DNA from: Emticicia sp. BO119
GTDB taxonomy: Bacteria > Bacteroidota > Bacteroidia > Cytophagales > Spirosomataceae
DNA: 64,000 nt
Direction: 5' to 3'
Assembly: GCF_013912375.1 (NCBI RefSeq)
Contig: NZ_JACETV010000002.1
Coordinates: forward strand, 434,001-498,000
Shown: positions 1 through 64,000 of the stretch, piece by piece
How positions within the stretch are numbered: position 1 is the first letter of the stretch
Layout: every line of letters starts with the position of its first letter
Notes under the pieces: generated by a model
Told to the model about the DNA's origin: nothing
The model's database searches: none
What the model saw: only the letters and a program-made list of their open reading frames with translations
Made by a program: the position numbers and the translations under genes

Positions 1-3000
1 TTACTTCGGTTTGTAAAGGGGCTGCAGGTATCAGTTTTACGGTCAACCCACCAGCAAGTGGGGCAACTCCTACTTCCTATGAATGGTCGCTGACCGGAGG
101 AGAAAATATTGGCACAATCAATGGATCTGCTACTTTTCCGGTAAATGTAACCTCGCCTGATGGTGGTCGGACTGTTACTATCAATTTCGGGAACCCTGAA
201 TACATTGAAGACATCACCCTATCCGTAAGAGCCAAAAATGCCAGCGGTGTAGGCTTACCCAGAGAGCTAAGTATTCATTTGAATCCCATTCCCGGGCTTC
301 CTGTCCTGAATAGTCCGATGATTAATGCAGGAAACTTTGCCTCACTTACCGTTTCCGGTTGTGCAGGAACTGTGAACTGGTATAAGGCAGAAAGTATATC
401 TCCGGCTAATTTGCTTGCTTCCAGTACATCGACATTTATTACCCCTATTCTTTATGAAAACATTTTTTACTATGCCAATTGTACCTCAACTTCAGGATGC
501 GTTGGCCCTCTACAAAAAACAATGGTGCATGTAGTACCAGGCAAAACCGATTGGGCAGTTTCAACCATGCACCCTCCGGGAGAAGTACCGGGAAGAAGTA
601 CTGCGACCGAAGGAAGGATAATCAAAATGGATGCAACAGGCAATAGCTATATTGCCGGAACAATGATTAACTCTTTTGATTATACGAATAATGGAATTAC
701 GACAACTGTGGTATCGGCACATCCGGGTGATGGGGGTAACGAACTCTTTGTGATGAAACTGAGCCCGACAGGAGCCTTTCTTTGGGCAAAATCATTTGGT
801 ATGCAAACTTCTTATGATGCGATTATTGATTTGGATGTTGCAACTGATGGATTTGTCTATGTGAGTTCTGTTCATCCTGCACCAGGAGAGGGCATACCTA
901 GTAATTTTAAATATGATGGAACATCCTACCCAAATGTGCATTGGAGAGGGGGCTCTCTTATTAAAGTAAACAATTCAACCGGTGCTTTGGTATGGGTAAA
1001 AAATCAGAATGAGAATAATAGCGGATTTATCACAGGCCCAAGAAGTGGAGAGGTAGAAATTAACGCAACGCGCCTTTTTGCGATTGACCACCAGATAGCT
1101 GTCGCTCAGGACTTTAATCAGCCACGTCTATTTGCTTCCCTGCTTACAACACTTGATGCAGATGCAGGCAATGTAATGCTTAATTCTCAAAAAGAATGGA
1201 CGCTGGATGGGGGTTGGCTTAGTACTCATGGAAATATACCTGCGTTTAAGTGGTTTAAGCAAATTAAACTAATTAATAATGGCAATAGTATGATAGTAAC
1301 CGGAGCAGCTGGGGATAATTACGATAAAGTATTTATATGCAGGATAGATAATATTAATACAGCAAATCCGACTATGGCCTGGGCCAAGATGCCTGATGTG
1401 AATGTCTTTAGTGGTGACCAATTGGGCATAACAGTAGACAATAGTGGCAACGTATATGCCATTTGCAATAAATCTTTTGATTCAAATTCACCTACTACCA
1501 CATTTACGTTTGCCGGAGAGAATTTTAATCTGGGCTATAATTATGTCAGTGGATTTATCTTAAAATATGATGCCAGCGGGAATGAAGTATGGGCCATGAG
1601 ATTATTTGCTCCTTCTTTTGGTAGTGGAAATGGTTTTGAGGCAATTAATAGCGACGGCATGAATATATATTTAGTGAGTGGTATGCAGTTTTTCCCGAGC
1701 TATACTCGTTATTATACTTTGGGTGATAAAATCGGAGGGACATACGCACTATGGTTTGCGAAAGTAAAGCCGGATAAAACCTGTGAGTGGATTTATGATA
1801 TTTTTGCTGATGGAGGGGGGGTAGTCATGGCAGCCAACGAAAATTCCATTATGCTCACCGGGAATGCGAGTGCACAATTAAGTCCCGATTTAACTATTCC
1901 GCTATCTGGCCCATTCAATGGGATGTCTGTTGTAAAGTTTATTCCTCAGAATAATTCCTGCAAGCCTGCTCAACCGGGCAATTTTACTCAAAGTAGTAGT
2001 AATATATGCAAAGGGCAGGTGAATGTGCCTTATACAGTGCCTAATGTATCTGGTGTAAGCTATCAATGGTCTTATCGTGGTACTGGAATTACATTAAATG
2101 CCACTTTTGGTAATACTATCACCTTAAATGTTGAGGCCAATGCCACCTCTGATACGCTTTATTGTGTGCCTTTTACTGAATGCGGTGCAGGGCCTGCACG
2201 GAAAATTTTTCTGAATGTGAACCAGAATTCTCCTACTGCCACGCTTTCAGCGGCTTCAGAAGTTAATTTTATTGCTAATGGGAAAGCCTCATTGAATATA
2301 AACTTTACCGGAACAGCTCCCTGGAATATGACCCTATCTGATGGATCTTCTTATACCTCTTCATCAAATACTTTATTAATCAATAAATCAGGCATTACAG
2401 CCAGTACATTGTTTACTATCAATTCATTAAGCGATGCCGCTTGTCCGGTAGGATTTTTTTCCGGAGAAGTGTATATAACAGCACCCAGATGTTTGGACAA
2501 AGCCTTGCTAACTTCAGATGGCTCTTATAGAAATGTGGATGGGTATAACTATAATGGAGATAAAGTTGTTTCAGGGGCTGTATCAGGACTTTCGAATGAA
2601 ATAACAGTAGAAATGTGGATTTATCCCTTTGATAATACTTATGCGTCTTTTTTTGGAATGGCAAGTCTCGGCTTACGCATTAATGGTGGTCATCTTCAAA
2701 TTCAGGGGACAGTCATGCCAAATGTTTCGATTGAAAGTAAAAAGTGGACACATATAGCAGTTTCTACCCTACCTGCCACTGGTAAAGCTTTAGTTTATAA
2801 AAATGGCGTTTTTATGGGTGAAGTAATAGTTGGAACATTTAATTTTAATAATTCAGATTTCTCTATTGGCAATGACCATGGCGTTGATGTTTATTTTAAA
2901 GGAATGATTGACGAGTTCAGGATATTTAATTATTCATGGACAATTGACGACATCCGTAATTTTATGAATGGGAATACTGCTGGTTATGAAGAAGACCTGA

Positions 3001-4292
3001 AAGTATATTATAATTTTAACCGGACAGGTACAGGGCCGGGATTAAACGTGACCAATATGGCTACTAGCGGAGCCTCGGCCAATGGAACTACGCAAGGCCC
3101 TACAGTTACCTTTAAGAATATTTGTACAGTTCCTGCACAACCGCAAAGTATTACAGCTGGCCCAGGTACTTTCTGTAAAAATTCGTTAGCCTATTTTTAT
3201 GTGCCCGATTCAACTTTTTTAAATTATCAGTGGTCTTATAGCGGAACCGGGGCTACACTAAAACCTAATCGGAATACACTAACACTTGAATTGGGCGCAA
3301 ATGCTACTTCAGGTACCGTAACGGTGTATGCTGTTACCGCTAGTAATGTATCTCCTGCAAGAATATTTGCCGTTGCAGTAGGTAATTGTGAGCAATCTCA
3401 TTGTCGTAAAAATGTTGTAAAATTTGATGGAAACAGTTTGGTGTCATTTGGTTCTATCGCAGCATCTTCAATTCCGCAGCGTAGTATTACTTTTTGGATG
3501 AAACCCGATTCATATTCAGATGGCACTACTAAACGTGGCATTTTTTCTAATTCCTGGGGTGGAGAAGGCCTTTGGCTGAATTTTGATAATAATGGTAATT
3601 TAGAATTTAATGGACAATATTCATGGTGGACTACCTATTATCCTACAAATATTACCTTTTCGAATGAATGGCAACTTATTGCTATTTGTAATAATGGAGA
3701 AAACTTATATATCTATAGAAACGGAGAATTAGTACATTCTAATGTAACAGGTGTTCATTTTATTGCTGGTATGGGAACTTTGATTGTAGGTTGGGCTCCG
3801 GGTACACTAGGCTTTGATGGTGAAATGGACGACTTCGCCATTTGGGATAAAATGCTAACGGCTGATGAAGTCCGTAATTTATATCAATCACGCTATATTT
3901 CAGGGTTGGAAAATAGTATCCGGGCATTCTATAATTTTAATGCAAATACAGGGCAAGGTAATGACATCACTGTGTTAAACAATGCAGTTGCAACCTCAGG
4001 AAACTATAATGGTATTACATCAGGCAATGAAAGCAATGTAAATTTCCCGGCTTTTATCGGTGCTTCTGATGAAAGCCTCGTAGGAAATAGCGGAACTGTC
4101 GCCGGAACTATTCTTAATCAAAAAACTTATATAGCTAATCAAACACTGACAGCACCTCCATCAGGACAAGCCAATATAATTGCTACAACAGCTAAAGTTA
4201 ATTATCAGGCAGGTAAATCGGTAACCCTTCAGCCTGGTTTTCAAACACAGGCAGGAGCCGTATTTAAGGCACAAATAAAAGGGTGTTATTAA
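1..4292 (+). CDS. Giant secreted LamG/PKD-like surface protein, 5' end outside window
   Basis: The reading frame is already open at base 3, so the N-terminus lies to the left of the window and about 1,430 residues are visible. In order these show a PKD/Ig-like segment (SYEWSLTGGE), a region with repeated motifs such as MDATGNSYIAG that resembles SBBP-type beta-propeller repeats, a second PKD-like stretch (YQWSYRGTG), a LamG/concanavalin-like domain (EITVEMWIYPF, then GMIDEFRIFNYS), a third PKD-like stretch (YQWSYSGTG), and a second LamG domain (SITFWMKPDS, then GEMDDFAIWDKM). The end (TAKVNYQAGKSVTLQPGFQT, then GAVFKAQIKGC) matches the 3-coathanger stack domain common at the C-terminus of large secreted Cytophagales proteins. 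By family it is probably an exported adhesin or glycan-binding surface protein. The ligand cannot be told. A clear terminator follows. Confidence 0.85.
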   Translation, partial: TSVCKGAAGISFTVNPPASGATPTSYEWSLTGGENIGTINGSATFPVNVTSPDGGRTVTINFGNPEYIEDITLSVRAKNASGVGLPRELSIHLNPIPGLPVLNSPMINAGNFASLTVSGCAGTVNWYKAESISPANLLASSTSTFITPILYENIFYYANCTSTSGCVGPLQKTMVHVVPGKTDWAVSTMHPPGEVPGRSTATEGRIIKMDATGNSYIAGTMINSFDYTNNGITTTVVSAHPGDGGNELFVMKLSPTGAFLWAKSFGMQTSYDAIIDLDVATDGFVYVSSVHPAPGEGIPSNFKYDGTSYPNVHWRGGSLIKVNNSTGALVWVKNQNENNSGFITGPRSGEVEINATRLFAIDHQIAVAQDFNQPRLFASLLTTLDADAGNVMLNSQKEWTLDGGWLSTHGNIPAFKWFKQIKLINNGNSMIVTGAAGDNYDKVFICRIDNINTANPTMAWAKMPDVNVFSGDQLGITVDNSGNVYAICNKSFDSNSPTTTFTFAGENFNLGYNYVSGFILKYDASGNEVWAMRLFAPSFGSGNGFEAINSDGMNIYLVSGMQFFPSYTRYYTLGDKIGGTYALWFAKVKPDKTCEWIYDIFADGGGVVMAANENSIMLTGNASAQLSPDLTIPLSGPFNGMSVVKFIPQNNSCKPAQPGNFTQSSSNICKGQVNVPYTVPNVSGVSYQWSYRGTGITLNATFGNTITLNVEANATSDTLYCVPFTECGAGPARKIFLNVNQNSPTATLSAASEVNFIANGKASLNINFTGTAPWNMTLSDGSSYTSSSNTLLINKSGITASTLFTINSLSDAACPVGFFSGEVYITAPRCLDKALLTSDGSYRNVDGYNYNGDKVVSGAVSGLSNEITVEMWIYPFDNTYASFFGMASLGLRINGGHLQIQGTVMPNVSIESKKWTHIAVSTLPATGKALVYKNGVFMGEVIVGTFNFNNSDFSIGNDHGVDVYFKGMIDEFRIFNYSWTIDDIRNFMNGNTAGYEEDLKVYYNFNRTGTGPGLNVTNMATSGASANGTTQGPTVTFKNICTVPAQPQSITAGPGTFCKNSLAYFYVPDSTFLNYQWSYSGTGATLKPNRNTLTLELGANATSGTVTVYAVTASNVSPARIFAVAVGNCEQSHCRKNVVKFDGNSLVSFGSIAASSIPQRSITFWMKPDSYSDGTTKRGIFSNSWGGEGLWLNFDNNGNLEFNGQYSWWTTYYPTNITFSNEWQLIAICNNGENLYIYRNGELVHSNVTGVHFIAGMGTLIVGWAPGTLGFDGEMDDFAIWDKMLTADEVRNLYQSRYISGLENSIRAFYNFNANTGQGNDITVLNNAVATSGNYNGITSGNESNVNFPAFIGASDESLVGNSGTVAGTILNQKTYIANQTLTAPPSGQANIIATTAKVNYQAGKSVTLQPGFQTQAGAVFKAQIKGCY

Positions 4293-4312
4293 ACTTTCGT
4301 AAAGTTGTCAAT

Positions 4313-4356
4313 AAACATGAGCCATTCTTCTGAAATTCGGGATGGCTCATGTTTTT
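4313..4356 (+). terminator. Intrinsic terminator after the LamG surface protein
   Basis: A 13-base arm aaacatgagccat and its perfect complement atggctcatgttt flank a short loop and run into a T tract. It starts about 20 bases after the stop codon of the giant surface protein. Confidence 0.85.
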
Positions 4357-4357
4357 G

Positions 4358-4588
4358 CTATAGCTTAAGGTATGTAAAAAGCTTTAATAAATTTAAACTA
4401 CTATTGCCAGATTTATGAATGAGTACATCTCCTTTTTTTTCGAATGATTCTAATAATACTTCTACGTCATTCATACTCTTTAGTAGCGGAGTATGTTTAC
4501 TCCTTTCTCGATTACCGAGCGTTGGTTCATCAATCCCTGGCATTTTACTAAATCTTTTCCGGCTTACACCTCTCAAATATCCATACAT
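4358..4588 (-). pseudogene. Remnant of a serine recombinase (resolvase/invertase) N-terminus
   Basis: The 76 residues begin MYGYLRGVSRKRFSK, close to the YGY(L/A)RVS start of resolvases. They later read KKGDVLIHKSGNSSLNLLKL, which lines up with the family's GD.L.V.K.DRL.RN..DLL helix. The active-site context is poor, because the DRLxR motif has become SGNSSL. The reading frame stops before the end of the catalytic domain, right against the neighbouring terminator. I read it as a decayed fragment left by a mobile element. The match is by eye and short, so chance resemblance is possible. Confidence 0.4.
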
Positions 4589-4613
4589 CAGGGGACACGA
4601 TTTGAGTTTTTAG

Positions 4614-5282
4614 ATATATACAAAGATTGAATGCCATTTTGTATAAGAACCTATATTATTCCAGAATCAGGACAGGTATTGTTGGTTTTTTTCCTGCCAC
4701 CAACGAGGCTATAGGGGCTGAACAGGATATAATCATTTACTGCACTTATCCCGGTAAAGCGGGAATCTCTTTGCGTTTAAAATAAGAAAAACGTCTGTTA
4801 TAGATGGTAAAAGCTCTGGTAAATGGGAAGCAATTGCGGAGCCTATCCAAAGGTTATAAAAAATAACTATTGGGAAATAATTATTCTAGTCTCGATCCAT
4901 GATAAACTATAAACTCTTTTAGAAAGAGTCAGCACTCATCAAAGCGCCTCTTTATTTTACTAGTCATATGCTAACCACTTTAACCCCTCTATAAATAGTG
5001 GCTCACAAAGTAATATTGACATAAAAAACCATTTCTAAAGCTAATTTGCGAAAATATTCAATCAATTCTATTTTCCAATTCAGGGCATTTAAGAAAATAC
5101 TATTGTACTATGGAATTGGATTTTGTAGAATGGATAGTAGGATTGCCTACCGTTGGGTAGCACTGCTTGGTATTTATTAGATCAATGGATAAAAGTTATA
5201 CCCTGCGACTGTCTCTTCACCACTTTTCTTCTGAAAATTTATATTACTTTATAAAAGGCTACCAAGTGATTTATTCAGAATA
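4614..5282. other. Intergenic stretch, no gene recognised
   Basis: AT-rich, with stops in all frames. A short open frame on the plus strand near 5167-5385 overlaps the end of the lipoprotein gene on the other strand and looks like a shadow. No tRNA, repeat or convincing promoter was seen. Confidence 0.5.
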
Positions 5283-5855
5283 TTATTTTCGTAATAGCAT
5301 ATTTTGGCATAGCCCATTTTTAATAGAAATAAATCCACCCCAGGCAAGTCCGGATACTCCTTCCTGTTTAGCAGCAAAAGGGTAGATGCCTGCGGGTAAA
5401 TTGACCGTTACAAAACCTTCCGCATCGCAATCAGGAACAAGGTTCCCATTGACATATTTATTTAGGACACCTATGTAATGCTCATTCACATAAATTTTAA
5501 TGGGATTGCCCTGAAAATCTGACCAGAATAGCAGGTAACCAGTCGCTGGAATGGTATGGATGGTAATAGTCTTTGCTGTAGAGTTTTGTCCGGTTTGTCC
5601 TTTGGCCGTCAGGGTAATAAGGTATTCCTTGTTTTCTGTAAACCGGTAAAAGGGCGTCACTTTTGTAGACTGCTTACCTGTACCAAAATCCCATTCATAA
5701 GTGTTAGCATTCTGAGAAGTATTGTAAAAATATACAAGCCCGTTGGTTGTTTCTTTATACGTAAAATCTGCGATTAGTACCGGTATTTCTTCTTTTTTAC
5801 AAGCATTTACCAGGATCAAAGCGGCAAGAAAATTTGTTAAGAAAAGTTTATTCAT
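5283..5855 (-). CDS. Lipoprotein with PKD domain
   Basis: The protein starts MNKLFLTNFLAALILVNACK, a signal peptide with lipobox VNAC followed by KKEE, so it should be lipid-anchored in the envelope. An upstream GTG-type start would put 13 extra residues before the signal peptide, so the internal ATG at 5855 is preferred. Residues about 25-100 form a PKD domain (YEWDFGTGKQST, then KEYLITLTAKGQTG), a beta-sandwich used for protein or glycan contacts at the surface. The rest (IKIYVNEHYIGVL, then FVTVNLPAGIYPFAAKQEG) resembles a small beta domain of PEGA-like style. It stands alone on its strand, with long intergenic DNA on both sides. The ligand is unknown. Confidence 0.75.
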   Translation of the reverse strand: MNKLFLTNFLAALILVNACKKEEIPVLIADFTYKETTNGLVYFYNTSQNANTYEWDFGTGKQSTKVTPFYRFTENKEYLITLTAKGQTGQNSTAKTITIHTIPATGYLLFWSDFQGNPIKIYVNEHYIGVLNKYVNGNLVPDCDAEGFVTVNLPAGIYPFAAKQEGVSGLAWGGFISIKNGLCQNMLLRK

Positions 5856-6224
5856 GTGGGCTGTTTTGTTTGCTAAAACTATAAATGCTTTCAATAAAAC
5901 TATGTAGCATAAGTGTCTGAATCTGATTTTTGTTTTGCTTATTAAGCAGCAACTGAGTAAACAAAAGCCGATTTTGTTGGACAGGTATCTACTATCGTCT
6001 TGTTTTCTCTATTGATGCTTCATGGAATACCTGAGAATTTCTCTTTTATGATACAACTACTAATTTGTATCTCATTTTTATTTGAAATCCTATTAGATGA
6101 GCCATCAAAAGCTTTACAAACAGAAAAGGATTTAGGCAGAAAACTGATAATTGGCCTATAGTTAAGGATAAGGTCTTTTTATTCAGGCAGTTTCAGGTAC
6201 TTAAAAATAGTTTATCCATATGTA
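5856..6224. other. Intergenic region, nothing recognised
   Basis: AT-rich spacer upstream of the PKD lipoprotein and downstream of the helical hypothetical gene. It presumably holds the lipoprotein promoter, but no consensus TAnnTTTG box stood out. Confidence 0.4.
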
Positions 6225-6872
6225 TTATTTGAAAAAAGGTAATCTTTTCATGATTTGGTAACGAATCACTTTTGAGGGAAGACTATGATACGCCAATAGA
6301 GACCATTTAAAATGGCTTACTAAAAAATCTATATCTTTGCTTTTTATCGAAATAAGCCTGTTGTTCAACCTGTTTAGGTTTTCTGTACTTTCTTTAAAGA
6401 GGTGTATCTGCTCTTTAAGGTTTCTGATGGTAAGAATTACCTGCTCATTTTCGTTGACTTGCTTTTCGACCAGTGATTCTTCTAAAAAGTATAAGGCCTG
6501 CTCTGGCCTCAATCCCATTTCGTGCGCTAAATTTTTTATTGTATGCCAGGCTTCTAATTTGACCCTTTCAAAAGTAGTGTTGAATTTTTTATAGTACTTT
6601 TTTGATAAAAATACTCTTTCGCCTTTATTTAATAAAAGACCTACTTTATTCCACAAGGCCTGTTCATCAATGAGCGTAATCATACCTTTCTTCTGGGCTG
6701 AAAGAATCAGTTTTTTAGCGCTTTTTGTAGATGATATACTCAGACTATCCTCCTCAATAATCATAAAAAAGGTCATTCGGGGAATAGACAAAGCCAATAG
6801 TTTGGGCAACCTGAGATAGGTCTCATAATCAATGAACCAGTTTTTATTTTTACTTTCTTGGGGGTTTACCAT
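6225..6872 (-). CDS. Hypothetical helical protein, 215 aa
   Basis: I do not recognise a family. The protein has no signal peptide and no clear membrane segment, so it is probably cytoplasmic. It is Lys- and Leu-rich. Residues about 120-185 (EQALYFLEESLVEKQVNENE, then LKEQIHLFKESTENLNRLNN) have the heptad pattern of a coiled coil or long helices. The start MVNPQESKNK is the only reasonable ATG. It is flanked by more than 300 bases on both sides, so it is likely monocistronic. A plus-strand open frame inside it is a shadow. Confidence 0.6.
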   Translation of the reverse strand: MVNPQESKNKNWFIDYETYLRLPKLLALSIPRMTFFMIIEEDSLSISSTKSAKKLILSAQKKGMITLIDEQALWNKVGLLLNKGERVFLSKKYYKKFNTTFERVKLEAWHTIKNLAHEMGLRPEQALYFLEESLVEKQVNENEQVILTIRNLKEQIHLFKESTENLNRLNNRLISIKSKDIDFLVSHFKWSLLAYHSLPSKVIRYQIMKRLPFFK

Positions 6873-7328
6873 AGTAGGGTCTAACTTTTTATTAATTGCT
6901 TCAAATTGAACAAATCAAGCTAAAGAATTCCTGGTTATTCTTTTGGTGCATACCAGTAGATTTGCATTTCTATCGCCATGCAAGCATAAGTAAGTAATAG
7001 TATTTGCCGGATTTTTAGAAAAGATTACACAGTTGTATCTTTTATATACTCATCCTGCTATGCCTGAGCAAATTTCTATTAGTTGACCTTCAATCTACTG
7101 CCCCCCAAACCAACTTTTCTTTATTGAGCCTTACCTACGCCTGTGATCGATGCCTTTTTAGTTTATTTTATCCTATATACGAGGAGATTTAACAAAAAAT
7201 CCTCTCTCTGTTTTATAAATATAAATAAGGCTTCTATATTTATCGGGATTTTATGCAATAAATTTTATCAGTAAGCTTGCTTGTTTTGCTAAACTACCCA
7301 AAATTATTTGAACACTCCAAGGATTATT
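6873..7328. other. Divergent intergenic region upstream of manC
   Basis: This separates two divergent genes and should hold both promoters. An imperfect inverted repeat near 7189-7224 (gaggagattt and aaatcctc) precedes the manC start by about 100 bases. No clear -33/-7 pair was found. Confidence 0.4.
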
Positions 7329-8396
7329 ATGAAGAACAATTATGTCATTATCATGGCAGGAGGTGTCGGAACAAGATTCTGGCCTTTTAGCCGTAGTACC
7401 AATCCCAAACAATTCCATGATGTTTTAGGCCTGGGGAAAACCATGATTCAGCAAACAGTTGAGCGTTTTGATGGGGTCTGCCCGCAAGAAAATATTTATA
7501 TCGTTACCAGCGAGGAATACTATGAGCTTTGTAAACAACAGTTACCCTATCTCTCAGACGACCAGATTCTATTAGAGCCGAGCCGCCGGAATACTGCCCC
7601 TTGTATCGGTTATGCCTGCTATAAAATTGCTTCCCGGAATCCTGACGCCAATATTGTGGTAGCACCAGCCGACCACATTATTCTGAAAGAAGAGGAATTC
7701 AGGACCCGCATCAACATGGCCCTGCATTTTTCAGAAAAAAATGAAGTATTAGTTACCCTGGGTATTAAACCGACTCGCCCCGATACCGGTTATGGCTACA
7801 TTCAATTTATGGAAGCAGAAGGAGATATTAAGCGGGTACGGACTTTTACCGAGAAACCTAACTTAGAGTGGGCCATCAAGTTTGTGAAAAGTGGCGAATT
7901 CGTCTGGAATGCCGGGATCTTTATCTGGCATGTACAGGCCATCAAAAAAACTTTTGAACTGTTTTTGCCTGAAATGGCGGAAGCCTTTGAAGGTATTAAG
8001 GAAGATTTTTATTCAGACCGGGAGGCTGAAGCCCTGAAAAAAGCTTATCCCCAATGCAAGAACATCTCCATAGATAATGGAGTGATGGAAAAGGCTGAGA
8101 ATGTCTTTGTGGTACTTTCCGATATTGGCTGGTCTGATTTAGGTACCTGGAAGTCACTCTATGATATTTCGGAGAAAGATAAAGACCAGAATGTCATAGA
8201 TGGTCAGACCATCTTGTATGATACACGGAACTCTATTATCAAAACACCACAGGAGCGATTGGTAGTCATCAATGGGTTGGATGGGTATATCGTAGCAGAA
8301 TACGAGAATGTATTGATGATCTGCAAAAAAGAAGATGAGCAGAAGGTAAAAGAATTTGTGGCGTTAGCCGGTACTCAGGGAAAGGAATTTGTTTAA
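7329..8396 (+). CDS. manC: Mannose-1-phosphate guanylyltransferase
   Basis: It makes GDP-mannose from mannose-1-phosphate and GTP in the cytoplasm, the precursor used by Gmd, Fcl and the 3,5-epimerase homologue further along. The N-terminus IIMAGGVGTRFWPFSR is the nucleotidyltransferase signature loop; NPKQF and the later FTEKPNLEWA motif complete the family pattern. At 355 residues it has only the transferase domain and lacks the C-terminal isomerase cupin of long ManC/AlgA proteins, as is usual in Bacteroidota. The ATG at 7329 puts the signature loop at the normal place; a TTG 21 bases upstream is also in frame but less likely. It is separate from the main polysaccharide operon and faces the ardC-like gene across a shared terminator. 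Confidence 0.93.
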   Translation: MKNNYVIIMAGGVGTRFWPFSRSTNPKQFHDVLGLGKTMIQQTVERFDGVCPQENIYIVTSEEYYELCKQQLPYLSDDQILLEPSRRNTAPCIGYACYKIASRNPDANIVVAPADHIILKEEEFRTRINMALHFSEKNEVLVTLGIKPTRPDTGYGYIQFMEAEGDIKRVRTFTEKPNLEWAIKFVKSGEFVWNAGIFIWHVQAIKKTFELFLPEMAEAFEGIKEDFYSDREAEALKKAYPQCKNISIDNGVMEKAENVFVVLSDIGWSDLGTWKSLYDISEKDKDQNVIDGQTILYDTRNSIIKTPQERLVVINGLDGYIVAEYENVLMICKKEDEQKVKEFVALAGTQGKEFV

Positions 8397-8456
8397 GATG
8401 TACCTCAGCAGAGGACTACGTATTTTCCTTTTTAAATCGACTAGGAAATTAGCAAA

Positions 8457-8489
8457 AGAGACCTACAATTCATTTTTAGGTCTCTCTTT
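8457..8489 (+). terminator. Bidirectional terminator between manC and ardC-like gene
   Basis: Inverted repeat agagaccta / taggtctct with A-rich DNA on one side and T-rich on the other, placed between two convergent genes. It can serve both strands. Confidence 0.75.
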
Positions 8490-8491
8490 AT

Positions 8492-9370
8492 TTAACCGTT
8501 AGAAACATTAACGTTGAGGATATACTCCACGGCCTGTTGGGCTTTGGAAGCAGCCTGAACAATAAATTTCTTATCATTTTGCAGCAAACCTAGCCAGCCC
8601 TGGATGTAGGCGGCACTATTGTTTAAATGGCTTATACCTACTCCTCCCAATGACGTTAAATAACAACTGCCGATTTCAGCGATTAATTCCTCAAATGAGT
8701 ACGTCTCGGAGCCAAAATGCGTATTTTCATACAAACTTTTCCGGGCAAGTCTGTGAAGCGCCCCGGTGGAATGAACTAATTCATGAAAGAGTACGCCATA
8801 AAATGAAGCCATGGATTCAAATTGTTCCAGTTTCGGCATCGTAATCGAATCATATTTAGGGTCATAATAGGCTTCGTGGCCCCGGTAATAAATCACTGGG
8901 CATAAGGGCATTTGTTGTAGAATTTGTTCACAAGAGACAGTGATGAGCTCGATAGGTTCTTGACTGGATTTGATATACTTTTCAGGAATGTTCACACATT
9001 GGTCTATATTAAATACAATATAGGTTTTCAATATAGTCCATTCCTGCAAGCTCATCTCACCATTCTTTATGACTTCCTTTTCATACTTTGTTGCATAAAT
9101 AATAAATGCGCCTTTTTCTCCTTTCCTAACCCTTCCACCTATTTGTTGTAATTGATAATGCGTCAAAAAATAGTTTTGGGGATAATCCAGGGTATTCAGA
9201 AGCATAGCATTAATGCCTGTATAGGGTCGCTTCGAGATGAGGTTTTTAGGCATACCATTAGGTTGCCACGGTTTTCGCCAGGGCACTACGTCTTTTTCCA
9301 GAAGGGCAATAATTTTCTCCGTTACACGTGTATACACATCATTGGGAGAAGTGAGGGTGACTTTTTGCAT
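8492..9370 (-). CDS. ArdC-like antirestriction protein (ssDNA-binding plus metallopeptidase)
   Basis: ArdC-type proteins protect incoming DNA from host restriction and are usually carried by plasmids and conjugative elements. Residues about 8-120 match the N-terminal ssDNA-binding domain (DUF1738 type): VVPWRKPW, then RPYTGINAMLL, then GGRVRKGEKGAFIIY. The C-terminal half has a zinc metallopeptidase signature, FHELVH at residues 195-200, followed by the helix with FEELIAEIGS. The length of 292 residues is normal. The gene stands alone, with no conjugation genes next to it in this window. It may be left from a past mobile element or domesticated as a defence modulator. The family call is firm; the present role is inferred. 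Confidence 0.88.
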   Translation of the reverse strand: MQKVTLTSPNDVYTRVTEKIIALLEKDVVPWRKPWQPNGMPKNLISKRPYTGINAMLLNTLDYPQNYFLTHYQLQQIGGRVRKGEKGAFIIYATKYEKEVIKNGEMSLQEWTILKTYIVFNIDQCVNIPEKYIKSSQEPIELITVSCEQILQQMPLCPVIYYRGHEAYYDPKYDSITMPKLEQFESMASFYGVLFHELVHSTGALHRLARKSLYENTHFGSETYSFEELIAEIGSCYLTSLGGVGISHLNNSAAYIQGWLGLLQNDKKFIVQAASKAQQAVEYILNVNVSNG

Positions 9371-9470
9371 AGAAGTAGCTATTAAATTGTTTAAAGAATA
9401 CTTTTAAACAATTCTATAACTACTTGCCAGGCTTCGACAGAGAGGGGAATTTGCATTAGCTGCAAAAATG

Positions 9471-10208
9471 TCAGTATCCTTTCTTGGCTTTGAGTTCCTT
9501 GATTTCCTTTTTCAGGGTAAACATTTCCTGTGTATCCAGTTGGGTGTTAATTTTCTCAATGATATGACTGTAAATTTTCAGGTAGGCTTCCCCGATAGGA
9601 TTATACAGGGTACTGGCCATGTCCAGGTAATTCAGGTAGTAACCTTTGCTATCCAGTTCAATGTATTCCACTTTTGGGATAGCCACACTTTTGACATAGA
9701 CTTTCTCATTGGAGAGCGGCTCCACCCCATAAATATTGATCTTTCCTGACAGAGTAATGATGCCTTTGTAGGCCCAGATTTCCTGCTTATTGGCATTGAT
9801 GCCTTTTATGGCTCCTCCGCTCAAGGTAGTAATACTGGGGACAATTTCAAAGTTAAGTAGCAGTTGTACGTCCCGTTTGTCGGTAAAGATCATTTCATCA
9901 TAAGAAGCAAAAGGGCCTTTGATGTTAAAGCCTTTGGCAATGAGCATTTCTTCTATATCTGCCTGAAAACTCTCCTGGAGTTTGGTATAGAGATTATATC
10001 CCCCTAAAAAATTATTATCTGCATGCTTGAATTTAGGCGTAGTAAGAGCCAACAGAAAATTGGCAGAGCCTGCCTTGCCCGTACTCTGAGGAGTATAGTC
10101 AAAGGTAAACACCTTTCGGGTTTCAACAGGTACAGCCGTTGAAGTTGAAGCCAGATAGGTTAAAAGAGCCAGAACTACAATAATGACGGAAAGTAAAGTA
10201 CGTTTCAT
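9471..10208 (-). CDS. Exported protein, HpaA-like
   Basis: The protein starts MKRTLLSVIIVVLALLTYLA, a signal peptide or N-terminal anchor. The central part has FQADIEEMLIAKGFNIKGPF followed by SYDEMIFTDKRDVQLLLNFE. This resembles the Helicobacter HpaA (neuraminyllactose-binding haemagglutinin) pattern, in which a residue run about a long-form KGF/KGY is followed by a DE.pFs.K motif. I rate that similarity moderate. The C-terminal end is a charged helix (TLKKEIKELKAKKGY). Its start codon overlaps the stop of the upstream membrane-protein gene by four bases, so the two are translationally coupled. By position it belongs to a block of envelope proteins. Its binding partner is unknown. Confidence 0.6.
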   Translation of the reverse strand: MKRTLLSVIIVVLALLTYLASTSTAVPVETRKVFTFDYTPQSTGKAGSANFLLALTTPKFKHADNNFLGGYNLYTKLQESFQADIEEMLIAKGFNIKGPFASYDEMIFTDKRDVQLLLNFEIVPSITTLSGGAIKGINANKQEIWAYKGIITLSGKINIYGVEPLSNEKVYVKSVAIPKVEYIELDSKGYYLNYLDMASTLYNPIGEAYLKIYSHIIEKINTQLDTQEMFTLKKEIKELKAKKGY

Positions 10209-10621
10209 TGAGGTATGGTGTTAAGTTGGTAATACTGGAATGTACAAAGAATTACTGCTGAACAATAGGCAAGCAGGTCATAGCCATCAAACGTGCCTGC
10301 GATGCGTGAAAATTTTTGTAATATTTCAGAGCCAATGGCTAATAGAATGATGGCAAGAAACCATAGGTATGCTTCCAAACTTCGCTGACCCTGCCAGATG
10401 AGTATGAGCCACATCAGGAAGCTATACAACCATAATCCGTCAGGAGCATTGTAGGCTATCCACTCAGGGATGACCATGAGAATAGAACGATTGTCAAATG
10501 ACAATGGAAAGTCAGGCACTGCTAATGACAATGGTCTTGCTAGAATATATAGGAAGGATCCCAGAAAAAATGGTATAATTATATGAATCGTATATTTATT
10601 AGCGTTAGCTGGTAAAAACAT
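10205..10621 (-). CDS. Small integral membrane protein, VanZ-like traits
   Basis: Of 138 residues, four hydrophobic segments are visible: IIIPFFLGSFLYILA, LWLYSFLMWLILIW, AYLWFLAIILLAIGSEILQ and YDLLAYCSAVILCTF. The pairing of a Glu-x-x-Gln (GSEILQ) helix end with a GTFDGYDLLAY loop is reminiscent of VanZ-like membrane proteins, but this is weak evidence. The gene ends within the start codon of the HpaA-like gene (four-base overlap) and starts 12 bases after the outer-membrane protein gene, so the three are probably co-transcribed. Confidence 0.6.
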   Translation of the reverse strand: MFLPANANKYTIHIIIPFFLGSFLYILARPLSLAVPDFPLSFDNRSILMVIPEWIAYNAPDGLWLYSFLMWLILIWQGQRSLEAYLWFLAIILLAIGSEILQKFSRIAGTFDGYDLLAYCSAVILCTFQYYQLNTIPQ

Positions 10622-10633
10622 TTTTTTGACTAT

Positions 10634-11173
10634 TTATTTTCCGTAAAGTCTATACCCGAATGTAATCAGTATTGGTACATAGCTATCAGCATATCCTGTA
10701 CTCAGGTGCAGTCTTCCTTCACCTGTTAAAAATAGCCTGTCAACATCCATCCGAAGGCCAAAACGAGGAGAAAAAACTATACCACTCTGACTTGGATCAT
10801 CTCCAAAAAAGTAGTCGGAATACTGAGACCGATAAAGCCCCAACCCAAGCCCTATATAGGGTCGTAAAGGTGCTCTTCCTAGAGAATAGTTAATGGTAAA
10901 GTATTTAAGGGCGTAGGCAGAAACTGTAAAAAACGTATTCTGACTATAGCCTTCCTCACTTAATTTATGAAAAGCCAACTCACCGCCAACAGCGAGATTT
11001 TTCTTTAATTCTGTTTGAAAATCACCGAGTAATCCAAAGCCACCCCCAACATAATCGGATAAGGCGCCAATGGGGAATGCCGGACTGATGCTGGCAGATA
11101 TGTCCATTACTTTTTGGCAAAATCCGGTATTGAGAATGAACGAGGTAAGTAGCGAAAGAACAATCTTTTTCAT
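10634..11173 (-). CDS. Outer-membrane beta-barrel protein
   Basis: MKKIVLSLLTSFILNTGFCQ is a signal peptide with cleavage near FCQ. The rest alternates hydrophobic and polar residues and is rich in Gly and aromatics (GLGLGLYRSQYSDYFFG, then FSPRFGLRMDVDRLFLTGEG). It ends in an aromatic barrel strand (ILITFGYRLYGK), as in OmpA/OmpX-type eight-stranded barrels. The start is set at the ATG that begins the signal peptide, four codons inside the longest frame. It is first or second in a run of four minus-strand envelope genes. Its role is probably structural or transport; no specific ligand is visible. Confidence 0.75.
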   Translation of the reverse strand: MKKIVLSLLTSFILNTGFCQKVMDISASISPAFPIGALSDYVGGGFGLLGDFQTELKKNLAVGGELAFHKLSEEGYSQNTFFTVSAYALKYFTINYSLGRAPLRPYIGLGLGLYRSQYSDYFFGDDPSQSGIVFSPRFGLRMDVDRLFLTGEGRLHLSTGYADSYVPILITFGYRLYGK

Positions 11174-11214
11174 GAGTAGTATCAAAAATAAGGAAGATGA
11201 ATATTTCTGGATTA

Positions 11215-11712
11215 TTATTTGGTAAAGGTGCCACCCAAGGTTTGCGCAGAGGTGAAATAATAGGTAAGAGTATTACAATTGGGGCTATACGCTGATTTAC
11301 TGGTAGTAGCCTTGTAAAAACGGATAGTCGATTGATTGTAAATGTTAGACATGTAATTGCTTTCACAATAAATCTTGAACTTATAACCACTGTAGACGGT
11401 TACGACATTTCTTAGTTTTTTATCGACTTTCTTTTGTTTATTTTCCACAATGATGCGGGCCACAATCCCATAGGCAAAGACATTGTCATAATTATTGGTA
11501 GCATAGCAGGCCCGCCAGATTTCATCCTCCTGGAGATCAATGAGAAACTCCATAGGCTTACCCTCATTCATTAGTTGACTGATTCTGCTTTCGGCATCAA
11601 TGCTTGCCGGAGTTTCAATGATAGGAGGGAGGAAAGGGTCAATTTCCTCTTTTTCACAGGAAAAATTAAAGAGAAATATCCCAATAGCAAGAGAGGTATA
11701 GATTTTCTTCAT
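11215..11712 (-). CDS. Hypothetical lipoprotein, 165 aa
   Basis: The N-terminus MKKIYTSLAIGIFLFNFSC is a lipoprotein signal with lipobox FSC followed by EKEE. The mature part is acidic at first (DPFLPPIIETPASIDAES) and then basic and aromatic. I recognise no domain. It lies about 40 bases upstream of the outer-membrane barrel gene on the same strand and may be transcribed with it. Its most likely place is the envelope, inner leaflet of the outer membrane. Confidence 0.65.
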   Translation of the reverse strand: MKKIYTSLAIGIFLFNFSCEKEEIDPFLPPIIETPASIDAESRISQLMNEGKPMEFLIDLQEDEIWRACYATNNYDNVFAYGIVARIIVENKQKKVDKKLRNVVTVYSGYKFKIYCESNYMSNIYNQSTIRFYKATTSKSAYSPNCNTLTYYFTSAQTLGGTFTK

Positions 11713-11835
11713 CAGTAGTGGGCCGTTTAAAATATTTGAATATTTTAAAACTAATCACCCTTATTCGTAAAATCCATAGCAAACTTGAATCTGGTTAATT
11801 TGAAGCTGATTTTAATGCACCTGGAGCGGAGATTA

Positions 11836-12189
11836 TTATTTAATACCTGTATACTCCATAAATTGCTGTTTCCTGGATTTTGAAACGGCCAGATGGATTT
11901 CATTGGTAAGAACGACTACGCCGTCTTTTCTATTGATGAATTTCTTGATGTGTTTGATATTCACCAGTGTTTGGCTGTGGATTCGATAAAAGCCATATGC
12001 CTCTAATTCTTTTTCCCATTCACCAATGCCCTTTGTCGATAATACTTGTTTAAGGTTTTTTGTCTCTCCATATATATGAAATAAAGTAGAGTAGTTATTA
12101 GACTGGCAGAAGAGGATATTTTCTATATGAATAAGTTCATATTCATTGCCTTTGGGTATCCACACAATCTTTTCTAAAGTTGTTCCCAT
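11836..12189 (-). CDS. LytTR-domain DNA-binding regulator
   Basis: The 117-residue product is almost only a LytTR domain: the start IENILFCQSNNYSTLFHI is the ...V..I.Y.e...ny..i strand, and YGFYRIHSQTLVNIKHIKKF is the family's conserved F.R.H.s..VN...I core. LytTR proteins bind direct repeats in promoters. There is no receiver domain, so its activity is not set by a partner kinase in the usual way. The ATG at 12189 is chosen because upstream codons in the longer frame encode an unrelated sequence. It could control the neighbouring envelope genes, but that is inference. Confidence 0.8.
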   Translation of the reverse strand: MGTTLEKIVWIPKGNEYELIHIENILFCQSNNYSTLFHIYGETKNLKQVLSTKGIGEWEKELEAYGFYRIHSQTLVNIKHIKKFINRKDGVVVLTNEIHLAVSKSRKQQFMEYTGIK

Positions 12190-13048
12190 GATAGTATTAG
12201 TAAAGGGTAAAACCACTTCCAATAAAAATGCGTGAACTATTACCCTGCTTCGTCCTAGAGGCTCTGGTAAGCCCTTGCAACAAAAGCAAAAGTAACGCCC
12301 ACGCTTAACCATGGGCGCTAACTTCAACTTTCCCGTTGCAATTAAAATTTACCAGATTTCTAGAACAGGATTGTTATGTTAACGCAATTCAATATGTTAT
12401 TTCTTAAATGTTAAAGTCTATTGTTTAATGCTTGTAAATTTAATTTGATAAAGGCAAATATATCGATTTTTTGTAGTTTTTTGTGTGAAATTTTCAGAAA
12501 AGAAGCAGCTTATTAGCTCGTTTCTTTCAAATATTTATTTTGGGCTTGGTTTTGGAATATAGGATAGTTAGGACAACTCCACTATAAAGTTTTGCAAGTA
12601 CTTTTTTGTCACGCACTTTTCATTATAAAATCTATTTTATAATGGATATCATTCACAAACGAACTGTATAAAGGCTGTTAATTTTGGATTGTTCTTCTTC
12701 AGAAATAGGATATAATATTTCTGGATAATACTTATAGATTGAAACGGTCTGTTTTTTTCTAAGCCTTATCAATACTAAATGGGTTCCACTGTGGGCGTAG
12801 TTTCATTTTCATAAGGAAGTTTATAGGCTACTTCTTTATAAAAAAGAAGTTTATACAAAGTACTAATTTATTAGTGAAAAGGAGGTTTAATCTTAAGAAA
12901 TGCTCAATCTATATTAAAGAAATGGTTTGATAGGTAGTAAGTACCAAAGAAGCTAGATATTAAGCTTATCTATATAGTAGTTTTTCTTTTAATCAATTTG
13001 ATGTGGAAAACCTCATACTAATATTTCATGTTAGAATGAAGTATAAAT
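12190..13048. other. Long AT-rich spacer between LytTR gene and CPR-like genes
   Basis: No gene is visible apart from the unlikely upstream extension of the LytTR frame. Near 12809-12857 the sequences gaagtttata and agaagtttata occur twice around a small inverted repeat. An AAGGAGG sequence near 12889 is not followed by a usable start codon. This spacer is the left junction of the probable transferred segment. Confidence 0.4.
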
Positions 13049-15295
13049 ATGATGAGAAATTCTTCCTTTACCCAAGCCCTCAATAAATTACTTATTAGCT
13101 TATTTGTCGGATTAGCATTTTTCTTCGGTGTTCCTACGACAGAGGCAGCATCCACTATCAATTATCAAGGGATCCTTAAAACTTCTTCTCAAACTGCAGT
13201 TCCCGATACATCATACACCTTTATATTTAAACTTTATACACAATCAAGTGGAGGAAGCGCAGTATGGACAGAAACACAATCATTAACTACTTCAAATGGA
13301 GTATTCTCTGCAGAACTTGGAAGGGCGTCATCATTTCCGTCTAATCTCTTTTCATCAAATCCTACGATGTATCTTGGAATTACTGTAAACAGCGATTCTG
13401 AAATGATCCCTCGGCAGAGAGTGGGTTCTTTGCCGTATGCCTTTACGGCTGATGAGATTTCTTTATCAGGACTTAGAGCTGCTGCTCAAACAAATACTAT
13501 TAATAATCTCAATTTTGCTCAAAATTGGAATTGGAATACGTTAACCACAGAAGATGCTCTTACTATCTCATCCTCTACTCAAACTACTGGAACACTTCTC
13601 AGTATCTTAACAAATTCAAACAATCTTGATTCTTCTAAGGGGCTTTTATCGGTAATCAATTCCGGAACTTCTACAAATGGTATTGTTGCTCGTATTCAAT
13701 CTAATGGCAGTGATACTCAATCTGGGATTACGATATTAGCTAATGGAAATGTTGGATTAGGGAAGAGCAACCCAGCATATCTTTTTGATATTAGCAAAAC
13801 AAATACAATTCCCGCTTTAGATATTACTAGAGTTGCCCGTTTAAATTATAATGTATCTGGCATTACAAACGATACTACAGCACAAGGTACACGATCACTT
13901 GAAGTTAACACAACAGTAACAGGTCCCTATAGTATGGGTACTCTTTCAAGTTTATATGCAAATACCTATAATGACAGTACCGCCGGTACCACAACACATC
14001 TTATTGGTGTAGTAGGAAGAGCATATAATCGTGGAGGAGGTACAGCTACTCAAGCCATGGGTACCTATGGAGGTATTAATACGAGTGGTGCAGGAGGAAA
14101 TATACTTCAAGGATATGGCCTTTATGCTAATTCACCAATAATGACTGGAGGTTCGATCAGAGACTATTTTGGTGTTGCTTCTGAATTTAGCTCTTCACAA
14201 ATAAGTGGTGGAACAATTCAAAATGCATACGGTGCGTATTTTGCAGTTCCAAGCGGTGCGACAAATAATAACATAGGGTTAATTATTGGTGGCGCTCCAT
14301 CAGGTGTAAATAATCTTGCTTTGTTTGCTACAGGTAATTCCGTATTAAATGGTAAATTGGACATTGCAGGGCAACTGACTCCTCAAGGAGGTGTTTTTCT
14401 CAATAATTTTAATTTAGTCTATAACGGTTCATTGCAGGTAAAGAATAAAGCAGGTGCAGATTGGTTAAACTTTGCAAGTCGAAACACTTCCGGCAGTGAA
14501 GCAGTTGTTAATTTTTCCAATATCGGTTCCATAACAGCGTCATTAATAAGTGCTCAGAGTTTGGGGATTAAAAATGCTTCTCCATCATATCTTTTACATG
14601 TAGGAGATGGGACAACATCAGGTATAATTGCTCGCTTCCAAAACTCAACGGGCACTTGTGACATCAACCCAACTGCAACCGCACTCTCATGCTCATCAGA
14701 TGAAACTTTGAAAGAGAATATTGTTTCAATTAATGAAAGTTCATTAGAAAAGATTAAACAATTAAATCCAGTAACCTATTCATGGAAGGACGATGAAAAT
14801 CATAATACTCAAACAGGATTCATTGCTCAACAGGTACAGAGCATTTTTCCAAATCTTGTGTCTGAAGAAAAGGACACGCATCTTTTGTCACTTAACTATA
14901 TTGGTTTTATACCATATATCATTAAATCAATGCAAGAGATTATTACTAAAATTGACTTCTTTGCTGAAAAGTTTATTACCAAGAAGGCATATATAGAGGA
15001 GTTATGTATTGGTACTGCTCAAGAAGCCACATGTCTCTCTAAAACTCAGATTGATACACTTTTAAATAATGTTCGACAACAAATTATTGAACCAACACCC
15101 ATGACTTCAGAAGCAGAGCCTACTCAAGAAGAATCAGAGACTATAGAATCACTAGTTCTGGAAAAAGAGAAAGTTGTAGAGGAAAAAACTCCAACTCCTC
15201 AAGAAGAAAATGAAGAATCAGAAGAACAGCCTAAAGAAAATAGTCAGCCAACATATACTCCAATAACAGAAGATTCTGGAAATGAATTGCTATGA
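13049..15295 (+). CDS. Tail-fibre-like surface protein with S74 chaperone domain, CPR-like
   Basis: The 748-residue protein begins with a signal peptide (LFVGLAFFFGVPTTEAAS). Next comes the module INYQGILKTSSQTAVPDTSY, then GGSAVWTETQSLTTSNGVFS, then MIPRQRVGSLPYAF, well known in large surface proteins. The middle is a Gly/Ser/Asn-rich fibrous region. Near residues 530-640 lies an intramolecular-chaperone (peptidase S74) domain: CSSDETLKENI, then NPVTYSWKDD, then TGFIAQQVQSIFPNLV. The phrase NSTGTCDINPTATALSCSSD and the following KKAYIEELCIGTAQEATC are, to my knowledge, typical of Patescibacteria/CPR proteins and not of Bacteroidota. An acidic low-complexity tail ends it. The stop overlaps the next start (ATGA). 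It is probably an adhesin-like fibre of foreign origin. Confidence 0.85.
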   Translation: MMRNSSFTQALNKLLISLFVGLAFFFGVPTTEAASTINYQGILKTSSQTAVPDTSYTFIFKLYTQSSGGSAVWTETQSLTTSNGVFSAELGRASSFPSNLFSSNPTMYLGITVNSDSEMIPRQRVGSLPYAFTADEISLSGLRAAAQTNTINNLNFAQNWNWNTLTTEDALTISSSTQTTGTLLSILTNSNNLDSSKGLLSVINSGTSTNGIVARIQSNGSDTQSGITILANGNVGLGKSNPAYLFDISKTNTIPALDITRVARLNYNVSGITNDTTAQGTRSLEVNTTVTGPYSMGTLSSLYANTYNDSTAGTTTHLIGVVGRAYNRGGGTATQAMGTYGGINTSGAGGNILQGYGLYANSPIMTGGSIRDYFGVASEFSSSQISGGTIQNAYGAYFAVPSGATNNNIGLIIGGAPSGVNNLALFATGNSVLNGKLDIAGQLTPQGGVFLNNFNLVYNGSLQVKNKAGADWLNFASRNTSGSEAVVNFSNIGSITASLISAQSLGIKNASPSYLLHVGDGTTSGIIARFQNSTGTCDINPTATALSCSSDETLKENIVSINESSLEKIKQLNPVTYSWKDDENHNTQTGFIAQQVQSIFPNLVSEEKDTHLLSLNYIGFIPYIIKSMQEIITKIDFFAEKFITKKAYIEELCIGTAQEATCLSKTQIDTLLNNVRQQIIEPTPMTSEAEPTQEESETIESLVLEKEKVVEEKTPTPQEENEESEEQPKENSQPTYTPITEDSGNELL

Positions 15296-15906
15296 AATAT
15301 CTAATTATAATCAGTTTCCTAACTCTTATTGGTAGTACCAATGTTTACGCAGCTTCATCTCAAAACTATTCAATTAATAACGGAACCATGAGAGGAGCAG
15401 GAACTTCATCAGCTTTATCTTACTCAAATATAGGGAATGCAAGTGCCTTCTTCGGAAATGCTATACAAAGTTCAAGCTATATAATTAATGGGACAGCATT
15501 AGCAGCAAACAATTTTTCAAACTCATCGAATCAAATCTCTAGCTCTAGAAGTGGTAAACAAACTCAAAAAAAGAGGGTAATCTCTTTGATTATAAAAGAG
15601 AAAACAACCAACAATAATCCAATTATTAGTACAACTTCTAAAACTAAAACAGCATCTACTAATACCATAACTCCGCAATTATTGCTTAATTCAATAACCA
15701 TTCAAAATACTTCCAAGGCTAGTTATAATACTAGGAAGCAATTTTTAAAAGAACATTCAATTATTACTGGATCAATTCAAGAAGGAAAGAGAAACAAAGG
15801 AATTATTTGGCTTATCTCAGCTATCGTTATATTTTTAGGAGCGGGAACAAAACTATATTTTAAAGAAAAAATACGACTTACTAAAAATAAAATTTTCTTT
15901 GATTAA
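15292..15906 (+). CDS. CPR-like anchored surface protein, partner of the fibre gene
   Basis: The product of 204 residues has a signal peptide (MKYLIIISFLTLIGSTNVYA). It continues with a Ser/Asn/Gly-rich segment, SSQNYSINNGTMRGAGTSSA, then QSSSYIINGTALA, which matches the SS.NY.I..G...GG.SSS pattern seen in many Patescibacteria exported proteins. A Lys/Thr-rich linker follows, then a single membrane helix near the C-terminus (GIIWLISAIVIFLGAGTKLYF) with a basic cytoplasmic tail. Such a C-terminal anchor suits a cell with a single membrane better than an outer-membrane lipoprotein lifestyle. It overlaps the fibre gene by four bases, so the pair is coupled. An IS5-type element begins at the base after its stop codon. 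Confidence 0.7.
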   Translation: MKYLIIISFLTLIGSTNVYAASSQNYSINNGTMRGAGTSSALSYSNIGNASAFFGNAIQSSSYIINGTALAANNFSNSSNQISSSRSGKQTQKKRVISLIIKEKTTNNNPIISTTSKTKTASTNTITPQLLLNSITIQNTSKASYNTRKQFLKEHSIITGSIQEGKRNKGIIWLISAIVIFLGAGTKLYFKEKIRLTKNKIFFD

Positions 15907-16784
15907 GAAACTGTTTGAGTTAATTTTTTAATTTTTTTATAAATAATCTAATGAAAGCTATTTTGATAAAACACTCACTATTGTCGGTTAATCTTTCAAA
16001 ATCCTTACTTAAACGCCTATAATGATTTAGCCAAGCGAAACTTCTTTCTACTACCCACCTCTTAGGAGAGACTAGCATTTTGCCATTATTGGCAAGTTTT
16101 GAGTAAGTTTTTACAATCTCCAACTCACATTTAAGGTGCTTTTTTACCCAATGTAGTAAATTACCTCTATAGCCTTTATCTGCAAATATCTTTTTTAAAC
16201 GAGGAAAATCTGCACTATTTTCCACCATTTTAGCTAAAACTAATTGGGCTGATTTACTATCATGAACATTAGCCGCATGTACCTTAACAGCCAGTAGATT
16301 TCCCAAAGTATCAGTTACTATATGCCTTTTGCGGTCTTTCACTCTCTTACCTCCATCGACACCTACTTCTTGGGTTGAAAAAGATGTGTTTTTTACGCTT
16401 TGAGAATCTATTATGGCAGCACTTGGCGTTTGATGTTTTCCCACCTTTTCTCTCTGAAAAACCCTTAATTCATTGACTATCAAATCATAAACCCCCTCAT
16501 TGTTCCATTTTCTAAAATACCAATAGACTGTTTGCCAAGGTGGAAAGCAATCTGGTAAATCTCGCCAACTATTACCATTTTTGCACAAATAAAGTATCCC
16601 TTCCAGGATGCTTTGAAGTCCTCACTTAGATTTCTTTTGGTTTTGTAAATACTGCGCTATATATTGCCACTCGGTAGAGCTTAGGTCTGTTGTATATTTT
16701 TTCTTCACAAATCAAATTTACAACCGGGTGGCGTTCCACTTCTTTGGCTCTACCTTTTTTTATACAATTAATTCAAACAGTTTC
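15907..16784 (-). mobile_element. IS5-family insertion sequence (IS1031-like group)
   Basis: Terminal inverted repeats gaaactgtttgagttaatt (left) and aattaattcaaacagtttc (right) match at 18 of 19 positions. The 3-bp sequence taa occurs immediately outside both ends, as expected for the TNA target duplication of IS1031-type elements. The length of 878 bp and the single transposase fit. The left taa is also the stop codon of the preceding gene. Confidence 0.85.
15920..16708 (-). pseudogene. IS5-family transposase with internal stop codon
   Basis: Translation from the GTG at 16708 gives KKKYTTDLSSTEWQYIAQYL, the typical start of IS5 transposases. The frame then meets TGA at codon 29 (16622-16624) and continues in the same frame with LQSILEGILYLCKNGNSWRD, then PPWQTVYWYFRKW, then AAIIDSQSVKNT (first catalytic Asp), FADKGYRG (second Asp) and VVERSFAWLNHYRRL (Glu). 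Everything after the stop is intact for 222 residues. One TGG-to-TGA or TAT-to-TGA type change therefore seems to have disabled a recently complete transposase. A start inside the remaining ORF would miss the N-terminal DNA-binding part. Confidence 0.8.
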
Positions 16785-17356
16785 TAAGAATATTCAAAAT
16801 AAAGAAAACATATTAAAGATACTGGAACTTCTTGTCATGTTGTTCTAAGCTCAATTAGATTATTCCTTGAAAAGTAACTATTTTTTTGCTCTTTTTCTGT
16901 TAATATTTTATTAAATTTTTAATATAAATTTCAGATTGGATTAATAGAGTTTATATCGAATAAGGTTTTAGTAATTAGATTTCAAATTTACTCTACCCGA
17001 TGATTTTCAGGAGGTGTTGATTATAAGTTAATTGTATTTTATCCACCAAGTAAACTTGCTAAAAAGTTGATTGAATAAAGCATTCTTTTTCAAATTTATA
17101 GTCTATTAACTGTTATTCGATATAAATTCTAATGATAAATACAATTATTTATTTTTGTTGAGAATCGTATATATTATTTTATTAATTTAAAAATTGGCAA
17201 ATAATATACTAATTTTAAAGAGTATTCTTATAAATAATTTTGAACAAATAAAAGTTTAAAAATGATATTAAAGTAGATATTAGTAAAAGAAACTTTATTG
17301 CCAAATAAAGTAATAATTGTATTATTCAGTGAAATTCGACCAAATAATAAATTTAT

Positions 17357-17389
17357 TTTGATTTTGTGTTTTTTAATTGTTTATCTTTG
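17357..17389 (+). promoter_or_regulatory. Bacteroidota-type promoter for the polysaccharide operon
   Basis: TTTG at 17357-17360 and TATCTTTG at 17382-17389 are 21 bases apart, matching the -33 TTTG / -7 TAnnTTTG consensus. Transcription should start near 17396, about 350 bases before the Wzc-like gene. Confidence 0.55.
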
Positions 17390-17623
17390 ACAATAGATAA
17401 ATGTGGCTAATGAATAATCCTATCATGATTTGTATAAATCTAATTATTTTTAAATCTATCTCAGTAGATTAAATCCCACTTATACTTTCTTAAAATAGTT
17501 AATATTATTCGATTTTAATGGTGATCACAACTGATGTCTTCTCAACATTTATTAAAATAAAAGTGTTGGAATAATAATTAGTATGAAGAAGTAGAACAAT
17601 TTTTTATTTAAATTAAGAAAACT

Positions 17624-17713
17624 ATGATAAGTGATATAATTGTATTAATTGTTATTCTAATCGTAATCTTATTTATTAATGCCGAGCGGCGAAATAAATC
17701 TGTTCAAGATTAA
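17624..17713 (+). CDS. Tiny membrane peptide ORF (29 aa) ahead of wzc
   Basis: The ATG at 17624 opens 29 codons. The peptide is MISDIIVLIVILIVILFINA followed by ERRNKSVQD, one hydrophobic helix with a positively charged end, the classic layout of a small single-pass membrane protein. It ends 30 bases before the start of the tyrosine autokinase gene and lies after the operon promoter, so it could be its first gene. In an AT-rich region an Ile/Val/Leu-rich ORF can arise by chance, so coding status is uncertain. Confidence 0.4.
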   Translation: MISDIIVLIVILIVILFINAERRNKSVQD

Positions 17714-17743
17714 TTTTTAAAAAGACAAAACTTATAAGTACTC

Positions 17744-20098
17744 ATGAATAGTGAATTAAATTTTTGGGAAGAAAAACAAGACGATTTTGATATAAGGGTT
17801 TTTTTCCTGAAGTATTTCCGGTATTGGTATTGGTTTATTACTTCATTGACTGTTTCATTTATTGTAGCATATTTATACTTACGTTATACAACTCCTATAT
17901 ATCAAGTAAGTTCCTTATTACTAATTAAAGACGAGAAAAAAGGAGGTATGTCTGGTAATGATGTTTTGAAAGACTTAGAACTTTTTTCAGGAAACAAAAT
18001 TGTGGAGAATGAAGTAGAAGTATTAAAGTCTAGGACTTTAATAGAGAAAGTTGTTAATGAACTGAATTTGACCGTATATTATTTCCAAGAAGGTGCCATA
18101 AGAGATTTTGACGAAATGGCTTATGGTATTTCACCAATTTGGGTACAGCATGGAAATTTGAATAGCGTTGCTTATGAAGAACCACTTTTTATTAAAATTT
18201 TAAATAAACAGAAGTACGAGCTATTGGATGAGTATGGGAAGACCAAAGGTATTTTTGCATATAGTCAAAATATCAAAAGTGAGTTTGGTTTATTTCGTAT
18301 ATTTCTTCATGATTCTTTATATCGTAAAGAGAACGATTTAATTAAAGTGACATTTGCTCCTAAAGACGCTGTAATTCAACAATATCAAAGTAACCTACAA
18401 GTTGAGTTACTAAACCAAAAAAGCTCTGTTTTAAAACTTTCTGTAGAGGACGCAGTACCTTCTAAAGGAAGGGCTTTTTTAGCAAAGCTATTAGAAGCCT
18501 ATACATTTTCGGCTTTAAGTGATAAAAATAGGGAAGCGTCAAATACAATACAATTTATTGATGAGCGGCTGAAGCTAATTACTAATGAATTGGGTGACGT
18601 AGAAAGGGACGTTGAATTATATAAGAGCAGTCAAGGGATAACCGATTTAAGTGCAGAAGCTAATTTATTTTTGGAAAAAGTTAAGGAAACGGATTCAGAG
18701 CTAAATTCAGTAGATATTAAGTTAAAGGTATTAGATGAAGTTGAAGCATATTTACTAAGTAGTCAGACGGGCGTGGCTCCATCAACATCGGTCAATGATC
18801 CAGTCTTAATAAACCTTTTAAACAAGCTTAATGAATTAAGCATTCAAAAAGAAAAATATGCAAGGACTACTCAAGTAGGTAATCCATTATTAGAAACTAT
18901 TAGTACACAAATTGCCAATGTGAAAAGTGCGATTAAGGAAAATATTGCTAATCAGAAAAAGACCTTATTTGTTACACGTTCAAATTTAAAAGATATGAAC
19001 AATAAATTTGAATCATCTATTCGAACTATTCCAAAGAAGGAGAGAGAGTTTGTTAATATTAAGCGTCAGCAAGGGATAAAAGAAAGTTTGTATTTATTGC
19101 TCTTGCAAAAGCGTGAAGAAACGGCTATTTCTTATGCATCAACAGTGACAGATAGTCGTGTGGTAGATGATCCTTACAGTACTCCTACTCCAGTAAAACC
19201 AAAGAAAACTATTATTTATGCATTAGCAATCTTAATAGGATTGATAATCCCTGCAAGTGTAGTTAATGGTAAAGAACTGATATATAATAAAATACAGTCT
19301 CGTAAAGAGATTGAGACAATTAGCGGTTTTAGTATTTTTGGGGAAATCAGTAAAAAACCGAAAGATTTACATGATAATGTTTTAGATTTAACCAGTAAAA
19401 GTTTTATATCTGAACAATTCAGAATTTTACGTACAAATCTGCAATATGCAGGTACTAGCAGCGAAGGTAGTAAATCGATTTTATTAACCTCCTCAATAAG
19501 CGGTGAAGGTAAAAGTTTTGTTAGTATTAATCTTGCTGCAAGTATTGCTTTGTTAGAAAAAAAAGTTGTACTTATTGAATTAGACTTACGTAAGCCAAAA
19601 ATTTCAAAATATCTAGGTGTTTCAGAGGACAAAGGAATATCTAATTATTTAATTGATAGAGCAAGTGAGGAAGATATTATTAAACATACCAAAATAAGTA
19701 ATAACCTCTTTATTATTCCTTGTGGGCCAACTCCACCAAATCCAGCAGAATTACTTTCAAATGGAAGAATCAAAACTTTAATAGAAGTACTTAGGCAAAC
19801 GTTTGATTATATTATCCTAGATACACCTCCAGTTGGATTAGTAACTGATGCCACAATATTAAGTCCTTATGCTGATGTTTGTTTCTATTTGGTAAGGCAT
19901 GAATATACGCCTAAAAGTTATCTTAATTTATTGGTCGACCTTAAAAAATCAAATAAATTTAATTCTCTTAATATTATCTTTAATGGAGTGGATTACAGTA
20001 ATAGTGGCTATGGCTATGGCTATGGCTATGGCTATGGCTATGGCTACGCCTACGGAGAAGAGAAAAAAAATAGAGAATGGTGGAAGGTTTGGAGCTGA
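17744..20098 (+). CDS. wzc: Wzc-like polysaccharide co-polymerase and tyrosine autokinase
   Basis: This inner-membrane protein controls chain length and export of capsule or exopolysaccharide through cycles of tyrosine phosphorylation. The order is: a Wzz domain with a first membrane helix (WFITSLTVSFIVAYLYL, about residues 30-47), a long periplasmic coiled-coil region, a second helix (IIYALAILIGLIIPASVV), and a BY-kinase domain. The kinase has Walker A SSISGEGKSF (about 583-592), Walker A' VLIELDLRKPK and Walker B YIILDTPPVG (about 690). The C-terminal tail is a run of eight tyrosines alternating mostly with glycine, encoded by a hexanucleotide repeat, and is the expected autophosphorylation cluster. 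It is the first large gene of the operon. The CpsB-like phosphatase and the Wza-like protein near 47-49 kb are its likely partners. Confidence 0.93.
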   Translation: MNSELNFWEEKQDDFDIRVFFLKYFRYWYWFITSLTVSFIVAYLYLRYTTPIYQVSSLLLIKDEKKGGMSGNDVLKDLELFSGNKIVENEVEVLKSRTLIEKVVNELNLTVYYFQEGAIRDFDEMAYGISPIWVQHGNLNSVAYEEPLFIKILNKQKYELLDEYGKTKGIFAYSQNIKSEFGLFRIFLHDSLYRKENDLIKVTFAPKDAVIQQYQSNLQVELLNQKSSVLKLSVEDAVPSKGRAFLAKLLEAYTFSALSDKNREASNTIQFIDERLKLITNELGDVERDVELYKSSQGITDLSAEANLFLEKVKETDSELNSVDIKLKVLDEVEAYLLSSQTGVAPSTSVNDPVLINLLNKLNELSIQKEKYARTTQVGNPLLETISTQIANVKSAIKENIANQKKTLFVTRSNLKDMNNKFESSIRTIPKKEREFVNIKRQQGIKESLYLLLLQKREETAISYASTVTDSRVVDDPYSTPTPVKPKKTIIYALAILIGLIIPASVVNGKELIYNKIQSRKEIETISGFSIFGEISKKPKDLHDNVLDLTSKSFISEQFRILRTNLQYAGTSSEGSKSILLTSSISGEGKSFVSINLAASIALLEKKVVLIELDLRKPKISKYLGVSEDKGISNYLIDRASEEDIIKHTKISNNLFIIPCGPTPPNPAELLSNGRIKTLIEVLRQTFDYIILDTPPVGLVTDATILSPYADVCFYLVRHEYTPKSYLNLLVDLKKSNKFNSLNIIFNGVDYSNSGYGYGYGYGYGYGYAYGEEKKNREWWKVWS
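20006..20041 (+). repeat. Hexanucleotide tandem repeat in the tyrosine tail of wzc
   Basis: Six perfect ggctat units in a row, followed by the diverged units ggctac and gcctac. Each unit encodes Gly-Tyr, so slippage adds or removes whole tyrosines without changing frame. Confidence 0.9.
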
Positions 20099-20249
20099 AA
20101 ACACTTTAATAACCAAAGGAGACCAGCTTATGATATATTAAGTAAAGTAAAATTTTGAGTATTATGTTCAATCTGCTAATGTTAAACATATAATTAAGCA
20201 CACTTAGAAATAAATGTGAAAAGCAGAAGACTAAATTTTTTTATTATTA

Positions 20250-21782
20250 GTGTCTAGTTCTAAAACCATCATAAAAAATACTCTTTTTTTATATATACGA
20301 ATGTTCCTGACAATGGCAGTAACTTTGTATACTTATAGATTAGTTTTAAATGCACTTGGAGTAGAGGATTATGGAATTTATAATGTGGTTGGAGGATTAG
20401 TAACTTTTTTTTCGTTTTTCACGGGTACAATGGCTTCAGCAACACAACGATTTTTTTCTTTTGCATTGGGTCAAGGTAATTTCGAAAAATTGAAAATTAC
20501 GTTTACTGTAAATCTGGTAATCTATGTTTCAATTGCGATTATTTCTCTAATTCTACTTGAGACAATTGGATTATGGTTTGTAAACGAAAAGTTGCAGTTA
20601 CCAGCTGTAAGATTTGAATCGGCACGTTTAGTATTTCATTACTCGGTATTAATGTTTGTTAGTACTGTTTTTACTACTCCTTTTATGGCAATTATTATTG
20701 CGCATGAGGACATGAAAATTTATGCATACGTGTCAGTAGCGGAAACGATTATGAAATTGATTTTAGTTTTTTTTCTTATTTATTTGAAAGGAGATAAATT
20801 AGCATTATATGGACTATTAAGTTCGGTAGCATCGTTAATTACTGCATTTATTTATATCGTTATTTGTGTACAAAAGTATAGAGAATGCCAGTTCAAGCAA
20901 TTTTATTGGAACAGAAATTTGTTGTTGGAAATAGTTGGATTTACAGGATGGACACTATTTGGACAGTTAACTACAGTTATTCGTAATCAAGCAATTACAA
21001 TTCTTTTGAATCAGGTGTTTAATCCAATAGTTGTGGCAGCTAGAGCAGTAGCAATGAATATTAGTGCTCAAACTAATCAATTCGCCAATAATTTTAATGT
21101 AGGGCTTTATTCCCCAATAATAAAATCATATGCAGCTAATGATAAGAATGGAATGTATTCCTTGATTTTCAATGGGTCAAAAATTACCTTTTTCTTAATA
21201 TGGGTTTTTGCATTACCACTATTTCTTGAAATGGATATTGTATTGAAAGTATGGCTTAAAAATCCGCCTGAATATTCCGTTTTATTTACCCGCTTGGCAT
21301 TAGTTGAAGCTTTAATCAATTCTGTGAGTTTACCAATAGGCACAGCTGCCAGAGCACCCGGAAAAATGAAATTGTATGAAATGATTCTTGGGAGTATTCA
21401 GATTGCTATTTTTGGTATATCATGGTTGGTATTGGTAATGGGAAGTAATGCTTATGCTGTGTTTATAGTGGCCATAGTAATAAATTTAATCATGTTTGTA
21501 GTTCGCTTAATGATTGTAAGACTGCTCGTTGGCCTACCAGTCGACCTATTTTTTAGTCGAGTAATTTTTCCACTTTCACTAGTTATTTTACTTTCGGCTA
21601 TTCCTTCTTTTGCTATTTACTCAGTTAGACCAGATGGATTTATTTCCTCTTGTTTAAGTATGATGGCTAGTATAATATTAGCTAGTATAAGTATGTTCTT
21701 TATTGGTATTAATAAATCGGAACGAGAAAAATTTAGAATTTTACTAATGAATCGAGTTTCAAAAGGTTTTAAGGCAGTATAA
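20250..21782 (+). CDS. Wzx-like oligosaccharide flippase
   Basis: A polytopic protein of 510 residues with about 12-14 hydrophobic helices. The N-terminus TIIKNTLFLYIRMFLTMAVT, then YRLVLNALGVEDYGIYNVVG, is the conserved start of the MOP/MATE-type O-antigen flippases of Bacteroidota. Its role would be to move the lipid-linked repeat unit across the inner membrane. The start codon is GTG at 20250; no ATG gives the full conserved N-terminus and a stop lies in frame just upstream. It ends two bases before the next gene, so the two are coupled. The 150 bases before it hold no gene. Confidence 0.88.
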   Translation: MSSSKTIIKNTLFLYIRMFLTMAVTLYTYRLVLNALGVEDYGIYNVVGGLVTFFSFFTGTMASATQRFFSFALGQGNFEKLKITFTVNLVIYVSIAIISLILLETIGLWFVNEKLQLPAVRFESARLVFHYSVLMFVSTVFTTPFMAIIIAHEDMKIYAYVSVAETIMKLILVFFLIYLKGDKLALYGLLSSVASLITAFIYIVICVQKYRECQFKQFYWNRNLLLEIVGFTGWTLFGQLTTVIRNQAITILLNQVFNPIVVAARAVAMNISAQTNQFANNFNVGLYSPIIKSYAANDKNGMYSLIFNGSKITFFLIWVFALPLFLEMDIVLKVWLKNPPEYSVLFTRLALVEALINSVSLPIGTAARAPGKMKLYEMILGSIQIAIFGISWLVLVMGSNAYAVFIVAIVINLIMFVVRLMIVRLLVGLPVDLFFSRVIFPLSLVILLSAIPSFAIYSVRPDGFISSCLSMMASIILASISMFFIGINKSEREKFRILLMNRVSKGFKAV

Positions 21783-21784
21783 AT

Positions 21785-22837
21785 ATGAAAGTCTTGGTTT
21801 TAGGAGGTACTGGAGCAATGGGAATGCATTTAATTCAACTCCTTTCACGGAATTTCGTAGAAACGGTTGTTACATCTAGAACAAAGCGTAGTTCTACAAG
21901 TAACATAAACTATATTCAGGGAAACGCTCATGATTTAGACTTTATTAAAACAGTTTTAAATGAAAAGTGGGATTGTATCATTGACTTTATGGTATATACA
22001 ACATCGAGTTTTGAAGAGCGTGTTCATTTATTTTTAGAGGCTTCATCACAGTACGTTTTTTTGAGTTCGGCAAGAGTTTATGCAGATTCAAATCTGCCAA
22101 TAGTAGAAACATCAGCTCGGTTACTTGATATTTCTCAAGATAAAGAATTTCTTGCAACGGATGAATATGCTTTGTCAAAGGCACGTCAAGAGGACATATT
22201 GAAAAATTCTGGATATAATAATTGGACAATTGTCAGACCTTATATAACATATAGTGAAAACCGATTGCAACTGGGAGCTTTAGAAAAAGAAGAGTGGCTT
22301 TATAGGGCTTTAAAGGGCAGAACAATTGTATTTTCGAGTGATATTAATACTAAGAAAACTACAGTGACTTATGGTTTTGATGTATCACAAGGAATCTTAT
22401 CAATAATTAACAACACTAAGGCTTTAGGAGAGATATATCATATAACAGCAAAAGATTCACATACATGGGATGAGATTTTGACCATTTATTTGGATGGACT
22501 AGAGGCTTATTTAGGGTATAGACCTAAGTTTGTGTTGCAGGATTTAAAGAAATTTTTAAAGTGGAAACCAGCAAAATACCAAGTGTTATATGATAGATTT
22601 TTTAGCAGAGTATTTAATACCTCGAAAATTAACCAATTTGTTAATAATGATACTTTTGCTAAAGTGGAGGTAGGATTAAAAAACTGTTTAATTGAGTTCT
22701 TAAAAGATCCCAAGTTCGAAAATATAAATTGGGAATCGGAGGCATTAAAAGACAAGCATGTAAAGGAACATACCCCATTAAATGAAATACAAGGGATTAG
22801 ACAAAAAATGAAATATTTAATAATTAGATATTTTTAA
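21785..22837 (+). CDS. NAD-dependent epimerase/dehydratase-like protein
   Basis: An extended/atypical SDR protein of 350 residues. It has the N-terminal nucleotide-binding loop LVLGGTGAMGMHLIQLL, a YVFLSSARVY strand, and a YALSKARQE motif carrying the SDR Tyr-x-x-x-Lys pair. The C-terminal part (YHITAKDSHTWDEILTIYLD) resembles the NAD-epimerase group found in polysaccharide gene clusters. It should modify a nucleotide sugar, but the substrate cannot be told from sequence. It follows the flippase with only two bases between them. The tail beyond about residue 290 is Lys-rich and less typical. Confidence 0.75.
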   Translation: MKVLVLGGTGAMGMHLIQLLSRNFVETVVTSRTKRSSTSNINYIQGNAHDLDFIKTVLNEKWDCIIDFMVYTTSSFEERVHLFLEASSQYVFLSSARVYADSNLPIVETSARLLDISQDKEFLATDEYALSKARQEDILKNSGYNNWTIVRPYITYSENRLQLGALEKEEWLYRALKGRTIVFSSDINTKKTTVTYGFDVSQGILSIINNTKALGEIYHITAKDSHTWDEILTIYLDGLEAYLGYRPKFVLQDLKKFLKWKPAKYQVLYDRFFSRVFNTSKINQFVNNDTFAKVEVGLKNCLIEFLKDPKFENINWESEALKDKHVKEHTPLNEIQGIRQKMKYLIIRYF

Positions 22838-22899
22838 CAAAGAACTTGTTTATGATTATTAGATAAATTAAGAGATGCTTAAATAGAGATCAAATTTTG

Positions 22900-23590
22900 C
22901 TTTACTAATCAAAATGAAAACTTATAATAAAAACACTATGGGAAAAAAAGGTCGAGAGCTTACTTCCCCTGCTTTTAGTTAAGTAAAGACAAAAGTTTAT
23001 CTTAAGTAAAGAATTAATATTGCAGAAGTGATTTTTATAGAATTAAAACTGATTGTAACTAGATAGAAAAACGAGCAGACTGTAATTTTAAAGATAATTA
23101 TACTCCGAAAAGTATTTATCATCATTTAAATAAATGGAATATAGACGATTCTTAGAGAAAATATAGAAAAGGTTATTAAAAGAGTATAAGAAATATATAT
23201 ACTTATTATGTGCTTAGTTAGAAGGGCACACAAGACAAAATCAAGGAGGGCTAGCAGTTACGTTTAAATATAGGTAATCAGATTAGACAATCGCTCTGGA
23301 GATTAGATAATTTTCTGTATTTGTATAATAGGTAGGAAATTTTGATAGCTATTTAAATATAAATTCGTGGTAAATATGATTATTTAGTTGACTTCAGAGA
23401 GCTTTTCCGTAATTGACAACCTATTTGAAAAACTGAAATTTCATTTAAGGAAATTATTTCTTAATACATATACAGGATTTGATTCTTTTGAATGTAAAAA
23501 ACTTTGTCAAAAATATTATATTAAAACCAATATTGCTTTAAATCCAAGAAATAGTAGCTATAATAGCTATTTTCAACTGTTTTGATAAGA
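22900..23590 (+). pseudogene. Heavily decayed IS5/IS1182-like transposase
   Basis: Pieces of one transposase are readable in the same direction across several frames. YTPKSIYHHLNKWNIDDS lies at 23087-23152, LEGHTRQNQGGLAVTFKYR at 23218-23274, and FLNTYTGFDSFECKKLCQKY followed by IKTNIALNPRNSSYNS near 23457-23570. They align in order with the HHxxxKW.kdgs, LDGSHTrakrGGe.V.YQ.R and GLFLNADAGFDs...IANI..NpRN blocks of IS5-type transposases from Bacteroidota. Many stops and frameshifts separate them and the C-terminal Glu motif is missing. This explains the roughly 870-base gap inside the polysaccharide operon. An open frame at 23388-23585 is its longest relic. Confidence 0.75.
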
Positions 23591-23713
23591 TATTAACCTC
23601 AAGATGGATACTTAATTTAAATATTATGACGTATAATTTATGTTTAATTCGAAAAGTAGGACCTAAACTAAAATTTTAGATAAGTTCAAAAAGAAATAAT
23701 TTCAATATTTTTT

Positions 23714-25453
23714 ATGGAAAAATCTTATACAGAAGAGAAAAATGCATTGGTAGTGGTTTCATTATTGAAAGAACATGGAATTCGAAAAATAATAGCTTCT
23801 CCAGGAACAACTAATATGGCATTAGTAGTAAGTGTTCAAAACGATCCATATTTTCAGGTATATTCGTCTGTCGATGAACGTTCTGCCGCCTATATTGCAT
23901 GTGGTTTAGCAGGAGAATCTGGTGAGCCGGTTGTATTAAGTTGTACAGGGGCAACCGCATCTCGTAACTATTCTCCTGGGCTTACAGAAGCTTATTATCG
24001 TAAACTTCCTATATTAGCAATTACATCTACTCAGGCAATCGCACGTGTTGGGCATCATATAGCACAAATTATAGATCGGAGTTCAATACCAAATGATGTT
24101 GCAAAATTAAGCCTTACATTACCAATTGTAAAAGATGATGAAGATTTATGGGATTGTGAGGTTAAGGTTAACCGAGCTATTCTAGAACTTAAAAGACATG
24201 GCGGAGGCCCAGTTCACCTTAATTTACCAACCACATATAATAAAACATACACAACGAAGGAGTTACCAAAGTTTCGTGTAATTAATCGAGTGACTGTTAA
24301 CGATGATTTTCCAGCATTACCTCAAGGAAAGGTTGCTGTATTTATTGGAGCGCATGCAATCTGGACAAAGGAAAACACAGAATTATTAGATAACTTTTGT
24401 GCTTCAAATAATGGTGTAGTGTTCTGTGATCATTCAAGTAATTACAAAGGAAAGTATAGAGTATTATTCTCACTCGTTGCTGGTCAACAAATGGCAGACT
24501 TTACAAATTATCCTGATTTACTTATACACATCGGAGAGGTAACTGGTGATTATTATAGTCTTGGATTTTCAGGGAAACAAGTGTGGAGAGTAAATGAAGA
24601 TGGTGAGATACGTGATACAACTCGTAAGTTACGTTATATATTTGAAATGCCCGAAAAAAGTTTTTTCAAACAATATTTAAAGAGTCCTAAGGTTTTCAAT
24701 GACAGTTATTTAAAGAGTTGTAAAGAGCAACTTTCTGAGCATTATGATAAGCTTCCAGAATTACCATTTTCCAATATATGGATAGCTTCAAAATTGGCTC
24801 ATCTTATCCCTGATAGTTCGACAATTCATTTTGGTATATTAAATAGTTTACGCGCTTGGAATTTTTTTGAACTACCTCCTTCAGTGATGTCTTCATCAAA
24901 CGTAGGTGGGTTTGGCATTGATGGTAATGTATCAACTTTATTAGGAGCGTCTCTTTTCAATAAAAATAAACTGTATTTTCTAATTGTAGGTGATTTGGCC
25001 TTTTTCTATGATATGAACGTACTGGGTAATCGCCATTTTGGGAAGAATATTCGTATTCTATTGGTTAATAATGGCCGAGGTATAGAGTTTAGACAATATA
25101 TGCACCCAGGTGCTCAGTTTCATGAAAAGGCCGATGAATTTATCGCAGCTAGCGGGCATTATGGTAATAAATCGCCGATACTTGTTAAAAGTTATGCTGA
25201 AGCTTTAGGCTTTGAATATATGAGTGCATCAGATAAAGTAGGATTTGAGGGGGCTTATAAACGGTTTTTAACAATGGGAGTTGCCGACCAGCCAATATTA
25301 TTTGAGGTGTTTACCGACAGCAATGATGAAAGTGAGGCGTTGGAAATAGTATTAAATATACAAGAAAATGTAAAAGGGAAAGCAAAGCAACTTGCCAAGC
25401 AGGTTTTAGGGGAAAATAGCATCAATCTAATTAAAAGAATGATTGGTAAATAA
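23714..25453 (+). CDS. MenD-like thiamine-diphosphate enzyme
   Basis: A ThDP-dependent enzyme of 579 residues with the three-domain layout of the MenD/acetolactate synthase family. The N-terminal part has ASPGTTNMAL, VDERSAAYIACGLA with the catalytic Glu (about residue 55), then SCTGATASRNYSPGL. This is very like MenD, but the MenD RSTPL loop after SPGS is replaced by TNMAL. The C-terminal ThDP/Mg motif begins VGDLAFFYDMN (about 425) and ends LLVNNGRG. True MenD makes a menaquinone precursor. Here the neighbours are a pyruvyltransferase and glycosyltransferases, so I infer a role in making an unusual sugar or substituent, perhaps from pyruvate or another 2-oxo acid. The substrate is unknown. 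Confidence 0.8.
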   Translation: MEKSYTEEKNALVVVSLLKEHGIRKIIASPGTTNMALVVSVQNDPYFQVYSSVDERSAAYIACGLAGESGEPVVLSCTGATASRNYSPGLTEAYYRKLPILAITSTQAIARVGHHIAQIIDRSSIPNDVAKLSLTLPIVKDDEDLWDCEVKVNRAILELKRHGGGPVHLNLPTTYNKTYTTKELPKFRVINRVTVNDDFPALPQGKVAVFIGAHAIWTKENTELLDNFCASNNGVVFCDHSSNYKGKYRVLFSLVAGQQMADFTNYPDLLIHIGEVTGDYYSLGFSGKQVWRVNEDGEIRDTTRKLRYIFEMPEKSFFKQYLKSPKVFNDSYLKSCKEQLSEHYDKLPELPFSNIWIASKLAHLIPDSSTIHFGILNSLRAWNFFELPPSVMSSSNVGGFGIDGNVSTLLGASLFNKNKLYFLIVGDLAFFYDMNVLGNRHFGKNIRILLVNNGRGIEFRQYMHPGAQFHEKADEFIAASGHYGNKSPILVKSYAEALGFEYMSASDKVGFEGAYKRFLTMGVADQPILFEVFTDSNDESEALEIVLNIQENVKGKAKQLAKQVLGENSINLIKRMIGK

Positions 25454-25556
25454 GATAATAATTATTTTTAAGCAATTTTTGAGACGAATGACAGATAATA
25501 TAAGCATCTGTTATTTATGCTAATATTCAAATAATTTCTTTAAGATTAATTTACGT

Positions 25557-26627
25557 ATGAAAATAGGAATTTTAACGCATCATTATCCCGAAAACAGAAA
25601 TTATGGAGCAATGCTCCAACTCTTTGCAACTTATACAACTATATTAAAACTTGGCCATACCCCAGTGGTAATAAACTATAAGTTTACAGAGGATAAGGTA
25701 GAAAGTATTAAATCTTTAACTAGAGATTTTATCTTAACGCATTTAGGTACACAGCCATTTATAGAATTCTCTAATAAGTATTTGCCTAATAAAACTAACG
25801 AGGTTACATCTTCTTGTGCGAAAGAATTAAACTCTTCCATTGATTTATTTTTAGTTGGAAGCGACCAAGTATGGAGATATTCCTATGTTCCAAATTTAGA
25901 AGACTTTTTTTTCTCATTTGTTGATGATAGTCATAAGAAGATATCTTATGCGGCCAGTTTTGGACTTGATAAACTAAATGTTCCTGCAAAAGTTTTGGAG
26001 AGAGTAAAGGAGTTAATCAAAAGATTTGATGCTATTTCGGTTCGTGAGACTTCAGGAGTTAAAATATGTGAGGAATTAGGTGTTTATGCTCAATTAGTTC
26101 TTGACCCTGTTTTTTTGCTAGAAGAAGAAGAATATTTAAAATTGATTAAAAATGAAGAGATTTTTACAAGAGTCAATGATAGATATATTGCCCATATGCT
26201 TTTAGATGATTATTCTGGGAATATCAATTTTATAAATAATTTAGCAAGCAAGATGAATAGGAAAGTCTTTGATCTTAAAGGTATAAAATATCCTATTGTT
26301 AATAGAATAACAAATAAACTATACTCAATACCTCAGTGGCTAAATTTCATTAAGAATAGTGAGATGATAATTACCGATTCTTATCATTGTGTCGCTTTCT
26401 GTATTATTTTGAAAAAGCCATTCATTTGTATAGCTAATCCTAACAGAGGCATGGCAAGATTAGAAAGTCTGCTTGGATTATTAGGTTTGAAACATCTGTT
26501 CGTTACGGATGCTGAGTACTATAAGATTGATCAAATCCCTGAAATTGATTACAATGTTGTTTATGAAAAATTAGCTTTTTTAAAAGCTAATTCATTAGAA
26601 TTCTTAAAAGAAGGGTTAAGGACATAA
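25557..26627 (+). CDS. Polysaccharide pyruvyltransferase family protein
   Basis: This CsaB/WcaK-type enzyme transfers pyruvate from phosphoenolpyruvate to a sugar of the repeat unit. The family start ILTHHYPENRNYGAMLQLFA (the NYGA.LQ motif) is clear. LFLVGSDQVWR (about residue 100), KKISYAASFG, ISVRETSGVKICEELG, LDPVFLL and ITDSYHCVAFCIILKKPFI (about 271) are the other conserved blocks. The length of 356 residues is normal. It follows the ThDP enzyme by about 100 bases and is most likely cytoplasmic. The acceptor sugar is not predictable. Confidence 0.88.
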   Translation: MKIGILTHHYPENRNYGAMLQLFATYTTILKLGHTPVVINYKFTEDKVESIKSLTRDFILTHLGTQPFIEFSNKYLPNKTNEVTSSCAKELNSSIDLFLVGSDQVWRYSYVPNLEDFFFSFVDDSHKKISYAASFGLDKLNVPAKVLERVKELIKRFDAISVRETSGVKICEELGVYAQLVLDPVFLLEEEEYLKLIKNEEIFTRVNDRYIAHMLLDDYSGNINFINNLASKMNRKVFDLKGIKYPIVNRITNKLYSIPQWLNFIKNSEMIITDSYHCVAFCIILKKPFICIANPNRGMARLESLLGLLGLKHLFVTDAEYYKIDQIPEIDYNVVYEKLAFLKANSLEFLKEGLRT

Positions 26628-26882
26628 ATATAAGATATGTTAAAAGAGCATATGATGCTTGAATTTCAATTCAAGATTTTTTAGTAAATAATCAATAAGT
26701 AAATTTAGAAATATTTATTTTAGAGAATAGTAGGGCCACAATTTTAATAGTTAAGTAAACAATTATTATTGTGTGTTCTAAAAAAACTAAGGAATTGAAA
26801 TAGAAGGTGAATGTAATAAATGGAAACTTTTCCGATAAGTTGCTTTTAGCCTTTAGTTCATTAACATTCTTAAATAATAGAT

Positions 26883-27926
26883 ATGAAATATCTGATTTGT
26901 CAAGAATTTAGTAATACTACTAATAATCATGCAGGGATTAAACATATGTGCAATTTATTAAAGCTGCATTACCCAGAAGAATATGAAGTAATAGTATTTC
27001 CAGATTTATATATTAGTTTGAAGAAGAATATTTTTATTCGGAAGTTTCAGAGTATATTAATAAAGGAAGTTATTGTTCCTTATAAATATTTGAAAATAGG
27101 TAAATTGTTAAATAACAAATTGGGAATAGGTGATACTATTTATTTATTAGAATATTTTGAACTATTGTTTCCACAATTAATCCTAGCTCAATATCTACGA
27201 AGGAAGAATAGAACCCTAAATATTTTTGGACTAGTGCATCTTGTGCCTAAAAAATTAGAAGACTCTTTTAGTCACTCTGAGATGCAAAAATGGATAAAAC
27301 CACTAAGTAAGATATTAACTTTAGGTACTTCTTTAACTGATTACTTTTCAACAAAACTTAATATTCCTCCTATAAAAATTAGAACCTTGTTCCATTATGT
27401 GGATTTGGAATATTATAAGCCTTTGAAAAGAGAAAAATTTGCTATTCCAAAGATTATAGTTATGGGAAATCAAAAAAGAAATTTTGAGTTATTGAAGGAG
27501 ATAGTAGATGCAAATTTAGACAAAACTTTTATTATTTGTCAAGGGGTAATGGATTTAACTTCTATATTTATAGAATGTTTAAATGTAGAATTGATTGGAT
27601 ATGTAGAAGAAATCGAGTTATTAAAACTTATGCAAAATTCTGATATTTCACTGAATGTAATGGATGACACCATTGGTAGTAATGTCATAACCTCCTCTAT
27701 GGCTGTAGGTTTAGCAATGGTTGTTAGCGATGTTGGTTCAATACGGAATTATTGTAAAAGTGATGGAGCTTTCTATTGCAATAATTATGACTTGAACTCT
27801 TTTACTAAAGCTTTAAATAAGTTATGCACAGACAAAAAGTCATTATATGAATTACAAGAGAAATCATTGGTATATAGTAAAGAACTAAGTATACATAAAT
27901 TACATAACAATTTGTGTGAAATATAA
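26883..27926 (+). CDS. Glycosyltransferase, GT4-like
   Basis: The C-terminal half has the Rossmann features of group 1 (GT-B) glycosyltransferases: KIIVMGNQKRNFELLKEIVD, IELLKLMQNSDISLNVMDDT, and ITSSMAVGLAMVVSDVGSIR, the last being the usual E/S..a.G.pvv.sd.g loop. The N-terminal half is divergent (KYLICQEFSNTTNNHAGIKH). It would add one sugar to the lipid-linked unit at the cytoplasmic face of the membrane. The stop codon is immediately followed by the start of the polymerase gene, so they are coupled. A 255-base spacer without a gene precedes it. Confidence 0.75.
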   Translation: MKYLICQEFSNTTNNHAGIKHMCNLLKLHYPEEYEVIVFPDLYISLKKNIFIRKFQSILIKEVIVPYKYLKIGKLLNNKLGIGDTIYLLEYFELLFPQLILAQYLRRKNRTLNIFGLVHLVPKKLEDSFSHSEMQKWIKPLSKILTLGTSLTDYFSTKLNIPPIKIRTLFHYVDLEYYKPLKREKFAIPKIIVMGNQKRNFELLKEIVDANLDKTFIICQGVMDLTSIFIECLNVELIGYVEEIELLKLMQNSDISLNVMDDTIGSNVITSSMAVGLAMVVSDVGSIRNYCKSDGAFYCNNYDLNSFTKALNKLCTDKKSLYELQEKSLVYSKELSIHKLHNNLCEI

Positions 27927-29078
27927 ATGTCGATAATAGAACACATATTGCTATTTTTCCTTCTTTTTTTATTTTATTTTCTATGGGGAAAATATAGTTC
28001 AAGCAATAAAGATAATGTTAAGTTTTGGTTGCAGGCTGTAAGGCCTATTTTATTGTATGCTCTTATTGTTGGCTCAAGGTATGGATGGGGTCCTGATTAT
28101 ATTTCTTATAAATATAGAATGGAACATGCTTTTAGCGAACCTGATGAACAAATTGGTTTTAGGTGGCTGAATCAATTAATAAATGTGTTAGGATTAAATT
28201 ATGTTGGAGGATATATAGTATATAGTCTTATTTTCGTTATCTGTGCTTTTGTCCTTATTAGGAGTTATGGGAAACAATCAAGATATATGTACGCCTTTTT
28301 TGTTCCTGCAACTTTATTCTTTGTTAGCGCAGCTATTAGACAAGGTATTGCATTAAGTTTTCTTTTTTTGGCGATTTATTTTTTCCATCAAAAGAAATGG
28401 ATTCAGACATTTTTGATGATTTTAATTGGGATCTCAATCCATACAGCTACTCTAATACCTGTTGCTTTTATATGTATAATTTATTTGTTTTTTAGAAAAA
28501 AATTGTTTGACTGGAGAATAACTATCCCATTGTATATTTATTTATCTTTTTTCTTTGACGGTAGTTCGATAGGATTTATTGCAAGTTATTTCAAATATTT
28601 TTCATTAGACAATAAATTTCAAAATTATATTAATGAGGCTGACCGATGGTTTGGTGTAGAAGGTGCAGAAAGCAAATATGCTCAAAGTACATTTGCCTTA
28701 ATAACATCCTCATTATTTTACATCTCCTTCATATATTTAGGATATAGATCTTTAAAATTAAAACCAAATGAGAAGATAATTTATATTTATAACACTGTCG
28801 TCTTTGGAGTATTATTGTATAGAACTGTTTTTTTGTATGAAATATTAAGACGATTTGCAGAACCCTTAGTTTTGTTATATTTTATATCTATAAGCTATAT
28901 TATTTATGTTTATGAAGGAAATAAAAGATATAATTTAATTAAAAATGGTATTAGCAAGGTGTCTATAGATTATAGAGTTTATTTGGTTGGGTTACTCTTA
29001 ATAGTAATATATCATATTCTTTACTGGGGGAGATTTATTTTTCTTAATCCTGGGGCTAAATTCTTTTGGAATAATTAA
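27927..29078 (+). CDS. EpsG/Wzy-type polysaccharide polymerase
   Basis: A membrane protein of 383 residues with about ten hydrophobic helices. The segment YALIVGSRYGWGPDYISYKY is the EpsG-family signature (R...G.D...Y), and FFVSAAIRQGIALSFLFLAI with GISIHTATLIPV carries the RQ and H..... motifs of this family. It would polymerise repeat units in the periplasm, paired with the flippase and the Wzc-like protein. It is the only clear polymerase inside the operon; a second Wzy_C protein lies at the right window edge. Confidence 0.82.
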   Translation: MSIIEHILLFFLLFLFYFLWGKYSSSNKDNVKFWLQAVRPILLYALIVGSRYGWGPDYISYKYRMEHAFSEPDEQIGFRWLNQLINVLGLNYVGGYIVYSLIFVICAFVLIRSYGKQSRYMYAFFVPATLFFVSAAIRQGIALSFLFLAIYFFHQKKWIQTFLMILIGISIHTATLIPVAFICIIYLFFRKKLFDWRITIPLYIYLSFFFDGSSIGFIASYFKYFSLDNKFQNYINEADRWFGVEGAESKYAQSTFALITSSLFYISFIYLGYRSLKLKPNEKIIYIYNTVVFGVLLYRTVFLYEILRRFAEPLVLLYFISISYIIYVYEGNKRYNLIKNGISKVSIDYRVYLVGLLLIVIYHILYWGRFIFLNPGAKFFWNN

Positions 29079-29097
29079 TTTTCAATAAAAATTGTTT

Positions 29098-29664
29098 ATG
29101 ATTCAAGATAAGAAACAACTGCTATTATGCTTGGAATATGAAAAGATTTTATATTCAAAATATATGTTTCAAACAAAATCAAGATATTTCTTATCGAGGT
29201 TAAAAAGAGAACCAATAAGAATGATTCATATCTTTTTAAGATTATCTCGAAAAGCAGATTTCTATAATGTGCGAAAACAAAAATTTGGTAACCCTTTTTA
29301 CAAGGCACTATATCTATATTATATAACTAAGAAAAATTATTTAGGTGAAAAGTTAGGGCTTGAAATAGAAACAATAAATACTAGAGAAGGACTAATGATT
29401 TATCATTATAATAATGTTATAAATGGGGGTAGTATAATTGGTCAAAATTGCCATTTACATGGTAATAACTGTATTGGGAATGATGGCAAAAGCAATAAAT
29501 GTCCCATAATTGGAGATAATGTAATTTTAGGAGTGGGAGCAAAGGTAATAGGAGATATATATATTGCTAATAACATAATAATTGCTGCAGGTGCTATTGT
29601 TGTTCATTCTTTTGAAGAAGAAGGAATTACGATAGGGGGTATTCCAGCAAAAAAAATAAAATGA
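29098..29664 (+). CDS. Serine acetyltransferase-like hexapeptide transferase
   Basis: A left-handed beta-helix acetyltransferase. The hexapeptide repeats are seen in the second half: GGSIIGQNCHLHGNNCIGND, then PIIGDNVILGVGAKVIGDIY, then AAGAIVVHSFEEEGITIGGI, ending with the PAKKIK motif. The N-terminal helical part resembles serine O-acetyltransferases, but the polysaccharide context suggests O-acetylation of a sugar. The ATG at 29098 is preferred to a TTG two codons upstream. It precedes the UDP-galactopyranose mutase gene by 20 bases. Confidence 0.8.
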   Translation: MIQDKKQLLLCLEYEKILYSKYMFQTKSRYFLSRLKREPIRMIHIFLRLSRKADFYNVRKQKFGNPFYKALYLYYITKKNYLGEKLGLEIETINTREGLMIYHYNNVINGGSIIGQNCHLHGNNCIGNDGKSNKCPIIGDNVILGVGAKVIGDIYIANNIIIAAGAIVVHSFEEEGITIGGIPAKKIK

Positions 29665-29684
29665 TATAATATAAATATAAAACG

Positions 29685-30779
29685 ATGGAATATGATTACT
29701 TGATAGTTGGAGCAGGCCTATTTGGTGCGGTCTTCGCACATGAAGCTACAAAAAGAGGTAAAATTTGTCTTGTGATTGATAAAAGAGACCATATTGGGGG
29801 TAATTGTTATACTGAAACAATAGAAGGTATTAACGTCCACAAGTACGGACCACATATCTTTCACACTAACAATAAAGAAGTGTGGGATTATGTAAATGCT
29901 CTAGTAGAATTTAATCGTTATACGTATTCGCCGGTAGCCAATTATAAGGGGAAATTATTTAATTTACCTTTTAATATGAATACTTTCTACCAACTATGGG
30001 GTGTTAAAACACCTGAAGAAGCCAAGGCCAAAATTGATGAACAGAGAAAGGAATTTTCCTATATCAATGAGCCCAAGAATTTAGAAGAGCAAGCTTTGGT
30101 ATTAGGAGGTAGAGATATTTATGAAAAATTAATCAAAGGATATACAGAAAAGCAATGGGGACGCCCTGCAGCAGAAATTCCGGCTTTTATCATCAAAAGG
30201 TTACCATTTCGCTTCACCTTTGATAATAATTATTTCAATGATAGATATCAGGGCATACCTATTGGTGGTTATACTAAACTGTTTGATAAATTATTAGAAA
30301 GATGTGAAGTTAGATTGAATACAAATTATTTTAATTCACAATCTGAATTAGATGCATTGGCTGCTAAGGTTGTCTATACTGGGCCAATTGATTTATTTTA
30401 TAATTACCAATTTGGTGCTTTGGACTACAGGAGCTTGTGGTTTGAACACGAATTGCTAAATATAGATAATTATCAAGGAAATGCCGGCGTAAACTATACT
30501 GAGGCACAAGTACCATATACCCGGATTGTCGAACATAAACATTTTGAATATGGTGTTCAACCCAAAACATTTATTAGTCGAGAGTATTCCAAAGAATGGC
30601 AACGTGGTGATGAGCCTTATTATCCGATTAATGATGATAGAAATAATAAAAGATATAATAAATATAAAGAACTTGTCGAGAAAGAGTCAAAATACATATT
30701 TGGTGGAAGGTTAGCAGAATATAAATATTACGATATGCATCATATAATTGAGAATGTATTAAAACTGTTTAAAAAATGA
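29685..30779 (+). CDS. glf: UDP-galactopyranose mutase
   Basis: It converts UDP-galactopyranose to UDP-galactofuranose in the cytoplasm, an FAD-dependent reaction. The FAD-binding start YLIVGAGLFGAVFAHEA, the NCYTETIEGINVHKYGPHIF block (active-site region, about 40-59), the KGYTEKQWGRP motif and the late RIVEHKHFEYG segment are all as in the family. The length of 364 residues is normal. Its presence implies galactofuranose in the polysaccharide. The stop overlaps the start of the next gene (ATGA), so translation is coupled. Confidence 0.95.
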   Translation: MEYDYLIVGAGLFGAVFAHEATKRGKICLVIDKRDHIGGNCYTETIEGINVHKYGPHIFHTNNKEVWDYVNALVEFNRYTYSPVANYKGKLFNLPFNMNTFYQLWGVKTPEEAKAKIDEQRKEFSYINEPKNLEEQALVLGGRDIYEKLIKGYTEKQWGRPAAEIPAFIIKRLPFRFTFDNNYFNDRYQGIPIGGYTKLFDKLLERCEVRLNTNYFNSQSELDALAAKVVYTGPIDLFYNYQFGALDYRSLWFEHELLNIDNYQGNAGVNYTEAQVPYTRIVEHKHFEYGVQPKTFISREYSKEWQRGDEPYYPINDDRNNKRYNKYKELVEKESKYIFGGRLAEYKYYDMHHIIENVLKLFKK

Positions 30780-31552
30780 AAAAAGTAATGATTTATATAG
30801 CTACACATAAGCCATGTGTGAATTATTTGTACGAAAATGGGTATCATCTATTACATTCTGGGGCGGAAAAATCATCCTATAAAATTAATGAAGGATTTAA
30901 GGATAATTCAGGAGACAATATTTCAGCAATGAATCCTCTATTTTGTGAGTTAACAGGACTGTATTGGATGTGGAAAAATGGAGAAGAATGTGACTATACT
31001 GGTTTAGTGCATTATAGAAGATTTCTTGGGCGACGGAGATATGCATTAAATATTAAAAAAAATATCTTAGATGAAAAGCAGATAATAAACTTATTGAATA
31101 AATATGATGCTATTTTACCAAATTACGTACGAAGATCCAACATTAATGGATATTTTGAAGATTATTCCAAAATCCGAGAACAACGCTCATATGTATTAAT
31201 AAGAAATGCTATTATAAAGGTTTGCCCTAATTATATATCAGCTTTTGAAGCAGTATTTACTTCTCCTAAAATGTTTTTTGGAAATATAATCATAACAAAA
31301 AAAGGAATACTTGATAAATATGCACAATGGCTATTTAATTTGGAGACTCAGATAGTTAAAGATATTGAGAATAATAATGATATAGTGCAGCCGAGAGAAT
31401 TAGGATATCTTTCAGAATGGATGCTTAATATTTATTTTAAATATCATGAAGAATATAATTTGATACATAAACCTATATTTTTTACTGAAAAGAAAAATAA
31501 TATAATATATATATTAAAAATATTATTTGAGAGGATAGGGATTTTGAGTTAA
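30776..31552 (+). CDS. DUF4422 family capsular glycosyltransferase
   Basis: A 258-residue protein with the DUF4422 hallmarks: MIYIATHKPC at the start, then NPLFCELTGLYWMWKNGEEC, then YTGLVHYRRFLG. It also has the C-terminal FFGNIIITKKGILDKYAQWL and GYLSEWMLNIYFKY blocks. These proteins are regarded as glycosyltransferases of capsule clusters. Directly after glf, it could be the galactofuranosyltransferase, but that is only inference from position. Its start overlaps the glf stop by four bases. Confidence 0.82.
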   Translation: MKKVMIYIATHKPCVNYLYENGYHLLHSGAEKSSYKINEGFKDNSGDNISAMNPLFCELTGLYWMWKNGEECDYTGLVHYRRFLGRRRYALNIKKNILDEKQIINLLNKYDAILPNYVRRSNINGYFEDYSKIREQRSYVLIRNAIIKVCPNYISAFEAVFTSPKMFFGNIIITKKGILDKYAQWLFNLETQIVKDIENNNDIVQPRELGYLSEWMLNIYFKYHEEYNLIHKPIFFTEKKNNIIYILKILFERIGILS

Positions 31553-31569
31553 AATCAATCTATTATTAA

Positions 31570-32616
31570 ATGACAATTCCTAAAGTAAGTATAATAGTAC
31601 CGGTTTACAACGTTGAAAAATACCTTCCACGTTGTATAGAATCATTGATGAGTCAAACTCTCCAAGAAATTGAAATTATATTAGTAGATGATGGATCACC
31701 TGACAACAGCCCAAAATTATGCGATGAATATACAGAAAAGGATTATCGTGTAAAAGTAATTCATAAAAAGAATGGAGGTTTAGGCTTTGCCCGTAATAGT
31801 GGTATTGATATAGCAACTGGTGAATTTCTTGCCTTTGTTGATTCTGATGATTATGTTGCTACTTCGATGTTTAGGGAACTGTATAATACTGCGAAAAAAT
31901 ACAATCTAGATACTGTTTATTGCGGATATAATAGAATCGATAATAAATTGAGAATTCAGCCCATAAAGGATGTGCAAGCATTGAAAGTTATTGAATCTCA
32001 AGATGATATACAGGAAGTTTTATTGGATATGATTGGGACAGAACCCAATAGCCCAATAGACCGTAAATACGAGATGTCTGTATGGCATGCTATCTATGCC
32101 CGATCTATAGTTAAGGAGCACCATGTAATATTCCCATCTGAAAGAGAATTTATATCGGAAGACATTATTTTTCATATGGACTATCTTCAAAAGGCGAAGA
32201 GAATAGCATTTCTTCCAGAATCGTTGTATTACTATTGTTCAAATGAGTCTTCTCTTACAACTTCATATCGTTCAGATCGCTTCTCCAAAAATAAAGTTTT
32301 ATACAAAGAAATTTGTCGAAAATTGTCTTTAATAAGCGAAAAGAAAGAGTACCAATTGAGAGCAGGTAGGTTATTCATTGGATATACTAGATTTGTTCTT
32401 TTTTCTATAGGACAGCAAAGTATTTCTAGCTCAGAGAAAAAAAAGATAATTAAAGCTATTTGTAAGGATAATATTTGGAACGAGTTATTTGAATATTACC
32501 CCTACAAAGAGTTACCATTTAAATATGGTTTTATCTTAGAGTGCATTAAACGTCATTGGATAAACTTAATCTTAATAATTATATCATTGGAGAATCTTAT
32601 CAGAAAAAAGAAGTAA
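31570..32616 (+). CDS. Family 2 glycosyltransferase
   Basis: The GT-A N-terminus VSIIVPVYNVEKYLPRCIES, then IEIILVDDGSPDNSPKLCDE, then KNGGLGFARNSGI and LAFVDSDDYV (the DxD metal site) are textbook GT2 motifs. The length of 348 residues includes a C-terminal region with SEDIIFHMDYLQKAKRI. It would add a sugar to the repeat unit at the membrane. The IS1-family element is inserted only 13 bases after its stop codon, so downstream genes may depend on read-through or on another promoter. Confidence 0.9.
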   Translation: MTIPKVSIIVPVYNVEKYLPRCIESLMSQTLQEIEIILVDDGSPDNSPKLCDEYTEKDYRVKVIHKKNGGLGFARNSGIDIATGEFLAFVDSDDYVATSMFRELYNTAKKYNLDTVYCGYNRIDNKLRIQPIKDVQALKVIESQDDIQEVLLDMIGTEPNSPIDRKYEMSVWHAIYARSIVKEHHVIFPSEREFISEDIIFHMDYLQKAKRIAFLPESLYYYCSNESSLTTSYRSDRFSKNKVLYKEICRKLSLISEKKEYQLRAGRLFIGYTRFVLFSIGQQSISSSEKKKIIKAICKDNIWNELFEYYPYKELPFKYGFILECIKRHWINLILIIISLENLIRKKK

Positions 32617-32775
32617 CATTTCAATGATTGGTTATGTTCTTAAATGTATGATGGCATTTTGTTGAAATAGAAAATGAATATTTTCATTAAAAACCATTGA
32701 ATAGTTAGCTTCTTTGAAAACTTGGTAGTGCGACGATGAAATCTGGCTATTTTAGAGCGGATAAGAGTATTGACC

Positions 32776-32794
32776 CCCGCTTCGGCGGTCCGAT
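32776..32794 (+). repeat. 19-bp hairpin element, copy 3 (transposase C-terminal part)
   Basis: CCCGCTTCGGCGGTCCGAT, with stem CCGC/GCGG closed by a TTCG tetraloop. Removing it rejoins the codons of KNIE and VNTLIRS. Confidence 0.85.
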
Positions 32795-33189
32795 TCAATA
32801 TTCTTTGTAAACTTTTTACCAATTAAATGCTTGGAATATGGTAAAACCTCTCTGAATGCTTGAAATTTATCAGTACAATAAAAACCTACTTCAATATGAA
32901 GGTTTTTAATCTGTACCATTAAACTTTGTAATTGCTTTCGATTACGTTTACCCATTGTTACCGCTAAAATTTCTTTTGTTTCGGGTGCATAAGCATAGAA
33001 TATCCAAACTTTTTTACGCTTTTTGCTTACAAAAGAGAACATTTCATCAATTTCGATACACTCATAATACTTTTGCTGGGGAGAAATCTGTACTTTTTTC
33101 CCTTCTGAAAGTATAAGATTTAAAGTGGTTTGAGGGCTTATGCCATATATCTTATAACAGTCTCGAATGCCACTACCATGAAGCAAAGA

Positions 33190-33208
33190 ACCGCTTCGGC
33201 GGTCCGAT
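33190..33208 (+). repeat. 19-bp hairpin element, copy 2 (transposase middle)
   Basis: ACCGCTTCGGCGGTCCGAT, stem ACCGC/GCGGT with a TTCG tetraloop. Removing it rejoins FQVK and SLLHGSG. Confidence 0.88.
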
Positions 33209-33258
33209 TTTTACTTGAAATTTTACCAATGGATTTGCTCCTTGATAGAGATATTCCC

Positions 33259-33277
33259 ACCGCGTCGGCGGTCCTAT
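33259..33277 (+). repeat. 19-bp hairpin element, copy 1 (transposase N-terminal part)
   Basis: ACCGCGTCGGCGGTCCTAT, the same stem with loop GTCG in place of TTCG. Removing it rejoins GKQF and REYLYQGANP. Confidence 0.85.
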
Positions 33278-33686
33278 GAAATTGTTTACCACAGGTATTG
33301 CATAAAAAATTTTGCCGCCCTGTGGTTTTGATGCCATTTTTGACGACTTTTGTAGAATGGCAATGAGGGCAGTTTACTTTGATATTTATTAGACACATTT
33401 ACCAAAGTTACACCTCATTGCTTCTCTTCTCAAAAATCATCATACATTTCAGTACAATACCCAATGATTATTATTATAAAAATTAAGAGTCTTTGTTATA
33501 TTTAGTATAGTAATAGATATATATCTTAAAATAATTAGCCACTTATTTTGAATTGTAAAACTGAATTTAGAAGATTATGATGAAAAAATGCGGTTAAGAG
33601 AGATTAATATAAAATCAGTTTAAAACATTTTATTTTATTTTCTTAATAGAATCTAAATAGAAGATTATCCATAATAAAAGACTCAT

Positions 33687-34178
33687 ATGTATAATGCTAT
33701 AAAGCTTTATAAAATTGCCAGGTTTTTATATCTTAAAAAGATACCTTTTATTCCAAAGTTAATTACACTTATAATTTTTATTGTTTACAGCTCAAAAATT
33801 TCTTATAAAACAAAAATTGGTAAAGGAACCTTCCTTGTGTATGGAGGCATAGGAGTTCTAATAAATGAAAGTGCTGAAATTGGAGAAAATTGTAGTATAG
33901 GAGTAAATTCAATGATTGTGGGTAAAAGCCCATATAGAAATGCGCCGAAAATTGGCAATAGAGTGTTTATTGGTCCGGGGAGTGTAATTGTTGGGCCAGT
34001 AGTAATTGAAGATAATGTGGTTATAGCTCCGAATTCAGTTGTTACAAAAAGTGTAGCTAAGGACTTAATTGTAGCTGGAAATCCTGCTAAAATAATAGGA
34101 AATATCAATGAGTTAGATTATGATATTTTCAAAAATGAAACTTTTAAAGAAGGTTATGCAGATTATTTAAAATTATAG
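33687..34178 (+). CDS. Serine acetyltransferase-like hexapeptide transferase
   Basis: A 163-residue left-handed beta-helix protein. It has hexapeptide repeats from GKGTFLVYGGIGVLINESAE through NCSIGVNSMIVGKSPYRNAP, IGNRVFIGPGSVIVGPVVIE and DNVVIAPNSVVTKSV, ending with VAGNPAKIIG. It probably O-acetylates a sugar of the repeat unit, or makes a CysE-like product used there. It is the first gene after the IS1 element. The roughly 225 bases before it show no clear promoter. Confidence 0.82.
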   Translation: MYNAIKLYKIARFLYLKKIPFIPKLITLIIFIVYSSKISYKTKIGKGTFLVYGGIGVLINESAEIGENCSIGVNSMIVGKSPYRNAPKIGNRVFIGPGSVIVGPVVIEDNVVIAPNSVVTKSVAKDLIVAGNPAKIIGNINELDYDIFKNETFKEGYADYLKL

Positions 34179-34187
34179 ATTTAATAA

Positions 34188-35255
34188 ATGAAGATTATAA
34201 TTACCGCTCCAAGTTTAGATCCAAGTATTAATGTCAGTGGAGTATCATCTGTTACAAGTTTCATTATCGATAACAATAAGAATAACAAATATATACATAT
34301 TGAGTTAGGTAAGCGAGATAATGAAAGAAGAAGCATTAAGTGGTTTATAAGAATATTATCTTCGTTTTGGTCATTTTCATATTTAAGCCTAACAAAAAGA
34401 ATTGATATTATACATTTTAATTATGCGTTAAGTAAACCGTCTATTATTAGAGATACTCCATTTATATTTTTTGCAAGACTAATTAAATGTAAAATGGTTA
34501 TGCATTTCCATGGTGGAGAGTTTTTGATGCATGAATCACCTCCTAAATGGATAAATGTTTGTTTAAAATATATTTTTTCTGGAAATGAAGTTAAAATAGT
34601 ATTGAGTGATTTAGAAAAAGAAATTATTGAGAATAAGTTTAAAGGAAATAATTTAAAGGTTCTATCGAATTGTGTTGATTTGCAAGAAGCGGAAGAATTA
34701 ACTAAGCAGACAAATCACACCAAGGTAATCAAAATTTTGTTTTTGGGGCGAATTACACTTAGTAAAGGTATAGAAACTATAATTGAAGCAATAAAAATCA
34801 TTAAGGCAAAAGAAATTCCAATTATATTTATATGTGCGGGAAAAGGGCCGGAAGAGGTGTATTTTATCGAACAAATGTCTAAAATACTAGGCAGTAGCTT
34901 TGAATATAGAGGGGTCTTAAAAGGGAGAGATAAAGTAAATGTTTTTAAAGAAACAGACATATTTCTTCTTCCTTCGCTGTTTGGCGAAGGATTGCCTATG
35001 GCGCTTTTAGAAGCTATGTCTTTCGGATTAGTTCCGATTGTAACAAATGATGGTTCGATGAAGTTTGTTGTGGCAAACGAAATGAATGGATTTATTATTG
35101 GAAAAGGAAATTATAATGAGTTAGTTAGAAAAATAATAGAGCTTAATCAAAAACGAGATAAGCTTTTAACGCTCGGTAACAGTGCAAAAAAGTATATTTT
35201 CCAAAACTTTAATCCAGAAGATTACATTAAAAAACTCAACGAATTTTATGAATAA
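34188..35255 (+). CDS. Glycosyltransferase family 4
   Basis: A GT-B enzyme of 355 residues. The C-terminal half has KILFLGRITLSKGIETIIEA, then IIFICAGKGPEEVYFIEQMS, FKETDIFLLPSLFGEGLPMA and LLEAMSFGLVPIVTNDGSMK, which is the EGLP..LLEAMA donor-binding block of GT4. The N-terminal half has MVMHFHGGEFLM, the usual acceptor-side HGG. It would extend the lipid-linked oligosaccharide at the inner membrane. The last eight bases overlap the start of the epimerase gene. Confidence 0.9.
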   Translation: MKIIITAPSLDPSINVSGVSSVTSFIIDNNKNNKYIHIELGKRDNERRSIKWFIRILSSFWSFSYLSLTKRIDIIHFNYALSKPSIIRDTPFIFFARLIKCKMVMHFHGGEFLMHESPPKWINVCLKYIFSGNEVKIVLSDLEKEIIENKFKGNNLKVLSNCVDLQEAEELTKQTNHTKVIKILFLGRITLSKGIETIIEAIKIIKAKEIPIIFICAGKGPEEVYFIEQMSKILGSSFEYRGVLKGRDKVNVFKETDIFLLPSLFGEGLPMALLEAMSFGLVPIVTNDGSMKFVVANEMNGFIIGKGNYNELVRKIIELNQKRDKLLTLGNSAKKYIFQNFNPEDYIKKLNEFYE

Positions 35256-36246
35256 ATCTAGAATTTTAGTAACCGGAGGAGCAGGAATGATAGGCTCAAA
35301 TCTTGTAAAAAGACTTCTGAAAGAAGGTTATGGCGTAATAGTAATAGATAATTTATGGAGAGGAAAGCTCGACTATCTAAAAGATGAGGAGGGACAATAT
35401 GTTATTGATTTGGAAAATGATTTTTATGACCTTGACCTTTCAATACCAAGCACCTGTGATGATTTAGCTGAAAAAGTAGATTATATAATTCACTTAGCAG
35501 ATATCGTTGCAGGAATTAATTATGTTTTTAACAATCAAGGTGATTTATTTCGTCAGAATATATTAATCAATTCAAATGTAATTATGTCTGCAAGAAAAGC
35601 TAAGGGAAATCTCAAAGGCTTTTTATATGCCGGTACAGCCTGTAGTTTCCCGTTAACTAGACAAAATTCTTTAGATGTAATTCCTTTAAGGGAAGATGAG
35701 CTTTATCCCGCATTCCCTGAATCAGCATACGGATGGAGTAAACTAATGGGCCAATATGAAACGGAACTTTTAGAAAAGGAAACAGGAATACCCACATGCA
35801 GCTTAATGTTTCATAACGTATATGGTTCCCCTTGTGACTTTGGAGAAAGAAGTCAAGTTATTCCGGCTTTAATCCGTAAAGCGATCAATTATCCTGAGGA
35901 AAAATTCATAGTTTGGGGGAGTGGAGAGCAAGGGCGGGCTTTTATTCATGTAGAAGATATTGTTAATGGTATAGTTTTATCATTAAAAAGAGGGCTTGGT
36001 CAAGGAACAATTCAATTAGGACCATCAATTTGTACTTCAATTAAAGAAATTGCATATAAAGTTGTGGAAATTTCTGGGAAAGAAATAGATGTAGTATTTG
36101 ATACAACTAAACCTGAAGGAGATAAGGCTCGTAGTGCTGATTACACAAAAGCAAAAGATATATTAGGTTGGGAACCTATGGTTTCCCTTCAAGATGGTTT
36201 AAAAGAGCAATTTGCATGGATTAAATCTCAAATTTCAAATGAATAA
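35248..36246 (+). CDS. NAD-dependent sugar epimerase/dehydratase
   Basis: An extended SDR of 332 residues starting MNKSRILVTGGAGMIGSNLV (GGxGxxG at about 9-16). It has the catalytic YGWSKLMGQYE motif, the strand AGTACSFPLTR, and the substrate-side FHNVYGSPCDFGERSQVIPA and SGEQGRAFIHVEDIVNGI blocks. These resemble the GDP-mannose 3,5-epimerase-like branch more than GalE. The ATG at 35248 is chosen because upstream codons in the longer frame lie inside the glycosyltransferase gene. It overlaps the genes on both sides by eight bases, a tight translational coupling. The substrate is uncertain. Confidence 0.85.
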   Translation: MNKSRILVTGGAGMIGSNLVKRLLKEGYGVIVIDNLWRGKLDYLKDEEGQYVIDLENDFYDLDLSIPSTCDDLAEKVDYIIHLADIVAGINYVFNNQGDLFRQNILINSNVIMSARKAKGNLKGFLYAGTACSFPLTRQNSLDVIPLREDELYPAFPESAYGWSKLMGQYETELLEKETGIPTCSLMFHNVYGSPCDFGERSQVIPALIRKAINYPEEKFIVWGSGEQGRAFIHVEDIVNGIVLSLKRGLGQGTIQLGPSICTSIKEIAYKVVEISGKEIDVVFDTTKPEGDKARSADYTKAKDILGWEPMVSLQDGLKEQFAWIKSQISNE

Positions 36247-36589
36247 AGAAGTTATACAAATTAATTTTGATGAAACTAAGTTTGAAAATACTACTCATGG
36301 AGTTGGGGAAAAGTTTATATTCTGCACAGGTTTGCAATGTGAAAGTCCTTTAACCCAAGCAGCGATAGGGACACTTATTTCAGGTGAATTCGTAGCGGAA
36401 CATATGCATCCGACAATGGAAGAATTTTTCTACTTTATTAACGGGCATGTGGATTTCCTAATTGCAAAAACAGTGTATACTTTAAATGCAGGTGCATTTA
36501 TTAAAGTGCCAAGTAATACAATTCACAGTCTAAAAGCAAACCAAGAAACAAAATTTTTATACTGGGGTGTTGCAACACAATGTAAATAA
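36239..36589 (+). CDS. Small cupin protein
   Basis: A single-domain cupin of 116 residues. GEFVAEHMHPTMEEFFYFIN has the first cupin motif (H..H...E), and YTLNAGAFIKVPSNTIHSLK the second (G....P....H). Such small cupins in sugar clusters act as epimerases, isomerases or sugar-binding factors. The ATG at 36239 overlaps the epimerase stop by eight bases; the longer frame upstream runs inside that gene. It probably works with the epimerase just before it. Confidence 0.82.
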   Translation: MNKEVIQINFDETKFENTTHGVGEKFIFCTGLQCESPLTQAAIGTLISGEFVAEHMHPTMEEFFYFINGHVDFLIAKTVYTLNAGAFIKVPSNTIHSLKANQETKFLYWGVATQCK

Positions 36590-36591
36590 CT

Positions 36592-37344
36592 ATGGAAAAA
36601 ATGTATTTCGGCATCAAATTAGAATTCAATAAAGACAAAGTCGATTCAATTATTGAGACTGCTATCAAGAGTAAAGATAAAGGCTATGTCTGTTCAGTAG
36701 AAGCAAATAACCTAACTGTAGCAAATAATATTCCGCAGTTTAAGAAAGTAGTCAATAATTCCCTTGTTAATATTTGCGATGGTTCAATGCTAGCAAAAAT
36801 TTTGGGCTTTATTCATAATAAGAAATTTAAATCTTATATAGGTGCAGATTTATTTGAAATTTATGTTCGTAAATGTAAATATCGGCAGTTTTTTCTTGGG
36901 AATACTAGAACTATATTAAATGGTTTGAAATCCAGACTTAGTAAAATTGATCCAGAAATTTCTAAGATGAGATTTGAGGAACTACCTTTTAGAGCAGTTG
37001 AAGATTTTGATTATCCAGGTATTGCTAAAATGATAAACGAAGATAAACCGGACATTATTTGGGTTTCTTTAGGAGCTCCAAAGCAGGAGTATTTTATGAG
37101 TCGATTATTACCTTATTTGAATCAGGGTGTTATGTTTGGCTTTGGTGCTATTTTTAATTTTAATGCGGGCGTAGGGTCAGTAAAAAGAGCACCAATATGG
37201 ATGAGACGTATAAAAATGGAATGGCTTTACAGAGCCTTTGAGGATCCAAAGAAAAACGTTCCTCGTTATTGGGGATTTATCAAAATACTTCCTTACCTAA
37301 TAATTGGGGAATATAAAATTAAATCTCGACAGTATGAAAAATAG
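36592..37344 (+). CDS. WecG/TagA/CpsF family glycosyltransferase
   Basis: A 250-residue GT26 protein. [16 protein letters not shown], then [52 protein letters not shown] and [20 protein letters not shown] with [12 protein letters not shown] are the standard conserved blocks of the family. It usually transfers an N-acetylmannosaminuronic acid-type or related residue to the lipid-linked sugar. The C-terminal amphipathic segment attaches it to the membrane. It starts two bases after the cupin stop and overlaps the next gene by 11 bases. Confidence 0.92.
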
Positions 37345-38278
37345 TGCTAAAATATATGTGGCAGGTCATCGAGGGATGGTTGGCTCCGCAATTCTAAGGA
37401 AATTACAAAAGGATGGCTATACCAATTTTGTACTTAGAACATCTAAAGAATTGGATCTAAGGAACCAACATGCAGTAGAAGTTTTTTTTCAAGCAGAAAG
37501 GCCTGAATATGTATTTCTTGCGGCGGCAAAAGTTGGAGGAATCATTGCCAATAATACATACAGAGCTGATTTTTTGTATGAGAATTTAGCCATACAAAAT
37601 AATATAATTCATAATGCTTATCTAACTGGAGTTAAGAAACTACTATTCCTGGGCTCATCCTGTATCTATCCTAAATTAGCTTCTCAACCTTTAAAAGAGG
37701 AATATCTCCTAAGTGGTTATCTAGAGTCTACTAATGAGTCTTATGCCATCGCCAAGATTGCAGGTATAAAATTATGTGAAGCTTATAGAAGCCAGTATGG
37801 TTGTGACTTTATTTCCGTTATGCCTACAAACTTGTATGGGCCTAATGACAATTATGATTTACAGAATTCACATGTTTTGCCCGCTATGATTCGTAAGTTT
37901 CATGAAGCTAAAAAAAATGATTTATCCTCCGTTACTTTATGGGGTACAGGTTTGCCTATGAGAGAATTTCTACATGCAGATGATATGGCGGCGGCCTGTG
38001 TTTACCTCATGGAACATTATAGTGAATCAGAATTAGTTAATGTGGGAACAGGTATGGACGTTACTATTAAAGAATTAGCTGAAACTGTAAAAAAAATAGT
38101 GGGTTTTAAAGGGGATTTATTCTGGGATAGTAGCAAACCAGATGGTACCCCTCGTAAATTAATGGACGTTTCAAAATTGCATAGTTATGGATGGAGACAT
38201 GCAATTGAACTCGAAGAGGGAATAGGTATGGCCTATCAGGACTTTTTGGATCATTATACCTCTCTGAGAATGGGATAA
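37334..38278 (+). CDS. fcl: GDP-L-fucose synthase
   Basis: It performs the 3,5-epimerisation and reduction that turn GDP-4-keto-6-deoxymannose into GDP-L-fucose. It has the NADP loop [49 protein letters not shown], the catalytic [18 protein letters not shown] (Tyr-x-x-x-Lys), [13 protein letters not shown] and [17 protein letters not shown]. At 314 residues it is full length. The ATG at 37334 sits inside the end of the WecG-type gene and gives the correct N-terminus; the ten upstream residues of the longer frame are not family-like. It works with Gmd, encoded next. Confidence 0.95.
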
Positions 38279-38380
38279 TTTAAGAACCGCTTAATACTTA
38301 GAGAACATTAGACTGCATAGAGTTTTTTAATTAAATAAACCGATTATTATAACATTTATTATAAATCGAAGTAATTATTC

Positions 38381-39445
38381 ATGAAAAGAGCATTGATTAC
38401 AGGTATTACCGGACAGGATGGTGCCTATCTGGCTGATTTTTTATTAGAGAAAGGCTATGAGGTTCATGGGATTAAACGGAGAAGCTCCTTAATTAATACC
38501 CAGAGAGTGGATCACTTGTATGAAGATTTACATGAGAGAGGGGTCAAATTTATTATGCACTATGGGGATTTATCTGATTCTACTAATATTATACGTATTA
38601 TTCAGGAAGTTCAGCCGGATGAAATTTACAATTTAGGCGCTATGTCTCACGTAAAAGTTTCATTTGACGAACCAGAATATACAGCACAAGTGGATGGAAT
38701 TGGCACCTTACGGGTTTTAGAAGCAGTTAGACTCTTAGGACTAATAGAAAAAACAAAAATATATCAGGCATCAACCTCTGAATTGTATGGATTAGTACAG
38801 GCAGTACCTCAATCTGAGAGCACTCCGTTTTATCCTCGTTCACCTTATGCAGTAGCTAAACTTTATGGATATTGGATTACAGTTAATTATCGAGAGGCTT
38901 ATAATATGTTTGCGGTGAATGGTATTTTGTTTAATCATGAGTCCCCTTTACGTGGAGAAACCTTTGTTACCAGAAAAATTACCAGAGCAGTAGCTCAGAT
39001 TGCTTTAGGCCAACAGGAAACTTTATACTTAGGTAACCTAGATGCGCAAAGGGACTGGGGCCATGCAAAGGACTATGTAGAAGCTATGTGGTTAATTTTG
39101 CAACAAGAACGACCTGAAGATTTTGTTATTGCTACTGGAATTACAACTAGAGTAAGAGAGTTTGTTAGAATGGCTTTTGCAGAGGTTGCCATTGGCATAG
39201 CATTTAAAGGAGAAGGAGTAAATGAGATTGGATATATTACCTCATGTAGTCATCAAAATTATCAATTACCTATAGGAAAAGAGGTAGTCTTTGTTGACCC
39301 ACGCTATTTTAGACCTACAGAAGTAGATCTTCTCATTGGAGATCCTACCAAATCCAAGACAAAATTAGGTTGGCAGCCTAAGTATAATTTACCTTCTTTA
39401 GTCAAAGATATGATGCAGGCGGATATTAAACTATTTAGTAGATAG
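38381..39445 (+). CDS. gmd: GDP-mannose 4,6-dehydratase
   Basis: It converts GDP-mannose (from ManC) to GDP-4-keto-6-deoxymannose, the substrate of Fcl. It has the start [68 protein letters not shown] (the Tyr-x-x-x-Lys pair), [32 protein letters not shown] and [19 protein letters not shown], which are diagnostic. The motif usually written NHESPRRGE reads NHESPLRGE here, an Arg-to-Leu change. The length of 354 residues is typical. It is the last gene of the operon, about 100 bases after fcl. Confidence 0.95.
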
Positions 39446-39914
39446 GCTTTAAATTATTATATTCGAAAAATTGTATAAATATTTAATAATTTATTTTTTA
39501 GGATAAACTTTACAATTTTTTGTCTTTAATAAAGAATTTTTGAATATTTAACTGCCGAAGAATAAATATATCAAATATTATTTGGCAATAAGACAGAATC
39601 CCCCTATTTTAGAGGTAATTAAGCGTTGCAAGGCTGTGTTAAAAAAAGAAAATTCATTCCTTGTATTGTATTAAAATCTAATAAATACCTTTTCAAATGT
39701 TTGAAATTCGGCGTAATATTTGTTTTTAATATATCTGTTTACATAATAATAACTACAACAAAACAATATAAATACTCTTTGACTACAACATTAATAATCT
39801 GATGTTGGATTGCCTTTAATTGCTAAAATAAAAACGTTATAGGGTATAGTTAGTGAATTTTAACAAGTAAAAACTAATTTTAAATACAATTATCTCTTAC
39901 AAATTCAATGTAAT
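39446..39914. other. Spacer between gmd and the Ala/Thr-rich lipoprotein
   Basis: AT-rich, no gene. It should contain the promoter for the next group of envelope genes. A tactctttgac sequence near 39772 resembles a -7 box with one extra base. Confidence 0.35.
39449..39505 (+). terminator. Possible AT-rich terminator of the polysaccharide operon
   Basis: taaattatta and its complement taataattta flank a 20-odd base loop and are followed by a T run (ttatttttta). It lies right after the gmd stop. The stem is all A-T, so it is weak. Confidence 0.35.
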
Positions 39915-40973
39915 ATGAAAGCGAAAAGCCCTCTTAAATTTGCAAGCTTAAGTCTAGTATTATTTCTAGCAATGAGCTTATATAACTGTAAGCCAAAGGA
40001 AACACCACCAGAAATTCCTGATTTTACAACAGGATATAAAGATGTAAAATTGCCTGATGTAACACAAACAACACCTGTTGCAGTTACTTCTACCCCTGGA
40101 AGTATAACGGCCTCTACGACTGCTACCACAGTTTCTTCAGATTTGAGTGCTGCACAAGTTACAACAGTTGTTACTACTACAGCGTCAGATGTACAGAAAG
40201 TAGTGACACCTACAGATGCTGGTAAGTTGGCCACTGCATTTACTCCTGCGGTTGTCAATACTATGTTAAGTGGTGGTGCCATCCCAGCGGATTTAAGTGC
40301 TTCAATGAAAGCAATAGCTGCTAATCCGGCCTTAGCCTCTTATTTACCCAAAGTTACTAATCCATCAGTAAATGGAATAGTTGTTAGTGGTCTTGTTAAA
40401 GAAATACCCCCATCTTCAAAGGATATAGATGACCCGGTAATTGCTTTGCCAGATTTTGATGTGGCAGATGTCACCGCAAGCCCATGTATTGAAGCAGCAC
40501 AAGTTGCTTACGATGCAGCTAGAAAAGCATTAGATGCTAATAAAGTTGCTCAGGAAAAAATAGTAAATGATACTTATGCAACCAGAATAGCAGGTATTAG
40601 TAGTGCCACTTGCAAAACAACAGCAACTGCTGCCTTAACCGTAGCGGCAACTGCAGCTAAAACAAAACTCGATCAGCAACTGGCTGGTTTAAATACCCTG
40701 TTAACGAATAAGACTATTTCGCAGGATATGTACAATCTCTTAAGCTTCTTTGTTTATTTCGATTTATATAACTCTGTTGTTGCAGCAACGGGATTTTATT
40801 CAGCCACTGTTAAAGCTTGTGATGTAATAGCAGATGCAGCTATGGCAGCAGCAAAAACGGCGCAAACGACAGACTTGGCTAAAATTAAGGCAGCCTATGA
40901 TGCAACATTGGCTAGCATGCAAACTACTTACAATAATAGTATCAAGACTTGTCATGACCAAGGTCAAGGTTAA
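39915..40973 (+). CDS. Ala/Thr-rich helical lipoprotein
   Basis: MKAKSPLKFASLSLVLFLAM leads to SLYNC, a lipobox followed by KPKE, so the protein should be lipid-anchored. Residues about 45-100 are Thr/Ser/Ala-rich low complexity. From about residue 185 the sequence becomes Ala-rich helices with evenly spaced cysteines (CIEAAQVAYDAARKALDANK and ACDVIADAAMAAAKTAQTTD), probably a helical bundle with two disulfides. No family is recognised. The position next to YjbH-like genes and after the polysaccharide operon suggests an envelope factor for matrix assembly. A strong terminator follows 50 bases after its stop. Confidence 0.7.
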   Translation: MKAKSPLKFASLSLVLFLAMSLYNCKPKETPPEIPDFTTGYKDVKLPDVTQTTPVAVTSTPGSITASTTATTVSSDLSAAQVTTVVTTTASDVQKVVTPTDAGKLATAFTPAVVNTMLSGGAIPADLSASMKAIAANPALASYLPKVTNPSVNGIVVSGLVKEIPPSSKDIDDPVIALPDFDVADVTASPCIEAAQVAYDAARKALDANKVAQEKIVNDTYATRIAGISSATCKTTATAALTVAATAAKTKLDQQLAGLNTLLTNKTISQDMYNLLSFFVYFDLYNSVVAATGFYSATVKACDVIADAAMAAAKTAQTTDLAKIKAAYDATLASMQTTYNNSIKTCHDQGQG

Positions 40974-41007
40974 TTATCTTTGATTAAAATATTATTAAAT
41001 TAAAATT

Positions 41008-41907
41008 ATGATAGATAAAGGAATCCTATCTCTTATTCTTTTGTCAAAAAGAACAAAAGATAGGATTTTTAGCTTGGAGCTATTTATAAAATTATTCAAG
41101 CATTACTTTCTTTATATTTTTATATGTAGTTCTGTTAATGCTCAAATGAACCTATCTGGTAAATCCGGTTTATTATATATTCCCAATTCTACTGCATATA
41201 GAGATGGGAGTTTAAGTTTTGGATATAATTACAATCCTATTAAATATTCTCTAAGAAATAAAAATACCAATCCGGAACAGGTAATATTTGCAAGCATTAC
41301 TTTGCTCCCTCGTTTGACGCTTACACTTAGTTTATTACAGCCAGTTCAAACCAAGAAAAGCAAATTAAGAGAAGGGCTGGGAGATAGGCAGGTGGATATT
41401 TCTTATTTATTAATAAAAGAAAAACCTAAGTTCCCTTCTTTAGCTATTATTATCTCTTCTCCCTTTATGATTGAAACAGCCATGCTAACCAATGTTTTAG
41501 TGGCAACTAAACATTTTAAGCTAAGTTCTTTATTAGATTTAGAAACAACAGTTGGCTATGGTAGTCCATATATTGTTTCCAGAGAAGGAAACTTTCAGCT
41601 AAATACAGCTAACTCAAATATTTTTTCTAATCTAAAATTTCAGAAAAAAAGTGATTTCGTATTCAATAATGGCTATCTAGTTGGCCCTTTTGGTGGCTTG
41701 AAATTGAGTTTTCAAAATAAGGCTGGTTTAATGGCTGAATGGGATTCACAGCATTTAAATGTAGGAATGTATGCGACACTCTGGAAAAAATGGACTATTC
41801 AAGGTGGATTATTAAATGGGGATCAGTTCATGTTCGGCTCTTCTTTTAATATACAACTACTTAAGCCTAAGAAAAGCATTACCAAAATAGATGAAAAAGT
41901 TTATTAG
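41008..41907 (+). CDS. YjbH-like exopolysaccharide protein, N-terminal half
   Basis: The mature part starts LSGKSGLLYIPNSTAYRDGS, then LSFGYNYNPIKYS, the opening of YjbH/DUF940 proteins (outer-membrane factors for exopolysaccharide). LPRLTLTLSLLQPV, GDRQVDISYLLIKEKPKFPS and NVLVATKHFKLSSLLDLETT follow the family order up to about its middle. The ATG at 41008 gives an awkward 46-residue pre-sequence that runs through a terminator-like hairpin. A TTG at 41074 would give a clean signal peptide (MELFIKLFKHYFLYIF, cleaved near VNAQ) and may be the true start. It overlaps the next gene by 17 bases, which carries the other half of the YjbH pattern. Confidence 0.7.
   Translation: MIDKGILSLILLSKRTKDRIFSLELFIKLFKHYFLYIFICSSVNAQMNLSGKSGLLYIPNSTAYRDGSLSFGYNYNPIKYSLRNKNTNPEQVIFASITLLPRLTLTLSLLQPVQTKKSKLREGLGDRQVDISYLLIKEKPKFPSLAIIISSPFMIETAMLTNVLVATKHFKLSSLLDLETTVGYGSPYIVSREGNFQLNTANSNIFSNLKFQKKSDFVFNNGYLVGPFGGLKLSFQNKAGLMAEWDSQHLNVGMYATLWKKWTIQGGLLNGDQFMFGSSFNIQLLKPKKSITKIDEKVY
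41022..41070 (+). terminator. Terminator hairpin overlapping the next ORF's start region
   Basis: aatcctatct (41022-41031) pairs perfectly with agataggatt (41058-41067), an inner stem ttttgt/acaaaa extends it, and a T run follows. It lies 50 bases after the lipoprotein stop but inside the first codons of the following open frame. Confidence 0.7.
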
Positions 41908-43012
41908 TTGTATTGTATGTTTTTATATCATAATAGATATTAGTTGCGCTCAGAAGGAGAAAAAAGCGCAAGCCTTCCTTAAGTATGAATATGTAGTTAA
42001 AGATAGTATAAAGGTTAGCTATGAGCAACGTGTTTATAGAAATCCATATAATGGATTTGTAGAATTGCGTTATGCTTTATCTGATACGACTGAACAAAAG
42101 TATATTCCTCTATTTCAGGGTGTTCCCTTTGTTTCTTATCAAAAAAAAAGCAAAACACTAGTAGGAGAATTACTGACAGAACAGTCTCAGAAAAAATTTG
42201 GTATCAGGCAATGGTTTCCTTTCAAAGAGTATAAAGTCGATTTTTCCCTATTGCCACAATTCACCGCTAAATTTGGCAATTTTGATAATCCTGTAGAAGC
42301 AAAAATCAATTTATTGCTCAATACGCAGCTATACTTAGGCAGAGGTTTGGCATTGACTACCGGAATTGCATTCCCCCTTATCAATGATTTAGACAAACAA
42401 TCTATGCGATTGCGATTGGCCCCCACTTTTCTGAATAAATTTCTCGTTTTTCAAAGGGCAAATTTTATGAGCCTTTCCGCAGGGTTGTTTTACAAAGATC
42501 AATATGGTATCAATATGCAGTACAGGTATTTTGACGTAAACAAGCATTGGTCATTTGGATTGGAGGGCTCTTATACGGGTTACTATAGAATTTCAGGCGA
42601 CTACTTTGAGTATCAAAAACCGGAACATATATTATTGTTGGGCGATATAAGCTATCGGATATACAAGCATGATCTTACACTTAAGCTCTCAGGAGGGCAG
42701 TATTTATATGAAGATAGAGGTATCAGGTTCGATTTTATCCGGCAGTTTACCAATGTAGAAATTGGATTCTATGTTTTGAAAACAATGAATGGAACTTCAG
42801 TAGGATTTAATTTTGCTGTCCCGATTCCGCCAGGGTCAATATTAAAAAGTAAACATTTTCATTGGAGGACTGCTGACGAATTCAGATGGGAATACCTGTA
42901 TGTAAAAGGATACAATATGGGCGAACGTTATAGAACCGGGTATCAGTTAGATGAAAAGTTAAGAATGTATCATAGTAATTATTGGAAAAATCAGTTGCGT
43001 AACAACTATTAA
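41891..43012 (+). CDS. YjbH-like exopolysaccharide protein, C-terminal half
   Basis: The protein has its own signal peptide (MKKFISCIVCFYIIIDISCA), so it is made as a separate exported protein. The later part (MSLSAGLFYKDQYGINMQYR, YFDVNKHWSFGLEGSYTGYY, then HDLTLKLSGGQYLYEDRGIR with FDFIRQFTNVEIGFYVLKTM) follows the second half of YjbH, with its G.y...D.G...d.sR.F..g...G.... beta-strands. The C-terminal FRWEYLYVKGYNMGERYRTG is extra. I infer that the two proteins together act as one split YjbH in the outer membrane. The start overlaps the previous gene by 17 bases. Confidence 0.65.
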   Translation: MKKFISCIVCFYIIIDISCAQKEKKAQAFLKYEYVVKDSIKVSYEQRVYRNPYNGFVELRYALSDTTEQKYIPLFQGVPFVSYQKKSKTLVGELLTEQSQKKFGIRQWFPFKEYKVDFSLLPQFTAKFGNFDNPVEAKINLLLNTQLYLGRGLALTTGIAFPLINDLDKQSMRLRLAPTFLNKFLVFQRANFMSLSAGLFYKDQYGINMQYRYFDVNKHWSFGLEGSYTGYYRISGDYFEYQKPEHILLLGDISYRIYKHDLTLKLSGGQYLYEDRGIRFDFIRQFTNVEIGFYVLKTMNGTSVGFNFAVPIPPGSILKSKHFHWRTADEFRWEYLYVKGYNMGERYRTGYQLDEKLRMYHSNYWKNQLRNNY

Positions 43013-43025
43013 TTGTATTGGTGAG

Positions 43026-43049
43026 AAAGGTCTATTCTGAACCTTTTTT
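43026..43049 (+). terminator. Small terminator after the YjbH pair
   Basis: aaaggt / accttt stem of six, nine-base loop and a run of six T, starting 14 bases after the stop codon. Confidence 0.5.
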
Positions 43050-43250
43050 AAAAGATGATTCAAGGAAAATATGTGTTACACCAAGAATTTTACTTGATTA
43101 TACAACTAAATAAACTAAATATTTACTCCTTAGACTTTTCATTTTGTAGTACCAGTGAATAATAAATTCTTCTTTTATTATAACTTTTCAATACACTTAA
43201 TAGCCTGAGATACTTTAGTTTACACTATCAAAGGTTCTGTTCCAACAGTG

Positions 43251-43955
43251 ATGAAGATTTTTCTTATAAATGCATACACCCTTGTATTATGTTTTTTATC
43301 TGACTATAGTCTGGGTATGCCAAAGGATACCGCCTTTATTAATACCATAAAGAAAACTGTAATCGGATTAAATGCATCTACCTTAGGCATTGGAGGAAAT
43401 ATTTCACTGCGCATTCCCTCAAAAGTAGTATTAGTAGGAGAGCTGGGATACAGCTATTTTAAATTTAACAAAGAAATTAATTATAGAACACCGGAAGAAT
43501 CTGACATTTTTTTTCAGCCGGATATTCGCCAGAATATTGTCACAGGGATGATCAGCTGGTACCCATTGAAGAAAAAACGGCTTTATTTGAAAAGTGGGGT
43601 GGGGTATAGTGTCAGGCAACGGTATTTTGTCAGGGTAACTTCTCCAACCGGACTTCTCTTAGGAGGCGTGGAAATAGCCCCAGAAGATTTCGGGCAGGTT
43701 GATCTGGCCATCCAATGGAGTAGGCTTATGCCTTATATAGGAATAGGTATCGGGAAACCCATATCTAAAAAAAAATTAAGTGTCAGCTTTACTATGGGTT
43801 GTTTTTATATGGGGAGTCCCAAGATACAAGCCCAATTTGAGGGTTTTCTGGAATCTACTACCTTAGATACGCAGGTGGCCCTGATACAGGCTAATATGAG
43901 AAATTATAGCTTTTATCCTGTACTATCTCTGAATCTCAGGTATAGAATACAATAG
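43251..43955 (+). CDS. Outer-membrane beta-barrel protein
   Basis: The protein has a signal peptide (MKIFLINAYTLVLCFLSDYS) and a mature chain of alternating beta-strand character with Gly and aromatics: VVLVGELGYSYFKFNKEINY, KKKRLYLKSGVGYSVRQRYF, LMPYIGIGIGKP and LSVSFTMGCFYMGSPKIQAQ. The last strand is YSFYPVLSLNLRYRIQ, a typical barrel end. The ATG at 43251 is preferred to the GTG one codon before. It probably belongs to the polysaccharide envelope group, but no specific function is visible. Confidence 0.7.
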   Translation: MKIFLINAYTLVLCFLSDYSLGMPKDTAFINTIKKTVIGLNASTLGIGGNISLRIPSKVVLVGELGYSYFKFNKEINYRTPEESDIFFQPDIRQNIVTGMISWYPLKKKRLYLKSGVGYSVRQRYFVRVTSPTGLLLGGVEIAPEDFGQVDLAIQWSRLMPYIGIGIGKPISKKKLSVSFTMGCFYMGSPKIQAQFEGFLESTTLDTQVALIQANMRNYSFYPVLSLNLRYRIQ

Positions 43956-44076
43956 TTTGGACTGAAAATATTTAGCCGTAAATACGGAGCACTTGTTGGA
44001 CTCGTCATTAGTACGAGATAATTAAATACGTGAGCAAACGAAAGTTTTTGAGAGTGAAAGACCCATTTGCGATTTT

Positions 44077-45699
44077 ATGAGGCTAAAAATAACATATCCT
44101 TTAGTCATTGCAGGGATACTAGTCCTATTTGTGTTGAGTACCTGCAAGAACCCTTTAGATGGTTTTCAACTGCTATTCAAGGAACCCATAGAAAAGGCTA
44201 AACTGGAAATTAGGTTTTCCAGTACAACTGGTAAATTGCCAGACAACGTCAGATTAATCATTGCAGGTAAGGATGCGGATAAAATAGTGACTAACCTGAA
44301 TACAAGAAATTTTAAAATTACCAAGGAAGGCCTTATTTTCTTAGCTGTGAATCCTGACATTATACCTTCGGCTCAGGCACCTGTTACCTTTACAGTCGTA
44401 GCGGAAGCCGAGGGGTTTACAAAACTCATTAAGGAATTTACTTTTACCGGTACAGGCAATCAATATTACAGTCCCAGGTTTTTTAGTATCAATACTCCAC
44501 CGGCCGGGGTATCAGTTAATCAATTTACCCTATCGACTACTACACAAGGATCCCTAACAAAACCATCTACTTTAAAAACTGAATCTGCGTCTAAACAGGA
44601 GAATGCATGGGTCATGATCCAAGAAGGAACCGTATTCTTGAATAGTCTGAAGCAACCAATCGCTGGTGAAATGGATTTTGTGATGCATCATTTTGATAAC
44701 CGTTCAGGAGGTGCTTACCTGCCTGAAGGCGGCCTGGCCAGAAACCCTTTCGATCTGAATAATGCCAGTCTGCCGGATGCCTTTAATTTTTCTACCCTCG
44801 CAAGTTTTGCCTTCCTTGAAATAAGTTCTAAACAACAGGAAGTGGCAAGGGCATTTACTAAACCTATGACTATTAATCTTGAATTGAATCCCAATACGGT
44901 GAACCCTGAGACAAAAAGTTTAATAAAAGCAGGAGATACCATACCCTTAATCAGTTATAGTCCCTATACTGGGATCTGGAAAATTGAGGGAAGTTCTACG
45001 ATTATCAAGAATGCCAATACAGGGAAATTGGAATGTCAAGCACAAATCGCCTATCCTGCTTACTGGATCAATGGCTGGCCACGCTGGCTCTGTAAACAAG
45101 GCCCTGCATTTACAATTAAGAGCAATTTTAAAGATGTAGATCTATTGTATTATTGCGTGTTGGTGAATACCAAAACTGGCAATACGATTGCCAGTTATTA
45201 TATCAATCTCAATAATAATGCGGTCTTCAGACTAGGTAATCTACCTAAGGAAATGGAGGAGACCAGACTAAAATTATATAATTACAACCATATCTATGGT
45301 GGGGACCGGACTAAGTCCATCGATGAATCAGTCAATTTTAATATCTGTGAAAGCAAGAATTTCAGTCTGGATGTTACTTCATTGCTTGTGCCTCCAGGGA
45401 TAGAACTTGAATTTGACATTACTTGTCCAAAAGGCAAAAAACTGGATGAAGCCTCTATCCCTTCTCAAATGAAAACGCAGTTCAGTGAGCCTGGTAAAAA
45501 CCAATGGATTAATATGCCTACTATTACCAGAAATGCGACAACGGCTAAAACCTATCTGTTAAGAATTGGTCAGAAATATGATTTAAGGGCGAGTACGGAT
45601 GGAGGGGTAAACTGGCCTTATAAACAAAATAATTATCTGATTGATAAAAAGAAATGGGCTTTTGAAATCCTGGGCGATGAATTGGGCTATTGTAAGTAA
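44077..45699 (+). CDS. Large hypothetical lipoprotein
   Basis: The signal ends in LFVLSTC (lipobox STC) followed by KNPLDG. After that the 540-residue chain is mostly beta: an Ig-like part (KLEIRFSSTTGKLPDNVRLI, then PVTFTVVAEAEGFTKLIKEF) and a central part with GEMDFVMHHFDNRSGGAYLP and PMTINLELNPNTVNP. The end has LRIGQKYDLRASTDGGVNWP. No catalytic motif is seen. The gene lies between the outer-membrane barrel and the initiating glycosyltransferase. It is perhaps a surface or matrix-binding lipoprotein. Confidence 0.65.
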   Translation: MRLKITYPLVIAGILVLFVLSTCKNPLDGFQLLFKEPIEKAKLEIRFSSTTGKLPDNVRLIIAGKDADKIVTNLNTRNFKITKEGLIFLAVNPDIIPSAQAPVTFTVVAEAEGFTKLIKEFTFTGTGNQYYSPRFFSINTPPAGVSVNQFTLSTTTQGSLTKPSTLKTESASKQENAWVMIQEGTVFLNSLKQPIAGEMDFVMHHFDNRSGGAYLPEGGLARNPFDLNNASLPDAFNFSTLASFAFLEISSKQQEVARAFTKPMTINLELNPNTVNPETKSLIKAGDTIPLISYSPYTGIWKIEGSSTIIKNANTGKLECQAQIAYPAYWINGWPRWLCKQGPAFTIKSNFKDVDLLYYCVLVNTKTGNTIASYYINLNNNAVFRLGNLPKEMEETRLKLYNYNHIYGGDRTKSIDESVNFNICESKNFSLDVTSLLVPPGIELEFDITCPKGKKLDEASIPSQMKTQFSEPGKNQWINMPTITRNATTAKTYLLRIGQKYDLRASTDGGVNWPYKQNNYLIDKKKWAFEILGDELGYCK

Positions 45700-45771
45700 T
45701 AAAAATATCCGACGAGAGTCAATTAAATTTTGTAAGTACACCTATTAAGGAAACCTTCCTTTGCAAATACC

Positions 45772-47160
45772 ATGGTTTCAAATGTAAAAAAAATATATCA
45801 TATAAGATTAATAACAGATTCCATCTGTATTATTCTTTGTTTTGGAGCGGCACAAATATTGAGTGGTCGTTCTTTCAGTAACAGAGATTTTTTCCTGTTG
45901 TTTCTTTTATTGGTAAGCTGGTATTTTTCAAGCCGGTATACGGAATTATATGATGAATTCAGGACTGTCAAGTATATTGATGAATTTTTAGTAGTAGTTC
46001 CGAATATCATCGTGCAAGGCGTCACACTTATGATCTATTTATTTCTGATCAATGATCGTATTTTTGCCCGTAAACTGGTTTTTTTGGATATCTTACTGGT
46101 TACGCTGCTAATGACTTTACAAAAATACATGTTCAAAAAAATAAGTTTATTCATCTATGAAAAAGGATACAAAATAAAAAATATCCTGATTGTAGGAACA
46201 GGTGAAAGTGCCATATCGTTCTATAAAATTTTTAGTGATTCTCCTCAATTTGGTTACAAAGTAGTTGGGTTTATTGATGAACATAAGCCTGAATTTCTCA
46301 ATGGCAAGTATAGTGGTAATTTAGCCAGCCTTGAAAGCCTTCTTAAAAAGAAATCCATTCAGGAAGTCATCGTAGCTTTACCAACATTTGATAAATCCTA
46401 TATCGAAAATATTATTCAAATTACTGAAAAGGAAGGCGTAAAGACAAGGATTATTCCCGAATATAGTCAATATGGGTTTAAACAGTATAAATTGGAATTA
46501 TTTGGCGGTAACCCGATTCTTACACTCAGGAAAAATCCCTTAGAAGAGTGGCATTTCAGGTTAATTAAACGATTATTTGATATCGTGTTTAGTCTGGCCG
46601 TCATCATCTTTATTTTCTCCTGGTTAATACCTATTTTAGCCATTCTAATCAAATTGGACTCTAAAGGCCCTGTCTTCTATTTACAGGAGAGGTGGGGGAA
46701 AAATAATCAGAAAATCGTTTGTTTTAAGTTTCGTTCGATGTATAGCGATAGCTCCACCCGTAAACATGATGGGGGGTTCTGGCAAACGGAGAAGGATGAT
46801 CCCAGAATAACCAAAATAGGTAGGTTTTTACGAAGGACCAATTTAGATGAATTGCCTCAGTTCTTTAATGTATTATTGGGGGATATGTCTGTCGTAGGTC
46901 CAAGGCCCCATGCAGTACAACATAATATTGAGAGTAAAGAACAGATTGATAATTATTTATTAAGACACTGGGTAAAGCCCGGCATTACCGGATGGGCACA
47001 AGTAAACGGCTATCGGGGTGAGACCAAGGATATTGTCTTAATGAAAAAACGAGTAGAATTTGATATCTGGTATATCGAGCACTGGGATATCTGGCTTGAT
47101 ATAAAAATTATTACTGCTACTGTTTATAATATGATTAAAGGAGAAATGATGGCTTATTAG
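45772..47160 (+). CDS. Polyprenyl-phosphate glycosyl-1-phosphate transferase (WcaJ type)
   Basis: It starts the repeat unit by moving a sugar-1-phosphate from a nucleotide sugar onto undecaprenyl phosphate. It has four N-terminal membrane helices and a Rossmann-like cytoplasmic domain (ILIVGTGESAISFYKIF, about 135-150). Then comes the catalytic PGT domain: RLIKRLFDIVFSLAVIIFIF, VFYLQERWGKNNQKIVCFKF, RRTNLDELPQFFNVLLGDMS, VVGPRPHA and VKPGITGWAQVNGYRG. At 462 residues it is normal for WcaJ/WbaP. It meets the CpsB-like gene tail to tail with only five bases between the stop codons. Confidence 0.93.
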   Translation: MVSNVKKIYHIRLITDSICIILCFGAAQILSGRSFSNRDFFLLFLLLVSWYFSSRYTELYDEFRTVKYIDEFLVVVPNIIVQGVTLMIYLFLINDRIFARKLVFLDILLVTLLMTLQKYMFKKISLFIYEKGYKIKNILIVGTGESAISFYKIFSDSPQFGYKVVGFIDEHKPEFLNGKYSGNLASLESLLKKKSIQEVIVALPTFDKSYIENIIQITEKEGVKTRIIPEYSQYGFKQYKLELFGGNPILTLRKNPLEEWHFRLIKRLFDIVFSLAVIIFIFSWLIPILAILIKLDSKGPVFYLQERWGKNNQKIVCFKFRSMYSDSSTRKHDGGFWQTEKDDPRITKIGRFLRRTNLDELPQFFNVLLGDMSVVGPRPHAVQHNIESKEQIDNYLLRHWVKPGITGWAQVNGYRGETKDIVLMKKRVEFDIWYIEHWDIWLDIKIITATVYNMIKGEMMAY

Positions 47161-47165
47161 GCCAT

Positions 47166-47903
47166 TTAAAGAGTTTCATTAAGAAACGTTTTCTGCTTTA
47201 ATAATTTCATTATTTTGGAATTCTTTGCTAATTGTTGGAGAGCAAGGAGATGTCTTTCATGATGCAAGTCTGTCCCGACGAAATCTATGAGATCTGCTTC
47301 TAGCAATTTAACAGCCACTTGTTTGACCTCTTTCCCGTAATAACCAATTAAGGATAATAAATTTAATTGCAAAATACATCCGGTATCTTTTAGGTGGGCA
47401 ACCTTGTTCAGATGGCCCCACCAATACCCATATCGTTCGGGATGCGCCATAATCGGACGATATCCCTGTGTTTTGAGTGTAAAAATGATTTCGCTTAAAT
47501 TAGGTGGGGGAGCAATAAAGGATATTTCGATTAACACATATTTTTTCTCGCCAAAGCATAAAATTTCTTTCTGCTGAAGAATATTTTCAAAGGCTTCGTC
47601 TAATAAGTATTCTGCTGCAGCTTCCAGAACTATATCGATATTTTGGGCTTGTAACGCTTCCTGAACTTCTTTTAAACCCTGATGAATGGTTTGAGGAGTA
47701 TTGGGATAAATACCTGCCTTTACATGAGGAGTGGTAATTAATTTTTTATAACCCAATTTATGTAACTCTTGTATATACTGAATTGTATCTTTCATTGCCT
47801 GAGAGCCATCATCTATTCCAGGAATTAAATGCGAATGAATATCTGTTTTTAAGAATGAAAAGGCATCAGTAAGTGTTTTTCCTCCACTAAAAAAAGAAAA
47901 CAT
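47166..47903 (-). CDS. CpsB/YwqE-like tyrosine-protein phosphatase (PHP domain)
   Basis: Metal-dependent phosphatases of this family remove phosphate from Wzc-type kinases and so control capsule length. The motifs are DIHSHLIPGIDDGSQAMKDT (the PHP H-x-H metal site), KKLITTPHVKAGIYPNT, AAAEYLLDEAFE, VLIEISFIAPPPNL, YRPIMAHPERYGYW and DFVGTDLHHERH. The length of 245 residues is normal. It is on the opposite strand to the operon, separated from the export gene by about 290 bases without a gene. Its substrate is likely the tyrosine tail of the Wzc-like protein. Confidence 0.9.
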   Translation of the reverse strand: MFSFFSGGKTLTDAFSFLKTDIHSHLIPGIDDGSQAMKDTIQYIQELHKLGYKKLITTPHVKAGIYPNTPQTIHQGLKEVQEALQAQNIDIVLEAAAEYLLDEAFENILQQKEILCFGEKKYVLIEISFIAPPPNLSEIIFTLKTQGYRPIMAHPERYGYWWGHLNKVAHLKDTGCILQLNLLSLIGYYGKEVKQVAVKLLEADLIDFVGTDLHHERHLLALQQLAKNSKIMKLLKQKTFLNETL

Positions 47904-48192
47904 GTAAGCTAAATTTTATATGATAATAAGATTATTGAATTGGCCAATCAAGCAAAATAATTTGTCTTTAATTTAAGCCATTTATCGTTCTTCATTTCAG
48001 ACAAATGTACGATAATCTTTCTTGAATTAATTTATTTTTTGAGTAGAACCTCCTCCTAACTTGTATGCACTGGTACACAATACTTTATCAAATGAATTGT
48101 TCAGAAGCCTATAAAGCAAAACGAGCTACAAACAGCTGCCAGTAACTCGTTAAGCAAATTAATATTTTATTTTTGAATAACTCAGGTTATAG

Positions 48193-49038
48193 TTACTTAA
48201 AAATCAAAGTAAGGATTAATGCTGCCGTTGTAACAATACCTGTATAAATAGGAATTAATTGCAGATTCTGGATCCTTTGGTCTGTATAAGTGACCTTCCC
48301 CTTATTAATATCAATATAAATGACATCGTTGTTTCGGATATAATAGTAAGGGGAATTAAAAAAATCCCGTTTCGTTAAGTCTATTTTAACCACTTCTCGC
48401 TTGTCTCCTGTGGTACGAATCAACGTCACATTTTTTCGTAAACCATAAATGGTTAAATCTCCGGCCATACCAATCGCTTCTGGCAAAGTAGTATGATCAT
48501 CCAGTAAATTAAACACAGCAGGACGATTGACTTCACCTATAATGGTAAATTTATGATTTAAGAAACGCACATTAACCGTCGGTTCTTTTAAAAACTTCAA
48601 AAGTTTGCTTTTGATACTGTCAGCCGATTGTTCTAAGGTCATCCCTTTTATCTGAATAGAGCCGACTAAAGGCATATCAATATTTCCCTGAGGAGAGACT
48701 AAATAACCTAAAGGTTGATTACGTCCCATTCCACCACCACTATTAACCCCAGGAAAACTGGTAGTGGTGAGTGGATTAATATTGGGGAAATTAAAAATGA
48801 CATTTGACTCCTCACTTAAACTACTCACGGTAACAGCTAAGATGTCGTCCGGCTGAATGAGCGTAACCTGTGGGGTAATGGAAGGAAGTGTTTGGTAGGA
48901 GAGTGAATCGTCACTTTGAAAATAAGTTATATCCTTAGTCGTTACCCGGACACATGAGGAAGCGAAGAAAAGCACACCACTAAAAAAAAGTAACGCAATA
49001 AATACCCGCATGGTAGATGATAGTCTGTTAGACAACAT
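48193..49038 (-). CDS. wza: Wza-like polysaccharide export lipoprotein
   Basis: The signal peptide ends in FFASSC (Cys 29) and the next residues are VRVTTKD. The poly-export domain follows: LIQPDDILAVTVSSL, LGYLVSPQGNIDMPLVGSIQ, KGMTLEQSADSIKSKLLKFL, then an SLBB segment, FTIIGEVNRPAVFNL, ATIYGLR-like DLTIYGLRKNVTLIR and YIRNNDVIYID. The C-terminus is a single hydrophobic helix (LIPIYTGIVTTAALILTLIF), typical of the Bacteroidota form. It would form the outer-membrane channel that pairs with the Wzc-like protein. A second ATG nine codons in is also a possible start. It is encoded 28 kb away from wzc and in the opposite direction. Confidence 0.92.
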   Translation of the reverse strand: MLSNRLSSTMRVFIALLFFSGVLFFASSCVRVTTKDITYFQSDDSLSYQTLPSITPQVTLIQPDDILAVTVSSLSEESNVIFNFPNINPLTTTSFPGVNSGGGMGRNQPLGYLVSPQGNIDMPLVGSIQIKGMTLEQSADSIKSKLLKFLKEPTVNVRFLNHKFTIIGEVNRPAVFNLLDDHTTLPEAIGMAGDLTIYGLRKNVTLIRTTGDKREVVKIDLTKRDFFNSPYYYIRNNDVIYIDINKGKVTYTDQRIQNLQLIPIYTGIVTTAALILTLIFK

Positions 49039-49534
49039 AAAATAAGAGATAAAGAATTAGTTAAAAGTTAGTATCAGTATATGAATAATTAATGGTAAAG
49101 GACTTTAATTTTTGCTCATTGCAGATACCTACAAATTTAAAAGAAAGTTTCCTAATTTTAACAGTATGGGATACAATTTAACGAAGTATTTTCTTGGGTC
49201 CAATTCGGCTTTTTAAATTTTCCAAGTACCGGAAAGGTCTATGGTAAGAATGAGTTTAACCACTTTCTTAGCGCTCCAGAAGGTAGTTTGTAACATAAAA
49301 ATAATAATAAAAAAGATATATAGATATTATCCGTAGATCTAGTCAGAAATTGGCAATGCTACCGTTCGGTAAGTTTAAGATTAAAAAAAAATTAGAATTG
49401 TAAAAAAAAGATACAATAGGTAAGAAAATTAGTCATATTTGCTTATGATTTAAGAGAGAGACAGAACCGGAGTATCTGATAGCTATAAACATTCTCTTTT
49501 TCTCAATGAACAATTTTATACGTAACTACAACTT
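49039..49534. other. Divergent spacer upstream of wza and the small membrane protein
   Basis: No gene. On the minus strand TAAATTTG (plus-strand 49132-49139) fits the -7 consensus for the wza gene, with no convincing -33 partner. Confidence 0.4.
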
Positions 49535-49768
49535 ATGAAAATAGAGAGAATAGTTCGCTTGATAATAGGATCTATTTTTTATGCTTTATTAGCCCTTACG
49601 TTAATCATTATTTCCCCGGTTATCTTTCCGCTGATTGTCATGGAAGCCGTAAAATTTATTAAACTTATAATTAATGCCTTAAGACAGAAACCATTAGTTA
49701 AAAAAAAGATAAACGTGGATTTCGAATTGAATAAAGAATCCATTAACAATATTACATTGAATTTATAA
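49535..49768 (+). CDS. Small membrane protein, paralogue of the one at 62.4 kb
   Basis: A 77-residue protein with one long hydrophobic segment, IVRLIIGSIFYALLALTLII followed by ISPVIFPLIVMEAV, then a basic stretch (RQKPLVKKK). It is clearly related to the 72-residue protein encoded at 62351-62569, which has IARLLVGCIFYILLALTILI followed by ISPFIFAVMI. No family name is known to me. The gene lies alone between wza and the GDP-mannose epimerase homologue and is followed closely by a promoter-like block and a hairpin that has a twin next to the paralogue. Confidence 0.65.
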   Translation: MKIERIVRLIIGSIFYALLALTLIIISPVIFPLIVMEAVKFIKLIINALRQKPLVKKKINVDFELNKESINNITLNL

Positions 49769-49790
49769 GAATAATTTTAGTTTATATTTT
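49757..49790 (+). promoter_or_regulatory. Promoter-like block A, shared with the 62.2 kb locus
   Basis: TTG at 49757 and TATATTTT at 49783 are 23 bases apart. The same elements with the same spacing occur at 62205-62238, and agtttatattt.tagacta.gatt is shared. It overlaps the end of the small membrane gene. Confidence 0.35.
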
Positions 49791-49810
49791 TAGACTATGA
49801 TTTTAAGTGC

Positions 49811-49838
49811 AAAAAGTCCGACATAATCGGACTTTTTT
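49811..49838 (+). terminator. Strong hairpin with T run
   Basis: aaaaagtccga pairs with tcggacttttt around a five-base loop and runs into T. It terminates the small membrane gene, or a very short RNA started by the promoter-like block just before it. Confidence 0.8.
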
Positions 49839-49994
49839 GTTGGAATAGGAAAGGGGTCTAAGTCTCTATGAATAGACGATCAGCTTTAATCATATAAATA
49901 TAAGTAAGAACCCATACATAGATGATAAGGATAAAAAGAAATGACTGAACGTTAATTCAGCCATCTTTAACTTTAAGCACTGAATGATCAATCC

Positions 49995-50972
49995 TTATAC
50001 CAGTTCTGCTACCTCTATGTTGGCTTGCTCAGCAATCCATTGATAAGTTTTGGTGATACCTTCTCTTAATGATTGGGATGGTGCCCAACCTAATTTCTCC
50101 TGAATCAAGGCATTGTCTGAGTTACGACCACGAACACCTTGTGGACCGGGAATATTTTTAATGGTTATTTTCTTACCCGAAATCTCAGCAATCATTTTAG
50201 CGAAATCGTTGATAGAAATCATTTCTTCAGAGCCGATATTCACCGGGCCAGAGAAATCAGATTCCATCAAACGGCGTACACCCTCAACACATTCATCCAC
50301 ATATAAAAATGACCGGGTTTGTTTGCCATCTCCCCAGATTTCGATAGTACCGCCATCTTCTGCCTCAATTACTTTACGGCAGATAGCAGCAGGTGCTTTT
50401 TCTTTGCCACCTTTCCAGGTACCTTGCGGGCCAAAGATATTATGAAAACGAGCTACTTTTACTGTGATACCCAGGTTACGTTGGTAAGTAAGATAAAGAC
50501 GTTCGCTGAATAGTTTCTCCCAACCATATTCGCTATCCGGTGCAGCAGGATAAGCAGATTCTTCTGAACATTTAGGATTTTCAGGGTCAAGCTGATTGTA
50601 TTCAGGATACATACAAGCCGACGACGAATAGAATATTTTTTTCACACCTGCCTGTTGTGCGGCATGTAACATATGCAGATTACAGAGTGCTGAATTGTGC
50701 ATAACTGCTGCATCGTTTTCACCTGTAAAAATATATCCTGCACCACCCATATCAGCCGCTAATTGATATACTTCATCAAATCCGCCTTCTAAAACATTTT
50801 TACAAACTACCGGATCTGTCAAATCACCTATCACAAAATCATCCGCATTCCGATTGTCGTATTCATTATATTTTAAATCTACTCCTCTTACCCAATAACC
50901 TTCACTCTTTAAGCGATTAACCAAATGGCCTCCGATAAAACCACCTGCTCCACATACTAATGCTCTTTTCAT
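49995..50972 (-). CDS. GDP-mannose 3,5-epimerase homologue
   Basis: The sequence is strikingly close to plant-type GDP-mannose 3,5-epimerase (GME): CGAGGFIGGHLVNRLKSEGY, VYQLAADMGGAGYIFTGEND, KIFYSSSACMYPEYNQLDPE, YGWEKLFSERLY (Tyr-x-x-x-Lys), RFHNIFGPQGTWKGGKEKAP, IWGDGKQTRSFLYVDECVEG, VNIGSEEMISINDFAKMIAE and GPQGVRGRNSDNALIQEKLG. The GTWKGG..KAPAA and GVRGRNSDN blocks are GME hallmarks. The enzyme turns GDP-mannose into GDP-L-galactose or GDP-L-gulose. At 325 residues it is a little shorter than the plant enzyme. With ManC, Gmd and Fcl it suggests several GDP-mannose-derived sugars. Confidence 0.88.
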   Translation of the reverse strand: MKRALVCGAGGFIGGHLVNRLKSEGYWVRGVDLKYNEYDNRNADDFVIGDLTDPVVCKNVLEGGFDEVYQLAADMGGAGYIFTGENDAAVMHNSALCNLHMLHAAQQAGVKKIFYSSSACMYPEYNQLDPENPKCSEESAYPAAPDSEYGWEKLFSERLYLTYQRNLGITVKVARFHNIFGPQGTWKGGKEKAPAAICRKVIEAEDGGTIEIWGDGKQTRSFLYVDECVEGVRRLMESDFSGPVNIGSEEMISINDFAKMIAEISGKKITIKNIPGPQGVRGRNSDNALIQEKLGWAPSQSLREGITKTYQWIAEQANIEVAELV

Positions 50973-51839
50973 AGAAATAATTGATGCGATTAAGTTATAA
51001 AATAATTATCTGAATAAAACACAAATTTAATAAACACTACCGTATAAAAAAAAATAGTGTCCGGTAGATTTATACTATGAATCTATATTTATCTTTGTGC
51101 GCCATTTCAATAGATATCTTTTATTTGCCATATTTTGTCGAGAGGATTTTGGTTAAACACTAACTAAAAAGTTAAAGATGGTTTGATGATGAATTGTTTT
51201 GCGGACTTTAAAATCTTCATAGAGGCCTGTCAGGTCTGTTGGGTGCTAAAAACATGTAAGATAGAAATTTAAACAGATGATTTAAATCAGGAAGTGGGCC
51301 ATTCAAAGGCATTGTATGATTTAAGTAAATAATCAACTACTGAAGTTTCTCAGATAGCTTTAACCTTCTAGGATGAAGCCCGAAATAGACTTCTATGTAG
51401 ATTCAAATAGTTGGATAAACCATATAAAATGTTGTGCTATTACTACCGAAAAGTCATGCCTGAGAAGTCCCTTAATAGATGATTCAATCGAGAATAGGAT
51501 TAAATACTTATTATCTTTTTTAGGTATAAACCATTCTATACTAATGCCTAACAATTATACTTGTCAGAGACTTATTTTAAATGTATTTATTGCATTTGGT
51601 AGTCGATGCAATACAGGCTATGGCTAGACAATAACCTTTATTTTCTAAATAAGAATATAATTATTCCTGCATTTATTGATATCTATTATATAATGTAGCA
51701 TATTCTTATTGCATTATTCCAATTTAGTTAGTAGCTTATGAGCTTTTAGCTACTTTGGATACAACGAAACTTTATAACTGTAAGCTATCTATGTGCTGAT
51801 AGTTTCTATGATTGACAGGTAAGACCAAAGTAAATTAAT
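50973..51839. other. Long spacer upstream of the GDP-mannose epimerase homologue
   Basis: Minus-strand TAAATTTG (plus 51022-51029) may be the -7 box for the epimerase gene. TATCTTTG at 51091 could be a plus-strand -7 box. A plus-strand open frame at 51373-51627 (84 codons, start MKPEIDFYVDSNSWINHIKC) has no recognised family and no clear coding signs; it may be a small gene or chance. Confidence 0.4.
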
Positions 51840-52439
51840 ATGGAAATTACGTATAAGCAATATCCTTTATTAGCATATACCTCAATTAGTAAAAAAAATA
51901 TTCCTGATGAACTGGTAATAGGTGCGGTGAGTAAGAAAATGATCGAAAAGATTCTTTCGCATAAGGGCTATACTCATTTTTTTTTCTTGCTAGGGACTTT
52001 AAAGCATAAAAATTATCAACCTGCTAATTATTTTTTAAGCCAAAAAATTCAAAATCTTCTTTTGAATGAGGAAAGGTGCAGACATGCCTCTCTAATGGAG
52101 TTTTCAAAAAAAAGCCATACCCGATATGGGTGTATTTTGATGGAAGATGATTATAGCTGTGTCTATATCTGTTTGAGTAAAAAAGATGCCTTCTACCTGA
52201 AAGGCCTCGATGATTCCTATATTGGGGTAGGATACTACAAAAAGAATATTTTGATTGGATTTGAAGAGGGAATCATTGTAGGTGATTCTATAATTCTTCA
52301 AGCCAATGGTATTTATCCTAAGGAAGCAAATGAGTTAGATTACCTGACATTTTGTATCACTACTTTGGGCTATGCGATTAACAATAGTTATATACTTGAT
52401 ATTCATGAAGGGGATGAAAAAATTTTTATGTTAAAGTAA
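51840..52439 (+). CDS. Hypothetical cytoplasmic protein, 199 aa
   Basis: No signal peptide, no membrane helix and no known motif were found. The sequence mixes predicted strands and helices (MEITYKQYPLLAYTSISKKN, then RYGCILMEDDYSCVYICLSK, then LIGFEEGIIVGDSIILQANG). The start at ATG 51840 is the first in frame after a long AT-rich spacer. It is followed after 90 bases by a secreted helical protein and may be co-transcribed with it. No function is assigned. Confidence 0.6.
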   Translation: MEITYKQYPLLAYTSISKKNIPDELVIGAVSKKMIEKILSHKGYTHFFFLLGTLKHKNYQPANYFLSQKIQNLLLNEERCRHASLMEFSKKSHTRYGCILMEDDYSCVYICLSKKDAFYLKGLDDSYIGVGYYKKNILIGFEEGIIVGDSIILQANGIYPKEANELDYLTFCITTLGYAINNSYILDIHEGDEKIFMLK

Positions 52440-52528
52440 AATGATTTACGTTATAAATTGAATAAAAAACACAGCAACTGATTATTCAGCAATAAATTAA
52501 TAAAAACAATTGACCAAAAAAGTAACCA

Positions 52529-53119
52529 ATGAAAAAGTATGTCTTGATAGGCGTTATTGCCTTGTTTTTGCTTGAATCAACACAGAAAGTATTTGCACAA
52601 AGAGAAACGTTAGCAGATTTGTTAGAAAAGACTATTGTCCTTTCAGAAAATGCTAAAACCAATGAATTAAAAGAAGCACTTGTATCGGCAAGTTTTGCAC
52701 TGGAGAACGAGGCTTATACGAGAGGAAATGAAATGAAACCCCAATTATTGAAGCAAGCGAAAATATTAAAAGATTTTATTCCCATGGCCTCAGAAGGCAC
52801 ATTGAAAACAGAAGCATTAAGTAGCGTTGTCAATACCACCAGATTATTACTTGGGGCTAACCGTATAAATAATCTATTAGAAGACGGGAAAGATGGACTC
52901 TTAGGAAATGCGAAAGAGATTACTGATAGTATCAATCTTTTACAAGCAGGCAAGTCAGTTTTGGAGGATGAAAAACAGCAAAGATTAAATGATTTATTAG
53001 CGGATGTGTCAAAAATAGTCAAGCAGTTGGATGGGAAAGAGGGTAATGCTAAAAATGCTGCCTCATCTGCGAAGAAAACCTTGGAGAAAATAGTACATTT
53101 AGTGAAGGAAACTATTTAA
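52529..53119 (+). CDS. Secreted helical protein, 196 aa
   Basis: It starts with a signal peptide (MKKYVLIGVIALFLLESTQK, cleaved near VFAQ). The mature protein is nearly all helical and highly charged: LADLLEKTIVLSENAKTNEL, ENEAYTRGNEMKPQLLKQAK, and a C-terminal stretch with repeated Lys and Ala (GNAKNAASSAKKTLEKIVHL). Periplasmic or surface location is likely. It has no recognised domain and no enzymatic motif. Confidence 0.65.
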   Translation: MKKYVLIGVIALFLLESTQKVFAQRETLADLLEKTIVLSENAKTNELKEALVSASFALENEAYTRGNEMKPQLLKQAKILKDFIPMASEGTLKTEALSSVVNTTRLLLGANRINNLLEDGKDGLLGNAKEITDSINLLQAGKSVLEDEKQQRLNDLLADVSKIVKQLDGKEGNAKNAASSAKKTLEKIVHLVKETI

Positions 53120-54185
53120 TAGAATCCATTCAATCTGTGATACATAATTGTTGTAGGCGTAATCCTATTATCATCATAAGTTTTTAGGAAAGATTTGATG
53201 AATTAGTTAACTCTACTAAAATAGGCGAAGGTTATTCTCAATTTACCTGCCTATCTATCTAAAGAATTTCTTTTCCTAACTTTATAGAAAAAAAAAGAAT
53301 TGGCAGCAAGGAAAACTTTCGTTAGTATTTCTTTTATGGGCATATATTTTCGCTAGTTGAACAATGTTTTTTGAGCAGGAATTTGAAGAAGATTCTAACT
53401 TTTGTCCTTATATCTAAGTGGGAAAGTTATTGAAGGCTTGCTATTGATTATAGAGTTATTAGTAATAATTGCCTATTAATAAGGAAATAATGCGTTAAAT
53501 CAGCACAATTCTCTTTGTGTACTCGATTTTTTAAAACCAGCATTGCATTATTCATAAATCCCTACCAAGTACCTAATGAATTTCTAGGAATTCATGAATA
53601 AAAATGCTAAACGCAAAAAGCAGGAATTTATAGTCTATTAATCAAAGAACGTTACTTATCCAGCTATATATAACCTTTCTGAATTTCATCAAATCTGCTA
53701 TTTTGAGGACATTTGTTTCTTCAAGTGCTTTAATGTTGCCTACTGAGTCTCATTAATAGCCACTTATTTATTCTTTTCATTCTTGCCTTTAATAAAGTGG
53801 AAAGGGTTCTTTTATCTGCATAATAATAGTGCAGTTTTACTGAGAATAAAATTTATACAGGGATGCTCAACTTTATACCTGAGTGCCTAATTCAATTGGT
53901 ATAAGGTCTTATAATAGATTGGTTTATTGCTTTTGCTAAATGAATTTTGCGTGTAGTATAAATTTATCTTGCTCCTAAAGCAATCCTTAGCATAGCATGG
54001 TCAATCGAATAAGATTTAAGAAGATTTGACAAATAAACTCATAGAGAACTTTCGAGAGCTAATGCAGTTTATACTAAGAGAGAACTAAAATAAAATAAAT
54101 CAGAGGTTATCGAATAAGATGAACTTTGTGTTAATTTGGGTTTTCAACCTATAATCATCTATTACTTTGTGAAAATACACATGCT
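53120..54185. other. Long spacer, no recognisable gene
   Basis: About 1 kb with stops in every frame. A short minus-strand stretch near 53650-53740 reads ALEETNVLKIADLMKFRKVI and looks coding-like, but the frame is soon closed and I could not assign it. It is possibly decayed mobile DNA. Confidence 0.35.
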
Positions 54186-54632
54186 ATGAAAAGACGCAGA
54201 ATTAACAGAAAACGAAAGTGGTTTCCATATTTAATCATTTTACTATTATTGCTCTTCCTCTTTGGGGTACTATATAAGTTATATCAGGAGCCATTACTAA
54301 AAAAGAAGGTAAACGCATACCTAGACAAAAAGGTAAATACGGAATCTCCATTAGACAGTACATTTATTGGAAAATGGGAATCATATAATAATACAGCAAT
54401 AGATGTTACTATATACAAAAAAAATGGCAGGATTTTTATACATGAAAATCTATTTGACAAAGCAGTATTCAATGAAGAATTAATCCCTGACACATTAAAT
54501 ACGGGCATAAAACTTACCTATAAAACAAAAGATGAAGAGTTTTTGGGTGAATACTTCATCATTGATAAGAAGAAGAATTTGCACTATTTCAATAAAGAAG
54601 GTAAAGAATTAGTAAAAAAAGAACCTAAATAG
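54186..54632 (+). CDS. Membrane-anchored hypothetical protein, 148 aa
   Basis: A very basic N-terminus (MKRRRINRKRKWFPY) is followed by one hydrophobic helix (LIILLLLLFLFGVLYKLY). The remainder is a soluble domain of lipocalin-like beta pattern: FIGKWESYNNTAIDVTIYKK, NGRIFIHENLFDK, IKLTYKTKDEEFLGEYFIID and KKKNLHYFNKEGKEL. The positive-inside rule places the soluble domain outside the cytoplasm. It ends about 50 bases before the IS256-family element. The function is unknown. Confidence 0.6.
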   Translation: MKRRRINRKRKWFPYLIILLLLLFLFGVLYKLYQEPLLKKKVNAYLDKKVNTESPLDSTFIGKWESYNNTAIDVTIYKKNGRIFIHENLFDKAVFNEELIPDTLNTGIKLTYKTKDEEFLGEYFIIDKKKNLHYFNKEGKELVKKEPK

Positions 54633-54744
54633 AGTTTTTATATCATCCATGTAGCCCTTGAATTTTGCATACGAGACTATTTTTTAAACTGTGTCAAGTA
54701 AAAGTTTTAGCAATTTTATAACTTTACTTAAACACAGTTTTTTT

Positions 54745-55977
54745 ATGGAACCGAATCAAGACTTCAATTTCGAGGAGTTCAAAGCTGAAGCTATTAAGGG
54801 GCTTTACTCAGGTAAACCCTTGACAGGCGAAAATGGGATTTTTGCGCCTATGCTCAAACATTTTTTAGAACAATCTTTACAGGGAGAGATGGACTCTCAT
54901 TTGTCATCAGAACGAGCAAATGGCTCTGTCAATAGGCGTAATGGAGTATCAGTCAAGAGAGTGAAAAGTAGTGCTGGGGAGTTTGAACTTCAAACACCCC
55001 GAGACCGTTTGGTAAATTTTGAGCCAAGTATAGTTCCCAAACGACAAGTTGTATTGACGGAGCAGTTAGAGGGTCAGATTATTTCGATGTATAGCCGAGG
55101 TATGAGCTATTCGGAAATAGGTAAACATTTACAGGAAATCTATGCTTATAGCCTATCACCAAGTGAAATTTCGAGCATTACTGACAAAGTCATACCAATG
55201 CTTCGAGAATGGCAACAGCGACCCTTATCTAGTGTTTATGTAGTAGCCTGGTTAGATGCCATGTATTATAAAGTTCGTGTAGATGGAAAAGTAACGACAC
55301 GAGTGCTTTATAGTGTTATTGGGCTTAATTTACAAGGAAAGAAAGAGGTTTTAGGTATTTATTTAACAGAAAGTGAAGGTGCTAAGTTTTGGCTAAGTGT
55401 CTTGCAAGACTTTAAAAATAGAGGAGTAGATGATATTTTCATAGCTTGTGTAGATGGTTTAAAAGGTTTTCCAGAAGCTATCGAAGCGACCTTTCCAAAG
55501 ACTCAAACACAACTTTGTGTCGTTCATCAAATCAGAAATTCATTACGCTTTATCCCGCAGAAACATCTTAAAGAATTTATTATAGACTTGAAAGCGGTTT
55601 ATCAAGCCCCTGTCCTTGTTGTAGCCGAAGAAAACTTATTAGTATTATCAGAAAAATGGGGAAAAATTTATCCCAAAGCTGTTGAGGGCTGGATTAATAA
55701 TTGGGAGAAGCTATCAGTGTTTTTTCAATATTCACCATCTATTAGAAAAATTATTTATACCACTAATACGATTGAAGCATATCATCGTCAAATTCGTAAA
55801 TTAACAAAAACTAAGGGAGCTTTTACGTCTGATAATGCCCTACTGAAATTGGCATATTTAGCCATTATTAACATGGACAAACTTTGGAATAAAACCGTTT
55901 TTGCCTGGAAAGAAATTCTCTCAGAAATCACTATTATTTTCGCTGATAGGATTGGAAAGGAAGATTTCGAGTTATAA
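54745..55977 (+). CDS. IS256-family transposase
   Basis: A DDE transposase of 410 residues. The start FKAEAIKGLYSGKPLTGENG leads to the conserved MDSHLSSERANGSVNRRNGV, then QIISMYSRGMSYSEIGKHLQ, then VVAWLDAMYYKVRVDGKVTT (first Asp) and IFIACVDGLKGFPEAIEATF (second Asp), QLCVVHQIRNSLRFI, and YTTNTIEAYHRQIRKLTKTK (catalytic Glu). It is complete, so the element may still be active. The ATG at 54745 is used because the upstream part of the frame lies inside the inverted repeat. Confidence 0.95.
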   Translation: MEPNQDFNFEEFKAEAIKGLYSGKPLTGENGIFAPMLKHFLEQSLQGEMDSHLSSERANGSVNRRNGVSVKRVKSSAGEFELQTPRDRLVNFEPSIVPKRQVVLTEQLEGQIISMYSRGMSYSEIGKHLQEIYAYSLSPSEISSITDKVIPMLREWQQRPLSSVYVVAWLDAMYYKVRVDGKVTTRVLYSVIGLNLQGKKEVLGIYLTESEGAKFWLSVLQDFKNRGVDDIFIACVDGLKGFPEAIEATFPKTQTQLCVVHQIRNSLRFIPQKHLKEFIIDLKAVYQAPVLVVAEENLLVLSEKWGKIYPKAVEGWINNWEKLSVFFQYSPSIRKIIYTTNTIEAYHRQIRKLTKTKGAFTSDNALLKLAYLAIINMDKLWNKTVFAWKEILSEITIIFADRIGKEDFEL

Positions 55978-56011
55978 GTTTTGGTTGAAAAAACCAAAAC
56001 TTATAACTCGC
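55969..56011 (+). terminator. Large perfect stem-loop at the end of the IS256 transposase gene
   Basis: cgagttataagttttggtt pairs perfectly with aaccaaaacttataactcg across a five-base loop. The left arm covers the last codons and the stop codon. It probably terminates transcription and may also limit read-through from outside the IS. Confidence 0.75.
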
Positions 56012-56240
56012 TCAAGTTAATTTGACACAGTTTGAAAAATACTCCCTTGCATACAATTTTTCATCCTATCTATTTCTAAAGATAGCAATAGGGCTACAGA
56101 ATACAACTCTTTCTATAAATCTTTATAAATGTTCTTAAATTGGTTCTGTTTATAAATATTTATATGCTTTTACTTGAATGAGTATAAAAATTCCCTTAAA
56201 TTGGATGGAATTTTTCATATAATTAATTATTTTTAATGCT

Positions 56241-56390
56241 GTGACAGCAATCTTTTTAGCATGTTTTTTATCTTTCGGCTTAGGGATAATAGTCGGTGTT
56301 TCTATTATGGTTTATAGAAGAGAAACTCATAAAGAAATAATTCACAACTCTTCAGATATCAATCTCCTTGAGTTTATTAATTTAAATTAA
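56241..56390 (+). CDS. Possible small membrane protein (49 aa)
   Basis: From the GTG at 56241 the frame encodes a hydrophobic helix (TAIFLACFLSFGLGIIVGVS, then IMVY) followed by a basic and polar tail (RRETHKEIIHNSSDINLLEF). This has the pattern of a one-helix membrane protein with a cytoplasmic tail. There is no clear ribosome site and the start is uncertain, so coding status is tentative. Confidence 0.35.
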   Translation: MTAIFLACFLSFGLGIIVGVSIMVYRRETHKEIIHNSSDINLLEFINLN

Positions 56391-56792
56391 AAGTATAGAA
56401 TAGAAACAAGCGGTTCTTCTATTGAAAAAGTTTCTTTTTAAGTGGTCTAACTGAAGAGAGAAACGGACTTATATATTTTATCAGATGCATATGGAGTTAC
56501 TTTACGGTTGTTAACCATTCAAAAATGTTATAGGAATAAAATATTGATTATTTAACTGCGATTTCCTCATAGGCCAGAAATAAAAAGCATGGAGTAGAGA
56601 ATAAATAATCAAAATATTTGAAGAGGTAAAAATTATTTGTTATGCAGAACTATATTGATAAAAGAAACCATATGATGTCGTTTATAGCCAATAAGTTTAT
56701 TCCAGTAAGATCAATTTATGCTATATAAGGCTGCTTTTATTTATAAATATGCCATAAAATAAATTTACTTTAAAGAAGTTATTGGTTTTAAT

Positions 56793-56880
56793 TAGTTTTG
56801 AGCGGAGTGCTTGTTAGTGAAGCGCTCGTTGTAGTTAAACATAGTAATAGAGTCTCAAGACATTGTCTTGAGACTTTCTA
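56793..56880 (+). ncRNA. Candidate small RNA with two hairpins
   Basis: TAGTTTTG at 56793 fits the -7 consensus TAnnTTTG, although no good -33 box lies upstream. It is followed by a hairpin gagtgctt / aagcgctc (56805-56827, one G-U pair) and a perfect ten-base hairpin agtctcaaga / tcttgagact (56851-56875) with a following ttct. There is no ORF inside. The last hairpin may simply be a terminator, and the start could lie elsewhere. Confidence 0.4.
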
Positions 56881-57208
56881 TTGTAATTAGGCTCCTGTAA
56901 TTGATAGTCAATTAATTTAAAATTTAGTTTTTGCATCATTGATTAATAACTACTAAGTAGTGCCAAAGCAAGTATGAGATAAAATATTGTAAAAGTACTA
57001 TTTCTTTAAAATGAAACTTATAGCCCTACTTATTCTTAAATACTTATATTGTCCAAGTAGAGCACTATCAGGTGATTTAGAAGTGAAAAAACATATCCAG
57101 CAATTAGAACCAATAAAGATTATAGCGATAGATGGTTTATGTAGAGGATTCCACCTATTAATTTATTTTTTATTCTGCAATAAGGTTATATATATAGCTG
57201 ATAATTAA

Positions 57209-57338
57209 ATAGTTATGTTTACGGAAAAATATCAGAAAATACTTAATAACAGTTCTTTAGCACGGGGTAAAATAAAGAATATTAAAAGCAAAATCCGGAT
57301 TAGTTTGGTGATAATCAAGTTATTATATCTATAGACGA
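57209..57338 (+). promoter_or_regulatory. Probable CRISPR leader
   Basis: AT-rich DNA next to the best-conserved repeats, on the side opposite the decayed ones. The orientation follows from repeat decay and from the 3' ATTGAAA(T/C) handle. Confidence 0.5.
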
Positions 57339-58791
57339 CATTAAGAGGTCCTTCCACTAAAATAAGGATTGAAATGGCGTGGATGGTTCTAACAATAAGT
57401 GCATTAAGGTTAGCATTAAGAGGTCCTTCCACTAAAATAAGGATTGAAATTTATTATACAGTAAACATGGGGCCAGTTGTAGCTCCTCATTAAGAGGTCC
57501 TTCCACTAAAATAAGGATTGAAATAGCGTCATTAAAAGGAATGGCGTTCAAAATACTATTCATTAAGAGGTCCTTCCACTAAAATAAGGATTGAAATGCT
57601 ACTGACAAACAACTAAAAATCATACGTGTAGCCATCATTAAGAGGTCCTTCCACTAAAATAAGGATTGAAATCTTGTATACCTGATGTTTTGCCGTCGTT
57701 TTCGAGTACCATTAAGAGGTCCTTCCACTAAAATAAGGATTGAAATATAATCGACCTGGAATACTGTTTTGGCGTGATGTGGCATTAAGAGGTCCTTCCA
57801 CTAAAATAAGGATTGAAATCCATTATGAGATTGAATAGATGTAATAGGTAGTTTGCCATTAAGAGGCCCTTCCACTAAAATAAGGATTGAAATTTTTTAA
57901 TTGATAATACCGATCCCCCTTTTTGGCATCATTAAGAGGTCCTTCCACTAAAATAAGGATTGAAATGTGCTAAATACTTTATTGAACTCATCTGAGGCAT
58001 CGGACATTAAGAGATCCTTCCACTAAAATAAGGATTGAAATATAACCTGAAGAGCTGCTGTTATATTCACATCATCATCATTAAGAGGTCCTTCCACTAA
58101 AATAAGGATTGAAATGCAATAGGCGGCAATACTTCCAACAAAAACAGCGTATCATTAAGAGGTCCTCCCACTAAAATAAGGATTGAAATCAATATTGCCA
58201 TCAACATTTTGCCCCCAAAGCACCTTTGGCGGTTGTCATTAAGAGGTCCTTCCACTAAAATAAGGATTGAAATATTCTTCTATATGCTTGTCATCAAATA
58301 AGGCAATAAACATTAGGAGGTCCTTCCATTAAAATAAGGATTGAAATAACGCTTTTAAAATGGAATATTCGAATGAGATAAAGCATTAGGAAGTACTTCC
58401 ACTAAAATAAGGATTGAAACTCAGTCAATTCGATTATGTATCTTAAGCCTCTCATTTTCATTAGGAGGTTCTTCCACTAAAATGAGGATTGAAACCCAGT
58501 AGTCGGATAGAAATAGAAGCCTTGTGCAGCTTTATTAGGAAGTTCTTCCATTAAAATAAGGATTGAAACACCAATTATCTCAAGTATCTGCCATTTGGTG
58601 ACTACAGACATGAGGAGGTACTTCCACTAAAATAAGGATTGAAACTATTCCTCACCAGTTTCAGTTATTCTACAATTATTAACATTAGAAGGTTCTTCCA
58701 CTAAAATAAAGATTGAAACAAATAAGTAGTTACTAGAAGAGAACAGTAAATCCGTATTAAGAAATTTTTGGAATAAAATAAATATTGATAT
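57339..58791 (+). CRISPR. CRISPR array, 20 repeats, 19 spacers, no cas genes in view
   Basis: The 37-bp repeat starts cattaagaggtccttccact and ends aaaataaggattgaaat. The 36-base cores begin at 57340, 57415, 57489, 57562, 57637, 57711, 57784, 57858, 57931, 58006, 58080, 58154, 58238, 58312, 58385, 58460, 58534, 58610, 58684 and 58756. Repeats 1-13 are nearly identical. From repeat 14 on they drift, and from repeat 15 the end changes from GAAAT to GAAAC. Repeat 20 is strongly decayed. Spacers are 36-40 bases except the twelfth, 48. Inside the repeat tcctt pairs with aagga around ccactaaaat, leaving an ATTGAAAT 3' handle as in class 1 (Cas6-processed) systems. The decayed end marks the distal side, so the leader should be on the left. 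Confidence 0.95.
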
Positions 58792-59309
58792 TCAATTAAG
58801 CTTAACATGCTATTTTAGGTATTGAGTGCATGATAGTCACGCTTTTCACGAAGTTAATAGTATGTACAGTGAAAACTATCACATTCCTTCACTGATTTAA
58901 AAATGCTCTCCGAATCTCTTTGCATTTTTGAAGCAGTTGCTTGAGTGGCTCAAAACTGGCGTTGTTAATTTTGCCTAATCTTCCTTTCTTTGCATTATCA
59001 AGTGAAAACTTGATGGTATATGGACAGTAGAAAGCCACTTACTAGGTGGCTTTTCTCTCTTATCATTGCTCAGTAGGAGTAACTGTGATTTTTTTCAGAA
59101 ACACTTCCAATAGCATAAGTATTGCAACTGACCTTTATTAGCATATTCTTATAAAATGTTATCTTTTTGAAAATCATTTTACAATTACTTTAAATCAATT
59201 CATTGATAAATTGTCAGAACATCTGATAAAACTTTCATAATTTTAATAAGTTTTAATACTAAAATTGATTGTAGGTAGTTAGAATAGTGTTTTATAGTTT
59301 TAAATTATT
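58792..59309. other. Spacer after the CRISPR array, with a gene relic and a hairpin
   Basis: On the minus strand (about 58898-59035) a frame without a start codon reads FSLDNAKKGRLGKINNASFE, then PLKQLLQKCKEIRRAFLNQ, and stops; it looks like the C-terminal end of a lost gene I cannot name. The hairpin aaagccac / gtggcttt (59031-59053) followed by T-rich DNA is a likely terminator. Confidence 0.4.
59029..59056 (+). terminator. Terminator-like hairpin
   Basis: aaagccac and gtggcttt pair around a seven-base loop, with T and C after it. There is no intact gene directly upstream on the plus strand. Confidence 0.5.
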
Positions 59310-59651
59310 ATGGAAGTTCTGAAAAAGAAGAAATTGGCTCTATTAATTAGTTTTTTTATACTGGCCATCCAAGCATATACACCTCCTAAATTTAGATGTT
59401 CCATTATTGCTGATGGGCAATGTCTTTTAGGTAAAAATATGTTTATTAATAATCCCTATATCAATTCGACCTTTAAAGTTACCGTCAGAACTTACAGACA
59501 GGAAGGTACTAAAAAGAGTAAAAGCGATAAGATATATAAAGTTATTGCAGGCGGTCGGATTTTTCTTGGTTGTACTAAAGAATCGCTCTCATCCTACCCC
59601 CACTTTGTTGATAAACAGTATGAAATTATAAATGAGACAAGAATATTGTAA
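59310..59651 (+). CDS. Hypothetical exported protein, 113 aa
   Basis: The start KKKKLALLISFFILAIQAYT is a signal peptide or N-terminal anchor. The rest is basic with three Cys (PKFRCSIIADGQCLLGKNMF and GGRIFLGCTKES). It has no recognised family. The gene has its own start region after a very AT-rich stretch. It is probably secreted or periplasmic. Confidence 0.5.
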   Translation: MEVLKKKKLALLISFFILAIQAYTPPKFRCSIIADGQCLLGKNMFINNPYINSTFKVTVRTYRQEGTKKSKSDKIYKVIAGGRIFLGCTKESLSSYPHFVDKQYEIINETRIL

Positions 59652-60360
59652 TTTCAATCAGTAAAAAGAGTTTAAGAGAAATATAGGATTATACAATTGA
59701 TAAGGTCATATTCCCCTAAGACAATAATTATTCTTCTATTACATTTTACACAAACAGCCCTCCCAATCATCAAAACATTATCATTTAATACCTATTATTT
59801 TACTAAATTGTATTCCTTTTCAACTATGCACTTCACCTGCAGATTAATCATGTTATTTTCTTTATAGTTAATTCTATAGAAGAGAATACCGATAGGGTTG
59901 TAGGAGGCGCATGTGATTCAATATCTTTTGCTTCTATACTTGTGCATCGTTTACACTTGGTGGTAATTCTTTTCATGCGAATGTCTCTGAGAATGGAATA
60001 CTTTGAAGAGGTGCCCAAATAAGGAATATCAGGGAGTATGATAAGCTGACTATTTAGCAGCATAGTCTCAGCCGTTCGTGTTCTTTAAAACAATTGTTTA
60101 TGTTATTCAACCATTAAAGACCACTTATTACATACGACTTTTATTAAAGGAGCATTCTTATACTATTATTGAATGATAACTTTAAAACCCTTCTTTCCAT
60201 GGATTCGTACTTGAGTAAATTTACCCTGAAAAAAGCCTGTCAAGTGACAGGCCTTTTACAATAAATAGTAAGAATAATAGAGAATAATATTAAAACAAAG
60301 AAATTGCGGTTTTGTTTTAACAAGACATTACTAGGTTTATTTCAATGTATATTGCACAGG
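59652..60360. other. Spacer upstream (plus side) of the VanX-like gene end
   Basis: A minus-strand open frame at 59848-60063 (71 codons, start MLLNSQLIILPDIPYLGTSS, including CKRC) has no clear ribosome site or family and is left unassigned. A terminator hairpin for the minus-strand peptidase gene lies at 60229-60257. Confidence 0.4.
60229..60257 (-). terminator. Terminator of the VanX-like gene
   Basis: gcctgtc / gacaggc with a four-base loop. Read on the minus strand it ends in a run of six T. It lies about 100 bases after the peptidase stop codon and could also work on the plus strand. Confidence 0.7.
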
Positions 60361-61128
60361 CTATTGGATAATCTTATACAATTCTTTTGCTTTAGATCTA
60401 GCCAAAGCATTAAAATGCCACCATTTGTTGTTACTTTTAAAGTATCCCGCTTTCGTCATGGCATTTCTCAGAATGAGTCGGTTATCCACCTGTTCTTTGG
60501 TTAATTTATCCTTTGCCAGCATCTGATTTTCCAGAACCGGTGAAGCAAGTTCTCCGAAATACTCGTATTCAGTACCCATATCTAATATTTTCTTAGCAGA
60601 GGTATCATAGATGGTAAGGTCAACTGCTGAGCCAAAATTGTGGTTTGAGCCTTCGGCAGGATCATCTACAAAGTTGACTCTTTTGGCAGGTGGAATAGTA
60701 TCCAATGCTGACCAGAACTTTTGTTGTACTGAGAGTGGACGGGCAGCATCATACACCAAAAGGCGTAAATCAGGATGCTCTTTCTGAAGAATTTTATTGG
60801 CATTAACAAGCATCTCTGCAGGTTTTTGCTGTAAATAACCATGTATCAATTCGCCATACAGGTCAGTCTGTAAAAAGTTATCTGTCGTTGAATATTTAAG
60901 TTCAACCATAATAGTTGAATCAAGCGATTGAATATCAATTAGCCCCTGACTGATTATTTGTTGTTCTAATGCCGCAATATCAGTTCTCACGACTCTAGCC
61001 ACTGTATCCTGAGGTGTATATACTGAATCTTCCTGCACGGTAAAGGTGATGTCATTATTGGAACATGAACAACGGGCCATTAGAAAAACTGTCATTGCCA
61101 GCAATGAAATAAGGCTAGGTTTTGTCAT
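60361..61128 (-). CDS. VanX-like D-Ala-D-Ala dipeptidase (M15 family), altered catalytic motif
   Basis: The fold and zinc ligands of VanX/DdpX are present: YDAARPLSVQQKFW with the Arg of the substrate pocket (about 130), and EGSNHNFGSAVDLTIYD with His 163 and Asp 170 (the S.H..G.A.D motif). The last ligand is in KWWHFNALA (His 238). In active family members that last motif is EWWHF, where Glu is the catalytic base; here it is Lys 235. An N-terminal signal with cysteines (LMARCSCS) suggests export, perhaps as a lipoprotein. If active it would cut D-Ala-D-Ala dipeptide in the periplasm. The Lys change makes activity doubtful. Confidence 0.85.
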   Translation of the reverse strand: MTKPSLISLLAMTVFLMARCSCSNNDITFTVQEDSVYTPQDTVARVVRTDIAALEQQIISQGLIDIQSLDSTIMVELKYSTTDNFLQTDLYGELIHGYLQQKPAEMLVNANKILQKEHPDLRLLVYDAARPLSVQQKFWSALDTIPPAKRVNFVDDPAEGSNHNFGSAVDLTIYDTSAKKILDMGTEYEYFGELASPVLENQMLAKDKLTKEQVDNRLILRNAMTKAGYFKSNNKWWHFNALARSKAKELYKIIQ

Positions 61129-61503
61129 AACAAAAGATTTTTTTAAATATTTGATTGATTTTTGAGAATCTTAAGAATTTAAATATAAAGATATGTTTAT
61201 TTTTATTTTGTCAACAAATTTAACCTAAAATCACGTATTTATTACATCCAATTCTCATGGGTACTTAATTCAAAATACTAATTATTTCATAGAGTTCTCC
61301 AGTTTGGGCTTTCTGACCCGACATGACCACTCTGATTTTTCTTCCCGGATTTAGTTGGTATAAAATCAAGTTTGAACAGGTATTTTGCAATATTTGACTG
61401 AAAGACCTACCTTAAAATAAAAAGTACTATTAAATATTGTAATTATAAGCTATTTTTGTTCACCCGTAAAAAATAACAGATTTACCTTATAAGAATTAAA
61501 GCT
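61129..61503. other. Divergent spacer
   Basis: AT-rich region between the VanX-like gene and the next membrane-protein gene; no gene or clear promoter was seen. Confidence 0.4.
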
Positions 61504-61980
61504 ATGGTAGTGATATTTGTTGTGACGATTGTTTTAATAGCTTGTCTGGCTATTGTGCTCCCTGCATTAAAAAATAAGAAATTAAGTAACAATTACTTTC
61601 AGAATGAAATAACTTTCAATAAAATACCGGAGCCAAAAACTGCACTAAGACTGATAGAGTATGGAGTCGCATTCATGGTAATCGGAGGATTATTTGTAGT
61701 ATTTACTTTGTTTCTCTATATAGATATTCCATTCAGTAAAAACAGAGATTCTTTAAACGTATATAAAGAAGCGACGGATGCAGGTTTAGGCAATAAAAAA
61801 CGAGATTTTCTACTATCTTCAGTAGTTTTGCTTATTTCAGGAAATATCATGCTTCTCATTGGGAATAGCCTATTTCTCAATACTGAAAGTGTCCCTCAAC
61901 GCCAAATTACTAAAAAAGAGGAAGCTATAAATGACCTCTTAGAGGAGGATATAGTTTTAGACCAGGAAATTTTGGTTTAA
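61504..61980 (+). CDS. Hypothetical membrane protein, 158 aa
   Basis: It has three hydrophobic segments: VVIFVVTIVLIACLAIVLPA at the N-terminus, GVAFMVIGGLFVVFTLFLYI (about 58-77) and FLLSSVVLLISGNIMLLIGN (about 102-121). The C-terminal tail is acidic (KKEEAINDLLEEDIVLDQEI). No family is recognised. A clean terminator lies about 75 bases after its stop, so it is probably a single-gene transcript. Confidence 0.6.
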   Translation: MVVIFVVTIVLIACLAIVLPALKNKKLSNNYFQNEITFNKIPEPKTALRLIEYGVAFMVIGGLFVVFTLFLYIDIPFSKNRDSLNVYKEATDAGLGNKKRDFLLSSVVLLISGNIMLLIGNSLFLNTESVPQRQITKKEEAINDLLEEDIVLDQEILV

Positions 61981-62053
61981 TAATTATTGCTTTCTTGAGT
62001 TTTTTCTTTCAGATTCATCTATTTTACCAACTATTTATAGGATAACCCCATAG

Positions 62054-62083
62054 AAAATGCCCGATTCAATCGGGCATTTTTCT
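62054..62083 (+). terminator. Terminator after the 158-aa membrane protein
   Basis: aaaatgcccgat pairs perfectly with atcgggcatttt around a three-base loop and is followed by tct. Confidence 0.8.
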
Positions 62084-62204
62084 AAGTTAACATATTCATT
62101 TGCTACCGCTTAAAAAGATTTTTAGTTTTTTTTAAAATCTACGCAACCTTTCTCATTGACTTTCCGTAAATATTACAAAATATAATAGCTATAATTATAT
62201 TTCA

Positions 62205-62238
62205 TTGAATTTGTCATAGTAATTGTAGTTTATATTTA
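62205..62238 (+). promoter_or_regulatory. Promoter-like block B, twin of the 49.76 kb block
   Basis: TTG at 62205 and TATATTTA at 62231, 23 bases apart, within sequence that matches the block near 49757 at most positions (cattgaattt, then agtttatattt.tagacta.gatt). Confidence 0.35.
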
Positions 62239-62250
62239 TAGACTAGGATT

Positions 62251-62294
62251 ATTGAAGCAAGAAAGCCCAACAAACCGGGCTTTCTTGCTTCAAT
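62251..62294 (+). terminator. Very strong 18-bp hairpin, twin locus B
   Basis: attgaagcaagaaagccc pairs perfectly with gggctttcttgcttcaat around an eight-base loop. It directly follows the promoter-like block and has no gene between, so it could end a tiny RNA or act as an upstream barrier for the next gene. Confidence 0.7.
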
Positions 62295-62350
62295 AGCATA
62301 GGTTTATTCTTTATTTATAAAGTGTATTTCTGTCTATAACCGCTAATTTT

Positions 62351-62569
62351 ATGCTAAATCTCATTTCCATTCAAACTGAAAGCATTGCTAGGTTGCTCGT
62401 AGGATGTATTTTTTATATTCTGCTAGCATTAACTATTCTTATTATTTCTCCATTCATTTTTGCTGTTATGATCATTGATACTAAAAATAGTATTAATCAG
62501 GTCATTACTAACCTAAAGTTATTGCATAGGAATAGAGGATTTTCTGAGTTAATCAGAACAAAATTATAA
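62351..62569 (+). CDS. Small membrane protein, paralogue of the one at 49.5 kb
   Basis: A 72-residue protein. IARLLVGCIFYILLALTILI followed by ISPFIFAVMIID is the hydrophobic core and matches the 77-residue protein at 49535-49768 closely; the C-terminal part (LLHRNRGFSELIRTKL) is basic and different. Hence a gene family of short membrane proteins exists in this genome. Both copies lie near one of the twin promoter-hairpin blocks. The function is unknown. Confidence 0.6.
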   Translation: MLNLISIQTESIARLLVGCIFYILLALTILIISPFIFAVMIIDTKNSINQVITNLKLLHRNRGFSELIRTKL

Positions 62570-63007
62570 AATTCAGTTTTTATTTTCTTTATAGCCATGA
62601 AAACAGCGCCTTTCTAAAAGCTTACTCACTTTTCTAATGATAGGACGCAATTAACTTCTTTTAAAAAACATCTGATAAATCTACCATTTTGAATAATTAT
62701 TCATTATTGGCAGAGGCATATTACTTACTCAATGGATACTGGGCTTCCAATGTTAGAGAGAAGTTGTTGAAATCACTATTAAAAAGGTAAGATTAATTTT
62801 AACTATTGGGTAAGCTAGTGCCAAAAGTTCCTGAATCAGCGTAATTCTATCTATGGAAAGTTTTTGGAATTCCTTCTATTGCTTTACAGAAGGCCCATCT
62901 AATCTTTGCTAAGTGAATGACCGTAAAATAAAATCAGCAACAAATGTCATAACAATATCAACAATATTATACAAATTACATTCAATAAATCTTTACTATT
63001 TCATTGA
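62570..63007. other. Spacer before the right-edge membrane protein
   Basis: AT-rich, no gene recognised; it should contain the promoter of the ligase-like gene. Confidence 0.4.
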
Positions 63008-64000
63008 ATGACCAAACCCCTTACACTCCTCTGTACATTTCTTTTATTGCTCATTTTGTTCATCCCTCTGATTTATGATAATAACGGATTTTATGGGTAT
63101 GTGGTGCCTAAAGCCCTCTTATTTCAGTGTTCGGTAATTTTCGGTGGAATAGCTGTTTTAGTGGTTACTAAACCGAATAAAACGATTAATTATAACGCTC
63201 TTTCACTAGCGATTACTGTTTTTTTAGTAATCAGTACCCTGAGCAATTTATTTTCATATGATAGCTTACTAAGCATAGGAGCTACCTTTGAGCGCATGGA
63301 AGGCGCAATTCATACGATAGTATTGGGCATATTTTTCTTTTTATTACAAGCGCTGATAAAAGATGAGCCTCAACAAAAAAACATTTTTCTATGGATGCTC
63401 ATAATAAGCAGTTTGGTAGCCATAGTGGGAGTGATCTCAGGTAAAGAAGTAGGTGAAAGGCTGATTTCTACCATAGGCAATCCTGCTTTTTTATGCTTTT
63501 ATTTGGCCAACCATCTTTTTTTAATTGTGCTGTTTTATCTGAAGTATCAGCCTAAGTACAAATGGCTTCTTTGGGTAAATAGCTTTATTCTGCTTTGGGT
63601 GATAATTCAGACGCTAACCAGAACCTTCTATATAGCCTTGGTGACGGCTGGTTTTGTGATGGCGGTGATTTATGTACTGAATCAGGTGAAAGAAGAAAAA
63701 AGGCGTAAGGTAGTATGGCAAGGTTTGCTAATTTTTCTGGGGGTCTTGCTTATCTTATATCTAATAAGCCTGGTACCTTGGATCAGGAGACATTATCCGA
63801 TTACCCGCTTAAAAGATACCAGTTCTTTAAGTGCACGTTTTTTGGTATGGGGGATTGCTGTTAAAGGATTTGGTGAACATTGGTTGTTAGGGTGGGGACA
63901 AGAAAACTTTAATTATGTCTATGCAAAATTTTTTAACCCTGCTCTGGCCGCTGATGGAGTATGGTACGACCGGTCGCATAATGTATTTTTGGACTGGTTT
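63008..64000 (+). CDS. O-antigen ligase/polymerase-like membrane protein, 3' end outside window
   Basis: The frame is open from the ATG at 63008 to the window edge (331 codons). It encodes many membrane helices: LTLLCTFLLLLILFIPLIYD, GAIHTIVLGIFFFLLQALI, NHLFLIVLFYLKYQ and WQGLLIFLGVLLILYLISLV. The segment SLSARFLVWGIAVKGFGEHW, then LLGWGQENFNYVYAKFF, then YDRSHNVFLDWF is the Wzy_C / O-antigen ligase signature: R...W..a...f...p..G.G..nf, later H N.fL. It would join or polymerise polysaccharide chains outside the inner membrane. Whether it serves the same polysaccharide as the main operon is unknown. Confidence 0.85.
   Translation, partial: MTKPLTLLCTFLLLLILFIPLIYDNNGFYGYVVPKALLFQCSVIFGGIAVLVVTKPNKTINYNALSLAITVFLVISTLSNLFSYDSLLSIGATFERMEGAIHTIVLGIFFFLLQALIKDEPQQKNIFLWMLIISSLVAIVGVISGKEVGERLISTIGNPAFLCFYLANHLFLIVLFYLKYQPKYKWLLWVNSFILLWVIIQTLTRTFYIALVTAGFVMAVIYVLNQVKEEKRRKVVWQGLLIFLGVLLILYLISLVPWIRRHYPITRLKDTSSLSARFLVWGIAVKGFGEHWLLGWGQENFNYVYAKFFNPALAADGVWYDRSHNVFLDWF

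Follow-up and report, generated by a model that had tools for sequence, protein, structure and literature searches.

Comparisons at the sequence level indicate that non-coding mobile elements of 14–16 nt are probably dispersed in many genomes of Spirosomataceae and occur also in another family of that order, in one genome or more. Such an element inserts exactly between a purine and G (mostly A|G, or C|T if the opposite strand is read), and its target is not duplicated. Copies lie in repeats and in the loops of palindromes, between genes and within transposase genes; the host frame is shifted when the length of the element is not a multiple of three. It may move as folded single-stranded DNA, presumably in trans by an enzyme of the host or of an insertion sequence (IS). 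For that step an HUH (Y1-like) endonuclease, which would recognize the hairpin and cut at a dinucleotide, is the leading candidate, albeit a tentative one with somewhat less than an even chance. The earlier note on the window (the whole stretch of 64,000 nt analysed here) had preferred a minute mobile palindromic element in non-essential DNA, and this reading gained support from copies in many genomes and unrelated contexts, filled and empty sites, the target rule and compensatory changes.

In the window, an IS1-family transposase gene on the minus strand (32640–33398; start at 33398, stop at 32640–32642) is broken by three elements. Its pieces match PF03400 in one part and Zn_ribbon_InsA in the other (Pfam). 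The three near-identical 19-mers described before are present at 32776, 33190 and 33259, where 100 shuffles gave an expectation of 0. The gene was aligned with four IS1 homologues, namely one from Aureispira (plasmid record, 67% protein identity), one from the relative G004 and two copies from the relative G001, and showed a net gain of 16 nt at each site. Site 3 (32778–32793, minus strand) holds TCGGACCGCCGAAGCG between GAA and GGG and exceeds all four homologues by a net 16 nt; site 2 (33192–33207, minus strand) holds the same TCGGACCGCCGAAGCG at an A|G target; site 1 (33261–33276, minus strand), placed by the IS1 alignment and the 19-mer, holds the 16-nt variant TAGGACCGCCGACGCG at a target that would also be A|G. 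With this placement every element in the gene has A on its 5′ side and G on its 3′ side, the native G of site 1 being deduced. All three sites are empty in Aureispira and in both G001 copies; site 2 is filled in G004, and none of the four homologues has an insert at site 1 or 3. The insertion points were defined in this way, and a unit of 19 nt is ruled out, since both this alignment and that of an unrelated repeat of ~160 nt give 16. The 19-mers contain neighboring bases because the target recurs, so that the adjoining bases recur too. The numbers 16 and 19 leave the same remainder on division by three, and therefore the argument that each insert shifts the frame by one still stands. On the other hand, the residues across site 1 read QFQWEYLY instead of the proposed junction QF/REYLY, and the restored protein would have 236 residues (33398 to 32640, 759 nt minus 48) rather than 233. 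The open run of the gene with the elements left out is 708 nt.

The IS1 copy of G004 carries a different insert, CGGGGCCGCCCAGCG, and one of the G001 copies has three more: two that are rich in GC, of 15 nt and of a net 16 nt, and one of 14 nt with mixed composition. Homologues of the IS1 gene at E ≤ 1e-20 were found in three of 61 genomes of the family. Its neighbors in the window are polysaccharide-type genes (glycosyltransferases, a hexapeptide-repeat protein and an epimerase). A scan for known RNA families between 15800 and 34000 of the window gave no match that reached the gathering score. Elsewhere in the window, a CRISPR-like array at 57322–58719 is built from a ~37-nt repeat with TTCCACTAAAATAAGGATTGAAAT as its end, present 19 times at a spacing of 73–76 nt (84 once); the array is degenerate at one end, and TGGCTA is repeated in tandem within an open frame at 20005–20052.

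The earlier statement that the window holds no other copies is right for this variant, but a related GC-rich insert of 15 nt, GTGGAACGCCACCCG, lies at 16725–16739 (minus strand) in the 5′ portion of an insertion sequence of the IS4/5 type (PF01609, DUF4096; 15906–16795, minus strand, ends approximate). It was delimited by eye against a copy at G000:C9 of the same genome, its target would be A|G, and its 5′ hairpin is strong while its 3′ hairpin is weak. That relative (L004, L044), 77% identical, carries three different inserts of 14, 15 and 16 nt (by eye), the 15-nt one being in frame. A search of the 61 genomes at E ≤ 1e-30 for more copies of this IS returned only the two already known.

A search of the own genome (6.57 Mb) for the 19-mer with up to three mismatches gave nine places against 0 for the reversed control. 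The place at C1:1234285 was rejected as an element, sitting in an open RF3 gene as ordinary coding sequence. Copies were also found in many other genomes: an 18-mer (≤2 mismatches) matched in 45 of 98 genomes including the own one, with 0–2 reversed-control matches per genome, and G075, which belongs to another family of the same order, had 11 places against one in the control. The matches listed for the 18-mer include Spirosoma, Fibrisoma, Larkinella, Arcicella, Emticicia, Runella, Rudanella and Lacihabitans and, among other Bacteroidota, Cesiribacter, Nafulsella and Chitinophagales bins; the single matches in GC-rich genomes of other phyla among them are taken as chance. A looser pattern matched in 51 of 395 genomes of the phylum, where four members of the window's family had 3, 6, 14 (control 3) and 0 places and other genomes 0–4. 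A 17-mer occurs in eight stretches of viral contigs. The exact 16-mer with one free position, TCGGACCGCCGANGCG, searched without flanks, gave 98 places, spread over 26 of the 61 family genomes (reversed control 1). For a second type of 14 nt, GCGGACGCCGCGCG, 133 places were counted against 3 in the control; they come from 12 of 78 genomes, with 44 in G008, 41 in G042, 13 in the own genome and 10 in G001. Places counted are not independent insertions, and these counts are inflated because larger repeats carry copies: in the own genome, nine of the 13 14-mers belong to a single larger repeat and have identical surroundings, which reduces the 13 to five contexts, and four of the 98 places of the 16-mer are one tandem array. 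The larger repeat, with CACAGTTGGGGAGAGGGATTTAGGGTGTGG 5′ of the element, has its nine copies at places including C1:23166, C12:676727 and C22:229365–452555. A generic scan for two hairpins over 446 kb gave 76 hits against 22–35 in five local shuffles, but many were AT-rich and the scan was too noisy to serve as a census.

The exact unit and its target are evident from a dispersed repeat of ~160 nt in G008 and G001, which matched at 51 places and of which 30 rows were aligned (L188 and L190 are one locus). Site III of this repeat, typically GTAGCC(A/G)|GCAGCTAC, is empty in 19 of the 30 rows and deleted in two; the other nine hold the 16-mer, in some cases changed at one base. At site II, GACAA|GGCG, four rows contain the 14-mer or a two-base variant and one contains a different 16-mer, GCGGTCCGCCGCTGCG; site IV, AAAAA|GAT, is filled by the 14-mer in three rows, and site I by a 14-nt relative in three rows and a shortened 11-nt form in one. 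At sites II–IV the gain is exactly 14 or 16 nt, with target bases neither lost nor doubled. When copies were found without flanks and counted only if their 12-nt flanks differed, the base following the 16-nt type was G in 58 of 62 cases and the base preceding it was A in 45 and G in 15; for the 14-nt type the following base was G in all 55, preceded by A in 37, G in 11 and T in 7. The two types differ in sequence and share purine|G flanks, thus one target rule applies to both. One genome contains four perfect 16-nt units in tandem, which establishes 16 nt as the unit. Other copies lie in palindrome loops, in both arms of longer inverted repeats and in intergenic DNA. Elements often form inverted pairs with a distance of ~20 to 250 nt, and in several of these pairs they sit on the two arms of a longer inverted repeat; such pairs, which recall REPIN doublets, were seen in G014 (L082–L084), G018 (L085, L086), G034 (L393) and G042 (L453, L454).

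The 16-nt type can be folded into two helices, pairing positions 1–4 with 9–12 or positions 6–9 with 14–17, where position 17 is the first base of the target; the two stems overlap and are mutually exclusive. Among 14 elements, 13 of them bounded by an empty homologue (partly by eye) and L003 by eye alone, the 5′ stem has at least 3 bp in all but site 1 of the window, and the 3′ stem in all but the 15-mer at 16725. Compared with shuffles of each element, the stem pair is weakly significant singly (p 0.0004–0.065), owing to the high GC content of the elements. The 16-mer has 33 distinct variants, in which six of 11 double changes in the stems are compensatory where 2.6% would be expected (P about 1e-7 if the variants are independent, though they may share ancestry); four of the six fall in the first helix, the others in the second, and the reversed control gave none of five. 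Three of these six variants carry three changes, a class in which the control had 8 variants against 16 observed. In 39 distinct 17-mers, three of the four pairs in each helix changed on both sides, which was equaled by 0 and 3 of 500 shuffles, and the two-sided changes together with the pair types exceed nearly all shuffles in both helices; slid registers scored lower except for one single-pair register of the second helix. Excluded from these variant sets were sequences with more than three substitutions, loci outside the family (covariation) and copies with a non-purine at −1 (compensatory list and set A1). By energy folding, the 16-mer favors its 3′ hairpin and the 14-mer its 5′ hairpin, and the 14-nt type is no more stable than its shuffles.

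Small dispersed repeats (SDRs) of cyanobacteria are cited in passages of PMC3116915 and PMC4390886, the latter of which places the insertion of SDR5 at a fixed place in HIP1. On our analysis, the element would be filed as a variant of very small mobile repeats, SDR-like in behavior and partly REP-like, but lacking two features of REPs. The SDR elements of Nostoc and its relatives, reportedly described by Elhai et al. in 2008, are 21–27 nt long with a structure backed by compensatory changes. Both they and the present elements are very small repeats that are dispersed in varied contexts including other repeats and inserted precisely; here too, units shorter than about 30 nt are present in many copies in unrelated contexts, with filled and empty sites and compensatory structure. 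The present elements differ in their length (14–16 nt against 21–27), their phylum, their two alternative hairpins, their purine|G target and their frequency in transposase genes. MITEs have the terminal inverted repeats of an IS and a target duplication. Like MITEs or other IS-derived repeats, the elements are non-autonomous and dispersed, also within other mobile DNA, but they lack the target duplication and IS ends of MITEs and are far smaller.

A REP or REPIN-type repeat moved by a canonical RAYT (TnpA_REP), combining a hairpin with CT cleavage, is the strongest of the other explanations, though we regard it as rather unlikely. According to part of PMC8266576, TnpA_REP proteins cut CT 5′ or 3′ of a single-stranded hairpin, and one studied enzyme also cuts CA. 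The A|G junction, found in 43 of 62 copies of the 16-nt type and 37 of 55 of the 14-nt type, reads C|T on the other strand and would agree with such a cut. Inverted pairs with short spacers occur in G014, G018 and G034, as in REPINs. Y1 genes are present in 55 of the 61 family genomes, and a portion of PMC6006769 describes Bacteroidetes Y1 genes of subclass 2.6 flanked by atypical structures with copies elsewhere. On the other hand, a REP is a 20–40 bp palindrome with a GTAG or CGTC tag at one end, as a passage of PMC3733652 defines it, whereas our elements are shorter and are found within genes; the 16-nt type has neither tag, and in the 14-nt type CGTC occurs on the complement and not at an end. 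A RAYT gene flanked by the repeat was also not found: none of 30 Y1 loci (2.2–3.4 kb each) carries either type when up to two changes are allowed in the 16-mer and up to one in the 14-mer, and at one further Y1 gene, in G018, an element lies ~212 nt away on a single side. Moreover, strong Y1_Tnp matches (a cut-off of E ≤ 1e-10 that we set) occur in nine of 13 genomes with at least two exact 16-nt copies versus 36 of the 48 others in the tally over 61 genomes, which is no association. Because strong Y1 genes are as common in those 48 genomes and all 30 loci are free of both types, the HUH enzyme is a candidate and not a finding.

Next to mobility, the earlier note had ranked second a skipped element of the translational bypass kind. 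As considered here, ribosomes would bypass the 16 nt, or the RNA would lose them, so that the transposases work and the sites are conserved by inheritance. The likeness to the bypass elements of Magnusiomyces mitochondria and to T4 gene 60, described in part of PMC5009743, lies in short frame-breaking inserts in otherwise open genes. When elements were left out, 41 of 259 places fell in open runs of at least 600 nt, whereas there were 20 when the element stayed in and 19 each when one or two more bases were dropped. Pfam was applied to 25 pieces from 27 host rows (L100 and the second L054 row were left out): 17 matched transposase-type models, two of them helix-turn-helix models only, and the hosts include IS3-type rve, IS4/5, IS110, Mutator/IS256, IS630-type DDE_3 and ISL3. 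Four others were cellular genes (NAD synthase, CPSase, a Gate-domain protein and DUF4835) that start immediately 3′ of the element, and four had no Pfam family. Among the 25, no identified essential gene is broken within its coding part.

The shared sites bear on this question. Elements identical in position to the nucleotide, with flanks 55–87% alike, were found at site 2 of IS1 (L001/L100) and in L090/L425, L417/L421, L243/L039 and L098/L337, the last upstream of a gene; L013/L432 have a common site, yet align at 49–54% over 250 nt. These are six host pairs with an exact shared site, and a seventh, L085/L088, has none. The host is taken as a transposase in four of the six, by Pfam for L001/L100 and L243/L039 and by eye for L090/L425 and L417/L421. 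The IS1 genes of the window and G004 have identical elements at site 2 despite dS of 0.76 and dN/dS of 0.11 outside the inserts. Such sharing exceeds the expectation for random insertion, and hot spots or long inheritance are therefore needed: either some A|G sites are hot, or the insertions are old and the genes still work. In addition, an IS4-type copy of G008 with the element within its transposase occurs at two places, identical over 724 nt, which means that the IS spread after the insertion, in trans or with the insert tolerated.

These facts would suit skipping, but other facts disfavor it. The element has the same orientation as the open run in 21 cases and the opposite one in 15 (n = 36, some of which may be spurious open runs), where a bypass element or intron would be in sense; in the transposase-labeled subset, labeled by locus and without L054:2181 and L233:4436, the numbers are 11 and 10. 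Codon phases 0/1/2 are 5/10/8 (n = 23, from the lengths of the left pieces). L219, L157, L256 and L165, with the element 5′ of the start codon, were excluded from both counts. Neither orientation nor phase has a clear preference, which favors the mobile palindrome over bypass. Furthermore, take-off and landing codons are unmatched at the three window sites (by eye), hosts are mostly non-essential or non-coding with many copies in intergenic DNA or palindromes, and intact tRNA genes stand beside interrupted copies. Pristine elements in diverged hosts fit recent independent insertion too, and intact IS copies could act in trans; together with orientation and phase, the pristine elements argue for movement in trans over tolerated inserts. 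We therefore consider skipping or intron-like removal very unlikely, as is the composite case of a bistable hairpin of 14–16 nt that is both mobile and tolerated in working transposases through skipping or removal at fixed conserved sites.

The candidates for introns in tRNA genes (L366, L413) were rejected: an intact tRNA-Lys lies beside L366, and G028 has, at another place, a single intact match to an initiator-like tRNA. At L366 (1470–1740) the intact tRNA-Lys is flanked on both sides by a tRNA-Lys-like copy whose anticodon loop holds a GC-rich insert (by eye). In contigs C24, C76, C82, C103 and C104 of G008 (L459–L463), TCGGATCGCCGAAGCG interrupts a frame that resembles IS256 (by eye); the overlap of 70 nt there may be a k = 55 assembly bubble of the 16-nt insert, with IS copies with and without the element coexisting.

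It is slightly less probable still that the inserts are excision scars (footprints) of a larger transposon or by-products of template switching in replication, for although they have no coding capacity, come in few lengths and often lie in palindromic hosts, the same sequences recur in unrelated flanks and genomes, the compensatory changes span the whole 16-mer, and units occur in tandem; the loci that were read showed no larger parent. An assembly or sequencing artefact can practically be dismissed: some copies are at contig ends of draft genomes, but the elements are present in many assemblies, including G014 with all its copies on a single 7.0-Mb contig, and in named records of several genera, with homologues consistent in frame and covariation in both helices.

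In the open-licence literature we found no description of these sequences or elements, only of relatives, and a prior description elsewhere is possible. If the mobile element is confirmed, DNA of 14–16 nt would spread precisely through bacterial genomes, a size at or below the lowest for mobile DNA known to us, SDRs being reportedly 21–27 nt. Its sharp purine|G target, fixed length and competing hairpins should make the mobilizing enzyme findable, and with it how so short a unit is recognized, excised or copied. The conserved sites in diverged IS copies provide a test of hot spot versus inheritance. If tolerance by skipping or removal, improbable as it is, were true, the element would be a bacterial, genome-wide counterpart of the mitochondrial bypass elements, or a 16-nt intron. 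Finally, if the mobile element is confirmed, it would explain some of the 'frameshifted' transposases in these genomes.
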